NCBI GenBank assembly: GCA_017621225.1
Contig: JAGATN010000047.1
Span: 1-47,270 of the forward strand
Source of the DNA: Muribaculaceae bacterium
GTDB taxonomy: Bacteria > Bacteroidota > Bacteroidia > Bacteroidales > Muribaculaceae
Length of the DNA: 47,270 nucleotides
Direction: 5' to 3'
This document shows positions 1 through 47,270 of the stretch, piece by piece (within the stretch, counting starts at the first letter, position 1; each line of letters starts with the position of its first letter). A program made the position numbers and the translations under genes. The notes under the pieces are model-generated. The model did not search any database, was not told the DNA's origin, and worked only from the letters and a program-made list of their open reading frames with translations.

Positions 1-196
1 GATATACTATAAGCCCGGAGAACTTACGAGCTCAATGTATGGCAAGACCGTCAGAATAGTTGGCGGCATCCTCGACAAATACGAAGGACGCCTGCTCTCC
101 ATCAAGGGCAAGCGCAAACGTCACCTAATCATAGAGCTACCCCACCTGATAACCACCGCCGTAGAAGTCGATCCGGACTACATACAGGTCATCTGA
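1..196 (+). CDS. UpxY-like transcription antiterminator (NusG family), C-terminal part
   Basis: Only the last 64 codons lie in the window (first full codon at position 2, stop TGA at 194-196). The peptide has the KOW-domain look of NusG-type proteins: a VRIVGGILDKYEGRL stretch followed by a basic KGKRKRH segment, a beta-strand IIELP and a short tail ending YIQVI. In Bacteroidales the UpxY proteins have this C-terminus and sit at the head of capsular polysaccharide operons, where they let RNA polymerase read through the untranslated leader. Its position directly before a polysaccharide cluster on the same strand supports this. No UpxZ-like gene follows. Assignment rests on the C-terminus and context only. 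Confidence 0.72.
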   Translation, partial: IYYKPGELTSSMYGKTVRIVGGILDKYEGRLLSIKGKRKRHLIIELPHLITTAVEVDPDYIQVI

Positions 197-496
197 TGTT
201 TTTCCGCAATGGTTGTCGCCCATTCCATCAAAGATGATGAATTACAATGTATCGGCTGATTCTCCGACCGACGAGTTGCTCGCTTTTTGAAGTCGTTTCT
301 CGGCAGTCAGATAGTATGCCTCAACTATTTTGTGGAGAATCACACCTTATAACTCTGAAAGGCGCAAGAGCCTGATTCGCAACGTCAACGACTGAAAAGA
401 GCAAATCAACATTCATCCTTTTTGATTTTGATATAATTTTCCTTGTGAAAATTATCCATCTATATATAATCATTTTAAGTAAACTTCGTAATTACT
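197..496 (+). promoter_or_regulatory. Leader between the antiterminator gene and the polysaccharide genes
   Basis: About 300 bases with no credible gene. The first half has host-like composition; from about 420 onward it becomes strongly AT-rich, like the genes that follow. A weak hairpin (cgag-ttg-ctcg followed by five T) lies near 268-285. By analogy with UpxY-controlled loci this untranslated leader could be where the antiterminator acts, but no specific recruitment site can be recognised from sequence alone. Confidence 0.35.
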
Positions 497-1570
497 ATGC
501 TAAACTTTACAGTAGGACCTGTTATGGCCAATAATGAAGTATTATCCATTGGCGGAGAACAAGTACCATATTTCAGAACACAAGAATTTTCTAATATAGT
601 ATTAGAAAATGAATATTTGATGAAAAAATTTGTAAATGCATCGGATGGATCAAAAGTTATTTTTATAACTGGGTCGGGAACTGCTTCAATGGAGGCCGTT
701 GTAATGAACACCCTAACACCCAAAGACAAAGTCATAGTTATTGACGGAGGATCTTTTGGACATAGATTTACACAACTATGCGAAATACATAACATACCAT
801 ACACAGCCATCAAGCCACAAATAGGTCATCCAGTTACCAAAGACATGCTTGTTCCATTCATCGGAAAAGGATATACAGGATTATTGGTAAACATTCATGA
901 GACCTCAACAGGAGTGCATTATGATCCTCAAATTTTAGGTGATTTTTGTAAACAAGAAAAACTATTGTATATAATCGACGCAATAAGTTCCTTTCTTGCC
1001 GATCCTTTAGATATGCAAGCAATTGGTGCAGATGTAATAATTACCGGATCTCAGAAGGTTCTTGCATGTGCTCCTGGTATTTCAATTATTGTTCTTGGCG
1101 ACAAAGCCTTAACGAGAGTTTATGAATCACAGGCAAAAACTATGTATTTCAATCTTAAAGAAGCTTTAAAGGATGCAGAAAGAGGACAAACACCCTTTAC
1201 TCCAGCCGTTGGTATAATCAGGCAAATTAATGCCCGCCTTTTACAGATTGATAAATCCGGAGGCGTAAATTCGGAAATAAACAATGTAAAAATACAAGCA
1301 GAAGATTTCAGAAATAAAATTAAAGGCCTACCTTTTCAAATAGTATCAAAATCACTATCCAATGCATTAACGCCCCTACACCCTACAACAGCCTCCGCAT
1401 ACGATATTTTTCTGAAACTTAAAGATAATTACGGCATTTGGGTCTGTCCCAATGGTGGTGCGCTTAAAGATGCCATATTTCGTGTTGGGCACTTTGGAGC
1501 TCAAACCACAAAAGAAAATGACATCCTTATCAACGCTCTAAAGGACTTAAAATCAGAAGGAATAATCTAA
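497..1570 (+). CDS. Class V (alanine-glyoxylate/2-aminoethylphosphonate type) PLP aminotransferase
   Basis: 357 residues, normal for fold-type I class V aminotransferases. Visible landmarks are a GSGTASMEA phosphate-binding segment (about 59-67), HETSTG (134-139), the PLP-ring aspartate in DAISSF (161-166) and the Schiff-base lysine in GSQK (Lys187). The closest families by motif are alanine-glyoxylate and 2-aminoethylphosphonate-pyruvate aminotransferases. The next gene starts one base after the stop and encodes a cytidylyltransferase, so the likely job is to make a small amino-alcohol or aminoalkyl phosphate for CDP activation and transfer to the polysaccharide. No PEP mutase is present, which argues against de novo aminoethylphosphonate synthesis within this window. 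Substrate is unknown. AT-rich codon use matches the next seven genes. Confidence 0.8.
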
Positions 1571-1571
1571 T

Positions 1572-2915
1572 ATGGTAAAAGTAATTACATATGGCACTTA
1601 TGATTTTTTACACGAAGGGCATATAAGATTGCTTAAACGTGCTAAAGAATTGGGCGACTATTTAATTGTCGGAATTACTGCTGACGGCTTTGATAAGGCC
1701 AGAGGGAAAATTAATGTTCAACAATCGTTGATGGAGCGAATTGAAGCGGTAAAAAAAACCGGATTAGCCAATCAAATCATAATCGAGGAATACGATGGGC
1801 AAAAGATTGATGACATAAAAAAATATGACGTTGACATATTTACAGTAGGTTCTGATTGGATTGGCAAATTTGACTATTTAAATGAATTTTGTAAAGTAAT
1901 ATATTTGGATCGAACAAAAGGCATTTCAAGTTCTGAAATTCGAGCTAATAAACAAATTATCCGAATTGGATTAGTAGGTGAAACATCCATTCTTACAAAA
2001 TTTAAAAATGAATGCAAATACGTGAACGGCGTTTCCATCAGTGGTATTCATACAGAATCAAAAGTAGAATTAGATGATGAGCTAAACCAATTGGCCGATT
2101 CTAATTTGACGTTAGATGAATTATTAAATATCAGCGACGCTCTTTACATCGCATCTCATCCGCAAAAACACTATTCACAAATCAAACTTGCACTTGAAAA
2201 AGGGAAACATATTTTATGCGAATCACCGATAGCTTTAAACCCTAATCAGTTTGAAACCTTAATTCAATTAGCCATAGAGAAAAAACTAGTCCTAATGGAT
2301 GGAATAAAAACAGCTTATTCCCTAGCATTCAATAGATTAATTTTATTAATAAAAAGTGGCATAATCGGGGATGTAATCTCAATTGATACCACTTGCACAA
2401 GCCTTATTGACATTGGACCAAATGGAGAATATTTAAAACCTCATACATGGAACACTATTTGTTGGTGGGGGCCTACGGCAATTTTACCAATATTGGACAT
2501 CTTTGGAACGAAATTCAAATCATTGCAATTATCAACCAAATTTTTAAAGGATCACACAGAATTCGACCTTTTCACAAAAGGATCATTTATATACAATAAT
2601 GGAGTGGCTTCATTTAAGGTTGGACAAGGAGTAAAGTCTGAAGGAGAAATGATAATTTCAGGGACCAAAGGTTATATATACGTTCCGGCGCCATGGTGGA
2701 AAACTGACTATTTTGAAGTTAGATATGAGAATCCAACTAATAATCGACGATATTTTTATCAGTTGGAAGGAGAAGGAATTCGTTATGAAATACTGTCATT
2801 TATTCGTCAAATCGATGGATTTTATAGTTATTCGAATATTTCTACCGAGATTTCTCGAACAATAGTTTCCATAATAAATAATATTGTCGTAGGAAATAAT
2901 AATATCATAAATTAA
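1572..2915 (+). CDS. Cytidylyltransferase fused to a Gfo/Idh/MocA-like oxidoreductase domain
   Basis: 447 residues in one uninterrupted frame. Residues 1-~127 are a TagD/GCT-type nucleotidyltransferase: YGTYDFLHEGH with the HxGH motif (His14-His17), and RTKGISSSEIR (114-124), the family's RTxGISTT-type signature. Residues ~130-447 look like a Gfo/Idh/MocA protein: a Rossmann start RIGLVGETS, then GKHILCESP and a following segment resembling the family's substrate domain. The family's catalytic EKP is ESP here (217-219), so the lysine is missing and the domain may be non-catalytic or altered. Together with the aminotransferase upstream and the CDP-glycerol transferase-like protein downstream, the most economical role is making a CDP-linked phospho-donor. 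Exact substrate unknown. Confidence 0.8.
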   Translation: MVKVITYGTYDFLHEGHIRLLKRAKELGDYLIVGITADGFDKARGKINVQQSLMERIEAVKKTGLANQIIIEEYDGQKIDDIKKYDVDIFTVGSDWIGKFDYLNEFCKVIYLDRTKGISSSEIRANKQIIRIGLVGETSILTKFKNECKYVNGVSISGIHTESKVELDDELNQLADSNLTLDELLNISDALYIASHPQKHYSQIKLALEKGKHILCESPIALNPNQFETLIQLAIEKKLVLMDGIKTAYSLAFNRLILLIKSGIIGDVISIDTTCTSLIDIGPNGEYLKPHTWNTICWWGPTAILPILDIFGTKFKSLQLSTKFLKDHTEFDLFTKGSFIYNNGVASFKVGQGVKSEGEMIISGTKGYIYVPAPWWKTDYFEVRYENPTNNRRYFYQLEGEGIRYEILSFIRQIDGFYSYSNISTEISRTIVSIINNIVVGNNNIIN

Positions 2916-2957
2916 AACATTCTTTTTAATTGATGATATTTTAAATTAATGAATTAA

Positions 2958-4394
2958 ATGAATAGTGAATCCATATCCACTAAAGCCGTTAAAAGCACAA
3001 TTTGGTCTGCATTAAACAAATTCAGTGTTACAGCTTTAAAATTTTTTGTCAATCTATTATTAGCACGACTCTTATCGCCTAATGATTTTGGCATAATTGG
3101 AATGATCACTATTTTCATAGCAATATCATATACTTTTGTTGACGGTGGATTTGGATCAGCTCTGATACAGAAAAAAAATCCAACAGAAATTGACTACTCT
3201 ACAATATTTATATGGAATGTAACTATTGGTTCGCTTTTTTACATTATTATATATTTTAGTTCTAACTATATAGCTCAATTTTATCGTATGCCAATCTTAT
3301 CCACTATATTAAAAGTATTAGGTATTACTGTTATATTAGGTGGAATTGCAAATATTTTGTCGAACAGGCTACAAAAAAAATTGAGATTTAAAGGATTAGC
3401 CATTACAGATATCGCTTCATATATTATAAGTGCCGTAATCGCAGTTATTATGGCATTCAAAAATTTTGGAGTTTGGAGTTTGGTTTTTATGTCCATAATT
3501 CAACCTTTCATTAGAATAATATTGATGACAATTATAACAAAATGGATTCCAACTATACAGTTCTCATATTCAGCTTTTAAAGAACTATTTTCATTTAGTG
3601 GATATCTATTCATAAGCAACTTATTAGAAAACACATTTAAAAACTCACAAGGATTAGTCATCGGAAAAATGTTCTCGGCAACACAAATGGGCTATTATTC
3701 CCAAGCTGAAAAATTAAATAATATTACAAGCTATATACTTCCACAAGTAATAACATCGGTTATGTATCCTATATTTTCCAAATATCAAGATGATAGGGAA
3801 AAATTGACATCCATAATATTAACAAATTTGAAAATAATTTCATTCATAATATTTCCACTGCTAACGATTTTAATATTGATTGCACCTGATGTAATAGTAT
3901 ATTTATACGGCACTAAGTGGATCAATTCCATTCCGTACTTTAGAATTTTATGCGTGGGAGGGTATTTTTTATGTTTAAGCGATATTCTATATTATGCCAT
4001 AGCGGCTTGTGGAAAATCAAAACTACTATTAATGTCTAGTTTCTATAAATGGGGAATGCTTGCATTGCTAATGGCTCTAGGGTTAAAATTTGGTATGGAT
4101 GGATTGGTTTGGAGTATTTCAATAAGCTTTTTAAATATTTTTTTTACAAATTGCGTATTACTATACAGAACACTTGACCTAAGTATATCATCAATACTTA
4201 AGTCTGTTTATATTACCGCATTTCTAAACATCTCAATATTTTCTATTTTAATAATTGTCATATCATATTTAAACATACATTGGACATTAATAATTTCAAT
4301 TTATATCATTACATACATAATTTCATCATATTGGCTAAACACCGAAACGGTTATAAAGAGCCTTGAATTAATAAAAAAGATCAGGCAAAAATAA
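2958..4394 (+). CDS. Polysaccharide flippase, Wzx/WzxC-like (MOP superfamily)
   Basis: 478 residues, hydrophobic throughout with about a dozen to fourteen membrane segments. The N-terminus (WSALNKFSV...FFVNLLLARLLSPNDFGIIGM) is typical of the lipopolysaccharide-biosynthesis flippases that move undecaprenyl-linked repeat units across the inner membrane. It follows the fusion gene after 42 bases and is one base from the next gene, so it is part of the same transcript. Such proteins are diverse, so the call is to family, not substrate. Confidence 0.88.
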   Translation: MNSESISTKAVKSTIWSALNKFSVTALKFFVNLLLARLLSPNDFGIIGMITIFIAISYTFVDGGFGSALIQKKNPTEIDYSTIFIWNVTIGSLFYIIIYFSSNYIAQFYRMPILSTILKVLGITVILGGIANILSNRLQKKLRFKGLAITDIASYIISAVIAVIMAFKNFGVWSLVFMSIIQPFIRIILMTIITKWIPTIQFSYSAFKELFSFSGYLFISNLLENTFKNSQGLVIGKMFSATQMGYYSQAEKLNNITSYILPQVITSVMYPIFSKYQDDREKLTSIILTNLKIISFIIFPLLTILILIAPDVIVYLYGTKWINSIPYFRILCVGGYFLCLSDILYYAIAACGKSKLLLMSSFYKWGMLALLMALGLKFGMDGLVWSISISFLNIFFTNCVLLYRTLDLSISSILKSVYITAFLNISIFSILIIVISYLNIHWTLIISIYIITYIISSYWLNTETVIKSLELIKKIRQK

Positions 4395-4395
4395 T

Positions 4396-4923
4396 ATGAA
4401 CATAGTATTTCTCATTTACAAATCGCTACGCCTTTATATACGGAAGTTGAAATCTGAATTTTACACATTCAAAGCAAAGCAACAAGTCGTACACTATGGT
4501 AAAAATACATATTGCGGAGGCCCATGCTCTTTTTGTGGTACGGTTAGCCTTGGTGATAATTGTAATTTTAATGGTATGAAAATAATTGGATTGGGATCTG
4601 TAATGATTGGCAATAATTTTCACTCTGGTATTGAATGTATGATAATAACATCAAATCATGATTATGATACAGATATATGCATTCCATACGGAGACAATGT
4701 AATAAAGAAAAAAATTATAATAGAAGATAATGTTTGGTTTGGTAATAGAGTTCTAATTACCGGCAATGTAACAATCGGAGAAGGTGCCATTATTGGAGCT
4801 GGAACCGTCGTCACTAAAAATATCCCCAAATATGCAATAGTAGGCGGCAATCCAGCCAAGATACTAAAGTATAGAAATATAGATCATTATTTAGAACTAA
4901 AGAACAACAAAATGTTTCACTAA
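4396..4923 (+). CDS. Hexapeptide-repeat (LbH) O-acyltransferase
   Basis: 175 residues. The second half shows repeated [LIV]-G-x4 turns (for example IEDNVWFG, VTIGEGAIIGAGTVVTKNIP) ending in the GGNPAKILKYR signature of the sugar acetyltransferases of the left-handed beta-helix fold. The histidine in SNHDYD is a reasonable catalytic base. It is packed between flippase and transferase genes with one-base gaps. Likely acetylates a sugar of the repeat unit using acetyl-CoA in the cytoplasm; the acceptor cannot be predicted. Confidence 0.85.
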   Translation: MNIVFLIYKSLRLYIRKLKSEFYTFKAKQQVVHYGKNTYCGGPCSFCGTVSLGDNCNFNGMKIIGLGSVMIGNNFHSGIECMIITSNHDYDTDICIPYGDNVIKKKIIIEDNVWFGNRVLITGNVTIGEGAIIGAGTVVTKNIPKYAIVGGNPAKILKYRNIDHYLELKNNKMFH

Positions 4924-4924
4924 T

Positions 4925-6160
4925 ATGTCAGTTAGAAATTTCCTTTCATTAAATAAAAAATTAATAGAAACTTTATATTACAAATGCATAAAATGGAAGA
5001 TCATAGCTAATATAAAAAATAAACAGCATATACGAATAGCCTTTATGATGGCATCTGAAGCTATGTGGAAATATGATGATTTATATAAATATTTAAATAA
5101 TGATCCACGATTCATACCGTTCATTGTACCGTCTCCATTTCCAAATCAGTCTTCAAATTTAATGTATGAATACGATAAAATCATAAAATTCTGCAATGAA
5201 AAGAATTACAATTATATACTAAGCTTAAATAATAATGGTTTGCCCCAAATATCAGCAAAAGAAATAAATGCAGATATTGTAATTTATACACAACCTTATA
5301 ATCGAGGTCAAAAAGAATGGAGAATAAATAAATTTTGGACCAATTCATTATTCATATATACACCTTACGGCACCAATATTGAAAAGGAGAATAGATTTTA
5401 TAATTCTTTATTACAAAACATTTCATATATTCAATTTTACCCCAATATATATATATCACGTTTAGTCAATAAACATATCTTTTTCAAATCTAAACACATA
5501 TATACATCCGGAGATGATTCATTTCATAAATACCAACCGCACGAAATTAATACTGACGAATGGAAACAACATAAGTTATCTTTAAAAAGAATTATTTGGG
5601 CTCCACATCATTCCATTATGAAAAATGATTCATTACAATATTCTACATTTTTGGAATACGCAAATTTTATGCTCGAAATTGCAAAAAAATTTATCGGAAA
5701 GGTACAATTCATAATAAAACCTCATCCATTACTATTATCAAAATTACACATTATATGGGGATATGAAAAAACGACAAAATACTTTAAACAGTGGGAATTT
5801 GGAGAAAACACACAAATTGTATGGGGAAAATATGACATAATATTTCGTAATTCGGACGGAATAATCCATGATTCATCAGGATTTACATCAGATTATCTAT
5901 TTACAGGCAACCCCGCTTTATTCATAGATAACGGAATGGTCGAATCTCATTTAAATGAATACGGACGTAAATGCTTTAATCTTCACTACAAAGCCCATAA
6001 TAAATCTGATATCACCAATTTTATTACTGAAGTAATAATAAATCGAATCGACCCATTAAAAATCAAACGAGATGAATTTATGGCCCAATTGAACAATGAA
6101 ACAAAATATAACTCAATTGGAGAATTTATGTATGAAACTATCAAGCATACATTGTCTTAA
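4925..6160 (+). CDS. CDP-glycerol glycerophosphotransferase-like (TagB/TagF family) protein
   Basis: 411 residues. The C-terminal half carries the hallmarks of the Glyphos_transf family: WAPHHS, FIIKPHP and DGIIHDSSGFTSDYLFTGNPALF, which in TagB/TagF surround the catalytic histidines. The N-terminal half is less conserved. TagF-family enzymes transfer glycerol phosphate (or related polyol phosphates) from CDP donors onto glycans. The CDP-forming fusion protein encoded upstream would supply the donor, so together they probably attach a phosphodiester-linked group to the polysaccharide. No membrane span is evident. Base composition is AT-rich like its neighbours. Confidence 0.8.
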   Translation: MSVRNFLSLNKKLIETLYYKCIKWKIIANIKNKQHIRIAFMMASEAMWKYDDLYKYLNNDPRFIPFIVPSPFPNQSSNLMYEYDKIIKFCNEKNYNYILSLNNNGLPQISAKEINADIVIYTQPYNRGQKEWRINKFWTNSLFIYTPYGTNIEKENRFYNSLLQNISYIQFYPNIYISRLVNKHIFFKSKHIYTSGDDSFHKYQPHEINTDEWKQHKLSLKRIIWAPHHSIMKNDSLQYSTFLEYANFMLEIAKKFIGKVQFIIKPHPLLLSKLHIIWGYEKTTKYFKQWEFGENTQIVWGKYDIIFRNSDGIIHDSSGFTSDYLFTGNPALFIDNGMVESHLNEYGRKCFNLHYKAHNKSDITNFITEVIINRIDPLKIKRDEFMAQLNNETKYNSIGEFMYETIKHTLS

Positions 6161-7409
6161 CGAACCAATTAAACATTGGTTGTACACATTTATGAATCTA
6201 TTATTTTACACAAGTATAATAGTAGATTTAATAAACGGATATTTACAATTAAAGCTAAATATCAATACTCCCATCGGTCAATTATTCAGACTTACAATTA
6301 TATCATTCTTAATATTCTTTCTATTAAAAAAAAGCCTAAATAAGATTACAAAATATGCAATCATATGGGTCTTGTTATGGTTTATAAATTGTATAATTTG
6401 GGTTCTATCATATTCTATTTATGACATATCTTTTTCAATTAGCATAGAAATTAACGATATGATACGAATCGTCTATACACTTTTAATGATAGGATTCTTT
6501 ATAAAATACTATGATTATTATGGAACTTCATCATTGTTAAAAATAGTCCAAAATTATGGAGCTTTAATAGCTTTATGCATAATTTTTTCATTTATAACTG
6601 GATTCGGGCAATATTCTTATGGAGAAAATTACGGTTTCGGAACTAAAAGTTGGTTCATTGCGGGTAATGACATCGGCATAACAATGATATTTACATTAAT
6701 CGCATCCAGCGTTAATTTATTTCGTAGTTTCTCATCATATAATTTATTATCATATTTAACCATATTCATTGGATCACTATTAGTTGGTAGCCGAGTTTGT
6801 ATATTTGGTGCATCGTATACTATAGTATCAACAATTATATACTTCATATTTTTCTTTACACCAAAGAAACAAGATAAAATAAAATATTACATATCACTTA
6901 TTTTATTATTACCTTTGATAATATATGGATGCATTATATTTGTATCATTAATATACTCGCTTCTCGATAATTATGCACTCGCACGTCTTTCCATTGAAAG
7001 TATCGGTTCTGCCAGAGACAACCTTACCTTAACGACAACAAAATACATCGAATCTTTAAATGGATTATCACTATTAATAGGTCGAGGCGCATCTGAGTGC
7101 TATAATTACATAGCAACCCATATTGGATATGATACACCGTTTAAATCAACCGAAGCCGATATATATGATTTAATTGGCTCATATGGTTTTTTATTTGGTT
7201 TATTTACTTTATTACCATTTTTTCATTGGACCTTAAAATCAATCGTTAAATATTTAAAAAACAGGACTTATATCAATTATAACAGCTGTTTAATCTGCAT
7301 ACTTTTTTTAGCCATTGGCAGCTTATCCGGACACTGCATTAGAAATAATATGGTAGCCCCTATATATGCCATTTTTATAGGAATGCTATATCATAATAAC
7401 CAAACATGA
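6132..7409 (+). CDS. O-antigen/capsule polymerase, Wzy-like membrane protein
   Basis: About 425 residues with ten or more hydrophobic segments and a larger loop in the second half containing LIGRGASECYN and a TEADIYDLIGSYG segment, as in Wzy polymerases and O-antigen ligases. The open frame extends up to 6096, deep inside the previous gene; ATG at 6132 (29 bp overlap) or at 6192 (just after the preceding stop) are both possible, and 6132 is chosen tentatively. Together with the flippase upstream, it indicates a Wzx/Wzy-dependent pathway. Wzy proteins share little sequence, so this is by topology and context. Confidence 0.72.
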   Translation: MKLSSIHCLNEPIKHWLYTFMNLLFYTSIIVDLINGYLQLKLNINTPIGQLFRLTIISFLIFFLLKKSLNKITKYAIIWVLLWFINCIIWVLSYSIYDISFSISIEINDMIRIVYTLLMIGFFIKYYDYYGTSSLLKIVQNYGALIALCIIFSFITGFGQYSYGENYGFGTKSWFIAGNDIGITMIFTLIASSVNLFRSFSSYNLLSYLTIFIGSLLVGSRVCIFGASYTIVSTIIYFIFFFTPKKQDKIKYYISLILLLPLIIYGCIIFVSLIYSLLDNYALARLSIESIGSARDNLTLTTTKYIESLNGLSLLIGRGASECYNYIATHIGYDTPFKSTEADIYDLIGSYGFLFGLFTLLPFFHWTLKSIVKYLKNRTYINYNSCLICILFLAIGSLSGHCIRNNMVAPIYAIFIGMLYHNNQT

Positions 7410-8488
7410 GAATTCTAACTATTTCCAATATGTATCCATCCGCAAAAGATAAGGTATATGGAACTTTTGTAAAAAATTTTTATCTGGATATATGTTCTAA
7501 GAACAAATCCGGTATAAATGATTTAATAGCCATTAAAGGTCGAAGGAAATCAAAAACATCTACCATTGGGGCATACATACACTTTTATATTAAGACGTTA
7601 TTCGATTTAGCATTTCGAAATTATGATTTAATATATGTTCATACTATAACATTCCCTATTATTCCAATTCGTATAGCAATGATTATAAAACATCTACCAA
7701 TCGTTTTTAATGTACATGGAGGTGATGTTTTAGTTCATAATAAAATTGCAAACATTCTTAAAATGCTTGCAAAACCAATATTACCCAAAGCTAAATTGGT
7801 GGTTTGCCCAAGCGAATATTTCAAGGGCATCGTGAAATCTGAATTCCCAAATGTTCCAGATAATAAAATTTTTGTTTCTCCATCGGGAGGGATTGCACCA
7901 TATTTTTTTAAAGAAAAAAATAATCGTGACAACGAAAATGATGAAATGGTTGTGGGGTATGTATCGCGAATTGACCCCGGTAAAGGTTGGAACCTGCTGC
8001 TACAAGCTGCGGCAAAACTAATGAATGAAGATTGCAAAATACGCATCATAATAATAGGTCGAGGTAGTCAAGAACAAGAATTAAAAGAGAGCATAAGAGG
8101 ACTAGGATTATCGGACGTAGTTAAATATGTAGGGCCAATAAAATATGAGGAATTACCATTATGGTATCAAAAATTTGACATTTTAGCATTCCCTACGATG
8201 GAACGTGAAAGCTTGGGGTTAGTAGGACTCGAGGCTATGGCGGCAAGCGTTCCGGTAATAACCAGTAACATAGGCGCTCAATCACATTATGTAATTGACG
8301 GACAAAATGGTTATCTATTTAAATCAGGCGATGCATCTGACCTATATAATGCATTAAAAAGATATCTAAATTCAACTATGGCCGACAAAAATAAATTGTC
8401 ACATGAAGCATACAAAACCGCATTAAATTATGAAGCGACTTCAATTTCAGAAAAATTATACACTAAACTTTTAAGCTTAATGCAATGA
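7406..8488 (+). CDS. Family 4 glycosyltransferase (GT-B fold)
   Basis: 360 residues. The start overlaps the preceding stop by four bases (ATGA). N-terminal acceptor domain begins ILTISNMYPS and includes FNVHGGD. The C-terminal domain has VGYVSRIDPGKGWNLLLQA and the EX7E element ESLGLVGLE followed by AMAASVPVI, the nucleotide-sugar binding signature of GT4. It adds one sugar to the lipid-linked repeat unit; donor and linkage cannot be assigned. Its own stop overlaps the ATG of the following, frameshifted acyltransferase by four bases. Confidence 0.88.
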   Translation: MRILTISNMYPSAKDKVYGTFVKNFYLDICSKNKSGINDLIAIKGRRKSKTSTIGAYIHFYIKTLFDLAFRNYDLIYVHTITFPIIPIRIAMIIKHLPIVFNVHGGDVLVHNKIANILKMLAKPILPKAKLVVCPSEYFKGIVKSEFPNVPDNKIFVSPSGGIAPYFFKEKNNRDNENDEMVVGYVSRIDPGKGWNLLLQAAAKLMNEDCKIRIIIIGRGSQEQELKESIRGLGLSDVVKYVGPIKYEELPLWYQKFDILAFPTMERESLGLVGLEAMAASVPVITSNIGAQSHYVIDGQNGYLFKSGDASDLYNALKRYLNSTMADKNKLSHEAYKTALNYEATSISEKLYTKLLSLMQ

Positions 8489-9025
8489 TATCCAAAGCGA
8501 AACGATTGTGGTTAACAATGGGGGGGGGTAATTATCTATTACTCAATATTTTACCATTTACCATCGGAGTTAAGCATAATCAAGAAACTAAAATCGGCAT
8601 TTCTACATATAATCAATCCTTCAATATCCAAGCAATCAAATATTTGTAGAAAAGCATACATCGGAAACATATCAAATATTGAACTTGGAAATCGTTCGGG
8701 TCTTGGCAAAAACTTTAGAATGCAAAACGTTTTGTTGAAAATTTCTGATAATGTAATGATTGCATCTGACGTACTGGTAATTGGAGGCGGTCACAGATAT
8801 GACGATCTCACCACACCGATGATAAATCAAGGCAACATCGGAAAAACATCGCTGATAATCGAAGATGATGTTTGGATAGGAGCGCGAGTTACAATCGTTG
8901 CAAAAAATTATACCATTGGCAAAGGCTCAATAATAGCGGCAGGCGCAGTTGTAACCAAAACCGTACCCCCCTATGCCATTGTGGCTGGTAATCCGGCAAA
9001 AATAGTAAAGTATCGTACATCTTAA
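8485..9025 (+). pseudogene. Hexapeptide acyltransferase, interrupted at a nine-G tract (probable phase-OFF state)
   Basis: ATG at 8485 overlaps the stop of the glycosyltransferase (ATGA) exactly as in the previous gene pair. Its frame runs through a G tract at 8520-8528 and stops at 8647. The +1 frame is open from the G tract to the stop at 9023-9025 and encodes a full acyltransferase: IIYYSIFYHLPSE near the start, later GNISNIELGNRSGLG, IEDDVWIG, AAGAVVTK and VAGNPAKIVKYR. That frame has no ATG before 8720 (TAA at 8513), and starting at 8720 would remove roughly the first third. Eight or eleven G would join the two parts; eight G gives 179 residues, the normal size. So it is either a slippage-switched gene in the OFF state or a homopolymer sequencing error. 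Predicted role when ON is O-acetylation of the polysaccharide. Confidence 0.82.
8520..8528 (+). repeat. Poly-G tract (nine G) inside a coding region
   Basis: A run of nine G in a block of DNA that otherwise contains very few G runs. It sits 35 bases after the start codon of an acyltransferase gene, where a one-base change restores the frame. Confidence 0.95.
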
Positions 9026-9097
9026 ACAATATTATCACACACTTGGATCGAACTGCATTAAGAATTCGTGTTTTTCGTAAAATTACTTAGTAAACAT

Positions 9098-9523
9098 ATG
9101 AAACTACTATCCTCTATTCGTAATAACATAAGACTTTTAGTAATATACGTAAGATGGTATATATATATATATTACGGTATGAATATAGCCAAATCAGCGA
9201 GAATTTCAGTAGGAGCCAAGTTGGATAAAACTCATCCAAAAGGGATAAACATAGGCGATGAATCGTATGTAGCATCCGGAGCCATAGTATTTACACACGA
9301 TTTTTCGAGAGGCATTCATTGTGACACATACATTGGTAAACGTTCATTTATTGGTGCAAACGCCATAATAATGTGTGGCGTTAAGATTGGCGACGAAGTT
9401 ATAGTCGGGAGCGGAAGCGTGGTAACAAAAGACGTTCCTTCAAATTGCATAGTTGCGGGAAATCCGGCACGAATAATCAAAGAAAACATCCGAACAACGA
9501 AGTTTGGACAACTGATTAACTAA
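9098..9523 (+). CDS. Hexapeptide-repeat acyltransferase
   Basis: 141 residues from the ATG at 9098; a GTG ten codons upstream is less likely. The hydrophobic start LLSSIRNNIRLLVIYVRW is followed by beta-helix turns (INIGDESYVASGAIVF, YIGKRSFIGANAII, VKIGDEVIVGSGSVVTKDVP) and ends VAGNPARIIKEN, the standard C-terminus of these sugar acetyltransferases. HDFSRG supplies a plausible catalytic histidine. It is the third enzyme of this type in the locus. A (TA)7 run lies in the codons for YIYIYY but does not disturb the frame. Confidence 0.82.
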   Translation: MKLLSSIRNNIRLLVIYVRWYIYIYYGMNIAKSARISVGAKLDKTHPKGINIGDESYVASGAIVFTHDFSRGIHCDTYIGKRSFIGANAIIMCGVKIGDEVIVGSGSVVTKDVPSNCIVAGNPARIIKENIRTTKFGQLIN

Positions 9524-9538
9524 TTGCATTAATCACAT

Positions 9539-10237
9539 ATGAATAAGGTTTCATTAAATGGGGTTGAAGTGATGCCATTCACTTCAACTGAACAATTGTT
9601 TGCGTATGTCGATGCCCATAAAGGCATTTTGGTGGCCATAAATGCCGAAAAGATTCTCCATGCCACCGAAAAGACACGCAATTTGATAAACCGTAATCTC
9701 GGATACGTAGATGGAGTAGGAGCTCAATTGGCTTTGAAACAGAAGGGTCATAAAGAGGTGTGCCGAATACCCGGATGCGAATTGTGGCTTAAAATAGTAG
9801 AACATTTTTACAAAAAAAGAACATTTTACTTGGTTGGCAGCAAACAGAACGTGATAGAAGAAACCGTTGCAAAGCTTAAATCTGACTTCGACGGAATAAG
9901 AATATTAGGGTTTCACGACGGATATTTGAACGATGAAGCAATACGACAAAATGTAATAACCGACATTGTTGACAAAAAGCCCGATGTGGTATTCGTAGCA
10001 ATGGGATCACCCAAACAGGAACTCCTTATGGAGGAGATACAAACGCGACATAATGCCATATTTCAAGGATTGGGAGGTAGCTTCGACGTCTACACCGGCC
10101 ATGTGAAGCGTGCTCCTAAATGGTGGTGCGACCACAATCTCGAATTTGCCTATCGGCTTATACGCCAGCCAAAACGAATAACGAGGCAGATACATTTATT
10201 GAAATTTGCATGGTGGCTGATGCTGAAAAAACTTTGA
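9539..10237 (+). CDS. wecG: WecG/TagA/CpsF family glycosyltransferase (GT26)
   Basis: 232 residues, full family length. Recognisable segments are INAEKILHA, the YVDGVGA motif with the conserved aspartate, YLVGSK, the late MGSPKQE and GLGGSFDVYTGHVKRAPKWW. WecG transfers ManNAcA from UDP-ManNAcA and TagA transfers ManNAc, both onto undecaprenyl-PP-GlcNAc. The following two genes make UDP-ManNAcA, so a ManNAcA transferase is the better call here. Base composition is intermediate between the AT-rich block and the next genes, placing the composition boundary in this gene. Confidence 0.87.
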   Translation: MNKVSLNGVEVMPFTSTEQLFAYVDAHKGILVAINAEKILHATEKTRNLINRNLGYVDGVGAQLALKQKGHKEVCRIPGCELWLKIVEHFYKKRTFYLVGSKQNVIEETVAKLKSDFDGIRILGFHDGYLNDEAIRQNVITDIVDKKPDVVFVAMGSPKQELLMEEIQTRHNAIFQGLGGSFDVYTGHVKRAPKWWCDHNLEFAYRLIRQPKRITRQIHLLKFAWWLMLKKL

Positions 10238-10282
10238 AACAATTGTGGAATATATAATTCGTATACGACTTAGATTTACAAA

Positions 10283-11437
10283 ATGATGAAAAAAGTAATG
10301 CTCGTATTTGGAACTCGTCCCGAGGCCATAAAGATGGCTCCATTGGTCAAAGAGTTTCAGAAACATAACCAGGATTTCAATACCTTGGTTTGCGTAACGG
10401 GACAGCATAGACAGATGCTCGATCAGGTACTCGAAATTTTCGACATAAAGCCCGATTACGACCTGAACATAATGAAGCAGGGCCAGGATCTTTACGATGT
10501 GACGGCTCGCGTGCTTACCGGTATGCGCGACGTGCTGATAGACGCTCAGCCCGATGTGGTATTGGTGCATGGCGACACTACGACGTCGACGGCTGCCGCT
10601 CTGGCAGCTTTCTATCAGCAAATACCAGTGGGCCATGTGGAAGCAGGCCTGCGTACAGGAAACATATATTCGCCTTGGCCTGAGGAGATGAATCGCCAGA
10701 TAACGGGCCGCATAGCGCAATGGAATTTTGCTCCTACTCGTCTGAGCCGCGAAAATCTGCTTAAAGAGAACGTAGACGATAGCAAGATAACGGTTACGGG
10801 CAATTCCGTAATTGATGCGCTATATTGGGTGGTCGACAAGATTAAAAGCGATGCGGGGCTCGATAAGGAGCTTTCGAACGAATTACGCAAGTCGGGCTAT
10901 GACGTGTCAAGGCTTGGCGGCGGTAAGAAATTGGTGCTGATAACGGGTCATCGCCGAGAGAATTTCGGTGATGGGTTCATTTCAATGTGCCGTGCCATAA
11001 AAACGCTGTCGGAGAAATATGCCGACGTTGATTTTGTGTATCCGATGCACCTCAATCCCAACGTCAGAAAGCCTATACATGATGTGTTTGGCGAAAATCT
11101 CGAGGGCTTGGGAAATATGCTTTTCATCGAGCCGCTCGAATATCTGTCGTTCGTATATCTGATGGAAAAGTCGCACATAGTGCTCACAGACAGCGGTGGC
11201 ATTCAGGAGGAAGCTCCGGGTCTGGGCAAGCCGGTGCTTGTGATGCGCGACACCACCGAACGCCCCGAAGCACTTTCGGCAGGTACCGTAAAGCTCGTGG
11301 GCACAGACTACGACAAGATAGTGAACGAGGTTTCGGCCTTGCTTGACGACGAGGACCATTACGAGGCCATGTCGAAGGCTGTGAATCCGTATGGAGACGG
11401 TCTGGCTTGCCAAAGAATAGTAGAAACACTCAAATAA
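10283..11437 (+). CDS. wecB: UDP-N-acetylglucosamine 2-epimerase (non-hydrolysing)
   Basis: 384 residues, usual size. GTRPEAIK near the N-terminus, HGDTTTS (Asp98), EAGLRTGN (Glu120), PEEMNRQ (Glu134/135) and GHRRENFG match the catalytic and substrate residues of the WecB/MnaA family; SGGIQEEAP and RDTTERPE are also present. It interconverts UDP-GlcNAc and UDP-ManNAc in the cytoplasm, feeding the dehydrogenase encoded 18 bases downstream. Composition is richer in G and C than the upstream block, suggesting that wecBC are older residents of this chromosome or a conserved end of the locus. Confidence 0.96.
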   Translation: MMKKVMLVFGTRPEAIKMAPLVKEFQKHNQDFNTLVCVTGQHRQMLDQVLEIFDIKPDYDLNIMKQGQDLYDVTARVLTGMRDVLIDAQPDVVLVHGDTTTSTAAALAAFYQQIPVGHVEAGLRTGNIYSPWPEEMNRQITGRIAQWNFAPTRLSRENLLKENVDDSKITVTGNSVIDALYWVVDKIKSDAGLDKELSNELRKSGYDVSRLGGGKKLVLITGHRRENFGDGFISMCRAIKTLSEKYADVDFVYPMHLNPNVRKPIHDVFGENLEGLGNMLFIEPLEYLSFVYLMEKSHIVLTDSGGIQEEAPGLGKPVLVMRDTTERPEALSAGTVKLVGTDYDKIVNEVSALLDDEDHYEAMSKAVNPYGDGLACQRIVETLK

Positions 11438-11455
11438 TCATCTGAATCATTTGTT

Positions 11456-12661
11456 ATGAAAGCATGTTTTATGGGCCTGGGCTACATCGGGCTCCCGACT
11501 GCCATTATAGCAGCCAAGCATGGCGTCGACATTGTTGGCGTCGACATCAATCCTTCGGTAGTTGAACAAACCAATGCCGGACATCTTCACATAATTGAAC
11601 CCGGAATGGAGGCAATGCTTCAGGAGGTGGTGAAAGCTGGAAAGCTTTACGCTTCTACGTTGCCCGAAGTAGCCGATGCATACTTTATCGTGGTGCCTAC
11701 GCCGTTCAAGGGCAACCACGAACCCGATGTGAGCTACGTCGAGGCTGCTACAAGGGCCGTAATTCCCTTCCTGAAGGAAGGCGACCTGTATGTCATTGAA
11801 TCGACATCGCCAATCGGCACTACTGAGCAGATGGCCGAAATAATATTTTCGGAGCGTCCGGAACTGAAGGATAAAATTTTCATTGCCTATTGTCCGGAAC
11901 GCGTGCTGCCCGGCAACGTAATATACGAGTTGGTGCATAACGACCGTGTGATAGGCGGCCTTACGCCCGAGTCGACCGAAAAAGCCATGGAGTTTTATTC
12001 GCAGTTCGTGCAAGGCACGCTTCATCCCACCAATGCACGCACGGCCGAAATGTGCAAGCTCACCGAAAATTCGAGCCGCGACGTACAGATAGCGTTTGCA
12101 AATGAGCTGTCGCTCATTTGCGACAAGGCAGGCATAAACGTGTGGGAGCTCATTGCCTTGGCCAATAAGCATCCACGCGTCAACATTCTTAAGCCGGGAT
12201 GCGGCGTGGGCGGCCATTGCATAGCAGTAGACCCTTATTTCATAACGGCCGATTTTCCGATGGAGTCGAAGCTGATAGCAGATGCACGCGAAATAAACAA
12301 TTACAAGGCTTTCTGGTGTGCAGAGAAAGTGAAAAACGCCATGCTCGAATTTGAACTTAAACATCACCGCAAACCGGTGATAGCAATGATGGGACTTGCT
12401 TTCAAACCTGACATCGACGACTTACGCGAGTCGCCGGCCAAGCATATTGTAAGCAAGGTGATGCAGAGCTGCAACAATGCCGAAATTCTGGTGGTTGAGC
12501 CTAACGTCAAGAATCACAATGTATTTAAGCTGACCGACTACAATGAGGCATACGAGAAAGCCGATATAGTGGTATTTCTCACAGCCCACAAGCCTTTTAA
12601 GAATCTTCCTTGGCGTAATGACAAGGTAATACTCGACTTCTGCGGCATATTCAAGAAGTAA
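11456..12661 (+). CDS. wecC: UDP-N-acetyl-D-mannosamine dehydrogenase
   Basis: 401 residues. NAD-binding GLGYIGLPTA at residues 7-16, the catalytic lysine context KLTENSSRD, and the catalytic cysteine in GGHCIAVDP (Cys255) identify a UDP-sugar 6-dehydrogenase; pairing with wecB makes UDP-ManNAc the likely substrate, giving UDP-ManNAcA in two NAD-dependent oxidations. It is the last gene of the polysaccharide operon and is followed 34 bases later by a clear terminator. Confidence 0.95.
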   Translation: MKACFMGLGYIGLPTAIIAAKHGVDIVGVDINPSVVEQTNAGHLHIIEPGMEAMLQEVVKAGKLYASTLPEVADAYFIVVPTPFKGNHEPDVSYVEAATRAVIPFLKEGDLYVIESTSPIGTTEQMAEIIFSERPELKDKIFIAYCPERVLPGNVIYELVHNDRVIGGLTPESTEKAMEFYSQFVQGTLHPTNARTAEMCKLTENSSRDVQIAFANELSLICDKAGINVWELIALANKHPRVNILKPGCGVGGHCIAVDPYFITADFPMESKLIADAREINNYKAFWCAEKVKNAMLEFELKHHRKPVIAMMGLAFKPDIDDLRESPAKHIVSKVMQSCNNAEILVVEPNVKNHNVFKLTDYNEAYEKADIVVFLTAHKPFKNLPWRNDKVILDFCGIFKK

Positions 12662-12695
12662 CGGCCGCAAGCGGACGAATTATATGGAATAGTAT

Positions 12696-12728
12696 CGGCT
12701 GTGTCAAATAGGCACAGCCGTTTTATTT
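12696..12728 (+). terminator. Intrinsic terminator after wecC
   Basis: Perfect 8-bp stem CGGCTGTG / CACAGCCG around a 9-base loop, followed directly by TTTTATTT. It ends the polysaccharide operon. Confidence 0.85.
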
Positions 12729-12852
12729 ATGCGCCACCTATCATTTAACCTTTTTTTACCTTTGCCGTGTTAAAAAATATGGAAATAATGCAATTTATTT
12801 GTATGTTTGCAATTAGTTAACTAATGTTTAATCTAACCCCCTCAGAAAACCA

Positions 12853-12950
12853 CTATCAAAACTCATTCTAAAATCCAATCAAACCCTAATCAAAACCATA
12901 TAAAACCCATCAACCCCCTATCAAAAGCTCATTCTAAAACCCATCAAAAC
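12853..12950 (+). repeat. Imperfect direct repeats in a G-poor spacer
   Basis: The 400-base gap between wecC and the next gene holds no gene. Its middle is nearly devoid of G on this strand and contains two diverged copies of a ~32-base unit (12853-12883 and 12918-12950), both reading ctatcaaaa..ctcattctaaaa followed by cc.atcaaa, with shorter related pieces between. A TACCTTTG (12757-12764) and a TATGTTTG (12802-12809) fit the Bacteroidetes -7 consensus but lack a good -33 partner. Function unknown. Confidence 0.55.
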
Positions 12951-13062
12951 GAGACTGGCACCACACCCCAATCTCACGTACAAACTTAATCTGACACTCA
13001 TCCTAAACACATCCCCCCTAAAATATAATAGCCCTATCTATAACCTTTTAAAACCTTTAATT

Positions 13063-13704
13063 ATGAAACTTTTGAGACATTTAATCACAGTGCTATTTCT
13101 ATTTGTAACAATAACGGCTACTGCACACGACGACGATTATTGGAACAAACGTTGGTCAATAACCCCTTCATTAGGATTAGGTTGCTCCTCGTGGCTTGGT
13201 GAACATTACTCCGATTTCGATTTAGGATTCGCCTGGAGAATAGGAGCTTTGGCTGAATACTCATTCAACAAAACGTGGAGTATCAGTTCGGGGTTAAACA
13301 TCTTATCAATGAATACCAAAAGCAATTACGTATCTATAAATAACGTACATATGGAAAGAACCACATTCAATCAGGTCTATCTTGACATCCCGGTGCTTTG
13401 CGGTACTCGAATCAAAATCAGCGACAAATTCAATCTTCTGCTAAAATATGGCGCATACCTCGATTTTGGCATTGGCGGGAAGACAAAATTCAGGAATAGG
13501 ATTACATATTCCATCAATACGTTCGACCTGGTAACTTCGACCGACTTGGGACTTGACTTAAGAGTTTACCTCGAATTGAACGATGTGGTCTTTGGCATAG
13601 AAACGCACAACGGATTAAGAAAGCTATTCAAAGACCCCGATGCAACAAACGGAGCCAACTTGGTAAGCATCGGTTACCGCTTCGGCATTGATAAAAAACA
13701 CTGA
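13063..13704 (+). CDS. Outer-membrane beta-barrel (PorT/OmpA-barrel-like) protein
   Basis: 213 residues with a signal peptide (LLRHLITVLFLFVTITATA). The mature part alternates aromatic and polar residues in strands typical of small barrels: WSITPSLGLGCSSWLG, WRIGALAEYSF, WSISSGLNILSM, LLLKYGAYLDFGIGG, and a final strand ending VSIGYRFGIDKKH. This resembles the porin-family proteins common in Bacteroidetes. It stands alone, with a strong composition break from the spacer before it. No specific function can be inferred. Confidence 0.7.
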   Translation: MKLLRHLITVLFLFVTITATAHDDDYWNKRWSITPSLGLGCSSWLGEHYSDFDLGFAWRIGALAEYSFNKTWSISSGLNILSMNTKSNYVSINNVHMERTTFNQVYLDIPVLCGTRIKISDKFNLLLKYGAYLDFGIGGKTKFRNRITYSINTFDLVTSTDLGLDLRVYLELNDVVFGIETHNGLRKLFKDPDATNGANLVSIGYRFGIDKKH

Positions 13705-13775
13705 CACGAAATCAAGCGACGCAGCCACAATTTGATGCGTCTCCCCTTCCCCTTCATTGCATATCCATTAAAACA

Positions 13776-13821
13776 ATGACGCTGAAAAACGAGCACTTAC
13801 ATTGCTTTGGTTTTCAGCGTC
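13776..13821 (-). terminator. Intrinsic terminator of the tRNA-Ser gene
   Basis: Perfect 11-bp inverted repeat GACGCTGAAAA (13778-13788) / TTTTCAGCGTC (13811-13821). Read on the minus strand it follows the tRNA by about ten bases and is succeeded by a T-rich stretch (attgtttta). Confidence 0.7.
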
Positions 13822-13830
13822 TTTACATTG

Positions 13831-13918
13831 CGGAGCGACCGAGATTCGAACTCGGGATACGCTTTTGGCGTATACACGCTTTCCAGGCGTGCCTCTTCAG
13901 CCACTCGAGCACCGCTCC
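13831..13918 (-). tRNA. tRNA-Ser (anticodon GGA)
   Basis: Reverse-strand 88-nt class II tRNA. Acceptor stem GGAGCGG pairs with TCGCTCC (last pair G-T), discriminator G; anticodon loop CTGGAAA with anticodon GGA; a long variable arm (TACGCC...GGCGTA); T-loop GTTCGAATC. The 3' CCA is not encoded. A TACCTTTG -7 element on the minus strand (13942-13949) lies about 24 bases upstream of the mature 5' end. Confidence 0.95.
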
Positions 13919-14029
13919 ATTACTTTGGCGTAAATTGCGCACAAAGGTAAGTCTTTTATTTTAACATCAGGCGTCATAGTCTATTAAAATTCATTAATTC
14001 TGAATTCACGCCATTAATTTGCACTATGC

Positions 14030-14200
14030 TTTAGAGCATGTTTACTTTTGGCTTATGTTAAAATTTAGAGGGGATTTCAGAATATGTTTGGAGATTGAGT
14101 GAGGAAGTTATGGGGTGCCATAACGACTGAATGAAATCTCCAAACATATTCTGAAAGGCCACTAAAAATTTCATAGAGTTAAAAGTAAACATACTCTTAA
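14030..14200. repeat. Long palindromic element with conserved apex, copy 1
   Basis: About 171 bases that fold almost end to end into one hairpin. Outer arms share ATGTTTACTTTT, middle arms share TTTCAGAATATGTTTGGAGA, and the apex is GTTATGG-GGTG-CCATAAC. Between the middle arm and the apex is a 10x10 internal loop (14097-14106 against 14125-14134) in which antiparallel partners form several tandem G.A/A.G mismatches. The apex and this loop recur at 47196-47227 while the surrounding stem does not. It contains no gene. It could be a mobile element derivative (MITE-like), a structured RNA or a protein-binding DNA hairpin. Confidence 0.75.
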
Positions 14201-14206
14201 ATTAGC

Positions 14207-14214
14207 TACCTTTG
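14207..14214 (+). promoter_or_regulatory. Candidate -7 element for rfbC
   Basis: TACCTTTG, 58 bases before the rfbC start. The usual -33 TTTG is not evident; that position falls within the right arm of the palindromic element. Confidence 0.5.
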
Positions 14215-14271
14215 CAATCGCATTGTTTGGGCGGGTCGGTCAAACACACGCCTACATTAATTTATCTTGTC

Positions 14272-14832
14272 ATGAATTTAATCACAACCGACATCGAAGG
14301 CATTGTCATAATTGAACCTCGCATTTTCACAGACACGAGAGGCTACTTTTTTGAAAGCTATTCACAGCGAAAATTCGACGAAGAAATAACACCCACAAAA
14401 TTCGTACAGGACAACGAAAGTCGCTCTACTCGAGGCGTAATACGCGGCTTGCATTTTCAAAAGCCACCGTTCGCACAGGCCAAACTCGTAAGATGCATAC
14501 AAGGCGAAGTACTCGATGTGGCAGTCGACATACGCAAAAACTCTCCCACCTACGGCCAACACGTATCGGTCAGGCTTTCCGAGTCAAATCACCGTCAGCT
14601 ATTCATTCCGCGAGGTTTTGCCCACGGTTTTGCCGTACTTTCCGATGTGGCGGTATTCCAATACAAATGCGACAATTATTATCACCCCGAAGCCGAAGGA
14701 GGCATATCCATAGCCGACAAATCGCTGGGCATTGACTGGCTCATCGACTTGACCAATGCCACCTTAAGCGAAAAAGACATGCGCCATCCATTGTTAAAAG
14801 ATTTTGAAACGCCTTTTTCCTTAAACGAGTGA
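14272..14832 (+). CDS. rfbC: dTDP-4-dehydrorhamnose 3,5-epimerase
   Basis: 186 residues from the ATG at 14272; upstream in-frame codons cross the promoter element and are unlikely to be translated. Cupin-fold RmlC features are present: RGYFFESY, the catalytic histidine in RGLHFQ (His61), LVRCIQGEVLDVAVDIR, FIPRGFAHGF and the tyrosine region YKCDNYYHPEAEGG. It epimerises C3 and C5 of dTDP-4-keto-6-deoxyglucose in dTDP-L-rhamnose synthesis. No rfbA, rfbB or rfbD is nearby, so it must work with genes elsewhere. Confidence 0.94.
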   Translation: MNLITTDIEGIVIIEPRIFTDTRGYFFESYSQRKFDEEITPTKFVQDNESRSTRGVIRGLHFQKPPFAQAKLVRCIQGEVLDVAVDIRKNSPTYGQHVSVRLSESNHRQLFIPRGFAHGFAVLSDVAVFQYKCDNYYHPEAEGGISIADKSLGIDWLIDLTNATLSEKDMRHPLLKDFETPFSLNE

Positions 14833-14974
14833 ATACATAAGTAATCGACATACACACCATCGTCCGCCAACCGCATCGCCACGACGACCGTCCATCTGAA
14901 AAATCATTAAAAAGTCACCTGCATTCGACTTTTTTGCGTATATTTGTGGTAATCTATACCAATATTTTCGCATT

Positions 14975-16819
14975 TTGAAACAATTTGTCATACGTTTTTT
15001 GTCGATATACGTCACATACGTTGTGACGTTTATGATCCTAAAGCCCATCTTTATGCTGATATACAGCGACTTGATGGGTCAAGGCATAACCATATCCGAC
15101 TATATCGACGTAATGCGCAACGGATTCTCCATGGATCTCTCAATGGCGGCATATCTCACCATACTGCCCGCCATACTCAACATATTGCACATATGGATTG
15201 CTCCTCGTTGGTTGCCGATAGCCGAAAAAACATATCTTGCAATAACCGCCATAGCGATAGCCATAATAGCATGCCTCGATATGGCTCTATACGGATATTG
15301 GGGATTTCGCATCGACATGACCCCCATATTCTACTTCACGTCATCGCCGGCATCGGCATTGGCAAGTGCCGAATGGTGGCAACTGCTTGCAGCCATCGTC
15401 ATTGCCGCCGTAGCAAGCGCGCTGATATATCTGGCATTACGTTTTGCCGCAACGCGCGTCGAGGTCAAAGCCATCAAATCCATCCCCGCCACGATAGCAA
15501 CCCTGCTGCTGCTTGCCGCAATGTTCATCCCGTTGCGCGGAGGCGTCACGGTGTCGACCATGAATCTCAGCCGGGCATATTTCAGCCCCAACCAGAGGCT
15601 CAATCACGCTGCCATAAATCCGGTGTTCAGCCTTATGTATTCGGCCCTGCACAACGACGACTTCGCATCCAAGTACCAATACATGGACGCAACCGAAGCC
15701 TCCCGATTGTTCGACGAGCTAAACGCCACGGTCCACAACGACTCGACTGCCGTCGCAACGCCACTGCTCAAATGCGACAGGCCCGACATATACCTGATAA
15801 TACTCGAAAGCTTCTCCTCTCACCTCATGCCGTCGCTCGGAGGCGAAAGCATTGCCGTGGGGCTTGACTCGCTGGCCAATGAAGGCATCCTGTTCACGAA
15901 TTTTTACGCCAACAGCATACGTACCGACAGAGCACTTCCATCCATACTAAGCGGATTTCCGGCTCAGCCATCCACAAGCATAATGAAGCACGTCGACAAG
16001 ACCGATGCTATGCCATCCATCCCATCCGAGCTAAAAAAAGCGGGCTACAAGCTGACGTATTATTACGGCGGTGACGCAAACTTCACAAACATGCAGGCAT
16101 TTCTTGTCAATTCGGGATTCGAGAACATCGTATCCGACAAAGACTTTGCCATTTCCGATCGCACCGGCAAATGGGGCGCCCCCGACCATCTCGTATTCGA
16201 ACGGGCTCTCGCCGACGCGGCAGCTGTCGACGAGTCGGCTCAGCCGCTGTTCAACGTAATACAGACCTCAAGCAGCCACGAGCCTTTCGAGGTGCCATAC
16301 AGCAACCCTAAATTTGCCGACACGCCAAGCAAAAACGCATTCGCTTACACCGACAGTTGCACATTTGCATTCATCGATGCGATGCGCTCCATGCCTCGCG
16401 CCGACAGAACGCTGTTCATACTCGTTCCCGACCATCAAGGCGCATACCCGCGAAACATCGAATCGGCCGTCGAACGCCATCGCATACCATTGATACTATT
16501 CGGGCAGGCCATTGCCCAACCCCGACAGCGCATCGATGTCGTAGGATCGCAAAACAACATTGCTGCCACGCTCCTCGGCATGCTCGGCATCGACCACTCC
16601 ATGTTCAAGTTCAGCAAAGATATGCTCAACGACACCACGGGCCATTTTGCCGTGTTTACCGAACCGTCCTTAATAGGCATCGTAACGCCTGCCGACACCA
16701 CGGTTTACAACTGCGAGTCCGACACCCCCGTTCTCGAATCGGGCAACGCCTCCAAGCGGCTCACAGAGCAGGCCAAAGCTTATTTGCAAAATCTATACAC
16801 AACAATATCAAATCTCTAA
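14975..16819 (+). CDS. LtaS-like membrane phosphotransferase (sulfatase/alkaline phosphatase superfamily)
   Basis: 614 residues with a TTG start at 14975 just before the first membrane segment; a TATATTTG -7 element lies at 14939-14946. About five membrane helices fill residues 1-185. The extracytoplasmic domain has LIILESF (Glu278, metal ligand), RTDRALPSILSG with Thr317 as candidate nucleophile, SSHEPF (His435) and VPDHQG (Asp486-His487). This layout matches lipoteichoic acid synthase-like and phosphoglycerol transferases, which move a phospho-alcohol head group from a phospholipid onto a glycan or lipid. Gram-negative members modify periplasmic glucans or lipid A; the acceptor here is unknown. 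A PAP2 phosphatase gene follows after 32 bases. Confidence 0.82.
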   Translation: MKQFVIRFLSIYVTYVVTFMILKPIFMLIYSDLMGQGITISDYIDVMRNGFSMDLSMAAYLTILPAILNILHIWIAPRWLPIAEKTYLAITAIAIAIIACLDMALYGYWGFRIDMTPIFYFTSSPASALASAEWWQLLAAIVIAAVASALIYLALRFAATRVEVKAIKSIPATIATLLLLAAMFIPLRGGVTVSTMNLSRAYFSPNQRLNHAAINPVFSLMYSALHNDDFASKYQYMDATEASRLFDELNATVHNDSTAVATPLLKCDRPDIYLIILESFSSHLMPSLGGESIAVGLDSLANEGILFTNFYANSIRTDRALPSILSGFPAQPSTSIMKHVDKTDAMPSIPSELKKAGYKLTYYYGGDANFTNMQAFLVNSGFENIVSDKDFAISDRTGKWGAPDHLVFERALADAAAVDESAQPLFNVIQTSSSHEPFEVPYSNPKFADTPSKNAFAYTDSCTFAFIDAMRSMPRADRTLFILVPDHQGAYPRNIESAVERHRIPLILFGQAIAQPRQRIDVVGSQNNIAATLLGMLGIDHSMFKFSKDMLNDTTGHFAVFTEPSLIGIVTPADTTVYNCESDTPVLESGNASKRLTEQAKAYLQNLYTTISNL

Positions 16820-16851
16820 CCCTCAACGAAACATTCCAACAATTTTTGAAT

Positions 16852-17577
16852 ATGATCGAAACATTAAACCAAATAGACACCGACATATTTCTGTTTTTCA
16901 ACGGAATGAGAAGCGACTTTCTCGATCGGTTCATGATGATGTTCACCGGACGCTTCATCTGGGTGCCAATGTACGCCTCCATACTGTTCATTTTCACAAA
17001 GACGATGAAGCCGAAAATGATCATTTTGTACACGCTCGCCATAGCGCTGGCCATAACGCTCACCGATCAGACCTGTGCCACTTTCATCCGCCCCTTCGTA
17101 GAGCGACTGCGACCGTCAAATCCCAACAATGCGCTATCCGAATTCACATACGTGGTCAACGATTATCGCGGAGGCCCGTACGGATTCCCCTCGTGCCATT
17201 CAGCTAACTCATTCGCGCTTGCCACCTTTATGACGTTGCTTGTTGCGCGGCGCAAATTCACGTGGTTCATATTCGGTTGGGCCATACTCAACTCCTATTC
17301 CCGCCTGTACATAGGCGTTCATTATCCCGGCGACCTTTTGGTAGGAGCCATTATCGGTTCGGCATACGGTGCGCTCTGCTACCACCTCGCCCACCGCTTC
17401 GACTCCGTGAAGCGGAGCGACATGGCCGGTCTGACCTCCAACAGAGCGCTGACGCTGCCGATAGGCATCCAATTCACGCCGGCCATAAGGCTCCACGCCC
17501 TGCACATATCAAACGCAGGCGTCATGATGAGCATTGGCGTCATAACCACCTTAATAATAATAGCGGCCGCATTTTAA
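16852..17577 (+). CDS. PAP2-family membrane lipid phosphatase
   Basis: 241 residues from the ATG at 16852; the open frame extends much further up but only as a shadow of the previous gene. The three PAP2 signatures are present: RPFVERLRPSNP, PSCHSANSFA (a PSCH variant of PSGH, His116) and SRLYIGVHYPGD (Arg151, His157, Asp161), placed between hydrophobic helices. Such enzymes dephosphorylate undecaprenyl pyrophosphate, phosphatidylglycerol phosphate or lipid A. Adjacent to an LtaS-like transferase it could recycle a lipid by-product, but housekeeping undecaprenyl-PP recycling is equally possible. Confidence 0.88.
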   Translation: MIETLNQIDTDIFLFFNGMRSDFLDRFMMMFTGRFIWVPMYASILFIFTKTMKPKMIILYTLAIALAITLTDQTCATFIRPFVERLRPSNPNNALSEFTYVVNDYRGGPYGFPSCHSANSFALATFMTLLVARRKFTWFIFGWAILNSYSRLYIGVHYPGDLLVGAIIGSAYGALCYHLAHRFDSVKRSDMAGLTSNRALTLPIGIQFTPAIRLHALHISNAGVMMSIGVITTLIIIAAAF

Positions 17578-17620
17578 ATTGCGACCGCTATCATTAACGT
17601 TTCTACCTCTGAAGTTTACA

Positions 17621-17640
17621 TTCCCGACCGATGGTCGGAA
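17621..17640. terminator. Small hairpin between the convergent PAP2 and rpmE2 genes
   Basis: CGACC-GAT-GGTCG stem extended by TTC/GAA with one bulged C. It is 18 bases past the end of rpmE2 and 44 past the PAP2 gene. No strong T run follows on either strand, so terminator function is only suggested by position. Confidence 0.4.
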
Positions 17641-17658
17641 ATATCGATAAGATATCTC

Positions 17659-17913
17659 TTACTTTTTCTTACGATTACCGTAACGGCTCATGAACTTATC
17701 AACACGTCCGGCCGTATCCACGAGCTTCTGCTTACCGGTAAAGAACGGGTGCGACGAGCTGGTGATTTCAAGCTTTACCAACGGGTAAGTCACGCCATCA
17801 ACTTCAATGGTTTCCTTGGCTGCTATTGTTGAACGAGTGATAAAGATTTCTTCATTCGACATATCTTTAAACACTACTTCGCGATAGTTGGAAGGATGGA
17901 TGTCTTTTTTCAT
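17659..17913 (-). CDS. rpmE2: 50S ribosomal protein L31 type B
   Basis: 84 residues. [51 protein letters not shown] and a basic tail are characteristic of L31 type B. It lacks the CxxC zinc cysteines of the type A form, so it is the zinc-independent version. Transcribed alone from the promoter at 17985-18015. Confidence 0.97.
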
Positions 17914-17984
17914 TTCTATTTACGTTTATTTTATTTATCCTTTTTGAAACTGGCACTGGTAAGGTGCCTATTCGTAATGGCGTG

Positions 17985-18015
17985 CAAATTTAGCCATAAT
18001 TCCTCAATCGGCAAA
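17985..18015 (-). promoter_or_regulatory. Promoter of rpmE2
   Basis: On the minus strand: TTTG (18015-18012), 19-base spacer, TAAATTTG (17992-17985). This matches the Bacteroidetes primary sigma factor consensus at both boxes and lies about 70 bases before the start codon. Confidence 0.75.
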
Positions 18016-18088
18016 ACATTGGCCATCATTTTTCCGACCCAACGAGTAAGAAAAGTCTTGAAAATGGCCGTTACGCCCCATTTTCTCC

Positions 18089-19279
18089 TCAGGCAGCTCC
18101 GAGTTTTATCCAGGTAAGCTTTTTCCACGCGCCTTCAAACGGGCCATGTTTGAACCGCTTCAGCCACCACTTGCAAGCCGAAAGCTGCAGCAGGAATACG
18201 AGCGCGCCCACCATCACACTCGCTGTGATGCCGAGATAGCGATAGAGGCCCAATCCCCAGTTATAATACAAGAACGAACCTATGATGCTCTGAGTAACAT
18301 AATTGGTCATGCTCATCTTGCCGTAAGGTATCAGCTTTGACAATACCTTTTTAGACGACGTGCAATAATACATGAATATCACTGCCGACACAATCATCAC
18401 CATAAACGACAGATTGGCATTCGATTTCACGATAAGCTGCAAAGGCACCAATATGCTCGAGTTGGAGATGTAACGGGGCAGCATGTCATTAATGCCCGAA
18501 AGCGGGAAAAAGCAAGCAGCGGCAATGCAACCGGCCACGCCCCAATAGCGCAACTTGTCACGAAGGAACCAACCGTTACGGCCTATAAGCATTCCAATGA
18601 TGAACAATGCCGCCGTTTGGAACACACGACCGTTATCCCAGGCCCATGCGAGGCTGGCAAGTTGTCCTTCCCACAAATTCACGAGCAACGTATCCATGAA
18701 CCCGCCGGTGCTTTGCACGGCAAACGTAGCACTCCAAAACGACGACGTGGGCAGCGTAGCCATAACGAATTCCGGATCGATCAACGCCCTCACTATATTA
18801 TACAATGCCACGGGCTGAAGCATAAACACCACTGCCAGTGCTATCAGGTTCCGGGTCTTCATTCGGCATGTAAGCACGAGTATGAATCCCACCAATGAGT
18901 ACAGCACCAGTACCTCGGCCGTGAAAAACATTGCATTTATATTACCTATTATAAACAGCAAAAACAATCGCCAGCAGAATCGGCTGCGAAAATCGTTGCC
19001 CCTCATTCGGCTGTTGTCATCCTGAATGAAGAAGCTAAATCCGAACAGAAGCGCGAATATGGCATAAGCCTTGCCTCCAAACATGAAAAACAACCCATTC
19101 CATATCCCTTTGTCAAAAAATGTAAGCCATTCACTCTGGCCCGTAGTATCGGGAAATGAGTAAAAATTGAAGTGCTCAATATTATGAAGCAGCACTATTC
19201 CCATCACGGCAACGCCCCTGAGCACATCGGCCACATCTATTCGGGCATGACGCTTTACTGCGCCAATCGATTCCACCAT
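18089..19279 (-). CDS. DUF418 (YeiB-like) integral membrane protein
   Basis: 396 residues with roughly nine to ten hydrophobic segments. The start R-I-D-V-A-D-V-L-R-G-V-A-V-M-G-I and the following LLHNIEHFNF, then FMFGGKAYAIFALLFGFSFF, are typical of the DUF418/heparan-N-acetyltransferase-like group. The C-terminal DUF418 part has YGKMSMTNYVTQSIIG. Members are thought to act in the inner membrane, possibly as acyl or small-molecule transferases, but no activity can be assigned. A TAATTTTG -7 element on the minus strand (19327-19320) is a candidate promoter. Confidence 0.85.
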   Translation of the reverse strand: MVESIGAVKRHARIDVADVLRGVAVMGIVLLHNIEHFNFYSFPDTTGQSEWLTFFDKGIWNGLFFMFGGKAYAIFALLFGFSFFIQDDNSRMRGNDFRSRFCWRLFLLFIIGNINAMFFTAEVLVLYSLVGFILVLTCRMKTRNLIALAVVFMLQPVALYNIVRALIDPEFVMATLPTSSFWSATFAVQSTGGFMDTLLVNLWEGQLASLAWAWDNGRVFQTAALFIIGMLIGRNGWFLRDKLRYWGVAGCIAAACFFPLSGINDMLPRYISNSSILVPLQLIVKSNANLSFMVMIVSAVIFMYYCTSSKKVLSKLIPYGKMSMTNYVTQSIIGSFLYYNWGLGLYRYLGITASVMVGALVFLLQLSACKWWLKRFKHGPFEGAWKKLTWIKLGAA

Positions 19280-19430
19280 ATTGCAAAAATGATTTTAATT
19301 AATTGATTTATTGATTCAACAAAATTAATGATTTGCGACCATTCAATATATTCAATGTCACAAAATTTAAAAAATTATAACACTTGCTCAAATAATTACG
19401 GATTTTTTTCTTTAATCATGCCAAATGTAG

Positions 19431-19438
19431 TATTTTTG
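19431..19438 (+). promoter_or_regulatory. Candidate -7 element for the biotin carboxyltransferase gene
   Basis: TATTTTTG, 33 bases before the ATG at 19471, with a T-rich stretch at about -33 but no exact TTTG. Confidence 0.45.
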
Positions 19439-19470
19439 CCCCCATCTGAAAACTCCGACATATTAACACA

Positions 19471-21375
19471 ATGTCAAAAAACAAATCCAATATGGAAACT
19501 CGAAAACTTAAAATCAGAGACCTCACATTGCGCGACGGACAGCAATCGCTTTTTGCCACGCGCATGAGTCAGCAGACCATCGATCGTCTGCTTCCATTGT
19601 ATGAAAATGCCGGCTTCTACATTATGGAAGTATGGGGCGGTGCCGTTCCCGATTCCGTAATGCGTTATCTCGACGAATCACCGTGGGAACGTCTGCGCAA
19701 ATTCAGCAAGGCGATGAAAGGAAAATCATTGCTGTCAGCCCTTTCACGCGGACGAAACCTGTTTGGCTACGTTCCATACCCCGATAGCGTACTCGAAGGT
19801 TTTTACAAAGAAGCCATAAAGAACGGACTAAACGTAATGCGTATATTCGATGCCCTCAACGACATCGACAACGTGAAAGAATCAATAAAATTGATCAACC
19901 AACTTGGAGGCATTGCCGACGGCGCCGTATGCTACACCGTCGACCCCAAGCCCGAAACCACCGAAACCGAGAAAGGATTTGCCGCTAAATTCAAATCGTT
20001 GTTCGGAAGCAAACCCGCCGAGCCCGAAAAAATATTTACCGACGAATACTTCGTATCTAAAGCACGCGAGATGGAACGTCTCGGAGCCAAGATAATCACG
20101 CTCAAAGACATGGCCGGCCTCGTAAACCCACTTCGTGCCGCTTCAATCATCAGCCGACTCAAATCGGAACTTTCGGTTCCGGTCGACTTCCACACCCACT
20201 GCACCCCGGGCTACGGATTGGCATCGGCCGTAATGGCCATTCTGCACGGCGTCGACATACTCGACACCAACATATGGTGGTTTGGTGGCGGATCGGCAGC
20301 ACCCGCCATTGAGCTGATCTACATATTCTGCAAACACATGGGTGTTGAGCTCGAAGCCAACATGGAAGCCGTAGGACAGATACGCAATCAATTGCTCGAT
20401 GCCCGAAAGGAACTTGCCGCATTCGACCTCAACAAGGACAACATGCCGCACGACTTCGATCCGCTGAACGACACGCTTCCGGCCGAAATCGACGCTCACT
20501 TCGTCCGCGCGATAGAATGCGCCAAAGCCGGCGACGAAAACGGATTGCTCGACGAATGCCACGCCATCGAAGCATACTTCAACTTCCCCAAGCCCAACGA
20601 ATTGGTCAAGAATGCCGAAGTGCCCGGCGGCATGTACTCAAACATGGTTGCACAGCTTAAGACGCTGCATGCCGAAGACCTGCTCGACGATGCAATGCGT
20701 CTCATCCCGAAGGTGCGCCGCGATGCCGGACTCGTGCCCCTCGTTACCCCCACGAGCCAGATTGTAGGAAGCCAGGCCGTAAGCGTAGCCATGGACCGAA
20801 AGAAAGGAAACCCCGACTATTCAAATCCGTCAAATCAGTTCATATCGCTCATAAAGGGCGAATATGGCAAGACCCCCGTTGAAATAGATCCTGAATTCCG
20901 CGCTAAAATAACAGGCAGCCCGATCGAACGTCCTTATGACGTATCGTCGTACAAAAAGCCTGAAAATCCGACGCTCGACGACTTGGGTGGCGCAAAACTC
21001 GCATCGAACGACGAGGAATATCTGTTGCTCGAACTGCTACCGACCGTTGCAAACGGATTTTTACGCCGTCGCCGTCAGGAAGAATATGCCGTAAAGGCGG
21101 CTGAAGAAGCAGCCAAAAATGCAGTCGAAGAAAAGCCCGAAGTGGTTGAGCCCATTACCGGCCACGTAATTTCAGGCCCGATGCCCGGCACCATCGTAGA
21201 AGTAAACGTGAAGGCCGGCGATACGGTAAAAGTAGGTTCCAAACTTTTGGTTTACGAATCAATGAAGATGGAAAACGATGTCGAATCCGACCGCGAAGGA
21301 GTGATAAAGAGAGTATTCGTTGCTCCCGGCGAACGTTTTGCCGCCGACGCTCCGTTGATTGAATACGCCGACTGA
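19471..21375 (+). CDS. Biotin-dependent carboxyltransferase (pyruvate carboxylase subunit B / oxaloacetate decarboxylase alpha type)
   Basis: 634 residues; a second ATG eight codons in is also possible. The N-terminal HMGL-like TIM barrel has RDGQQSLFATRM, GFYIMEVWGGA, the catalytic lysine region ITLKDMAGL and the metal-binding HTHCTPG. A conserved PYC_OADA domain follows (DGLVPLVTPTSQIVG-like segment). The C-terminal biotinyl domain carries ESMKMEND with the biotinylated Lys599. Unusually, about 30 charged residues are inserted after VCYTVDPK in the barrel. In Bacteroidales this protein is usually called pyruvate carboxylase subunit B, but it could equally serve a decarboxylase or transcarboxylase. 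No biotin carboxylase or membrane beta subunit is encoded nearby. Confidence 0.85.
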   Translation: MSKNKSNMETRKLKIRDLTLRDGQQSLFATRMSQQTIDRLLPLYENAGFYIMEVWGGAVPDSVMRYLDESPWERLRKFSKAMKGKSLLSALSRGRNLFGYVPYPDSVLEGFYKEAIKNGLNVMRIFDALNDIDNVKESIKLINQLGGIADGAVCYTVDPKPETTETEKGFAAKFKSLFGSKPAEPEKIFTDEYFVSKAREMERLGAKIITLKDMAGLVNPLRAASIISRLKSELSVPVDFHTHCTPGYGLASAVMAILHGVDILDTNIWWFGGGSAAPAIELIYIFCKHMGVELEANMEAVGQIRNQLLDARKELAAFDLNKDNMPHDFDPLNDTLPAEIDAHFVRAIECAKAGDENGLLDECHAIEAYFNFPKPNELVKNAEVPGGMYSNMVAQLKTLHAEDLLDDAMRLIPKVRRDAGLVPLVTPTSQIVGSQAVSVAMDRKKGNPDYSNPSNQFISLIKGEYGKTPVEIDPEFRAKITGSPIERPYDVSSYKKPENPTLDDLGGAKLASNDEEYLLLELLPTVANGFLRRRRQEEYAVKAAEEAAKNAVEEKPEVVEPITGHVISGPMPGTIVEVNVKAGDTVKVGSKLLVYESMKMENDVESDREGVIKRVFVAPGERFAADAPLIEYAD

Positions 21376-21403
21376 TCACCGACCGTTTCATAACAAGCAT
21401 TTC

Positions 21404-21440
21404 CACGCCCGACCGTCATTGGCCGGGCGTGCTTATTATA
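21404..21440 (+). terminator. Intrinsic terminator after the carboxyltransferase gene
   Basis: CACGCCCGACC (21404-21414) pairs with GGCCGGGCGTG (21421-21431) with one mismatch around a 6-base loop, followed by a T/A-rich tail. Confidence 0.75.
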
Positions 21441-21517
21441 TATATGTCAATGCAGCCGATCGCCCCTGCCTAAAGACCCATAAAATGACTATTATGGCGA
21501 ATTATTGCTCCAAACGA

Positions 21518-21549
21518 TTTGCATTATTGGCAAAAAAGGATTATTTTTG
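21518..21549 (+). promoter_or_regulatory. Promoter of the repeat-protein gene
   Basis: TTTG (21518-21521), 20-base spacer, TATTTTTG (21542-21549): a full match to the Bacteroidetes promoter layout, leaving a 5' leader of about 85 bases. Confidence 0.75.
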
Positions 21550-21640
21550 TGTCATTATGTAACATTTGCGCCAATAGCACTAAACTTATTGTTTAGAAAC
21601 GCATCTTAGTTATATATACTAACCTTTAACACCACCAGTC

Positions 21641-22744
21641 ATGAAACGTTTTTTATACATTCTGACGATTGCATTCATTTCGGTTGCCCTGACTGCTCAA
21701 CCGATCGAAGCACAAGGCCGACACAACAACAACCGCGAGAACACCCATTCCCGCTCGAACAGATCAGACCGTCAACGATCAAACAAATCAGATAAAAAAT
21801 CAAATTCATATAAGGTAAACCGTCCGGGAGCAAACGCATTCAACAATGGCAATCGCCCCGGTAACGACAAACACCGTCCCGGCAATGACAAGCATCGTCC
21901 TGACAATGGCAAGCACCACGATAAGTGGGGCAATCGTCCCGATAACGACAAGCATCGCCCCGGCAATGACAAGCACCACGACAATTGGGGCAATCGTCCC
22001 GATAACGACAAGCATCGTCCCGGCAATGACAAGCACCACGACAATTGGGGCAATCGTCCCGATAACGACAAGCATCGTCCCGGCAATGACAAGCACCACA
22101 ATAATTGGAATCGTCCGGGTAACGACAAGCATCGCCCGGGTTACGGACCGATAAACCGTCCGGGCAACAATCACTTCAGGCCCAATCATCGCCCCGGTCC
22201 AAACTACCGTCCGGGCCGTCATCCTCGCCCGGTGGTCGTTGCGCCTCCTCGCCGCCCCGGCCGTCCGGTAATGCGACCCTATTACCGCCCTGTTCCTCCC
22301 CCCGCATGGCGTCCGGGTCCGCGCTTCCCGATCATACGTACCATTCTCGGCATTTCGCTTGGAACGGCCATAAACGTATCGCTCGACTATCTGTACGGAA
22401 ACGGCTATGCAGTCGACGGACACAACAACGAAATGGTTTACCTGCGTAACGTTCCACAGCTCAATCTATACTGGCCCGACGCCACGCTGTTTTACGGTCC
22501 GAACGGAGGTCTCATAGGCTCTCAATTCATGTACTCGACCACGGCATACGACATGGCTCGTTACAATGCAGCATACAATATGCTTTGCAATCAGTACGGC
22601 CCTCCCGCAATGCTCGAACGCCCCAACGGCGGATATCTGGCAACATGGTTCGGCAACAATAGCTATGTGCGCCTCGAATTCCAGTCCATGGCATCGGTCG
22701 GAGGCCCGCTCCGATTCTTCACCACGCTGTCATTCGGTAATTAA
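21641..22744 (+). CDS. Secreted protein with 20-residue charged repeats and an unknown C-terminal domain
   Basis: 367 residues. A signal peptide (RFLYILTIAFISVALTAQPIEA) is followed by a basic Arg/Ser/Asn stretch, then tandem repeats of the unit RPDNDKHRPGNDKHHDNWGN (about residues 80-160), a Pro/Arg/Gly-rich linker (PRPVVVAPPRRPGRPV), and a folded domain from about 228 with FPIIRTILGISLG and LYWPDATLFYGPNGG. The repeats are extremely hydrophilic and rich in His, Asp, Asn and Lys, so they might bind metal or polyanions, but that is speculation. I do not recognise the C-terminal domain. Strong promoter and lone-gene context suggest its own regulation. Confidence 0.8.
   Translation: MKRFLYILTIAFISVALTAQPIEAQGRHNNNRENTHSRSNRSDRQRSNKSDKKSNSYKVNRPGANAFNNGNRPGNDKHRPGNDKHRPDNGKHHDKWGNRPDNDKHRPGNDKHHDNWGNRPDNDKHRPGNDKHHDNWGNRPDNDKHRPGNDKHHNNWNRPGNDKHRPGYGPINRPGNNHFRPNHRPGPNYRPGRHPRPVVVAPPRRPGRPVMRPYYRPVPPPAWRPGPRFPIIRTILGISLGTAINVSLDYLYGNGYAVDGHNNEMVYLRNVPQLNLYWPDATLFYGPNGGLIGSQFMYSTTAYDMARYNAAYNMLCNQYGPPAMLERPNGGYLATWFGNNSYVRLEFQSMASVGGPLRFFTTLSFGN
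21878..22110 (+). repeat. 60-bp tandem repeat within a coding region
   Basis: Four units of 60 bases, two of which (21961-22020 and 22021-22080) are identical base for base; the flanking units are diverged. The repeat keeps the reading frame. Long open frames on the other strand and in another + frame here are by-products of the repeat. Confidence 0.9.
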
Positions 22745-22767
22745 CCGGACAACATCCCTTTCAACTT

Positions 22768-23934
22768 ATGAAATCAATAATAACATCAATCGCTATCATG
22801 GTAGCTTTGGGCTCATCGGCCCAAGGCTACCAATTTACTGAAATAGTATCCAACCCCACTACTTCCGTGAAAAACCAGGCCGCAAGCGGCACCTGCTGGT
22901 GCTTTGCCACCACATCGTTCATCGAGTCGGAGCTGCTGCGCAAGGGCAAAGGCGAATACGATCTGTCCGAAATGTTCATCGTGCGCCAAAAGCTGCTAAA
23001 TCAGCTCAACGACAATTATCTGCGTGCAGGCAGAGGCAATTTGGGTCAGGGTAGCTTGTCGCACACATGGGTAAACGCATTCAATCAGGTAGGCATAGTG
23101 CCGGAGGAGGTTTACAATGGCATCAAATACGACTCCGAGACACACAGTCACGGCGAAATGATGTCATACCTCAAAGCCATAGCCGACGCATCGGTAAATA
23201 ACAGAAAGCGCTCGCCGCAATACGACAGCATAATAAACGGCATACTCGATACATACCTCGGACCGGTGCCCGAATCGTTCACTTACAAAGGAAAGACATA
23301 TACGCCCCAAAGTTTCAAGGAATCGCTCGGCATCAATACCGACGACTACGTGGAACTCACCAGCTTCACCCATCATCCCTACTACGAAGCGTTTGAAATA
23401 GAGGTACCCGACAATTGGGAACACGCAAAATCATACAATCTGCCGCTCGACGAGCTCATGGCCACAATGGACAACGCCCTTAAGAGCGGATACACCGTTT
23501 GTTGGGATGGCGACGTGAGCGAGAAGGGCTTTTCGCATAAAGACGGCATAGCCATAAACCCCGACGTCGACAACATAAACCGCTACAACCCCGCCGACAC
23601 GGCACGATTTGCAGCCATGGACAAGGAAGATCGACTAAGAGCCGTTTACAGCTTCGACAAGCCCTACCCCGAAATAATGGTAACGCCCGAAATACGCCAG
23701 AATGGGTTTGAATCGTTCGTCACTACCGACGACCACCTCATGCACATTACCGGACTGGTCAAAGACTCCGAGGGCAACAAATATTACGTCACCAAAAACT
23801 CGTGGGGCACGGCGCGCAACGACAATGGCGGATATCTCAATATGTCTGACAGTTACGTCAGAGCCAAGACCATATATGTGATGCTCCATAAGGATGCCAT
23901 TTCGGCCGACATACGTGCCAAGTTGGGCATTTGA
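22768..23934 (+). CDS. C1-family cysteine peptidase (aminopeptidase C / bleomycin hydrolase type), exported
   Basis: 388 residues. Short signal peptide (ITSIAIMVALGSSAQG). Papain-clan catalytic residues are visible: KNQAASGTCWCFATTS with oxyanion Gln37 and nucleophile Cys43, DDHLMHITGL with the histidine, and VTKNSWG with the asparagine. The long insert between them (NLGQGSLSHTWVNAFNQVGIVPEEVY, YDSETHSHGEM) is typical of PepC/bleomycin hydrolase. It is 23 bases downstream of the repeat-protein gene and may be co-transcribed. Predicted to trim peptides in the periplasm. Confidence 0.9.
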   Translation: MKSIITSIAIMVALGSSAQGYQFTEIVSNPTTSVKNQAASGTCWCFATTSFIESELLRKGKGEYDLSEMFIVRQKLLNQLNDNYLRAGRGNLGQGSLSHTWVNAFNQVGIVPEEVYNGIKYDSETHSHGEMMSYLKAIADASVNNRKRSPQYDSIINGILDTYLGPVPESFTYKGKTYTPQSFKESLGINTDDYVELTSFTHHPYYEAFEIEVPDNWEHAKSYNLPLDELMATMDNALKSGYTVCWDGDVSEKGFSHKDGIAINPDVDNINRYNPADTARFAAMDKEDRLRAVYSFDKPYPEIMVTPEIRQNGFESFVTTDDHLMHITGLVKDSEGNKYYVTKNSWGTARNDNGGYLNMSDSYVRAKTIYVMLHKDAISADIRAKLGI

Positions 23935-23945
23935 CAGTAATCCTA

Positions 23946-23977
23946 TTTCGTCTGTAACACAATATTGCTTAACTTTG
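23946..23977 (+). promoter_or_regulatory. Promoter of the mtaB operon
   Basis: TTTC (23946-23949), 20-base spacer, TAACTTTG (23970-23977), 26 bases before the mtaB ATG. Confidence 0.6.
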
Positions 23978-24003
23978 CAGCGTAATAAAGCATCTATTGT
24001 TTA

Positions 24004-25317
24004 ATGATCGACGATTCTACATTCGGAAGCCGCAAAGCCCTATTTCACACATTCGGATGCAAACTCAATTTTGCAGAGACATCGACCGTCGCAAAACTTT
24101 TGGCCGAGCGCGGCATCATACGCGTTCAAAAAGGCGATAAGCCCGACATCATCGTGGTCAACACTTGCAGCGTAACCGAAATGGCCGACAAAAAGTGCCG
24201 GCAGACGATCAGGAGTTTCGCCAAGCGATATCCGGAGGCGGCAATAGTCGTGACCGGATGCTACGCTCAGCTGAAAAGCGATGAAGTGGCGTCGCTGCCG
24301 GGAGTGACCATCGTGGCCGGATCTGACAAAAAGGGCGAGCTCGGAAATCTAATCGACGAATGGCTTGTCACGCACCGGCCGCAAACACTCGTAACTCCGT
24401 CAAAAGACATACGCACATTCACTCCGTCATGCTCGCGCGGCGACCGCACCCGATATTTTCTTAAGGTGCAGGACGGATGCGACTACTTTTGCTCATATTG
24501 CACCATCCCGATGGCGCGCGGGCGCAGTCGGTCGGCATCGATAGAGTCTTTAGTCGACCAGGCCCGTCAAGCCGCCGCCGAAGGGGGCAAGGAGATCGTG
24601 ATTACCGGCGTAAACATCGGCGACTTCGGCAAGGGAACCGACAAGACGTTTTTCGACCTTATAAGAGCACTCGACGAAGTAAACGGCATCGAACGATACC
24701 GCATATCTTCGATAGAACCCAATCTGCTCTCCGATGAGATAATTGAATTCGTGGCATCGTCAAAACGTTTCATGCCACACTTCCACATCCCGCTGCAATG
24801 CGGCGACGACGACGTGCTGAAACTAATGCGCCGGCATTACGACACCGAATTGTTTGCCCGACGCATCGAGTCGATAAAGAATCACATGCCCGACGCATTC
24901 ATAGGCGTCGATCTGATAGTGGGAGCGCGAGGCGAAACCGACGAGCGTTTCGAAAATTCGCGCCGATTCGTCGAACGCCTGCCAATAACGCGACTGCACG
25001 TGTTTCCGTATTCGGAGCGGCCTAACACGCGCGCGCTCACAATCGACCACGTGGTCGACCAGGAGGAAAAACATCGCAGGGCGCGGATAATGATCAACCT
25101 GTCGGAACGTAAGCTGAACGAATTCAGCTCCCGATACATCGGCACGGTGCGCCCGCTGCTGCTCGAACATACCGTGCACCATGGCACCATGTGCGGATTT
25201 ACCGACAATTACCTGAAAGTGCGCATAAAAGCTATCTCAGAAAAAGCCAACACCATAATACCCGTGCGCATAAACGGCTGCGAGGGCGAAGAAATGGAAG
25301 GAGAACCCGCCATATGA
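24004..25317 (+). CDS. mtaB: tRNA (N6-threonylcarbamoyladenosine37-C2)-methylthiotransferase
   Basis: 437 residues. N-terminal UPF0004 domain with three cluster cysteines (FGCKLNFAE Cys19, VVNTCSVT Cys55, VTGCYAQ Cys86). The radical SAM core has CDYFCSYCTIPMARGRSRS (Cys159, Cys163, Cys166), followed by GVNIGDFG and a C-terminal TRAM-like region. The spacing matches MtaB rather than MiaB or RimO. It adds a methylthio group to t6A37 in tRNAs reading ANN codons. First gene of a three-gene operon. Confidence 0.94.
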   Translation: MIDDSTFGSRKALFHTFGCKLNFAETSTVAKLLAERGIIRVQKGDKPDIIVVNTCSVTEMADKKCRQTIRSFAKRYPEAAIVVTGCYAQLKSDEVASLPGVTIVAGSDKKGELGNLIDEWLVTHRPQTLVTPSKDIRTFTPSCSRGDRTRYFLKVQDGCDYFCSYCTIPMARGRSRSASIESLVDQARQAAAEGGKEIVITGVNIGDFGKGTDKTFFDLIRALDEVNGIERYRISSIEPNLLSDEIIEFVASSKRFMPHFHIPLQCGDDDVLKLMRRHYDTELFARRIESIKNHMPDAFIGVDLIVGARGETDERFENSRRFVERLPITRLHVFPYSERPNTRALTIDHVVDQEEKHRRARIMINLSERKLNEFSSRYIGTVRPLLLEHTVHHGTMCGFTDNYLKVRIKAISEKANTIIPVRINGCEGEEMEGEPAI

Positions 25318-26273
25318 AACTGTCAGAGCAAAACTGGATTTATGCTCCGATGAAGTGGGCATTCGATGCATTGGCGCGCCTGCCGCTATCGGCCCTGTAC
25401 GTGCTCTCCGATGCGTTATACTTCGTTACGTTCCACGTAGTGCGATATCGCCGAAAGGTGGCCCTCGACAACATTCGCCGCTCCTTCCCCGAAAAGACCG
25501 AAGCCGAACACAACGCCATTCTCAAGCAGTTTTTTCGCAACTTTACCGACTATTTCGTCGAGACGATAAAGCTAAACCACATATCCGACGACGAGATAAA
25601 ACGGCGCATGCAGTTCGAAGGGCTCGAAATAGTCGACCGCCTGTTCGACGAAGGCAAATCGATAGTAACCTACTTTTCGCACTGCGGCAATTGGGAATGG
25701 GCTCCATCCGTCACGCTATGGAGTCGGCACAAATCGCCCGAAGTAGAGTTTTGTCAAGTCTATCGTCCTCTACGTAACAAATGGTTCGATGCCTATTTTC
25801 TGCATTTGCGCAGCCGCTTCAATCCGTTGTCATTTCCCAAACGCACGGTGCTCCGCGACCTGCTGAAGCTTCGACGCGACGGCGTTGCAAGCATCACCGG
25901 CTTCATGAGCGACCAAAAGCCAAGCCACGGCGACCCCACCGAACCGCTTATGTTCCTGTCGCAACCCACGGCAATGATTACCGGCACCGAAACGTTGGCA
26001 CGAAAGCTCAACATGGCGGTGATTTATTGGGATATGCAAAAAATCAGTCGAGGCCACTACAAGATAGTGACACGGCTTATGACCGAAAATGCCGCCGATA
26101 TGCCTCACATGGCACTGACCGACTCATATGCGCGATTGCTCGAAGCCACGATACGTCGCAATCCGTCGATTTGGCTATGGACTCACAAACGATGGAAATA
26201 TCCGGTTACAATCCCATTAAAAGACACTTCAAATGAAACCGATAGCAGTAATAATACTCAATTGGAACGGTGA
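25314..26273 (+). CDS. Lysophospholipid / lipid A acyltransferase (HtrB/LpxL-like)
   Basis: 319 residues from the ATG overlapping the mtaB stop (ATGA). An N-terminal hydrophobic anchor (LSALYVLSDALYFVTF) precedes the LPLAT domain with the HX4E motif HCGNWE (His123, Glu128) and, later, SDQKPSHGDP and FLSQPTAMITGTETLARK. These fit the Kdo-dependent lipid A late acyltransferases of the inner membrane. In Bacteroidetes lipid A this enzyme would add a secondary acyl chain. The longer open frame upstream is a shadow of mtaB. Confidence 0.88.
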   Translation: MKLSEQNWIYAPMKWAFDALARLPLSALYVLSDALYFVTFHVVRYRRKVALDNIRRSFPEKTEAEHNAILKQFFRNFTDYFVETIKLNHISDDEIKRRMQFEGLEIVDRLFDEGKSIVTYFSHCGNWEWAPSVTLWSRHKSPEVEFCQVYRPLRNKWFDAYFLHLRSRFNPLSFPKRTVLRDLLKLRRDGVASITGFMSDQKPSHGDPTEPLMFLSQPTAMITGTETLARKLNMAVIYWDMQKISRGHYKIVTRLMTENAADMPHMALTDSYARLLEATIRRNPSIWLWTHKRWKYPVTIPLKDTSNETDSSNNTQLER

Positions 26274-27237
26274 AAAGCTATTACGCGAATTTTTGCCTTC
26301 GGTAATCGCCCATACGCCCGCCGACATTGCCGATGTGATAGTGGTGGACAATGGCAGCAGCGACGATTCGCTATCGGTGATGCGCAACGAATTCCCATCG
26401 GTAAAGCTGATTGAGTTTCCCGAAAACCTCGGATTCGCCGAAGGATACAACCAAGCTTTGAAGGCTACGAGCTACGAGTACACCGTGTTGCTCAACTCGG
26501 ATGTGGCGGTCGACGACGACTGGCTGACACCGATGTACGACTATATGGCTTCGCACAAAAACGTAGGAGCCTGTCAACCGAAAATATTGTCATATGCCGA
26601 CAAATCGAAATTCGAGTATGCCGGAGCCGCCGGCGGATACCTCGACCGAAACGGATATCCTTACTGCCGAGGACGCATATTCGACTCCATCGAGACCGAT
26701 TCGGGGCAATACGACGACATCACATCTATATTTTGGGCCTCGGGAGCGGCATTTATGGTACGCACGGAGCTATACCTCAAGGCCGGAGGACTCGACGCCT
26801 CATTCTTCGCCCATATGGAAGAAATAGACCTTTGCTGGCGAATAAGGCTGATGGGCTACGACATCGTGGCCGTGCCGCAGGCACACGTATATCACCTCGG
26901 CGGAGGCAGCCTGCCGGCTTCAAATCCGCGAAAAACGTACCTCAACTTCCGCAACAACCTGCTGATGCTCCATAAGAATCTCCCCGACGCAACGAGAAGG
27001 GGCAAGCTGTTCAGACGGCGCATCCTCGACGGAATAGCATGGCTTAAATATGCCGTCACGTTCGATTTTGCCAACGCCGCCGCAATATGGAAAGCGCATC
27101 GCGACTTCGCCGCAATGCGCTCAAACTATACCTTACATCCCGACACCGACTTACTAAGTGCGGTGCCTAATCGGGATGTCAATATCCTTACAGCCTATTT
27201 CATTTCAAATATCAAAACTTATTCCAGGCTGCATTAA
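26233..27237 (+). CDS. Family 2 glycosyltransferase
   Basis: 334 residues. GT-A fold start AVIILNWNGEKLLREFLPS and VVDNGSSDDS, then LLNSDVAVDDDWL with the DXD-like metal site and, later, SGAAFMVRTELYLKAGGLDASFFAHMEEIDLCWRI. The family matches rhamnosyltransferase-like GT2 proteins of cell-surface glycan assembly. It overlaps the acyltransferase by 41 bases, an unusually long same-strand overlap implying tight translational linkage. The start is well supported because the fold begins at residue 3. Confidence 0.9.
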   Translation: MKPIAVIILNWNGEKLLREFLPSVIAHTPADIADVIVVDNGSSDDSLSVMRNEFPSVKLIEFPENLGFAEGYNQALKATSYEYTVLLNSDVAVDDDWLTPMYDYMASHKNVGACQPKILSYADKSKFEYAGAAGGYLDRNGYPYCRGRIFDSIETDSGQYDDITSIFWASGAAFMVRTELYLKAGGLDASFFAHMEEIDLCWRIRLMGYDIVAVPQAHVYHLGGGSLPASNPRKTYLNFRNNLLMLHKNLPDATRRGKLFRRRILDGIAWLKYAVTFDFANAAAIWKAHRDFAAMRSNYTLHPDTDLLSAVPNRDVNILTAYFISNIKTYSRLH

Positions 27238-27767
27238 TCTTCTGCCACTCCCTCTACGGCAACGGCCTCTACTTCTTCTTTTTTAAGCTGCTCGTTATTT
27301 TTTATCGAATCGGCAGCTTCAATGATGGGATTGGAGTCGAATGCCGCCAACTGTTTGCGGAATGCATTGGCTATTTCAGCGGGACTGATGCTTCCCAATC
27401 CGGCTTCCTTCACTTCATTGGCTATTTCAGCCCAACGTTTGTTGACAGCCACGCTATCCTTTGCCATGGCGGTATCGTAGCAATCCACCGTGCGACGCAT
27501 GGCGGTAATAGCCTCGTCAAGATTGCCCTTCGACGTATTTACGCCCACGAGGGTGATGTATGCGGTGGTTAGATCCGACAACGTCTTTATGCTACACTTA
27601 TCGCGATTGGCAAACAATTCATTGCTCAGAGTGGCAGCCTTGGCATAGTCACCTTGCTCCATCGACTGAGCTATCTCGTTACATTTCTTTTCCTCCTCGC
27701 CTGCACATGATGCAACCGAAACGGCCATAATGGCAATAAGAGCCATCGATAAAAATTTCCTTATCAT
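27234..27767 (-). CDS. Lipoprotein of unknown function
   Basis: 177 residues. Signal peptide with lipobox SVASC (Cys21) and an acidic EEE soon after, compatible with lipidation and outer-membrane sorting in Bacteroidetes. The rest is helical and TPR-like in feel (DYAKAATLSNELFANRD, GNLDEAITAMRRTVDCYDTA), with an acidic, valine/alanine-rich tail. It converges on the GT2 gene with a four-base overlap of the two ends. No family recognised. Confidence 0.75.
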   Translation of the reverse strand: MIRKFLSMALIAIMAVSVASCAGEEEKKCNEIAQSMEQGDYAKAATLSNELFANRDKCSIKTLSDLTTAYITLVGVNTSKGNLDEAITAMRRTVDCYDTAMAKDSVAVNKRWAEIANEVKEAGLGSISPAEIANAFRKQLAAFDSNPIIEAADSIKNNEQLKKEEVEAVAVEGVAED

Positions 27768-27793
27768 ATCATTTTTTCTTTAAGTTCTATTAA

Positions 27794-27837
27794 TAGAAAA
27801 AACAAAGGCCCCATTTTGTTTTGAAAATGAGACCTTT
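27794..27837 (-). terminator. Intrinsic terminator of the nfn operon
   Basis: AAAGGCCCCATTTT (27804-27817) pairs, with two G-T pairs, with AAAATGAGACCTTT (27824-27837). Read on the minus strand the stem follows the large-subunit gene by about 45 bases and ends in a T run (tgttttttc). Confidence 0.75.
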
Positions 27838-27882
27838 TTTTGATAATTTTAAAAAATCGGATATACGCGAATCGTATGTACG

Positions 27883-29349
27883 CTATTTTTCAAGCGCGGC
27901 AGCCATCGATGCGGCGGCCCTGCGGCCATCGCCCATGGCAAGTATCACGGTTGCACCGCCACGCACTATGTCGCCACCGGCATAGAGGTTGGAAATCGAC
28001 GAGCACATGGTTGAGTCGTCAACCACTATGGTGCCGCGCGACGACACTTCAAGACCGTCGACCGAATTCGGTATGAGCGGATTGGGCGAAACGCCGACGC
28101 TCACTATCACCATATCAACAGGTATTTCGTCGATGGCGCCTTCGATCGGCACCGGCGAACGACGACCCGACGCGTCAGGTTCGCCAAGCTCCATACGCTG
28201 AACTCGCATAGCGCACACGCGTCCTTTTTCGTCGCCTATGTACTCTATCGGATTGTGCAGCGTCATGAATTCAACGCCCTCCTCCTTTGCATGCTTCACC
28301 TCCTCGAGACGAGCGGGCATTTCAGACTCGCTGCGGCGATACACGAGCATCACGCGCTCCGCGCCCATGCGACGTGCCGTGCGCACGGAGTCCATTGCAG
28401 TGTTTCCACCGCCAATTATGGCAGCCGTCTTTCCTTTGGCAACCGGGGTGTCACAACCCTCTCTGCCGGCCCCCATAAGATTTACGCGGGTAAGATATTC
28501 GTTGCTCGACATCACGCCGATCAGATTCTCGCCGGGGATGCCCATAAATCGAGGCAAACCGGCTCCCGAAGCCACGAACAATCCTTTAAAGCCCGACTTC
28601 ATCAAATCGTCGTAGCTCAACGTCTTGCCTATTATGCAATCGCGCACGAACTTCACGCCAAGTCGTTTGAGCGACTCTATCTCCACGTCGACCACGGCAT
28701 TCGGCAATCGGAACTCCGGAATGCCATATTTCAGCACTCCACCGATTTCATGCAATGCCTCATAAACCGTAACGTCATAGCCTCGCTTGGCCATATCGCC
28801 GGCAAACGAAAGTCCGGCAGGGCCCGATCCGGCAACAGCCACCTTTATTCCGTTCAAAACTATCTCGGCCTCGCCGGTCGGCGCGTCGACGCGTTTGGCG
28901 GCATCGGCGGCAAAACGTTCGAGATAACCTATTGCCACCGGCTCTTTCTTCATCTTATTATATATGCAGCGCGACTCGCATTGCTTCTCCTGAGGACATA
29001 CGCGACCGCAAACGGCCGGGAGCGCGCTCGTCTCCCTAAGCACCACGTCGGCGGCCTTAAAGTCGCCGCGCTCTATGTTTTTCACGAATCCGGGAATGTT
29101 TATCGCCACCGGGCAACCGTGCGTGCATTGCGGATCGGGGCAGTCGAGGCATCGCGTGGCTTCGAGCATGGCTTGCTCGCGCGAAAGCCCTTGATTCACC
29201 TCCTCGTTGTTGGTCACTCGATAGTCGGCCGGTAGTTCCGGCATCTTCACTCTCGGAATGGCACCGCGCTCTTTTGCGGTGTGCCTTTTTCTCAATTCTT
29301 CACGCCATTGCGCATCGCGCGGAGCCGAAGTTTTTATATTTTCACTCAT
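27883..29349 (-). CDS. nfnB: Electron-bifurcating ferredoxin:NADP oxidoreductase, large subunit (NfnB; GltD-like)
   Basis: 488 residues. N-terminal ferredoxin-like domain with two [4Fe-4S] sets: Cys67, Cys70, Cys75, Cys79 and Cys114, Cys118, Cys124, Cys128. Then a FAD motif VAGSGPAGLSFAGDMAKRG and an NADPH-binding AAIIGGGNTAMDSVRTARRMG. By itself it resembles the glutamate synthase small subunit, but the upstream gene encodes the matching small subunit of the Nfn (also SudAB) complex and no large glutamate synthase is near, so the bifurcating transhydrogenase is the better call. It would couple NADPH, NADH and ferredoxin pools in the cytoplasm. Confidence 0.85.
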   Translation of the reverse strand: MSENIKTSAPRDAQWREELRKRHTAKERGAIPRVKMPELPADYRVTNNEEVNQGLSREQAMLEATRCLDCPDPQCTHGCPVAINIPGFVKNIERGDFKAADVVLRETSALPAVCGRVCPQEKQCESRCIYNKMKKEPVAIGYLERFAADAAKRVDAPTGEAEIVLNGIKVAVAGSGPAGLSFAGDMAKRGYDVTVYEALHEIGGVLKYGIPEFRLPNAVVDVEIESLKRLGVKFVRDCIIGKTLSYDDLMKSGFKGLFVASGAGLPRFMGIPGENLIGVMSSNEYLTRVNLMGAGREGCDTPVAKGKTAAIIGGGNTAMDSVRTARRMGAERVMLVYRRSESEMPARLEEVKHAKEEGVEFMTLHNPIEYIGDEKGRVCAMRVQRMELGEPDASGRRSPVPIEGAIDEIPVDMVIVSVGVSPNPLIPNSVDGLEVSSRGTIVVDDSTMCSSISNLYAGGDIVRGGATVILAMGDGRRAAASMAAALEK

Positions 29350-29362
29350 TCTGATTATTCCA

Positions 29363-30145
29363 TTAATTGTATGACCTTAAACGCATCATCATTTCATCAA
29401 AATCCACCTGATGAGCATCGAATTCCGGACCGTCAATGCATACGAACTTCGTTTTGCCTCCCACCGTCACTCGACAGGCGCCGCACATGCCGGTTCCGTC
29501 GACCATGATGGTGTTGAGCGAACACATTGTAGGAACATTGTACTTAGCCGTAAGCTGCGACACGAATTTCATCATTACGGCCGGGCCTATCGTCACTACG
29601 AGGTCAACCTTCTCGCGATTTATCACCGACTCCACGCCGGCAGTAACGAGGCCTTTGGTTCCATACGAACCGTCGTCGGTCATTATTATCACCTCATCGC
29701 TATACGGACGCACTTGATCCTCGAGTATTATGAGGTCTTTGGTTCTTGCGGCTAATACGGTTATCACCCTGTTGCCGGCCTCTTTCATGGCCTTGACGAT
29801 AGGCAACAACGGAGCCACGCCTACGCCACCGCCGCAACACACCACGGTGCCTACTTTTTCTATGTGCGTAGCCTGTCCGAGCGGCCCCACTACGTCAGTA
29901 AATTCCATTCCGGGTTCAAGGGCACAAATCTTTTTCGTCGACACCCCTATTTCCTGTACCACAAGCGTTATCGTTCCGGCTTGAACGTCAGCATCGGCTA
30001 TTGTCAGAGGTATTCGTTCGCCCCCTTCACCCACTCGCACTATCACGAAATGTCCCGGACGCCGTGAGCGGGCTATCATCGGAGCCTCAACCACAAGCTT
30101 AACCACCTTTTCCGAGAAATGTTCTTTCTCTAATACTTTAAACAT
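29363..30145 (-). CDS. nfnA: Electron-bifurcating ferredoxin:NADP oxidoreductase, small subunit (NfnA)
   Basis: 260 residues. PyrK-like ferredoxin reductase fold: FAD site ERIPLTIADAD, NAD site VVCCGGGVGVAPLLPI, and a C-terminal [2Fe-2S] site DGTGMCGACRV...FVC (Asp218, Cys221, Cys224, Cys236), the Asp-plus-three-Cys arrangement known for Nfn. It is first in the operon, 13 bases before the large subunit. A TATATTTG -7 element on the minus strand is 46 bases upstream. Confidence 0.88.
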   Translation of the reverse strand: MFKVLEKEHFSEKVVKLVVEAPMIARSRRPGHFVIVRVGEGGERIPLTIADADVQAGTITLVVQEIGVSTKKICALEPGMEFTDVVGPLGQATHIEKVGTVVCCGGGVGVAPLLPIVKAMKEAGNRVITVLAARTKDLIILEDQVRPYSDEVIIMTDDGSYGTKGLVTAGVESVINREKVDLVVTIGPAVMMKFVSQLTAKYNVPTMCSLNTIMVDGTGMCGACRVTVGGKTKFVCIDGPEFDAHQVDFDEMMMRLRSYN

Positions 30146-30190
30146 CTATCTAATAATTGCTTTAATTGTTCGTGTTGAATACAACAATCG

Positions 30191-30198
30191 CAAATATA
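30191..30198 (-). promoter_or_regulatory. Candidate -7 element for the nfn operon
   Basis: TATATTTG on the minus strand, about 46 bases before the small-subunit start. No exact TTTG at the expected -33 position. Confidence 0.45.
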
Positions 30199-30262
30199 CG
30201 CAAAAACAACGATACTTCGATATTCACCGACCGATTTTATGTCAAGCCATGGGGATAAATAA

Positions 30263-30295
30263 TTTGCATTCATACATATATGTTTTGTATCTTTG
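30263..30295 (+). promoter_or_regulatory. Promoter of the alpha-galactosidase gene
   Basis: TTTG (30263-30266), 21-base spacer, TATCTTTG (30288-30295); 73 bases before the ATG. Confidence 0.7.
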
Positions 30296-30368
30296 TGAAA
30301 AATAAGCGCGATTCCTCCTATTTTTAGGATAAAGGCATTTTTAGATTATAACATCAACAATATTTATC

Positions 30369-32564
30369 ATGAAAAAATTCATCACAGCAACTTTGCTAAT
30401 GACGACCGTCATTTCGGCCGGTGCGCAAAACGCCGAGCGAAACATCATTCGCATTGCCACCGACAATACCGACCTCGTTCTTGAGGTAGGGCCAAACAAC
30501 CGTCTATACCAGACTTATTTAGGACCGAAGCTGATGCACGACTCCGACATCCGAAACTTGTCGTGGAATCAGATAGCCGGATCGGACGGCTCCGTGTCGA
30601 CTCGCGGATGGGAAGCATACTCAACGTCGGGCAACGAAGACTTCTTCGAACCGGCACTCGGCATAACCCACGCCGACGGCAACATGAGCACCTATCTGTA
30701 TTATCAGAACCACACCCGGTCAGAAGTGCCCGGGGGCACGCTTACCAGCATAAACCTGAAAGATGACAAATACCCCGTAAACGTAACCATCAATTACGTT
30801 GCATACCCAAAAGAGAACGTAATAAAAACCTGGACGGAAATATCGCACAAAGAAAAGAAGCCCATAACGCTTTCGCAATACGCCTCCGCGATGCTATACT
30901 TCAACGAGCCGCAATACTGGCTCACCGAATTCAGCAGCGACTGGGCCAAAGAAGCTCAAATGAGCAGCCAGCAATTGCAATTCGGCAAAAAAGTAATCGA
31001 CACCAAACTCGGAAGCCGCGCGGCAATGTTTACGCATCCGTTCTTTGAAGTGGGTCTGAACGGCCCGGTAAAAGAAAACTCAGGCGAAGTGCTGATGGGT
31101 ACGCTCGGATGGACAGGAAACTTCCGATTCACATTCGAAGTCGACAATGCGGGAAACTTGCGAGTGCTGCCGGGCATCAACCCCTATGCATCCAACTATA
31201 TGCTGAAGGCCGACGAGGTTTTCACGACTCCCGAATTCATATTCACGCTCAGCTACGACGGTGCCGGACAAGGCAGCCGCAATCTGCATGACTGGGCGCG
31301 AAAATATGAATTGAAAGATGGCGAAGGATCGCGCCTGACGCTGCTAAACAACTGGGAAAACACCGGATTCAACTTCAATCAGGATGTCCTCTCAAAACTT
31401 ATGGTAGAAGCAAAGCACCTGGGCGTCGACATGTTTCTTCTCGATGACGGATGGTTTGGCAATAAATATCCCAGAAAGAACGACCGCGCCGGATTGGGCG
31501 ACTGGGAAGTGACCCACGACAAACTTCCCGGCGGAGTTGCCGCGCTCGTCAAGGCTGCCCAAGATGCCGACGTGAAGTTTGGCATATGGATCGAACCTGA
31601 AATGGTAAATCCCAAAAGCGAACTGTACGAAAAGCATCCCGATTGGGTCATAGAGCAACCTAACCGAGAGACTTACTACTACCGCAATCAGCTCGTGCTC
31701 GACCTGAGCAATCCGAAAGTACAGGACTACGTGTTTGGCGTGGTCGACAACATCCTGACCGAAAATCCCGATGTGGCATACTTCAAATGGGATTGCAACA
31801 GCCCCATAACCAACATATACTCACCATATGCCAAGGATCACCAAAGCCAATTGTACGTCGACCACGTAAGAGGCATCTATAATGTGCTGAAACGCATTAA
31901 GGACAAATACCCCAACGTGCCCATGATGCTCTGCTCGGGCGGTGGAGCACGATGCGACTACGAAGCATTGAAATATTTCACCGAATTCTGGTGCTCCGAC
32001 AATACAAATCCCATCGAACGAGTGTTCATACAATGGGGCTTCTCGCAATTTTTCCCTGCAAAAGCCATGGCTGCCCACGTGACAAGCTGGAACAGAAACA
32101 CTTCGATAAAATTCCGCACCGACGTAGCCGCAATGTGCAAACTCGGATTCGACATAGGCTTGCACGAACTCAGCGCCGATGAACTCGCTTACTGCCAACA
32201 AGCCGTGGCAAATTGGAAACGTCTTCAGCCGACAGTGATGGATGGCGACCAGTATCGCCTCGTATCGCCTTACGAAACCAATCACGCCGCAATTGAATGT
32301 GTCGACAAGCAAAAAAATTCGGCCGTGCTGTTTGCCTACGATCTCGCGCCTCGCTACCAAGAGAAACTTCCGGCAGTGAAATTGCAAGGACTTGACCCCA
32401 ACAAAAAATATCTGGTAAAGGAAATAAATCTCATGCCCGGATCGAAGTCGCGCTTTTCAGGCAACGACAAGACGTTTACCGGCGATTATCTGATGAAGGT
32501 AGGCTTGAGACCATTCACCGATCGCCACAACAACTCAACCGTAATAGAACTTACCGCACAATAA
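30369..32564 (+). CDS. Alpha-galactosidase, GH36, exported
   Basis: 731 residues with a signal peptide (KKFITATLLMTTVISAGA). An N-terminal beta-sandwich is followed by the TIM barrel with LLDDGWFGNKYPRKNDRAGLGDW, GIWIEPEMVNP, the nucleophile in FKWDCN (Asp475) and the acid/base in WCSDNTNPIER (Asp544). These are the GH36 catalytic signatures. Full length. It would release terminal alpha-galactose from raffinose-type oligosaccharides or galactomannan in the periplasm. It has its own promoter and terminator and no SusC/SusD pair is adjacent. Confidence 0.95.
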   Translation: MKKFITATLLMTTVISAGAQNAERNIIRIATDNTDLVLEVGPNNRLYQTYLGPKLMHDSDIRNLSWNQIAGSDGSVSTRGWEAYSTSGNEDFFEPALGITHADGNMSTYLYYQNHTRSEVPGGTLTSINLKDDKYPVNVTINYVAYPKENVIKTWTEISHKEKKPITLSQYASAMLYFNEPQYWLTEFSSDWAKEAQMSSQQLQFGKKVIDTKLGSRAAMFTHPFFEVGLNGPVKENSGEVLMGTLGWTGNFRFTFEVDNAGNLRVLPGINPYASNYMLKADEVFTTPEFIFTLSYDGAGQGSRNLHDWARKYELKDGEGSRLTLLNNWENTGFNFNQDVLSKLMVEAKHLGVDMFLLDDGWFGNKYPRKNDRAGLGDWEVTHDKLPGGVAALVKAAQDADVKFGIWIEPEMVNPKSELYEKHPDWVIEQPNRETYYYRNQLVLDLSNPKVQDYVFGVVDNILTENPDVAYFKWDCNSPITNIYSPYAKDHQSQLYVDHVRGIYNVLKRIKDKYPNVPMMLCSGGGARCDYEALKYFTEFWCSDNTNPIERVFIQWGFSQFFPAKAMAAHVTSWNRNTSIKFRTDVAAMCKLGFDIGLHELSADELAYCQQAVANWKRLQPTVMDGDQYRLVSPYETNHAAIECVDKQKNSAVLFAYDLAPRYQEKLPAVKLQGLDPNKKYLVKEINLMPGSKSRFSGNDKTFTGDYLMKVGLRPFTDRHNNSTVIELTAQ

Positions 32565-32590
32565 CGCATTGCGTTAACCCCAACTAAATA

Positions 32591-32641
32591 GTCACGGCCC
32601 GGAATGACTCCCATACGAATCATCCGGGCCGTGACTTTTAT
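32591..32641 (+). terminator. Intrinsic terminator after the alpha-galactosidase gene
   Basis: Perfect 13-bp stem GTCACGGCCCGGA (32591-32603) / TCCGGGCCGTGAC (32623-32635) followed by TTTTATT. Confidence 0.9.
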
Positions 32642-32846
32642 TGCTGAACATCTCCCATATAAGAATCGATACGAATATGTTCTAAAAAGGCTTTGGAATT
32701 AAAGAGTTATTTTGCTGAAGTAAAGTGGTCAAATTCGACCACTTTGAAATTAGGGTTATGTAATCCTGCATTCCCATATTCATCTAATGTAAAGTTTTTT
32801 AACCGTTTTTGAAGTTTCGACACTTCAGCGAATGAATTATTATAAG
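32642..32846. other. Spacer with a short palindrome and a possible gene remnant
   Basis: AT-rich spacer before the T9SS operon. It holds a perfect 9-bp inverted repeat AAAGTGGTC-AAATTC-GACCACTTT (32722-32745) and a second small one, TGAAGT..ACTTCA, near 32810-32827. On the minus strand 32904-32707 is open for 65 codons ending EFDHFTSAK, overlapping the promoter of the next gene; it might be a leftover C-terminal gene fragment, but I do not recognise it. No convincing active gene. Confidence 0.35.
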
Positions 32847-32854
32847 TAACTTTG
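32847..32854 (+). promoter_or_regulatory. Candidate -7 element for the T9SS cargo / lytic transglycosylase / uvrA operon
   Basis: TAACTTTG, 32 bases before the TTG start codon of the first gene; no exact TTTG at -33. Confidence 0.5.
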
Positions 32855-32885
32855 TAGGTCAAATCAATCCGCAATCGACACACAC

Positions 32886-34178
32886 TTGAAAGTCTGCATT
32901 TCACTCATCTGCATTCTCGCGATAGCTTGTACCTCAATCTGTTCGGCGCAAAAGCTATCGGTGTCGGCCGGTGGACCCGGAGTCATTAAAATCGACGCGC
33001 CGGCATCCTCCGGGCTCAAATGCATATACGTGGTCGACAATTGCAATGAAGCAACCATCGAATATTCTACGTCGAACGGCACGGCCAATGTTTCGTGGAT
33101 GTCGTTTGACAACCGTGGGAGTGCATACGCCGAAAATGTCGACACGACAATAGGCAGCGGCGGAACGCTCACGCTAAGCAACGTAAAGCCTGATTGCGGA
33201 TACATAATTTCTGACGGCGCACGGCAACTTGCGTTCTGGGTGGTTGACTACTCCCGGCATCGATTTGAAATAAAATCGGCATCTATTTCAGATCAGACCG
33301 ACTGCCAATCGACAATACTCGATTTCGAAGGAGAGGCTTCGCCCATCAATTACTATTCCACGACAGGACGCCGACTGGAATTAAGCCGCGAAATATCGGT
33401 CAAGTACACCACGCTCGTCAACGTCGAAGGCAAGTTCGAGATGCAAACCGTCGAACGCACATTACCATCGATAACGTCAGAAATTCGCGTAGACGCACCA
33501 CTTTGCGAAACCACGTTTACCATATCGGGCGACCGATTCAAAGCGCAATGGGGCGAAACCGACGAATATGTCACGGCCGCTTACGCTTCGACAGCCGTAG
33601 ATGCCATAACGTCGATCGAAACGGTGGAAAACGACGCTTCCAATCAACAAGAAGGAGCCACTTCCGGACCGCTCAAAATAAATCTGACGGCAGAGACCAA
33701 CGATGCCGCCGTATTCAAGGAATGGCAAATATCATCCGACCCCGAATTCGATGCAATAATCGACCGCATACAATCTCAGACCGACACTTACACGCTCGCC
33801 GACACGGGAAAATACTTCATCCGCTTTGTGGCGGCAAACGCCGATGCGTCATGCAGCTACACGAGCGAGACGTATGAACTGGAGATAGGCGAATCGTCCA
33901 TTAAGTGCCCCAACGCCTTCACGCCCAACAACGACGGCGTAAACGACGAGTGGAAAGTCAGCTACCGTTCGATCATCGACTTCGAATGCGTAATATTCAA
34001 TCGCTGGGGCACGCGAATAGCCACGCTTACCCATCCTTCGCAAGGGTGGGACGGCAAATATCGCAACTCGCCCGTTCCGTCAGGCACCTACTACTACGTA
34101 ATCAAAGCACGTGGCGCCGACGGACGACAATACAACCTGTCTGGCGACATAAACATTTTGAAAAGCAAGAACCAATAA
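32886..34178 (+). CDS. Secreted protein with T9SS type B sorting domain (gliding-type C-terminus)
   Basis: 430 residues. Start is TTG, chosen because the signal peptide (KVCISLICILAIACTSICSAQ) begins there and the promoter element lies just upstream. The middle is beta-rich with Ig-like character (TYTLADTGKYFIRFVAANADASCSYTSETYEL). The last ~90 residues are a classic type B sorting domain: CPNAFTPNNDGVNDEWKV, FNRWGTRI, GWDGKYRNSPVPSGTYYYVIKA and a final strand DINIL. It is therefore exported by the type IX system and released or anchored at the surface. Function of the body is unknown. Confidence 0.88.
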   Translation: MKVCISLICILAIACTSICSAQKLSVSAGGPGVIKIDAPASSGLKCIYVVDNCNEATIEYSTSNGTANVSWMSFDNRGSAYAENVDTTIGSGGTLTLSNVKPDCGYIISDGARQLAFWVVDYSRHRFEIKSASISDQTDCQSTILDFEGEASPINYYSTTGRRLELSREISVKYTTLVNVEGKFEMQTVERTLPSITSEIRVDAPLCETTFTISGDRFKAQWGETDEYVTAAYASTAVDAITSIETVENDASNQQEGATSGPLKINLTAETNDAAVFKEWQISSDPEFDAIIDRIQSQTDTYTLADTGKYFIRFVAANADASCSYTSETYELEIGESSIKCPNAFTPNNDGVNDEWKVSYRSIIDFECVIFNRWGTRIATLTHPSQGWDGKYRNSPVPSGTYYYVIKARGADGRQYNLSGDINILKSKNQ

Positions 34179-34197
34179 CAGTCAAACAAATCCGACT

Positions 34198-35178
34198 ATG
34201 AACATACTACATAAAATATCACTCATTTCGGCAACGGCGGCATGCGCAGCCATAATCATTGCGGCTTCATCATGCAGCGAAGCGCGCGCCACCAACGCCG
34301 CCAAATCGGTGGCAAGCGAACAGGCCACCGACGTAATAAGCCCCAAAATACCCTCGCACGCAACCTTTGCCGGCGAAAAAATCGACCTCGACCGCGTGGA
34401 CATGTACGAACGCTTCGACCGCGAGCTAACCTCAATGGCATTTACCCACGGCAACACGTTGCTCGTCATAAAACGCGCCAACCGGCTGTTTCCCGTAATG
34501 GCTCCGATATTGAAGGAAGCGGGAGTACCGTCCGACATGCTCTATCTGGCTTGCATAGAAAGCACGCTGAATCCGCGCGCTCTCTCCGGAGCCAAAGCGG
34601 GTGGAATATGGCAATTCATGCCGACCACCGCAAAAGAGTATGGCCTCGAGGTGAACGATTACGTAGACGAGCGCTACAACATTGAAAAAGCCACCCGTGC
34701 AGCGTGCAAATATCTCAAACGCGCCTACGCGCGATATGGCAGCTGGGAATCGGTTGCCGCTTCTTACAACGGCGGCATGGCCCGGGTAAGCAAGGAACTC
34801 GAAGCACAAGGCGTCGACACGGCTTACGACCTGTATCTCACCGACGAAACGTCGCGCTACATGTTTCGCTTGCTGGCAATGAAATGCATAATGGAAAATC
34901 CCGCCGCCTTCGGCTACCGCATAAGCGCCGACCAACTTTATCAACCCATGGAATATGAAACGGTCGAAGTAAGCACTCCGGTAAGCGACTGGCCTGCATG
35001 GGCCAAAAGCCACGGCATCGACTACATGACGTTGCGCGACAGCAATCCATGGATACGCGCAAAGTCATTGCCCAACAAAACCGGAAAGACCTACAAAGTA
35101 CTGATTCCGACGAAAAATTCCATGTATCGCTCAAAGCAAAAGAAACAAGTGTACAACAATAATTGGATTTCGAAATGA
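34198..35178 (+). CDS. Membrane-bound lytic transglycosylase (MltD/SLT-like lipoprotein)
   Basis: 326 residues. Lipobox AASSC (Cys26). The SLT domain has the catalytic glutamate in [27 protein letters not shown] (Glu121), then [22 protein letters not shown] and a conserved RYMFR segment. A C-terminal region ([17 protein letters not shown]) resembles the end of a LysM-like or sorting element. It cleaves peptidoglycan glycan strands to anhydro products at the envelope. It starts 19 bases after the T9SS protein and its stop overlaps the uvrA ATG (ATGA). Confidence 0.9.
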
Positions 35179-38024
35179 ACCAAACGGATACCGATGTGGC
35201 CTTAGCCCCCGAGGAGTCGCTGTCAGTAATGGGCGCCAGAGTCCATAATCTGAAAAACATCGACGTGACGATTCCGCACAACAAACTCACCGTAATAACG
35301 GGATTGAGCGGAAGCGGAAAATCGTCATTGGCATTCGACACCATATTCGCGGAAGGGCAACGACGCTACATCGAAACATTTTCGTCGTATGCACGCAACA
35401 TTCTCGGCACGCTCGAGCGCCCCGATGTCGACAAAATAACCGGCTTGAGCCCCGTAATAGCCATAGAGCAAAAGACCGTCAACCGCAATCCGCGAAGCAC
35501 AATAGGCACCACTACCGAGATATACGACTTCCTGCGACTGCTATATGCACGCATAGGCACCGCCCGAAGCTACATATCGGGCCAGGAGATGATAAAGTAT
35601 ACCGAGGAGAAAATAGTAGGTCTGATTCTCGACAAATTCGACAATCGGAAAATATACATATTGGCTCCAATAGTGAAAAACCGAAAAGGCCACTACAAGG
35701 AACTATTCGAAACGCTGCGAAAAAAAGGATACCTGCACGTAAGGGTCGACGGAGAGCTTCGCGAAATAACATACGGCATGAAGCTCGACCGTTACAAAAA
35801 CCACTCCATAGAGCTTGTGATCGATCGCCTCAAAGTGTCGCGCAAGGATGACCGACGACTGCGCGAAACCGTCGACGAGGCCCTGAAACAAGGCGAAAAG
35901 CAGCTGATGATATATGATGTCGACACCTGCGAAGTAAGCCACTACAGCCAGTTGCTGATGGATCCCGTAAGCGGAATATCGTATCGCGAACCCGCTCCCC
36001 ACAATTTCTCATTCAACTCACCGCAAGGAGCATGTCCGAAATGCAAGGGCCTCGGATTCGTCAACATAGTCGACAGAGCCAAGATAATGCCCAACGAAAA
36101 TCTCTCGATACACGACGGAGGCATACTGCCGCTCGGCAAGTATAAAAACTCGATGATTTTCTGGCAGATATCGGCCATTTGCGAAAAATACGGCCACACG
36201 CTGAAAACGCCCATAAAAGAGCTCTCCGACGAAGCCGTAAACGACATACTCAACGGCACCAACGAACGCCTCCCCATAAAAAACGACACGATGTCGACCT
36301 CCAACTACTTTCTCAGCTATGAAGGTCTGATAAAATACATCGAGTTGCAGCAGTCGGAAGATGCGGGAAACGCCGCGCAGAAGTGGAGCGGACAATTCTT
36401 CTCGCGCGTCACGTGCCCCGAGTGCAACGGCCAACGCCTCAACCGCGAAGCCCTGCACTTTTTCATCGACGACAAAAACATTGCCGACCTGTGTCGCCTC
36501 GACATCTCCGACCTATACAAATGGGCGCAGAACGTGGCGAGTACGCTTTCGCCATCGAAGGCGCTCATAGCCCACGAAATAATAAAGGAGATACGGACTC
36601 GCCTCGGTTTTCTCGTCGACGTGGGCCTCGACTACCTGTCGCTCGACCGAAACTCGTCGACCCTATCGGGCGGCGAGAGCCAACGCATCCGCTTGGCCAC
36701 CCAGATAGGCTCGGAGCTGGTGAACGTACTGTACATTCTCGACGAACCGAGCATCGGACTGCATCAACGCGACAACCGACGCCTTATCAACTCGCTCAAA
36801 AAGTTGCGCGACGCCTCAAACTCCATCATCGTAGTTGAGCACGACAAAGAGATAATGCTCGAAGCCGACTACGTGGTCGACATAGGCCCAAAAGCTGGAC
36901 GCAAAGGGGGCGAAGTGGTGTTTGAGGGCACTCCCGCCGACATGCTCAAAACGCAGACCCTCACGGCCGAATATCTTAACGGCAACAAATCGATAACCAT
37001 ACCGTCAGTGCGACGCAAAGGCAACGGAAAGCATCTCACGCTCACCGGCGCATCGGGCAACAACCTCAAAAACGTAACGCTACGGCTGCCGCTCGGCACG
37101 CTGACATGCATAGCCGGAGTGTCGGGAAGCGGAAAATCGACACTCGTCAACGCCACGTTGCAACCCATATTGAGCCAACACTTCTACCGTTCGCACCAGA
37201 GCCCCCTACCATACGACGCCATCGAGGGGATAGAGCTTATCGACAAAGTGGTCACCGTCGATCAATCGCCACTCGGCAAGTCGCCACGCTCCAATCCGGC
37301 CACCTACACCGGCGTGTTCACCGACATACGCAACCTGTTCGTAAGCCTCCCCGAAGCGAAGATAAGGGGCTACAAACCGGGGCGCTTCTCATTCAACGTG
37401 GCCGGCGGACGATGCGATGCATGCGGCGGCAACGGCTACCGCACCATTGAGATGAACTTTCTGCCCGACGTGCTCGTGCCGTGCGAGGAATGCGGCGGAA
37501 AACGCTACAACCGTGAAACGCTCGAAGTACGATTCAAAGGCAAGTCGATAGCCGACGTTCTCGACATGACCATCAATCAAGCCGTGGAGTTTTTTGCCGG
37601 GATACCAAACATACTCAACAAAATAAAAGTGCTTCAGGAAATCGGGTTGGGTTACATAAAGCTCGGACAACCGTCGTCGACGCTATCGGGAGGTGAAAAC
37701 CAACGTGTCAAGCTCGCCACCGAGCTGTCGAAGCGCGATACCGGAAAGACGCTTTTCATACTCGACGAACCCACTACCGGACTGCATTTCGAGGACATAA
37801 ACGTGTTGCTGTCGGTATTTAACCGTCTTGTGGAGAAAGGCAATACCGTGCTCGTGATCGAACACAACCTCGACATAATAAAAAGCGCCGACTACATAAT
37901 CGACATGGGGCCCGGCGGCGGCAAAAACGGCGGCAACATAATGGCGTGCGGTACGCCGGAACAGATAGCCGAAGGCGAATCGCCTACTGCCGAATTTCTG
38001 CGCGAGGAACTGGGTTTTAAATAA
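35175..38024 (+). CDS. uvrA: Excinuclease ABC subunit A
   Basis: 949 residues from the ATG at 35175, which overlaps the preceding stop. Two ABC modules: Walker [10 protein letters not shown] (43-51) and a second GVSGSGKST, two signature loops (TLSGGESQR and TLSGGENQR), and the C-terminal zinc module [10 protein letters not shown]...CEECGGK intact. In the first zinc module the first CxxC is replaced by Asp263 and Ser266 (MDPVSGISY) while the second pair [10 protein letters not shown] is kept, so that site probably cannot bind zinc normally. It recognises DNA damage for nucleotide excision repair. Co-transcription with envelope genes is unusual. Confidence 0.96.
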
Positions 38025-38130
38025 CTAATTTTTAATAAGAGTTTCTTAATAATGCTTATTTAACACAAACGGGCCAAACAAGCCTATGTCACGATACGTT
38101 ATTCGGTTACATTAAAAAACCAAACGTATT

Positions 38131-38700
38131 ATGACAAGAACAATAATCAATACAACAGTACCCGAATTTTCAGTCCCGGCATTTGTAAACGGCGAGTTCA
38201 AAACCATTTCACGTCAGGACATAGAGGGTAAGTGGGCCATATTCTTCTTTTATCCGGCCGACTTCACTTTCGTATGCCCCACCGAATTGCTCGATATGGC
38301 CGAAAACTACGACAAATTCAAAGAGCTCGGAGCCGAAGTATATGCAGTAAGCACCGACACCCAATTCACTCATAAAGCATGGCATGACTCATCTGAAAGC
38401 ATCGGCAAGGTGAAGTTTCCCATGCTTGCCGACAAAACCGGCACCCTCAGCGAAGCCTTCGGAGTACTTAATCCCGACGACTTTCTGGCCTATCGAGGCT
38501 CGTTCATCGTCAATCCCGAAGGATTGGTGAAAGTAGCCGAAATCAACGACAATGGCATAGGTAGAAATTCAGAGGAGTTGCTTAGAAAGCTCGAAGCCGC
38601 CCAATTCGTAGCCGAGCATGGCGATCAAGTATGCCCGGCACGATGGAAAAAAGGCGCTCCCACGCTGAAGCCCGGCATCGATCTGGTTGGAAAAATTTAA
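38131..38700 (+). CDS. ahpC: Alkyl hydroperoxide reductase C (typical 2-Cys peroxiredoxin)
   Basis: 189 residues. Peroxidatic cysteine in FVCPTEL (Cys49) and resolving cysteine in DQVCPARW (Cys168), with the conserved PADFTF loop and AYRGSF. It reduces hydrogen peroxide and organic peroxides in the cytoplasm. ahpF normally follows, but here a terminator does, so the reductase partner must be elsewhere. The ~100 bases upstream are AT-rich with no clear TAnnTTTG, as expected for an activator-dependent (OxyR-type) promoter, though no operator can be pinpointed. Confidence 0.96.
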   Translation: MTRTIINTTVPEFSVPAFVNGEFKTISRQDIEGKWAIFFFYPADFTFVCPTELLDMAENYDKFKELGAEVYAVSTDTQFTHKAWHDSSESIGKVKFPMLADKTGTLSEAFGVLNPDDFLAYRGSFIVNPEGLVKVAEINDNGIGRNSEELLRKLEAAQFVAEHGDQVCPARWKKGAPTLKPGIDLVGKI

Positions 38701-38731
38701 CCATCCGCTATTCATATCATATATATTCCGA

Positions 38732-38774
38732 CGCCTGCCCGACGATCTCAACCATCTCGGACAGGCGTTTTTTT
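38732..38774 (+). terminator. Intrinsic terminator after ahpC
   Basis: CGCCTGCCCGA (38732-38742) pairs with TCGGACAGGCG (38757-38767) with one mismatch, followed by seven T. Confidence 0.85.
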
Positions 38775-38828
38775 CACTTTTTTTGCCAATACGCAGCCAC
38801 ACAAATCGATTATTTAAATTTATATACG

Positions 38829-38836
38829 TATATTTG
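38829..38836 (+). promoter_or_regulatory. Candidate -7 element for the GH20 gene
   Basis: TATATTTG; it overlaps an in-frame GTG at 38836, so that codon cannot be the start and the ATG at 38863 is preferred. Confidence 0.5.
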
Positions 38837-38862
38837 TGGCAGTAACTGATAATCTACATTTT

Positions 38863-40467
38863 ATGAAACATAGACTTCTGACATTTGCAATCACAGCCCT
38901 GATGTCATTGCAATCATTTGCCAACGACCCGCTGCCCATCGTACCCATGCCTCGTGAAATAATCCCCTCGTCAGGATCATTTTCATTAAACCGACCTTTG
39001 GTAATATCGACCGACGAATATCCCGGCGACAGCATAAACCGCGTCATGCAGCCGTTTGTCGACATGTACGAGCAGGCGTCGCGCATCAAGGTAATGCGGT
39101 CAGACCGCAACCCCAACGTCAAGTTGCAACGCGACGACAGCTTTGGACCCGAAGCATATTGCCTCGACATAACCCCGTCGCGCATCACCATAAAGGCATC
39201 GCGCCCGGCAGGATTTTTCTACGCGCTCCAGACCCTGAGCCAAATTCTGCGCATCAACCCCACCGACATTCCGGCAATGACCATAAACGACAGCCCCGAA
39301 TTCGGCTGGCGCGGCTTCATGCTCGATGAAGGCCGACACTTCTTCGGCAAAGACGAGGTGAAGCGCGTAATCGACATAATGGCACTCTACAAAATGAACC
39401 GTTTCCACTGGCACCTTACCGAAGATCAGGGATGGCGAGTGGAGATAAAGAAATATCCCAAACTTACGAGCGTGGGAGCGTGGCGCGGCAGCAACCGACT
39501 GGGATGGGGCGACGCCTGGCCAACCGACTCGACCACCTACGGAGGATATTATACGCAAGACGACATACGCGAGATAGTGTCGTATGCCAAAGACCGCTTC
39601 ATCGAAATAGTACCCGAAATCGACATTCCGGGCCACTCGCAAGCAGCCGTAGCCTCCTATCCCGAATTATTGGCATGCGATCCTGAAAACGACCACGAAG
39701 TATGGTTGTCGCAAGGCATATCGGCCGACGTAATAAACGTGGCCAACCCTGCCGCCGTAACTTTTGCCAAAGATGTGATTGACGAGCTGATTCCGCTGTT
39801 TCCGTTCGGATACATACACCTCGGCGGCGACGAATGCCCCACCAATAAATGGGAAAACAATGCCGCCTGTCAGAAAGCATTGGCTAAAATAGGCTCGGAG
39901 AATTATCGCGACCTGCAGATCGACTTCATACATAAATTAAAGGAGCACATCGACTCTAAGCCCGCCGACCAACGACGCAAACTCATATTCTGGAACGAAG
40001 TGCTGCACGGCAACACCGCTCCGTTGGGCGACGACATTACCATAATGGCGTGGGTGGGAGCCGACAGAGCCGCGCTCGAAGCCTCAAAACGAGGAATGAC
40101 CACCATATTGTCGCCTCAGATACCATATTACATCAACCGCAAGCAATCGAAGCTTCCCACCGAACCGATGTCGCAGGGAAGCGGCACCGAAACGGTCGAG
40201 GCCGTATATAAATACGTACCCCTCGCCAACGTGCCCGACAACCTGAAGGATAAATACATGGGAGTACAAGCCAATTTCTGGACCGAATATGTAAGCACCC
40301 CCGAAGTTCTCGAGTATCTGATGCTGCCACGCCTTGCAGCAGTGGCCGAAGCCGGATGGACGCCGACCGGTAGCCGCGAGTACGATAATTTCGTAAACCG
40401 CATACGCCGCCACGCCGCGCTCTATCATCAGAACGGATGGAATTATGCCAAACATATAATGGAATGA
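38863..40467 (+). CDS. Beta-N-acetylhexosaminidase, GH20, exported
   Basis: 534 residues from the ATG at 38863, which begins a signal peptide (KHRLLTFAITALMSLQSFA). An N-terminal GH20b domain (IKASRPAGFFYALQTLSQIL) is followed by the barrel: WRGFMLDEGRHFF, MNRFHWHLTEDQGWRVEIKKYP, PEIDIPGHSQAA and the catalytic pair in HLGGDECP (Asp323-Glu324). It removes terminal GlcNAc or GalNAc from host glycans, chitin oligosaccharides or peptidoglycan fragments. Full length and intact. Confidence 0.95.
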   Translation: MKHRLLTFAITALMSLQSFANDPLPIVPMPREIIPSSGSFSLNRPLVISTDEYPGDSINRVMQPFVDMYEQASRIKVMRSDRNPNVKLQRDDSFGPEAYCLDITPSRITIKASRPAGFFYALQTLSQILRINPTDIPAMTINDSPEFGWRGFMLDEGRHFFGKDEVKRVIDIMALYKMNRFHWHLTEDQGWRVEIKKYPKLTSVGAWRGSNRLGWGDAWPTDSTTYGGYYTQDDIREIVSYAKDRFIEIVPEIDIPGHSQAAVASYPELLACDPENDHEVWLSQGISADVINVANPAAVTFAKDVIDELIPLFPFGYIHLGGDECPTNKWENNAACQKALAKIGSENYRDLQIDFIHKLKEHIDSKPADQRRKLIFWNEVLHGNTAPLGDDITIMAWVGADRAALEASKRGMTTILSPQIPYYINRKQSKLPTEPMSQGSGTETVEAVYKYVPLANVPDNLKDKYMGVQANFWTEYVSTPEVLEYLMLPRLAAVAEAGWTPTGSREYDNFVNRIRRHAALYHQNGWNYAKHIME

Positions 40468-40512
40468 CCGGGCTACGAGCCCTCATTATGACATAGGGCC
40501 ACACATATTACT

Positions 40513-40658
40513 AAAAAACAAAGGATGTTCTCACGAGCATCCTTTGTCACTTACACATAGTACTTAACGTCAGTGGATTTATTTAATGTCTAATCAAGCA
40601 CTTTTATGAAAAAGCGGTTAGTCTTGCCTAAGCATTCTTAACGTCTGTCCTCAAACAG
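40513..40658 (-). ncRNA. Putative small RNA, minus strand
   Basis: No gene is present on either strand here. On the minus strand a TATCTTTG -7 element (40671-40664) is followed about 110 bases later by a perfect 10-bp hairpin ACAAAGGATG/CATCCTTTGT (stem 40547-40538 with 40527-40518) and then six T (40518-40513), a textbook intrinsic terminator. Nothing else on the minus strand needs a terminator there. An internal stem (CTAA..GC.TTTT / AAAAGTGC..TTAG) is possible. Predicted transcript is about 145 nt. No -33 TTTG match. Identity to known Bacteroides small RNAs is untested. Confidence 0.5.
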
Positions 40659-40671
40659 TGACACAAAGATA

Positions 40672-40964
40672 GCTAATAAATTTCGCTCTCCATACATTTT
40701 TGGTAACCATGTTTTTAAACATATAACTAAATATTTGGCTGTTAAAACCGCTTTCATTTTAACATCTAAAAATAAAGAGTCATATTTTATTGGAATATTT
40801 CAAGATTTATCCGATTATTATTTACACTTTATCATATCATAAAAAAAGTTAATTTGAATCGCGTCACTCGCTTTATTACAACCACGGCCACCATTCGTAG
40901 AAGAATGTTTTGTAACTTTACACCCGTAGAAGATTTATATTAACATACTTACAAATCAAAACCA
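40672..40964 (+). promoter_or_regulatory. AT-rich upstream region of the GH13 gene
   Basis: About 290 bases with no gene. It includes an inverted repeat GTTAAAA/TTTTAAC (40741-40763 region), a palindromic ATGTTTTTAAACAT and a TAACTTTA (40913-40920) that could serve as the -7 box 45 bases before the GH13 ATG. A long AT-rich upstream region like this often carries regulator sites, but none is identifiable. Confidence 0.35.
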
Positions 40965-42398
40965 ATGAAACATCTCTATTTAATTTCACTTGCCACGTTG
41001 CTTGCGTCATGCGGCGGCAACAACGCCACGACCGAAAGTGCCACTGCCGACACTAACGACGACGTGATTCTGCACGCCTGGTCATGGTCGTTCAATACCA
41101 TTGCCGACAATATGAAGGATATTGCCGATGCAGGGTATTCGATGGTACAGACCTCACCGGCCAACACCTGTTTCGTAGGCGAAAACGGAGGCAAGGCACT
41201 GTTCAGCCAGCCCGGCGACTCGATTACCGGCAAATGGTACTATTACTATCAGCCCACCGACTGGAAAGTGGGCAACTATCTGCTCGGAAACCGCGATGAG
41301 TTCAAGGCCATGTGCGACAGCGCCGCAAAATATGGCGTAAGGGTGATAGTCGACGTTCTGCCCAACCACACCGCCGTCGACCATACAGCAGTGCTCCCTG
41401 ATCTCGACAATGCCGTGGGCGGACATGAAAACCTTTTCCACGCAAACGGATTTACCCCGATAGTGGATTATAACGACCGCATGGAATGCACTACGGGCGA
41501 AATGGGTGGCCTGCCCGACGTAAACACCGAAAACCCCGACTTCCAGGCTTACTATATGAATTATGTGAACGACCTGCTCGGAATGGGCGTGTCGGGATTC
41601 AGATACGACACCGCCAAGCACATCGGATTGCCAAGCGACCCGCTCGATCCAAAAGCGGAACGAAACAACTTCTGGGACGTGGCCACCGGACGCGAGTCGG
41701 TAAAAGGCGTACAGCTTGCCGTTCCCGCCGACAGCCTGTTCATTTATGGAGAAGTGTTACAAGATCGAAACGTGAAAGAAGACGAATATGCCGAATACAT
41801 GAACCTCACGGCAAGTTCATACGGCCACGAACTGCGTTCGGCGCTCGAAGCCGGCAACTACTTGGCCGCCGACCTCGCTTCATGGCATCATCCGGCCGAT
41901 GCATCAAAGCTCGTGACATGGGTAGAATCGCACGACACATATGCAAACGAACATGAATCGGCCGACCTTACCGACGACCAGATTCGCGCCGGATGGGTAT
42001 TCCTCGTATCACGAAGCAACGGCACTCCGCTTTTCTTCAGCCGCCCCGCCGGCCGCACTCCCGAAAACTACTGGGGCAACAATTTGGTAGGGCCACGCGG
42101 AAACGATGAATTCAAGCATCCCGAAGTAGTGGCCGCCAACAAATTCAGAGCCGCCATGCACGGGCAGCCCGAAAAAGTGTCGACCACCGAAAACGGTGCC
42201 GTCATCGAAGTGTGCCGTGGACACAAGGGAGCTTCGCTGATCAACATCAGCAACGAGGCCCAAAGCATCGAATTGCCCACCGACCTACCCGACGGAAACT
42301 ATGAAGATGCCGTACACCACACGAAATTCGAAGTATCCGACGGTATGCTCAAGGGCATTCTCCAACCCACTTCATCATACATACTTACCACGAAATAA
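40965..42398 (+). CDS. Alpha-amylase family (GH13) lipoprotein
   Basis: 477 residues. Lipobox LLASC (Cys16) followed by GGNN. GH13 regions are present: DVLPNHT (Asp130, His135), GFRYDTAKH with nucleophile Asp215, YGEV with acid/base Glu263, and WVESHDTYAN with Asp324. Compact, with a short C-terminal beta domain (GASLINISNEAQSIELP). It would hydrolyse alpha-glucans; lipidation suggests the outer membrane, but without adjacent susC/susD it is not in a recognisable starch utilisation locus. Confidence 0.92.
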   Translation: MKHLYLISLATLLASCGGNNATTESATADTNDDVILHAWSWSFNTIADNMKDIADAGYSMVQTSPANTCFVGENGGKALFSQPGDSITGKWYYYYQPTDWKVGNYLLGNRDEFKAMCDSAAKYGVRVIVDVLPNHTAVDHTAVLPDLDNAVGGHENLFHANGFTPIVDYNDRMECTTGEMGGLPDVNTENPDFQAYYMNYVNDLLGMGVSGFRYDTAKHIGLPSDPLDPKAERNNFWDVATGRESVKGVQLAVPADSLFIYGEVLQDRNVKEDEYAEYMNLTASSYGHELRSALEAGNYLAADLASWHHPADASKLVTWVESHDTYANEHESADLTDDQIRAGWVFLVSRSNGTPLFFSRPAGRTPENYWGNNLVGPRGNDEFKHPEVVAANKFRAAMHGQPEKVSTTENGAVIEVCRGHKGASLINISNEAQSIELPTDLPDGNYEDAVHHTKFEVSDGMLKGILQPTSSYILTTK

Positions 42399-42418
42399 TC
42401 AATACTCCTACCATATTC

Positions 42419-42457
42419 ATTTAGCCCCGCGCCGCACCTTGCGACTCGGGGCTAAAT
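42419..42457 (+). terminator. Hairpin after the GH13 gene
   Basis: Perfect 11-bp stem ATTTAGCCCCG (42419-42429) / CGGGGCTAAAT (42447-42457) with a 17-base loop. The tail after it is only moderately T-rich; the symmetric A/T ends could allow termination in both directions. Confidence 0.65.
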
Positions 42458-42521
42458 GTTAAAAACAAACCTCAAACGGTATTTTTTTGTAACTTTTTCG
42501 AGCCGGTTTATGAATAATTGC

Positions 42522-42529
42522 TAATTTTG
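42522..42529 (+). promoter_or_regulatory. Candidate -7 element for dapF
   Basis: TAATTTTG, 41 bases before the dapF ATG, with TTTC rather than TTTG about 22 bases upstream. Confidence 0.5.
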
Positions 42530-42569
42530 CGCATCGAAAAAAACGAAAAGTATTTCTGTTATTCTTTTT

Positions 42570-43415
42570 ATGGAAGAGATACTATTTACAAAAATGCATG
42601 GCATAGGCAACGATTACATCTACATTGATTGTATGAATGGTTGCCCCGCCAACCTCCCCCAACTTTCGATAGAAATGAGCGACCGCCACTGCGGCGTAGG
42701 GGGCGACGGAATAATCCTCATTCTTCCCTCAGAAATTGCCGACTTCAAAATGCGCATATTCAATGCCGACGGTTCCGAAGCCAAAATGTGTGGAAACGGA
42801 AGCAGATGCGTAGGGAAATACGTGTTCGACTACGGATTGACCGACAAACGCCTCATAACGCTCGAAACTCTTTCAGGCATCAAAACGCTGTCGCTTCACG
42901 TACGCGACGGCAAAGTGGCAACTGTAACGGTCGACATGGGCGAACCCGTGATCGACGCGGAGCTGATACCCGTCAGTTGCGCCTCCGCCCAGATGGTCGA
43001 GCAGCCTATACACACCACATTCGGCACATATGCCATAACGGCCGTATCGATGGGCAATCCGCACGGAGTGGTATTTGTCGACGATCTCAGTAAAATCGAC
43101 GTCCACAGACTGGGGCGCGAACTGGAATTGAACCCCATATGGCCCGATCGCGCGAACATCGAATTTGCCCAAATAATCGACAAGGGAAAGATAACGATGA
43201 GAGTGTGGGAGCGAGGCAGCGGCGAAACGATGGCTTGCGGAACAGGAGCCTGCGCCACCGCCGTGGCTGCCGCGATAACCGACCGCTGCGGACACAATGC
43301 CACCATAGAGCTGCTCGGAGGCACGCTCGACATAGAGTGGGGCGACGACGGCCACATTTACATGACGGGGCCGGCGGCAACGGTGTTCGAAGGCCGATAC
43401 ATCAGAAAAAGTTAA
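42570..43415 (+). CDS. dapF: Diaminopimelate epimerase
   Basis: 281 residues. Two catalytic cysteines in the family contexts MCGNGSRC (Cys74) and ACGTGAC (Cys223), with [13 protein letters not shown] at the N-terminus and the GGDG loop. It interconverts LL- and meso-diaminopimelate, supplying peptidoglycan and lysine. It is followed by dapL, the gene for the preceding step, 43 bases downstream, a typical Bacteroidales arrangement. Confidence 0.97.
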
Positions 43416-43458
43416 ACCCCGACACACACAAATAAAACAAGGTAAAAAACAGGACATT

Positions 43459-44706
43459 ATGATACGCATCAACGAAAACTTCACGAAACTCAGCTCAGCT
43501 TACTTATTCTCCGAAATAGCCCGCAAAATAGATGCCTATCGAAAGGTCCACCCCGATGCCCCCATAATAAAGATGGGAATAGGCGACGTAACACGCCCCA
43601 TATGTGCGGCTGCCATCGAAGGATTGCGCAAAGGCGTGGCCGACGAAGCCGACGAAAAAACGTTTCACGGTTACGGCCCCGAACAGGGTTACTCGTTTCT
43701 CACCGAACGCATATCCCGATATGACTATGCGGCAAGAGGAATAGAGATAGCCCTTGACGAAATATTCGTAAGCGACGGCGCCAAGAGCGACACCGGAAAC
43801 ATAGGCGACATCCTGTCGACATCAAACAAAGTGGCTCTTACCGATCCGGTATATCCCGTTTACATCGACACCAACGTCATGGCGGGTCGCGCCGGCGAAA
43901 GGATGCCCGACGGAAAGTGGAGCAACATCGAATACCTGCCCTGCACCGCCGACAACGACTTCATACCGGCCCTTCCAACCGGAAAGCCCGACATGATATA
44001 TCTCTGCTACCCCAATAACCCAACCGGCACCACACTCAAGCGAGACCAATTAGCCGAATGGGTTGACTATGCACGCGCCAACGGCGCACTCATACTTTTC
44101 GACTCGGCTTACGAGGCATACATCTCAGAAGACGACGTGCCCCACAGCATCTACGAAATTCCGGGTGCCAAAGAAGTAGCCATCGAATTCCGAAGTTTCT
44201 CGAAAACGGCGGGATTCACCGGACTGCGATGCGGCTACACGGTAATACCGAAAGAGTTGAAAGGCGTGGATGGTCAAGGGAATGCAGTATCGCTAAACGC
44301 ATTGTGGAACAGACGCCAGTGTACGAAGTTCAACGGTGCAAGTTACATTGTGCAACGTGCGGCACAAGCACTTTACACTCCTGAAGGACAACGACAAGTT
44401 GCCGAAACCATTGCGTACTACATGCGCAATGCGAAGATACTTCGCGAAGGATTGGCCGAAGCCGGCCTCGAAGTATTCGGAGGCATCAACGCACCCTACA
44501 TCTGGGTCAAGACCCCGGGTGCAATGACCTCATGGCAATTTTTCGACAAACTGCTTCATGAATGCAACGTGGTAGGCACGCCCGGCGTAGGATTCGGGCC
44601 CTCAGGCGAAGGTTACTTCAGGCTGACGGCTTTCGGACGCTACGACGACACCTGCGAGGCAGTCGACCGCCTAAAACGGCTCAACCTGTTAGCAAGCACG
44701 AAATAA
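43459..44706 (+). CDS. dapL: LL-diaminopimelate aminotransferase
   Basis: 415 residues. Class I/II aminotransferase with the DapL-specific start [29 protein letters not shown], and the PLP lysine in [17 protein letters not shown] (Lys249). It converts tetrahydrodipicolinate directly to LL-diaminopimelate, bypassing the succinylase or acetylase branch. Together with dapF it forms the last two steps to meso-DAP. Confidence 0.97.
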
Positions 44707-44766
44707 GGTCTCGACAACAATTTTCACGAATCAACAAAAAAGACAATAACCCTAATACAATTAATT

Positions 44767-46956
44767 ATGTCACAATTGAGATTTAAAGTTGTCGACGAAG
44801 CGTTCAACCGCAAAGCCGACCCGGTGGAGATTCCAACCGAACGTCCGGAAAAGTATTACGGCAAGTACGTATTCAACCGTCAGAAGATGTTTGAATATCT
44901 GCCGGCCAAAACATTCAGCGTGCTTATCAACGCCATTGACAACAAAGAGCCGCTACCTCGCGAAGTGGCCGACTCGGTAGCCGAGGGTATGATGAGATGG
45001 GCCATCGACAACGGTGCCCGACACTACTCACACTGGTTTCAGCCGCTTACCGAAACCACGGCCGAAAAGCATGACGCATTCATCGACCACGACGGCAAGG
45101 GAGGCGTAATCGAAAACTTCAACGGCAAGATGCTCGTGCAGCAGGAACCCGATGCATCGAGCTTCCCCAACGGTGGCATCCGCAACACCTTCGAAGCTCG
45201 TGGCTACTCCGCATGGGACATATCATCGCCCGCATTCATACTCGACAACACTCTGTGTATCCCCACCATATTCATTTCGTATACAGGCGAATCACTCGAC
45301 TATAAAACGCCACTGCTGAGAGCCCTCAACAGCGTCGACAAGGCCGCTACCGCCGTGGCACGCCTTTTTGACGACAAGGTAAACCACGTGAAGTCATATC
45401 TCGGCTGGGAACAGGAATACTTCCTCGTCGACGAATCGCTCTACTCGGCACGTCCCGACCTGATGCTCACCGGACGCACCCTGATGGGCCATGAATCAGC
45501 CAAAAACCAGCAACTCGAGGATCACTATTTCGGAGCCATTCCATCGCGCGTCGAAGCTTTCATGCTCGACCTCGAAATAGAGTGCCACAAATTGGGCATA
45601 CCGGCAAAAACGCGACACAACGAAGTGGCCCCAAACCAATTTGAGTTAGCTCCCATATTCGAAGAAACCAACTTGGCCAACGACCACAACCTGCTGCTCA
45701 TGACCATAATAGCAGAGGTAGCACGTCGACACCACTTCAGAGTGCTTCTGCACGAAAAGCCATTTGCCGGCATAAACGGTTCGGGAAAGCACAACAACTG
45801 GAGTTTGGGCACCGACACCGGAGTGCTTCTTTTCGCTCCCGGAAAGACCAAAAAAGACAATCTGCAATTCATCACCTTCGTAGTAAACGTCATGGCGGCG
45901 GTGTATCGCTACAACGGATTGCTGAAAGCTTCGATAATGTCGGCCACAAATGCACACCGACTCGGAGCCAACGAGGCACCCCCTGCCATAATTTCAATAT
46001 TCACCGGTTCGCAACTGGCCGAAATACTTACTCGAATAGAAAATTCGACCAACGACGAACTCGCCGACCTCACCAACAAGGAAGGCCTTAACCTCAACGT
46101 GTCGCAGATACCTGAAATCATGCTCGACACTACCGACCGCAACCGTACGTCGCCCTTTGCATTTACCGGCAACCGCTTCGAATTCCGTGCCGTAGGGTCT
46201 TCGGCCAACTGCGCTTGCTCCATGATAGCGCTCAACGCCGTAGTGGCCGAGCAGCTCATCGACTTCAAGCAAAAAATAGATTCGCGCCTGTCGGCGGGCG
46301 AAAGCCTCAACCACGCGCTGCTCGAAGAAATCAGAGCATTGATAAAATTATCGGCTCCCATACATTTCGATGGCAACGGATACAGCGACGAATGGCGCGA
46401 AGAAGCTCAGCAAAGAGGCCTCGACTGCGAGACGAGCACCCCGGTGATATTCGATGCATATCTCGACCCGAATTCGGTGAAGATGTTCGAGGCAACGGGC
46501 GTATTCTCTAAGAAAGAGCTCGAAGCGCGCAACGAGGTAAAATGGGAAATGTACACCAAGAAGATACAGATCGAAGCGCGAGTGCTCGGCGACCTTGCCA
46601 TAAACCACATAATTCCCGTGGCCACGCGCTACCAGTCGATATTGCTCGACAACGTGTTCAAGATAAAAGCCCTGTTCCCCGCCGAAAAGAGCGAGGAGAT
46701 AGCCGCTCCCGACCTCGTTACGATAGAAAAAATATCTGACCACATGCGCATAATAAAAACCGAAGTGGCCAAGATGGTCGATGCCCGACGCACCGCCAAC
46801 CGCATAGAAAACGAGCGCGACAAGGCCATAGCCTATCATGACAACGTGGTGCCCTGCATGAGCGTCATCCGATACCACATCGACAAGCTCGAACTGATGG
46901 TCGACAACGAAATGTGGCCATTACCAAAATACCGCGAACTACTTTTCATTCGATAA
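44767..46956 (+). CDS. glnN: Glutamine synthetase type III
   Basis: 729 residues, the characteristic length of GSIII, about one and a half times GSI. Visible segments are RHYSHWFQPLT, the metal-site glutamates in GWEQEYFLVDE, KTRHNEVAPNQFELAPIFEE, GINGSGKHNNWSLGTDTG and NRTSPFAFTGNRFEFRAVGSS, all conserved in the GlnN family. A C-terminal helical extension follows. It makes glutamine from glutamate, ammonia and ATP. GSIII is common in Bacteroidetes. It is 60 bases after dapL and has a strong terminator behind it. Confidence 0.97.
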   Translation: MSQLRFKVVDEAFNRKADPVEIPTERPEKYYGKYVFNRQKMFEYLPAKTFSVLINAIDNKEPLPREVADSVAEGMMRWAIDNGARHYSHWFQPLTETTAEKHDAFIDHDGKGGVIENFNGKMLVQQEPDASSFPNGGIRNTFEARGYSAWDISSPAFILDNTLCIPTIFISYTGESLDYKTPLLRALNSVDKAATAVARLFDDKVNHVKSYLGWEQEYFLVDESLYSARPDLMLTGRTLMGHESAKNQQLEDHYFGAIPSRVEAFMLDLEIECHKLGIPAKTRHNEVAPNQFELAPIFEETNLANDHNLLLMTIIAEVARRHHFRVLLHEKPFAGINGSGKHNNWSLGTDTGVLLFAPGKTKKDNLQFITFVVNVMAAVYRYNGLLKASIMSATNAHRLGANEAPPAIISIFTGSQLAEILTRIENSTNDELADLTNKEGLNLNVSQIPEIMLDTTDRNRTSPFAFTGNRFEFRAVGSSANCACSMIALNAVVAEQLIDFKQKIDSRLSAGESLNHALLEEIRALIKLSAPIHFDGNGYSDEWREEAQQRGLDCETSTPVIFDAYLDPNSVKMFEATGVFSKKELEARNEVKWEMYTKKIQIEARVLGDLAINHIIPVATRYQSILLDNVFKIKALFPAEKSEEIAAPDLVTIEKISDHMRIIKTEVAKMVDARRTANRIENERDKAIAYHDNVVPCMSVIRYHIDKLELMVDNEMWPLPKYRELLFIR

Positions 46957-46979
46957 GCGGCCAAAAGCCCACACATAAA

Positions 46980-47030
46980 CTCCGCCCCGGCATTCAATCC
47001 ACGCGATCGATGCCGGGGCGGAGCCGTTTT
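46980..47030 (+). terminator. Intrinsic terminator after glnN
   Basis: Perfect 14-bp stem CTCCGCCCCGGCAT (46980-46993) / ATGCCGGGGCGGAG (47010-47023) followed by CCGTTTT. Confidence 0.88.
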
Positions 47031-47096
47031 CACTGCTGCAACGCAATATCCGTCATTTATTTATCGCTTACGTAAGGCCATGTACGGATTTTATCG

Positions 47097-47104
47097 TAAC
47101 TTTG
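47097..47104 (+). promoter_or_regulatory. Candidate -7 element before the second palindromic element
   Basis: TAACTTTG on the plus strand. A transcript started here would enter the hairpin element about 40 bases later. The -33 TTTG is not clear. Confidence 0.4.
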
Positions 47105-47149
47105 TCATGACACAGCGCAATAGCCGTCAAGAAACTGTTTAAATTTATT

Positions 47150-47270
47150 TGTCGAAGGAATTGAGAGGATTTGTCAAGTAGATTTTTGATATTTATGAAG
47201 GAGTTATGGGGTGCCATAATGACTGAATAAATATCAACAAGATGCTGACAAAGACCTCAATGACATGACA
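47150..47270. repeat. Long palindromic element with conserved apex, copy 2 (cut by the window end)
   Basis: Left arm 47150-47195 and right arm 47228-47270 are imperfectly complementary; the best part is TTGATATTTA / TAAATATCAA. The apex GTTATGG-GGTG-CCATAAT and the flanking internal loop (TGAAGGA against GACTGAA) match the apex of the element at 14030-14200, while the arms differ in sequence. The loop partners read T-A, G.A, A.G, A-T, G-C, G.A, A.G. The element may continue past the window. Confidence 0.72.

Follow-up and report, generated by a model that had tools for sequence, protein, structure and literature searches.

Hairpins with a conserved tip in MITEs and in the ends of predicted IS5-family elements of Muribaculaceae

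What are the two long hairpins that share an apex and differ in their stems on one contig of a Muribaculaceae genome, and in what form might they act? The window, that is, the whole stretch of DNA analysed (47,270 nt), is the entire contig C18 of an assembly comprising 2,528,188 bases in 47 contigs. A nearly identical apex had been noted in the preliminary description and was recovered here: the apex motif search found exact apices at 14107-14123 and 47203-47219, and 32 of 36 positions were identical between 14101-14136 and 47197-47232 when aligned by eye. Shuffled windows contained on average 0.15 apex matches at three or fewer mismatches, and two matches occurred in none of 100 shuffles. The surrounding stems, said to differ in sequence and to pair each with itself, do differ, and both regions folded far better than 200 shuffles each, at -78.3 kcal/mol (z = -12.4) for the first region, assigned to family A below, and at -48.4 kcal/mol (z = -6.6) for the second, assigned to family B. 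GC content was 0.326 in window positions 1-10000 and approximately 0.50 from 15 kb onward.

The hairpin recurs throughout the source genome. A pattern search at two or fewer mismatches detected 45 apex copies, with none for the reversed control, which bears out the expectation of further genomic copies, and a covariance model detected 55 hairpins. The source-genome copies belong to two families of gene-less elements of approximately 160 bp, A and B, with terminal repeats GAGTATGTTTACTTTT and GAAACTGTTTAAATTT, respectively. Short derivatives with terminal repeats and without the hairpin were also present (L046, L049, L055, and L056). On the plus strand of their contigs lie 36 of the 45 apex copies, though contig direction should be arbitrary; this excess does not follow GC skew (20 of 44).

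The extents first given for the two window copies, 14030-14200 and 47150-47270, marked real elements, the limits of which are corrected here. The first is a complete family A MITE of 163 bp (14034-14196, plus strand), as judged from its sequence and its membership of the same family as other genome copies. Its left terminal repeat, GAGCATGTTTACTTTT (14034-14049, plus strand), has one mismatch to the right one, GAGTATGTTTACTTTT (14181-14196, minus strand). The element is flanked by a TTA target duplication, the left copy of which (14031-14033) was assigned from the sequence and the TNA rule seen in other elements and the right copy (14197-14199) from the sequence. The conserved hairpin tip with its outer stem (14087-14144, plus strand) scored 58 bits with covariance model R2, which was built with a different family A copy and excluded the one in the window; the apex stem and loop (14107-14124, plus strand) start 73 nt from the left end. 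The second is a family B MITE on the plus strand, visible over 140 bp from 47131 to the contig end at 47270. Its tip with outer stem (47183-47240, plus strand) scored 68.5 bits with the same model, and its apex stem and loop (47203-47220, plus strand) start 72 nt from the left end. The trinucleotide preceding it is CAA, not TNA, and its right end and right duplication are not visible because the contig ends inside the copy. Contigs C4, C14, C20, and C37 likewise start, and C9, C13, C18, and C23 end, within family B copies, and because of these starts and ends the assembly is taken to be broken by family B elements.

Among the readings proposed at first, that of a non-autonomous mobile element family proved apt. 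The elements are short, lack coding capacity, and have terminal inverted repeats and target duplications, as MITEs do; ends matching those of an autonomous element were found for A, B, and the L098 type, the matching IS5 elements lying elsewhere. Identical TNA trinucleotides on both sides were seen in 87 of 124 elements, whereas 5000 shuffles averaged 53 and never exceeded 69, TNA beside both ends being a detection requirement for all 124. Both window hairpins are thus almost certainly copies of MITEs of IS5-like elements. Larger elements of 336-358 bp carry two hairpins inverted to each other, the second with a different apex stem and similar flanks. The idea that C- and D-type elements share a downstream gene was rejected, as the reading frames there were unrelated and the elements end at the second, inverted hairpin. 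A terminal-repeat pair 1.4 kb apart on contig C30 was likewise rejected as an autonomous element: it encloses a RecA-like gene, as read from the translation, and no transposase. When the flanks were searched for empty sites in 34 genomes of the genus, the matches were mostly to a tRNA gene region, and no alignable site was found.

The usual description of a DDE insertion sequence is by short terminal repeats that are read as double-stranded DNA, and IS5 members of the IS1031/ISL2 type use TNA. Full-length elements were collected by a DDE_Tnp_1 search (12 genomes) and by a search with one transposase (293 genomes, of which 48 matched). Pfam DDE_Tnp_1 and DUF4096 were matched above cut-off, and three proteins, those of L205, L191, and L193, scored above the cut-off for NF033580 (transpos_IS5_3). 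By this match of the DDE transposase, the full-length hairpin elements probably belong to the IS5 family, and their transposition activity is predicted. They resemble that family (NF033580) in transposase, terminal inverted repeats, and three-base TNA duplication, and differ in that one clade here has long, geometry-conserved hairpins near both ends.

Ten hairpin-bearing insertion sequences (nine of 1024-1281 bp and one of 851 bp) and 13 short elements of 870-898 bp were selected for recognisable ends, loci without clear ends being omitted. The hairpin was present at 18 of the 20 ends of the former. The two ends lacking it, the right one of L220 and the left one of L229, are both on the gene-downstream side and look like hairpin losses, apparently by clean excision. 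At the foot of the hairpin, the gene-upstream end reads [T/C]CGCA in 10 of 10 cases and the gene-downstream end CGG in eight of eight (both by eye). The hairpin in the gene-upstream end sits in the leader of the transposase gene. No hairpin was found by the covariance model within the ends of the 13 short elements; the one locus of this set with a model match, L238, has it beyond the limits of the element. A tree built from 24 transposases, L243 not among them, separated hairpin-bearing from hairpin-less elements at a single branch (support 97/97), four of the hairpin-bearing rows being long-branched. By their transposase sequences, the hairpin-bearing elements stand apart as a separate clade of Muribaculaceae IS5-family insertion sequences. 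The hairpin-less elements of approximately 0.9 kb have several copies in some genomes, and since hairpin-less IS5 elements exist, the hairpin is not needed for transposition chemistry. In the source genome a single intact IS5-type element, L193, was detected, and its terminal repeat matches neither A nor B exactly; the DDE_Tnp_1 search of that genome yielded no autonomous element matching either family.

The presence of these transposase genes bears on the initial suggestion of a hairpin recognised by a recombinase; a recombinase of the IS200-like or integron kind gained no support. Strand-specific mismatched hairpins are typical of systems read by HUH transposases (IS200/IS605, RAYT) or integron integrases, but terminal inverted repeats and TNA duplications, with genes for IS5-family DDE transposases between the ends, make such an enzyme extremely unlikely as the reader of this hairpin. 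Terminal repeats, duplications, and IS5 genes also set the elements apart from IS200/IS605 and RAYT/REP, and identity with an integron attC site is unlikely because of the terminal repeats and duplications.

The ends of A, B, and the L098 type agree with those of hairpin-less IS5 elements located in other genomes (L241, L192, and L233): along 16-20 nt, no more than one mismatch was seen. For a hairpin MITE in L091, identity with the end of the hairpin-less L192 element extends over 28 nt. Among the two-hairpin families, the nearest ends to those of D are in the hairpin-bearing L226 (22/24) and the nearest to those of C in hairpin-less elements (21/24), while the ends of family E had no good match among the IS5 elements compared. 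The folded core thus goes with ends of several transposase lineages. On these end sequences, the hairpin seems to behave as a module common to several such lineages.

The geometry of this module was constant. Across types, the left side of the tip reads GA[AG]GGA and the right side GAC[TC]GA; modelled as a fold, the tip would comprise two tandem G-A mismatch pairs with two further pairs between them. It is combined with a variable apex stem of 6-7 bp and a paired, variable outer stem, and the structurally conserved core spans approximately 95 nt. Of the 94 distinct tips for which an end was recognised, 61 had A-T as the -4/+4 pair, 16 G-C, 10 T-T, five G-T, and two A-C; as the -3/+3 pair, 85 had G-C, five A-C, and four T-C; all four GA were present in 80. 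On the right, the tip scan demanded GA[CT][TC][GA]A and allowed only T or C at +4; it also demanded two of the three features on the left and pairing in the apex stem, so the conservation of the mismatches and the apex pairing are partly imposed. In five loci (L247, L248, L256, L124, and L134) C-A, which is no Watson-Crick pair either, stands in place of the inner A-G mismatch at -1/+1.

In 116 of the 125 distinct ends, the apex stem began 71-73 nt from the transposon end; of the others, seven had a distance of 68 nt, one of 62 nt, and one of 74 nt. Ends were sought 58-85 nt from the tip only, 42 of 191 tips were omitted for want of a recognised end, and duplicates were merged to give the 125. 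The 71-73 nt register is common to short MITEs, elements with two hairpins, and insertion sequences. The folded strand reads 5' to 3' inward from each transposon end.

We assessed covariation on an alignment of 50 tips. A set of 38 representatives was limited to the 71-73 nt register, and copies of one family are not independent. The proposed structure left 89.3% of cells paired, compared to 36.9-43.6% when one side was slid by one to three columns, and 271 cells were changed on both sides against a shuffle mean of 97. Because the scan had required apex pairing, pairing of the apex helix is not evidence. The outer stem was unconstrained by the scan; in the outer helix 82.8% of cells were paired and two-sided changes occurred in all 10 pairs, so the early expectation that covariation would emerge once many copies were aligned, and with it the idea of selection on structure, held. 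In 23 ends taken from two-hairpin elements and insertion sequences, pairing of the lower arms is shifted by one base between -27 and -39, except at the mismatch-prone -33/+32; the shift leaves -26 unpaired, and this base is A in 15 of the 23. It is apparently the folded shape, not the letters, that is under selection.

One process that could produce such a pattern in the absence of selection on shape is template-switch correction, which, together with common descent, would keep the arms of a MITE palindrome complementary. The window copy of family A looks like such a case: its right arm is the exact complement of its left arm, unlike in eight other aligned full-length copies (the arm alignment was limited to copies with a strict left end), and correction of this kind can mimic covariation. 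It would, however, erase mismatches, yet the tip mismatches persist in diverged families (80 of 94 tips, a count partly imposed by the scan). The 72-nt register persists too, and the hairpin is kept across insertion sequences with long transposase branches. We therefore regard this explanation as improbable.

Covariation and constant non-canonical positions resemble those of known RNA families, and the hairpin might be a free-standing structured RNA gene or riboswitch merely carried in repeats. This is very unlikely, given that the window had no Rfam match at gathering scores, that across seven loci only a tRNA exceeded the Rfam gathering score, and that every element inspected closely had transposon ends, with no neighbouring gene seen to recur. 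The structured RNA of the preliminary description thus has no Rfam counterpart in the window, and what is retained of that claim is RNA as a candidate acting form.

We tentatively favour a DNA-end mechanism, short of calling it probable. The A and B MITEs would be moved in trans by IS5-family transposases that insert at TNA and duplicate it, and the hairpin core is also a subterminal part of the ends in one IS5-family clade. Working as a folded single DNA strand, either extruded or exposed by replication, the hairpin may serve as a cis-acting signal of the transposon end, its shape being recognised by the transposase or a host factor. It may aid mobility or survival enough that MITEs with the ends of hairpin-less transposases carry it. 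A role at the DNA end is favoured because the hairpin occurs at both ends and keeps a constant distance from the end. A protein reading the duplex would need neither the -4/+4 coupling nor the constant mismatches. Against this mechanism stand the existence of hairpin-less IS5 elements, the terminal repeat of L193 that fits neither family exactly, the empty-site search that gave no alignable site, the lack of strand bias with GC skew (20 of 44 source-genome copies), and the two insertion sequences that are hairpin-less at one end; G-U tolerance suits RNA equally. A more specific version, in which a DDE transposon lineage reads a geometry-conserved folded strand 72 nt from each end and the module has moved onto MITEs riding hairpin-less transposases, is possible, though we rate it as rather unlikely; if true, the shape-read module would be the DDE counterpart of single-strand hairpin reading in IS200/IS605.

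The hairpin could instead act as RNA, a reading that we take as plausible and hold with less confidence. Transcription entering from either side would yield the same inward hairpin, which might shield the transposase gene from outside promoters, or control or direct RNA processing, and render intergenic insertions harmless. The inward strand folds at both ends, and the gene-upstream hairpin lies in the transposase leader; RNA fits because of this leader position and the tolerance of G-U. On the inward strand, G-U exceeded A-C in the outer helix (43 versus 13, where composition would predict 58 versus 32) and in the lower helices (23 versus 6). Cutting of Correia MITE transcripts by RNase III is on record (PMC10969869). 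On the other side, there is no obvious RNA reason for a constant distance to the cleavage site. Nor did the 44 source-genome elements show a significant bias in orientation to neighbouring genes, as judged by eye: the upstream gene was in sense in 16 and the downstream gene in antisense in 27. None of the 44 lay inside a long reading frame as called by a simple ORF caller, and several adjoined the end of one. We place DNA slightly ahead of RNA as the acting form.

The literature searched offers partial parallels. The nearest described relatives there are MITEs of Porphyromonas gingivalis with IS5-like ends: BrickBuilt, MITEPgRS/MITE464, and MITE239 are gene-less Bacteroidales elements with ends like those of IS5-family ISPg elements, and BrickBuilt is intergenic with predicted long stem-loops (PMC4596501). 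These stem-loops derive from 23-nt repeats (PMC4596501), and their likeness to the hairpin here is one of description. Correia/NEMIS and ERIC are MITEs whose transcripts form long hairpins; RNase III cuts Correia transcripts at the terminal repeats, whereas the hairpin here is a separate internal module with constant mismatches (PMC10969869). The IS200/IS605 elements share subterminal hairpins recognised on one strand (PMC6006769). They have an HUH enzyme, in contrast to the terminal repeats, target duplications, and DDE-type IS5 transposases found here. No description of this hairpin was found in the open-access literature searched. A conserved fold that lies at a constant distance from the ends in one IS5 clade, and also occurs in MITEs with ends like those of other IS5 lineages, points to a layer of end recognition or RNA control that has been overlooked. 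The hairpin elements also explain a large set of hairpins between genes in Muribaculaceae genomes, as well as the source-genome contigs that start or end inside such copies.

The motif was detected by pattern search in 47 of 297 genomes of the bacterial family, where the copies comprise at least several types with differing terminal repeats and stems. Two genomes had no pattern match, yet 16 (G007) and 12 (G022) model matches. Two loci with weak model matches, L251 and L253, are uncertain members, and both were included in model R2. Among the matches listed, most named records with the motif were from Muribaculaceae or other Bacteroidales, and two were contigs of one MAG labelled Lachnoclostridium. 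The model matched at least 10 of 344 genomes of the order (source genome included), at least seven of them from other families, and at least one of 345 genomes of the phylum, namely the source genome; as 16 candidates were scored per genome in both scans, these counts are lower bounds. In other families of the order, the strict scan found the tip at six loci and a recognised end at five, with apex distances of 72, 72, 70, 73, and 67 nt, the last with a weak terminal repeat. No model match was found in 11 further IS5 loci, 10 from other families and one from the same family (L317), several of them without clear ends.

At L319 (near 2188-2429), a locus from a different family within the order, a variant-tip hairpin element adjoins a hairpin-less element of 899 bp with the same terminal repeat, as seen by eye. 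Two contigs bearing the motif (L183 and L184) come from a viral collection. The sequence around the motif in L183 is shared with a Paramuribaculum intestinale record (L095), and this contig may be a bacterial or prophage region.
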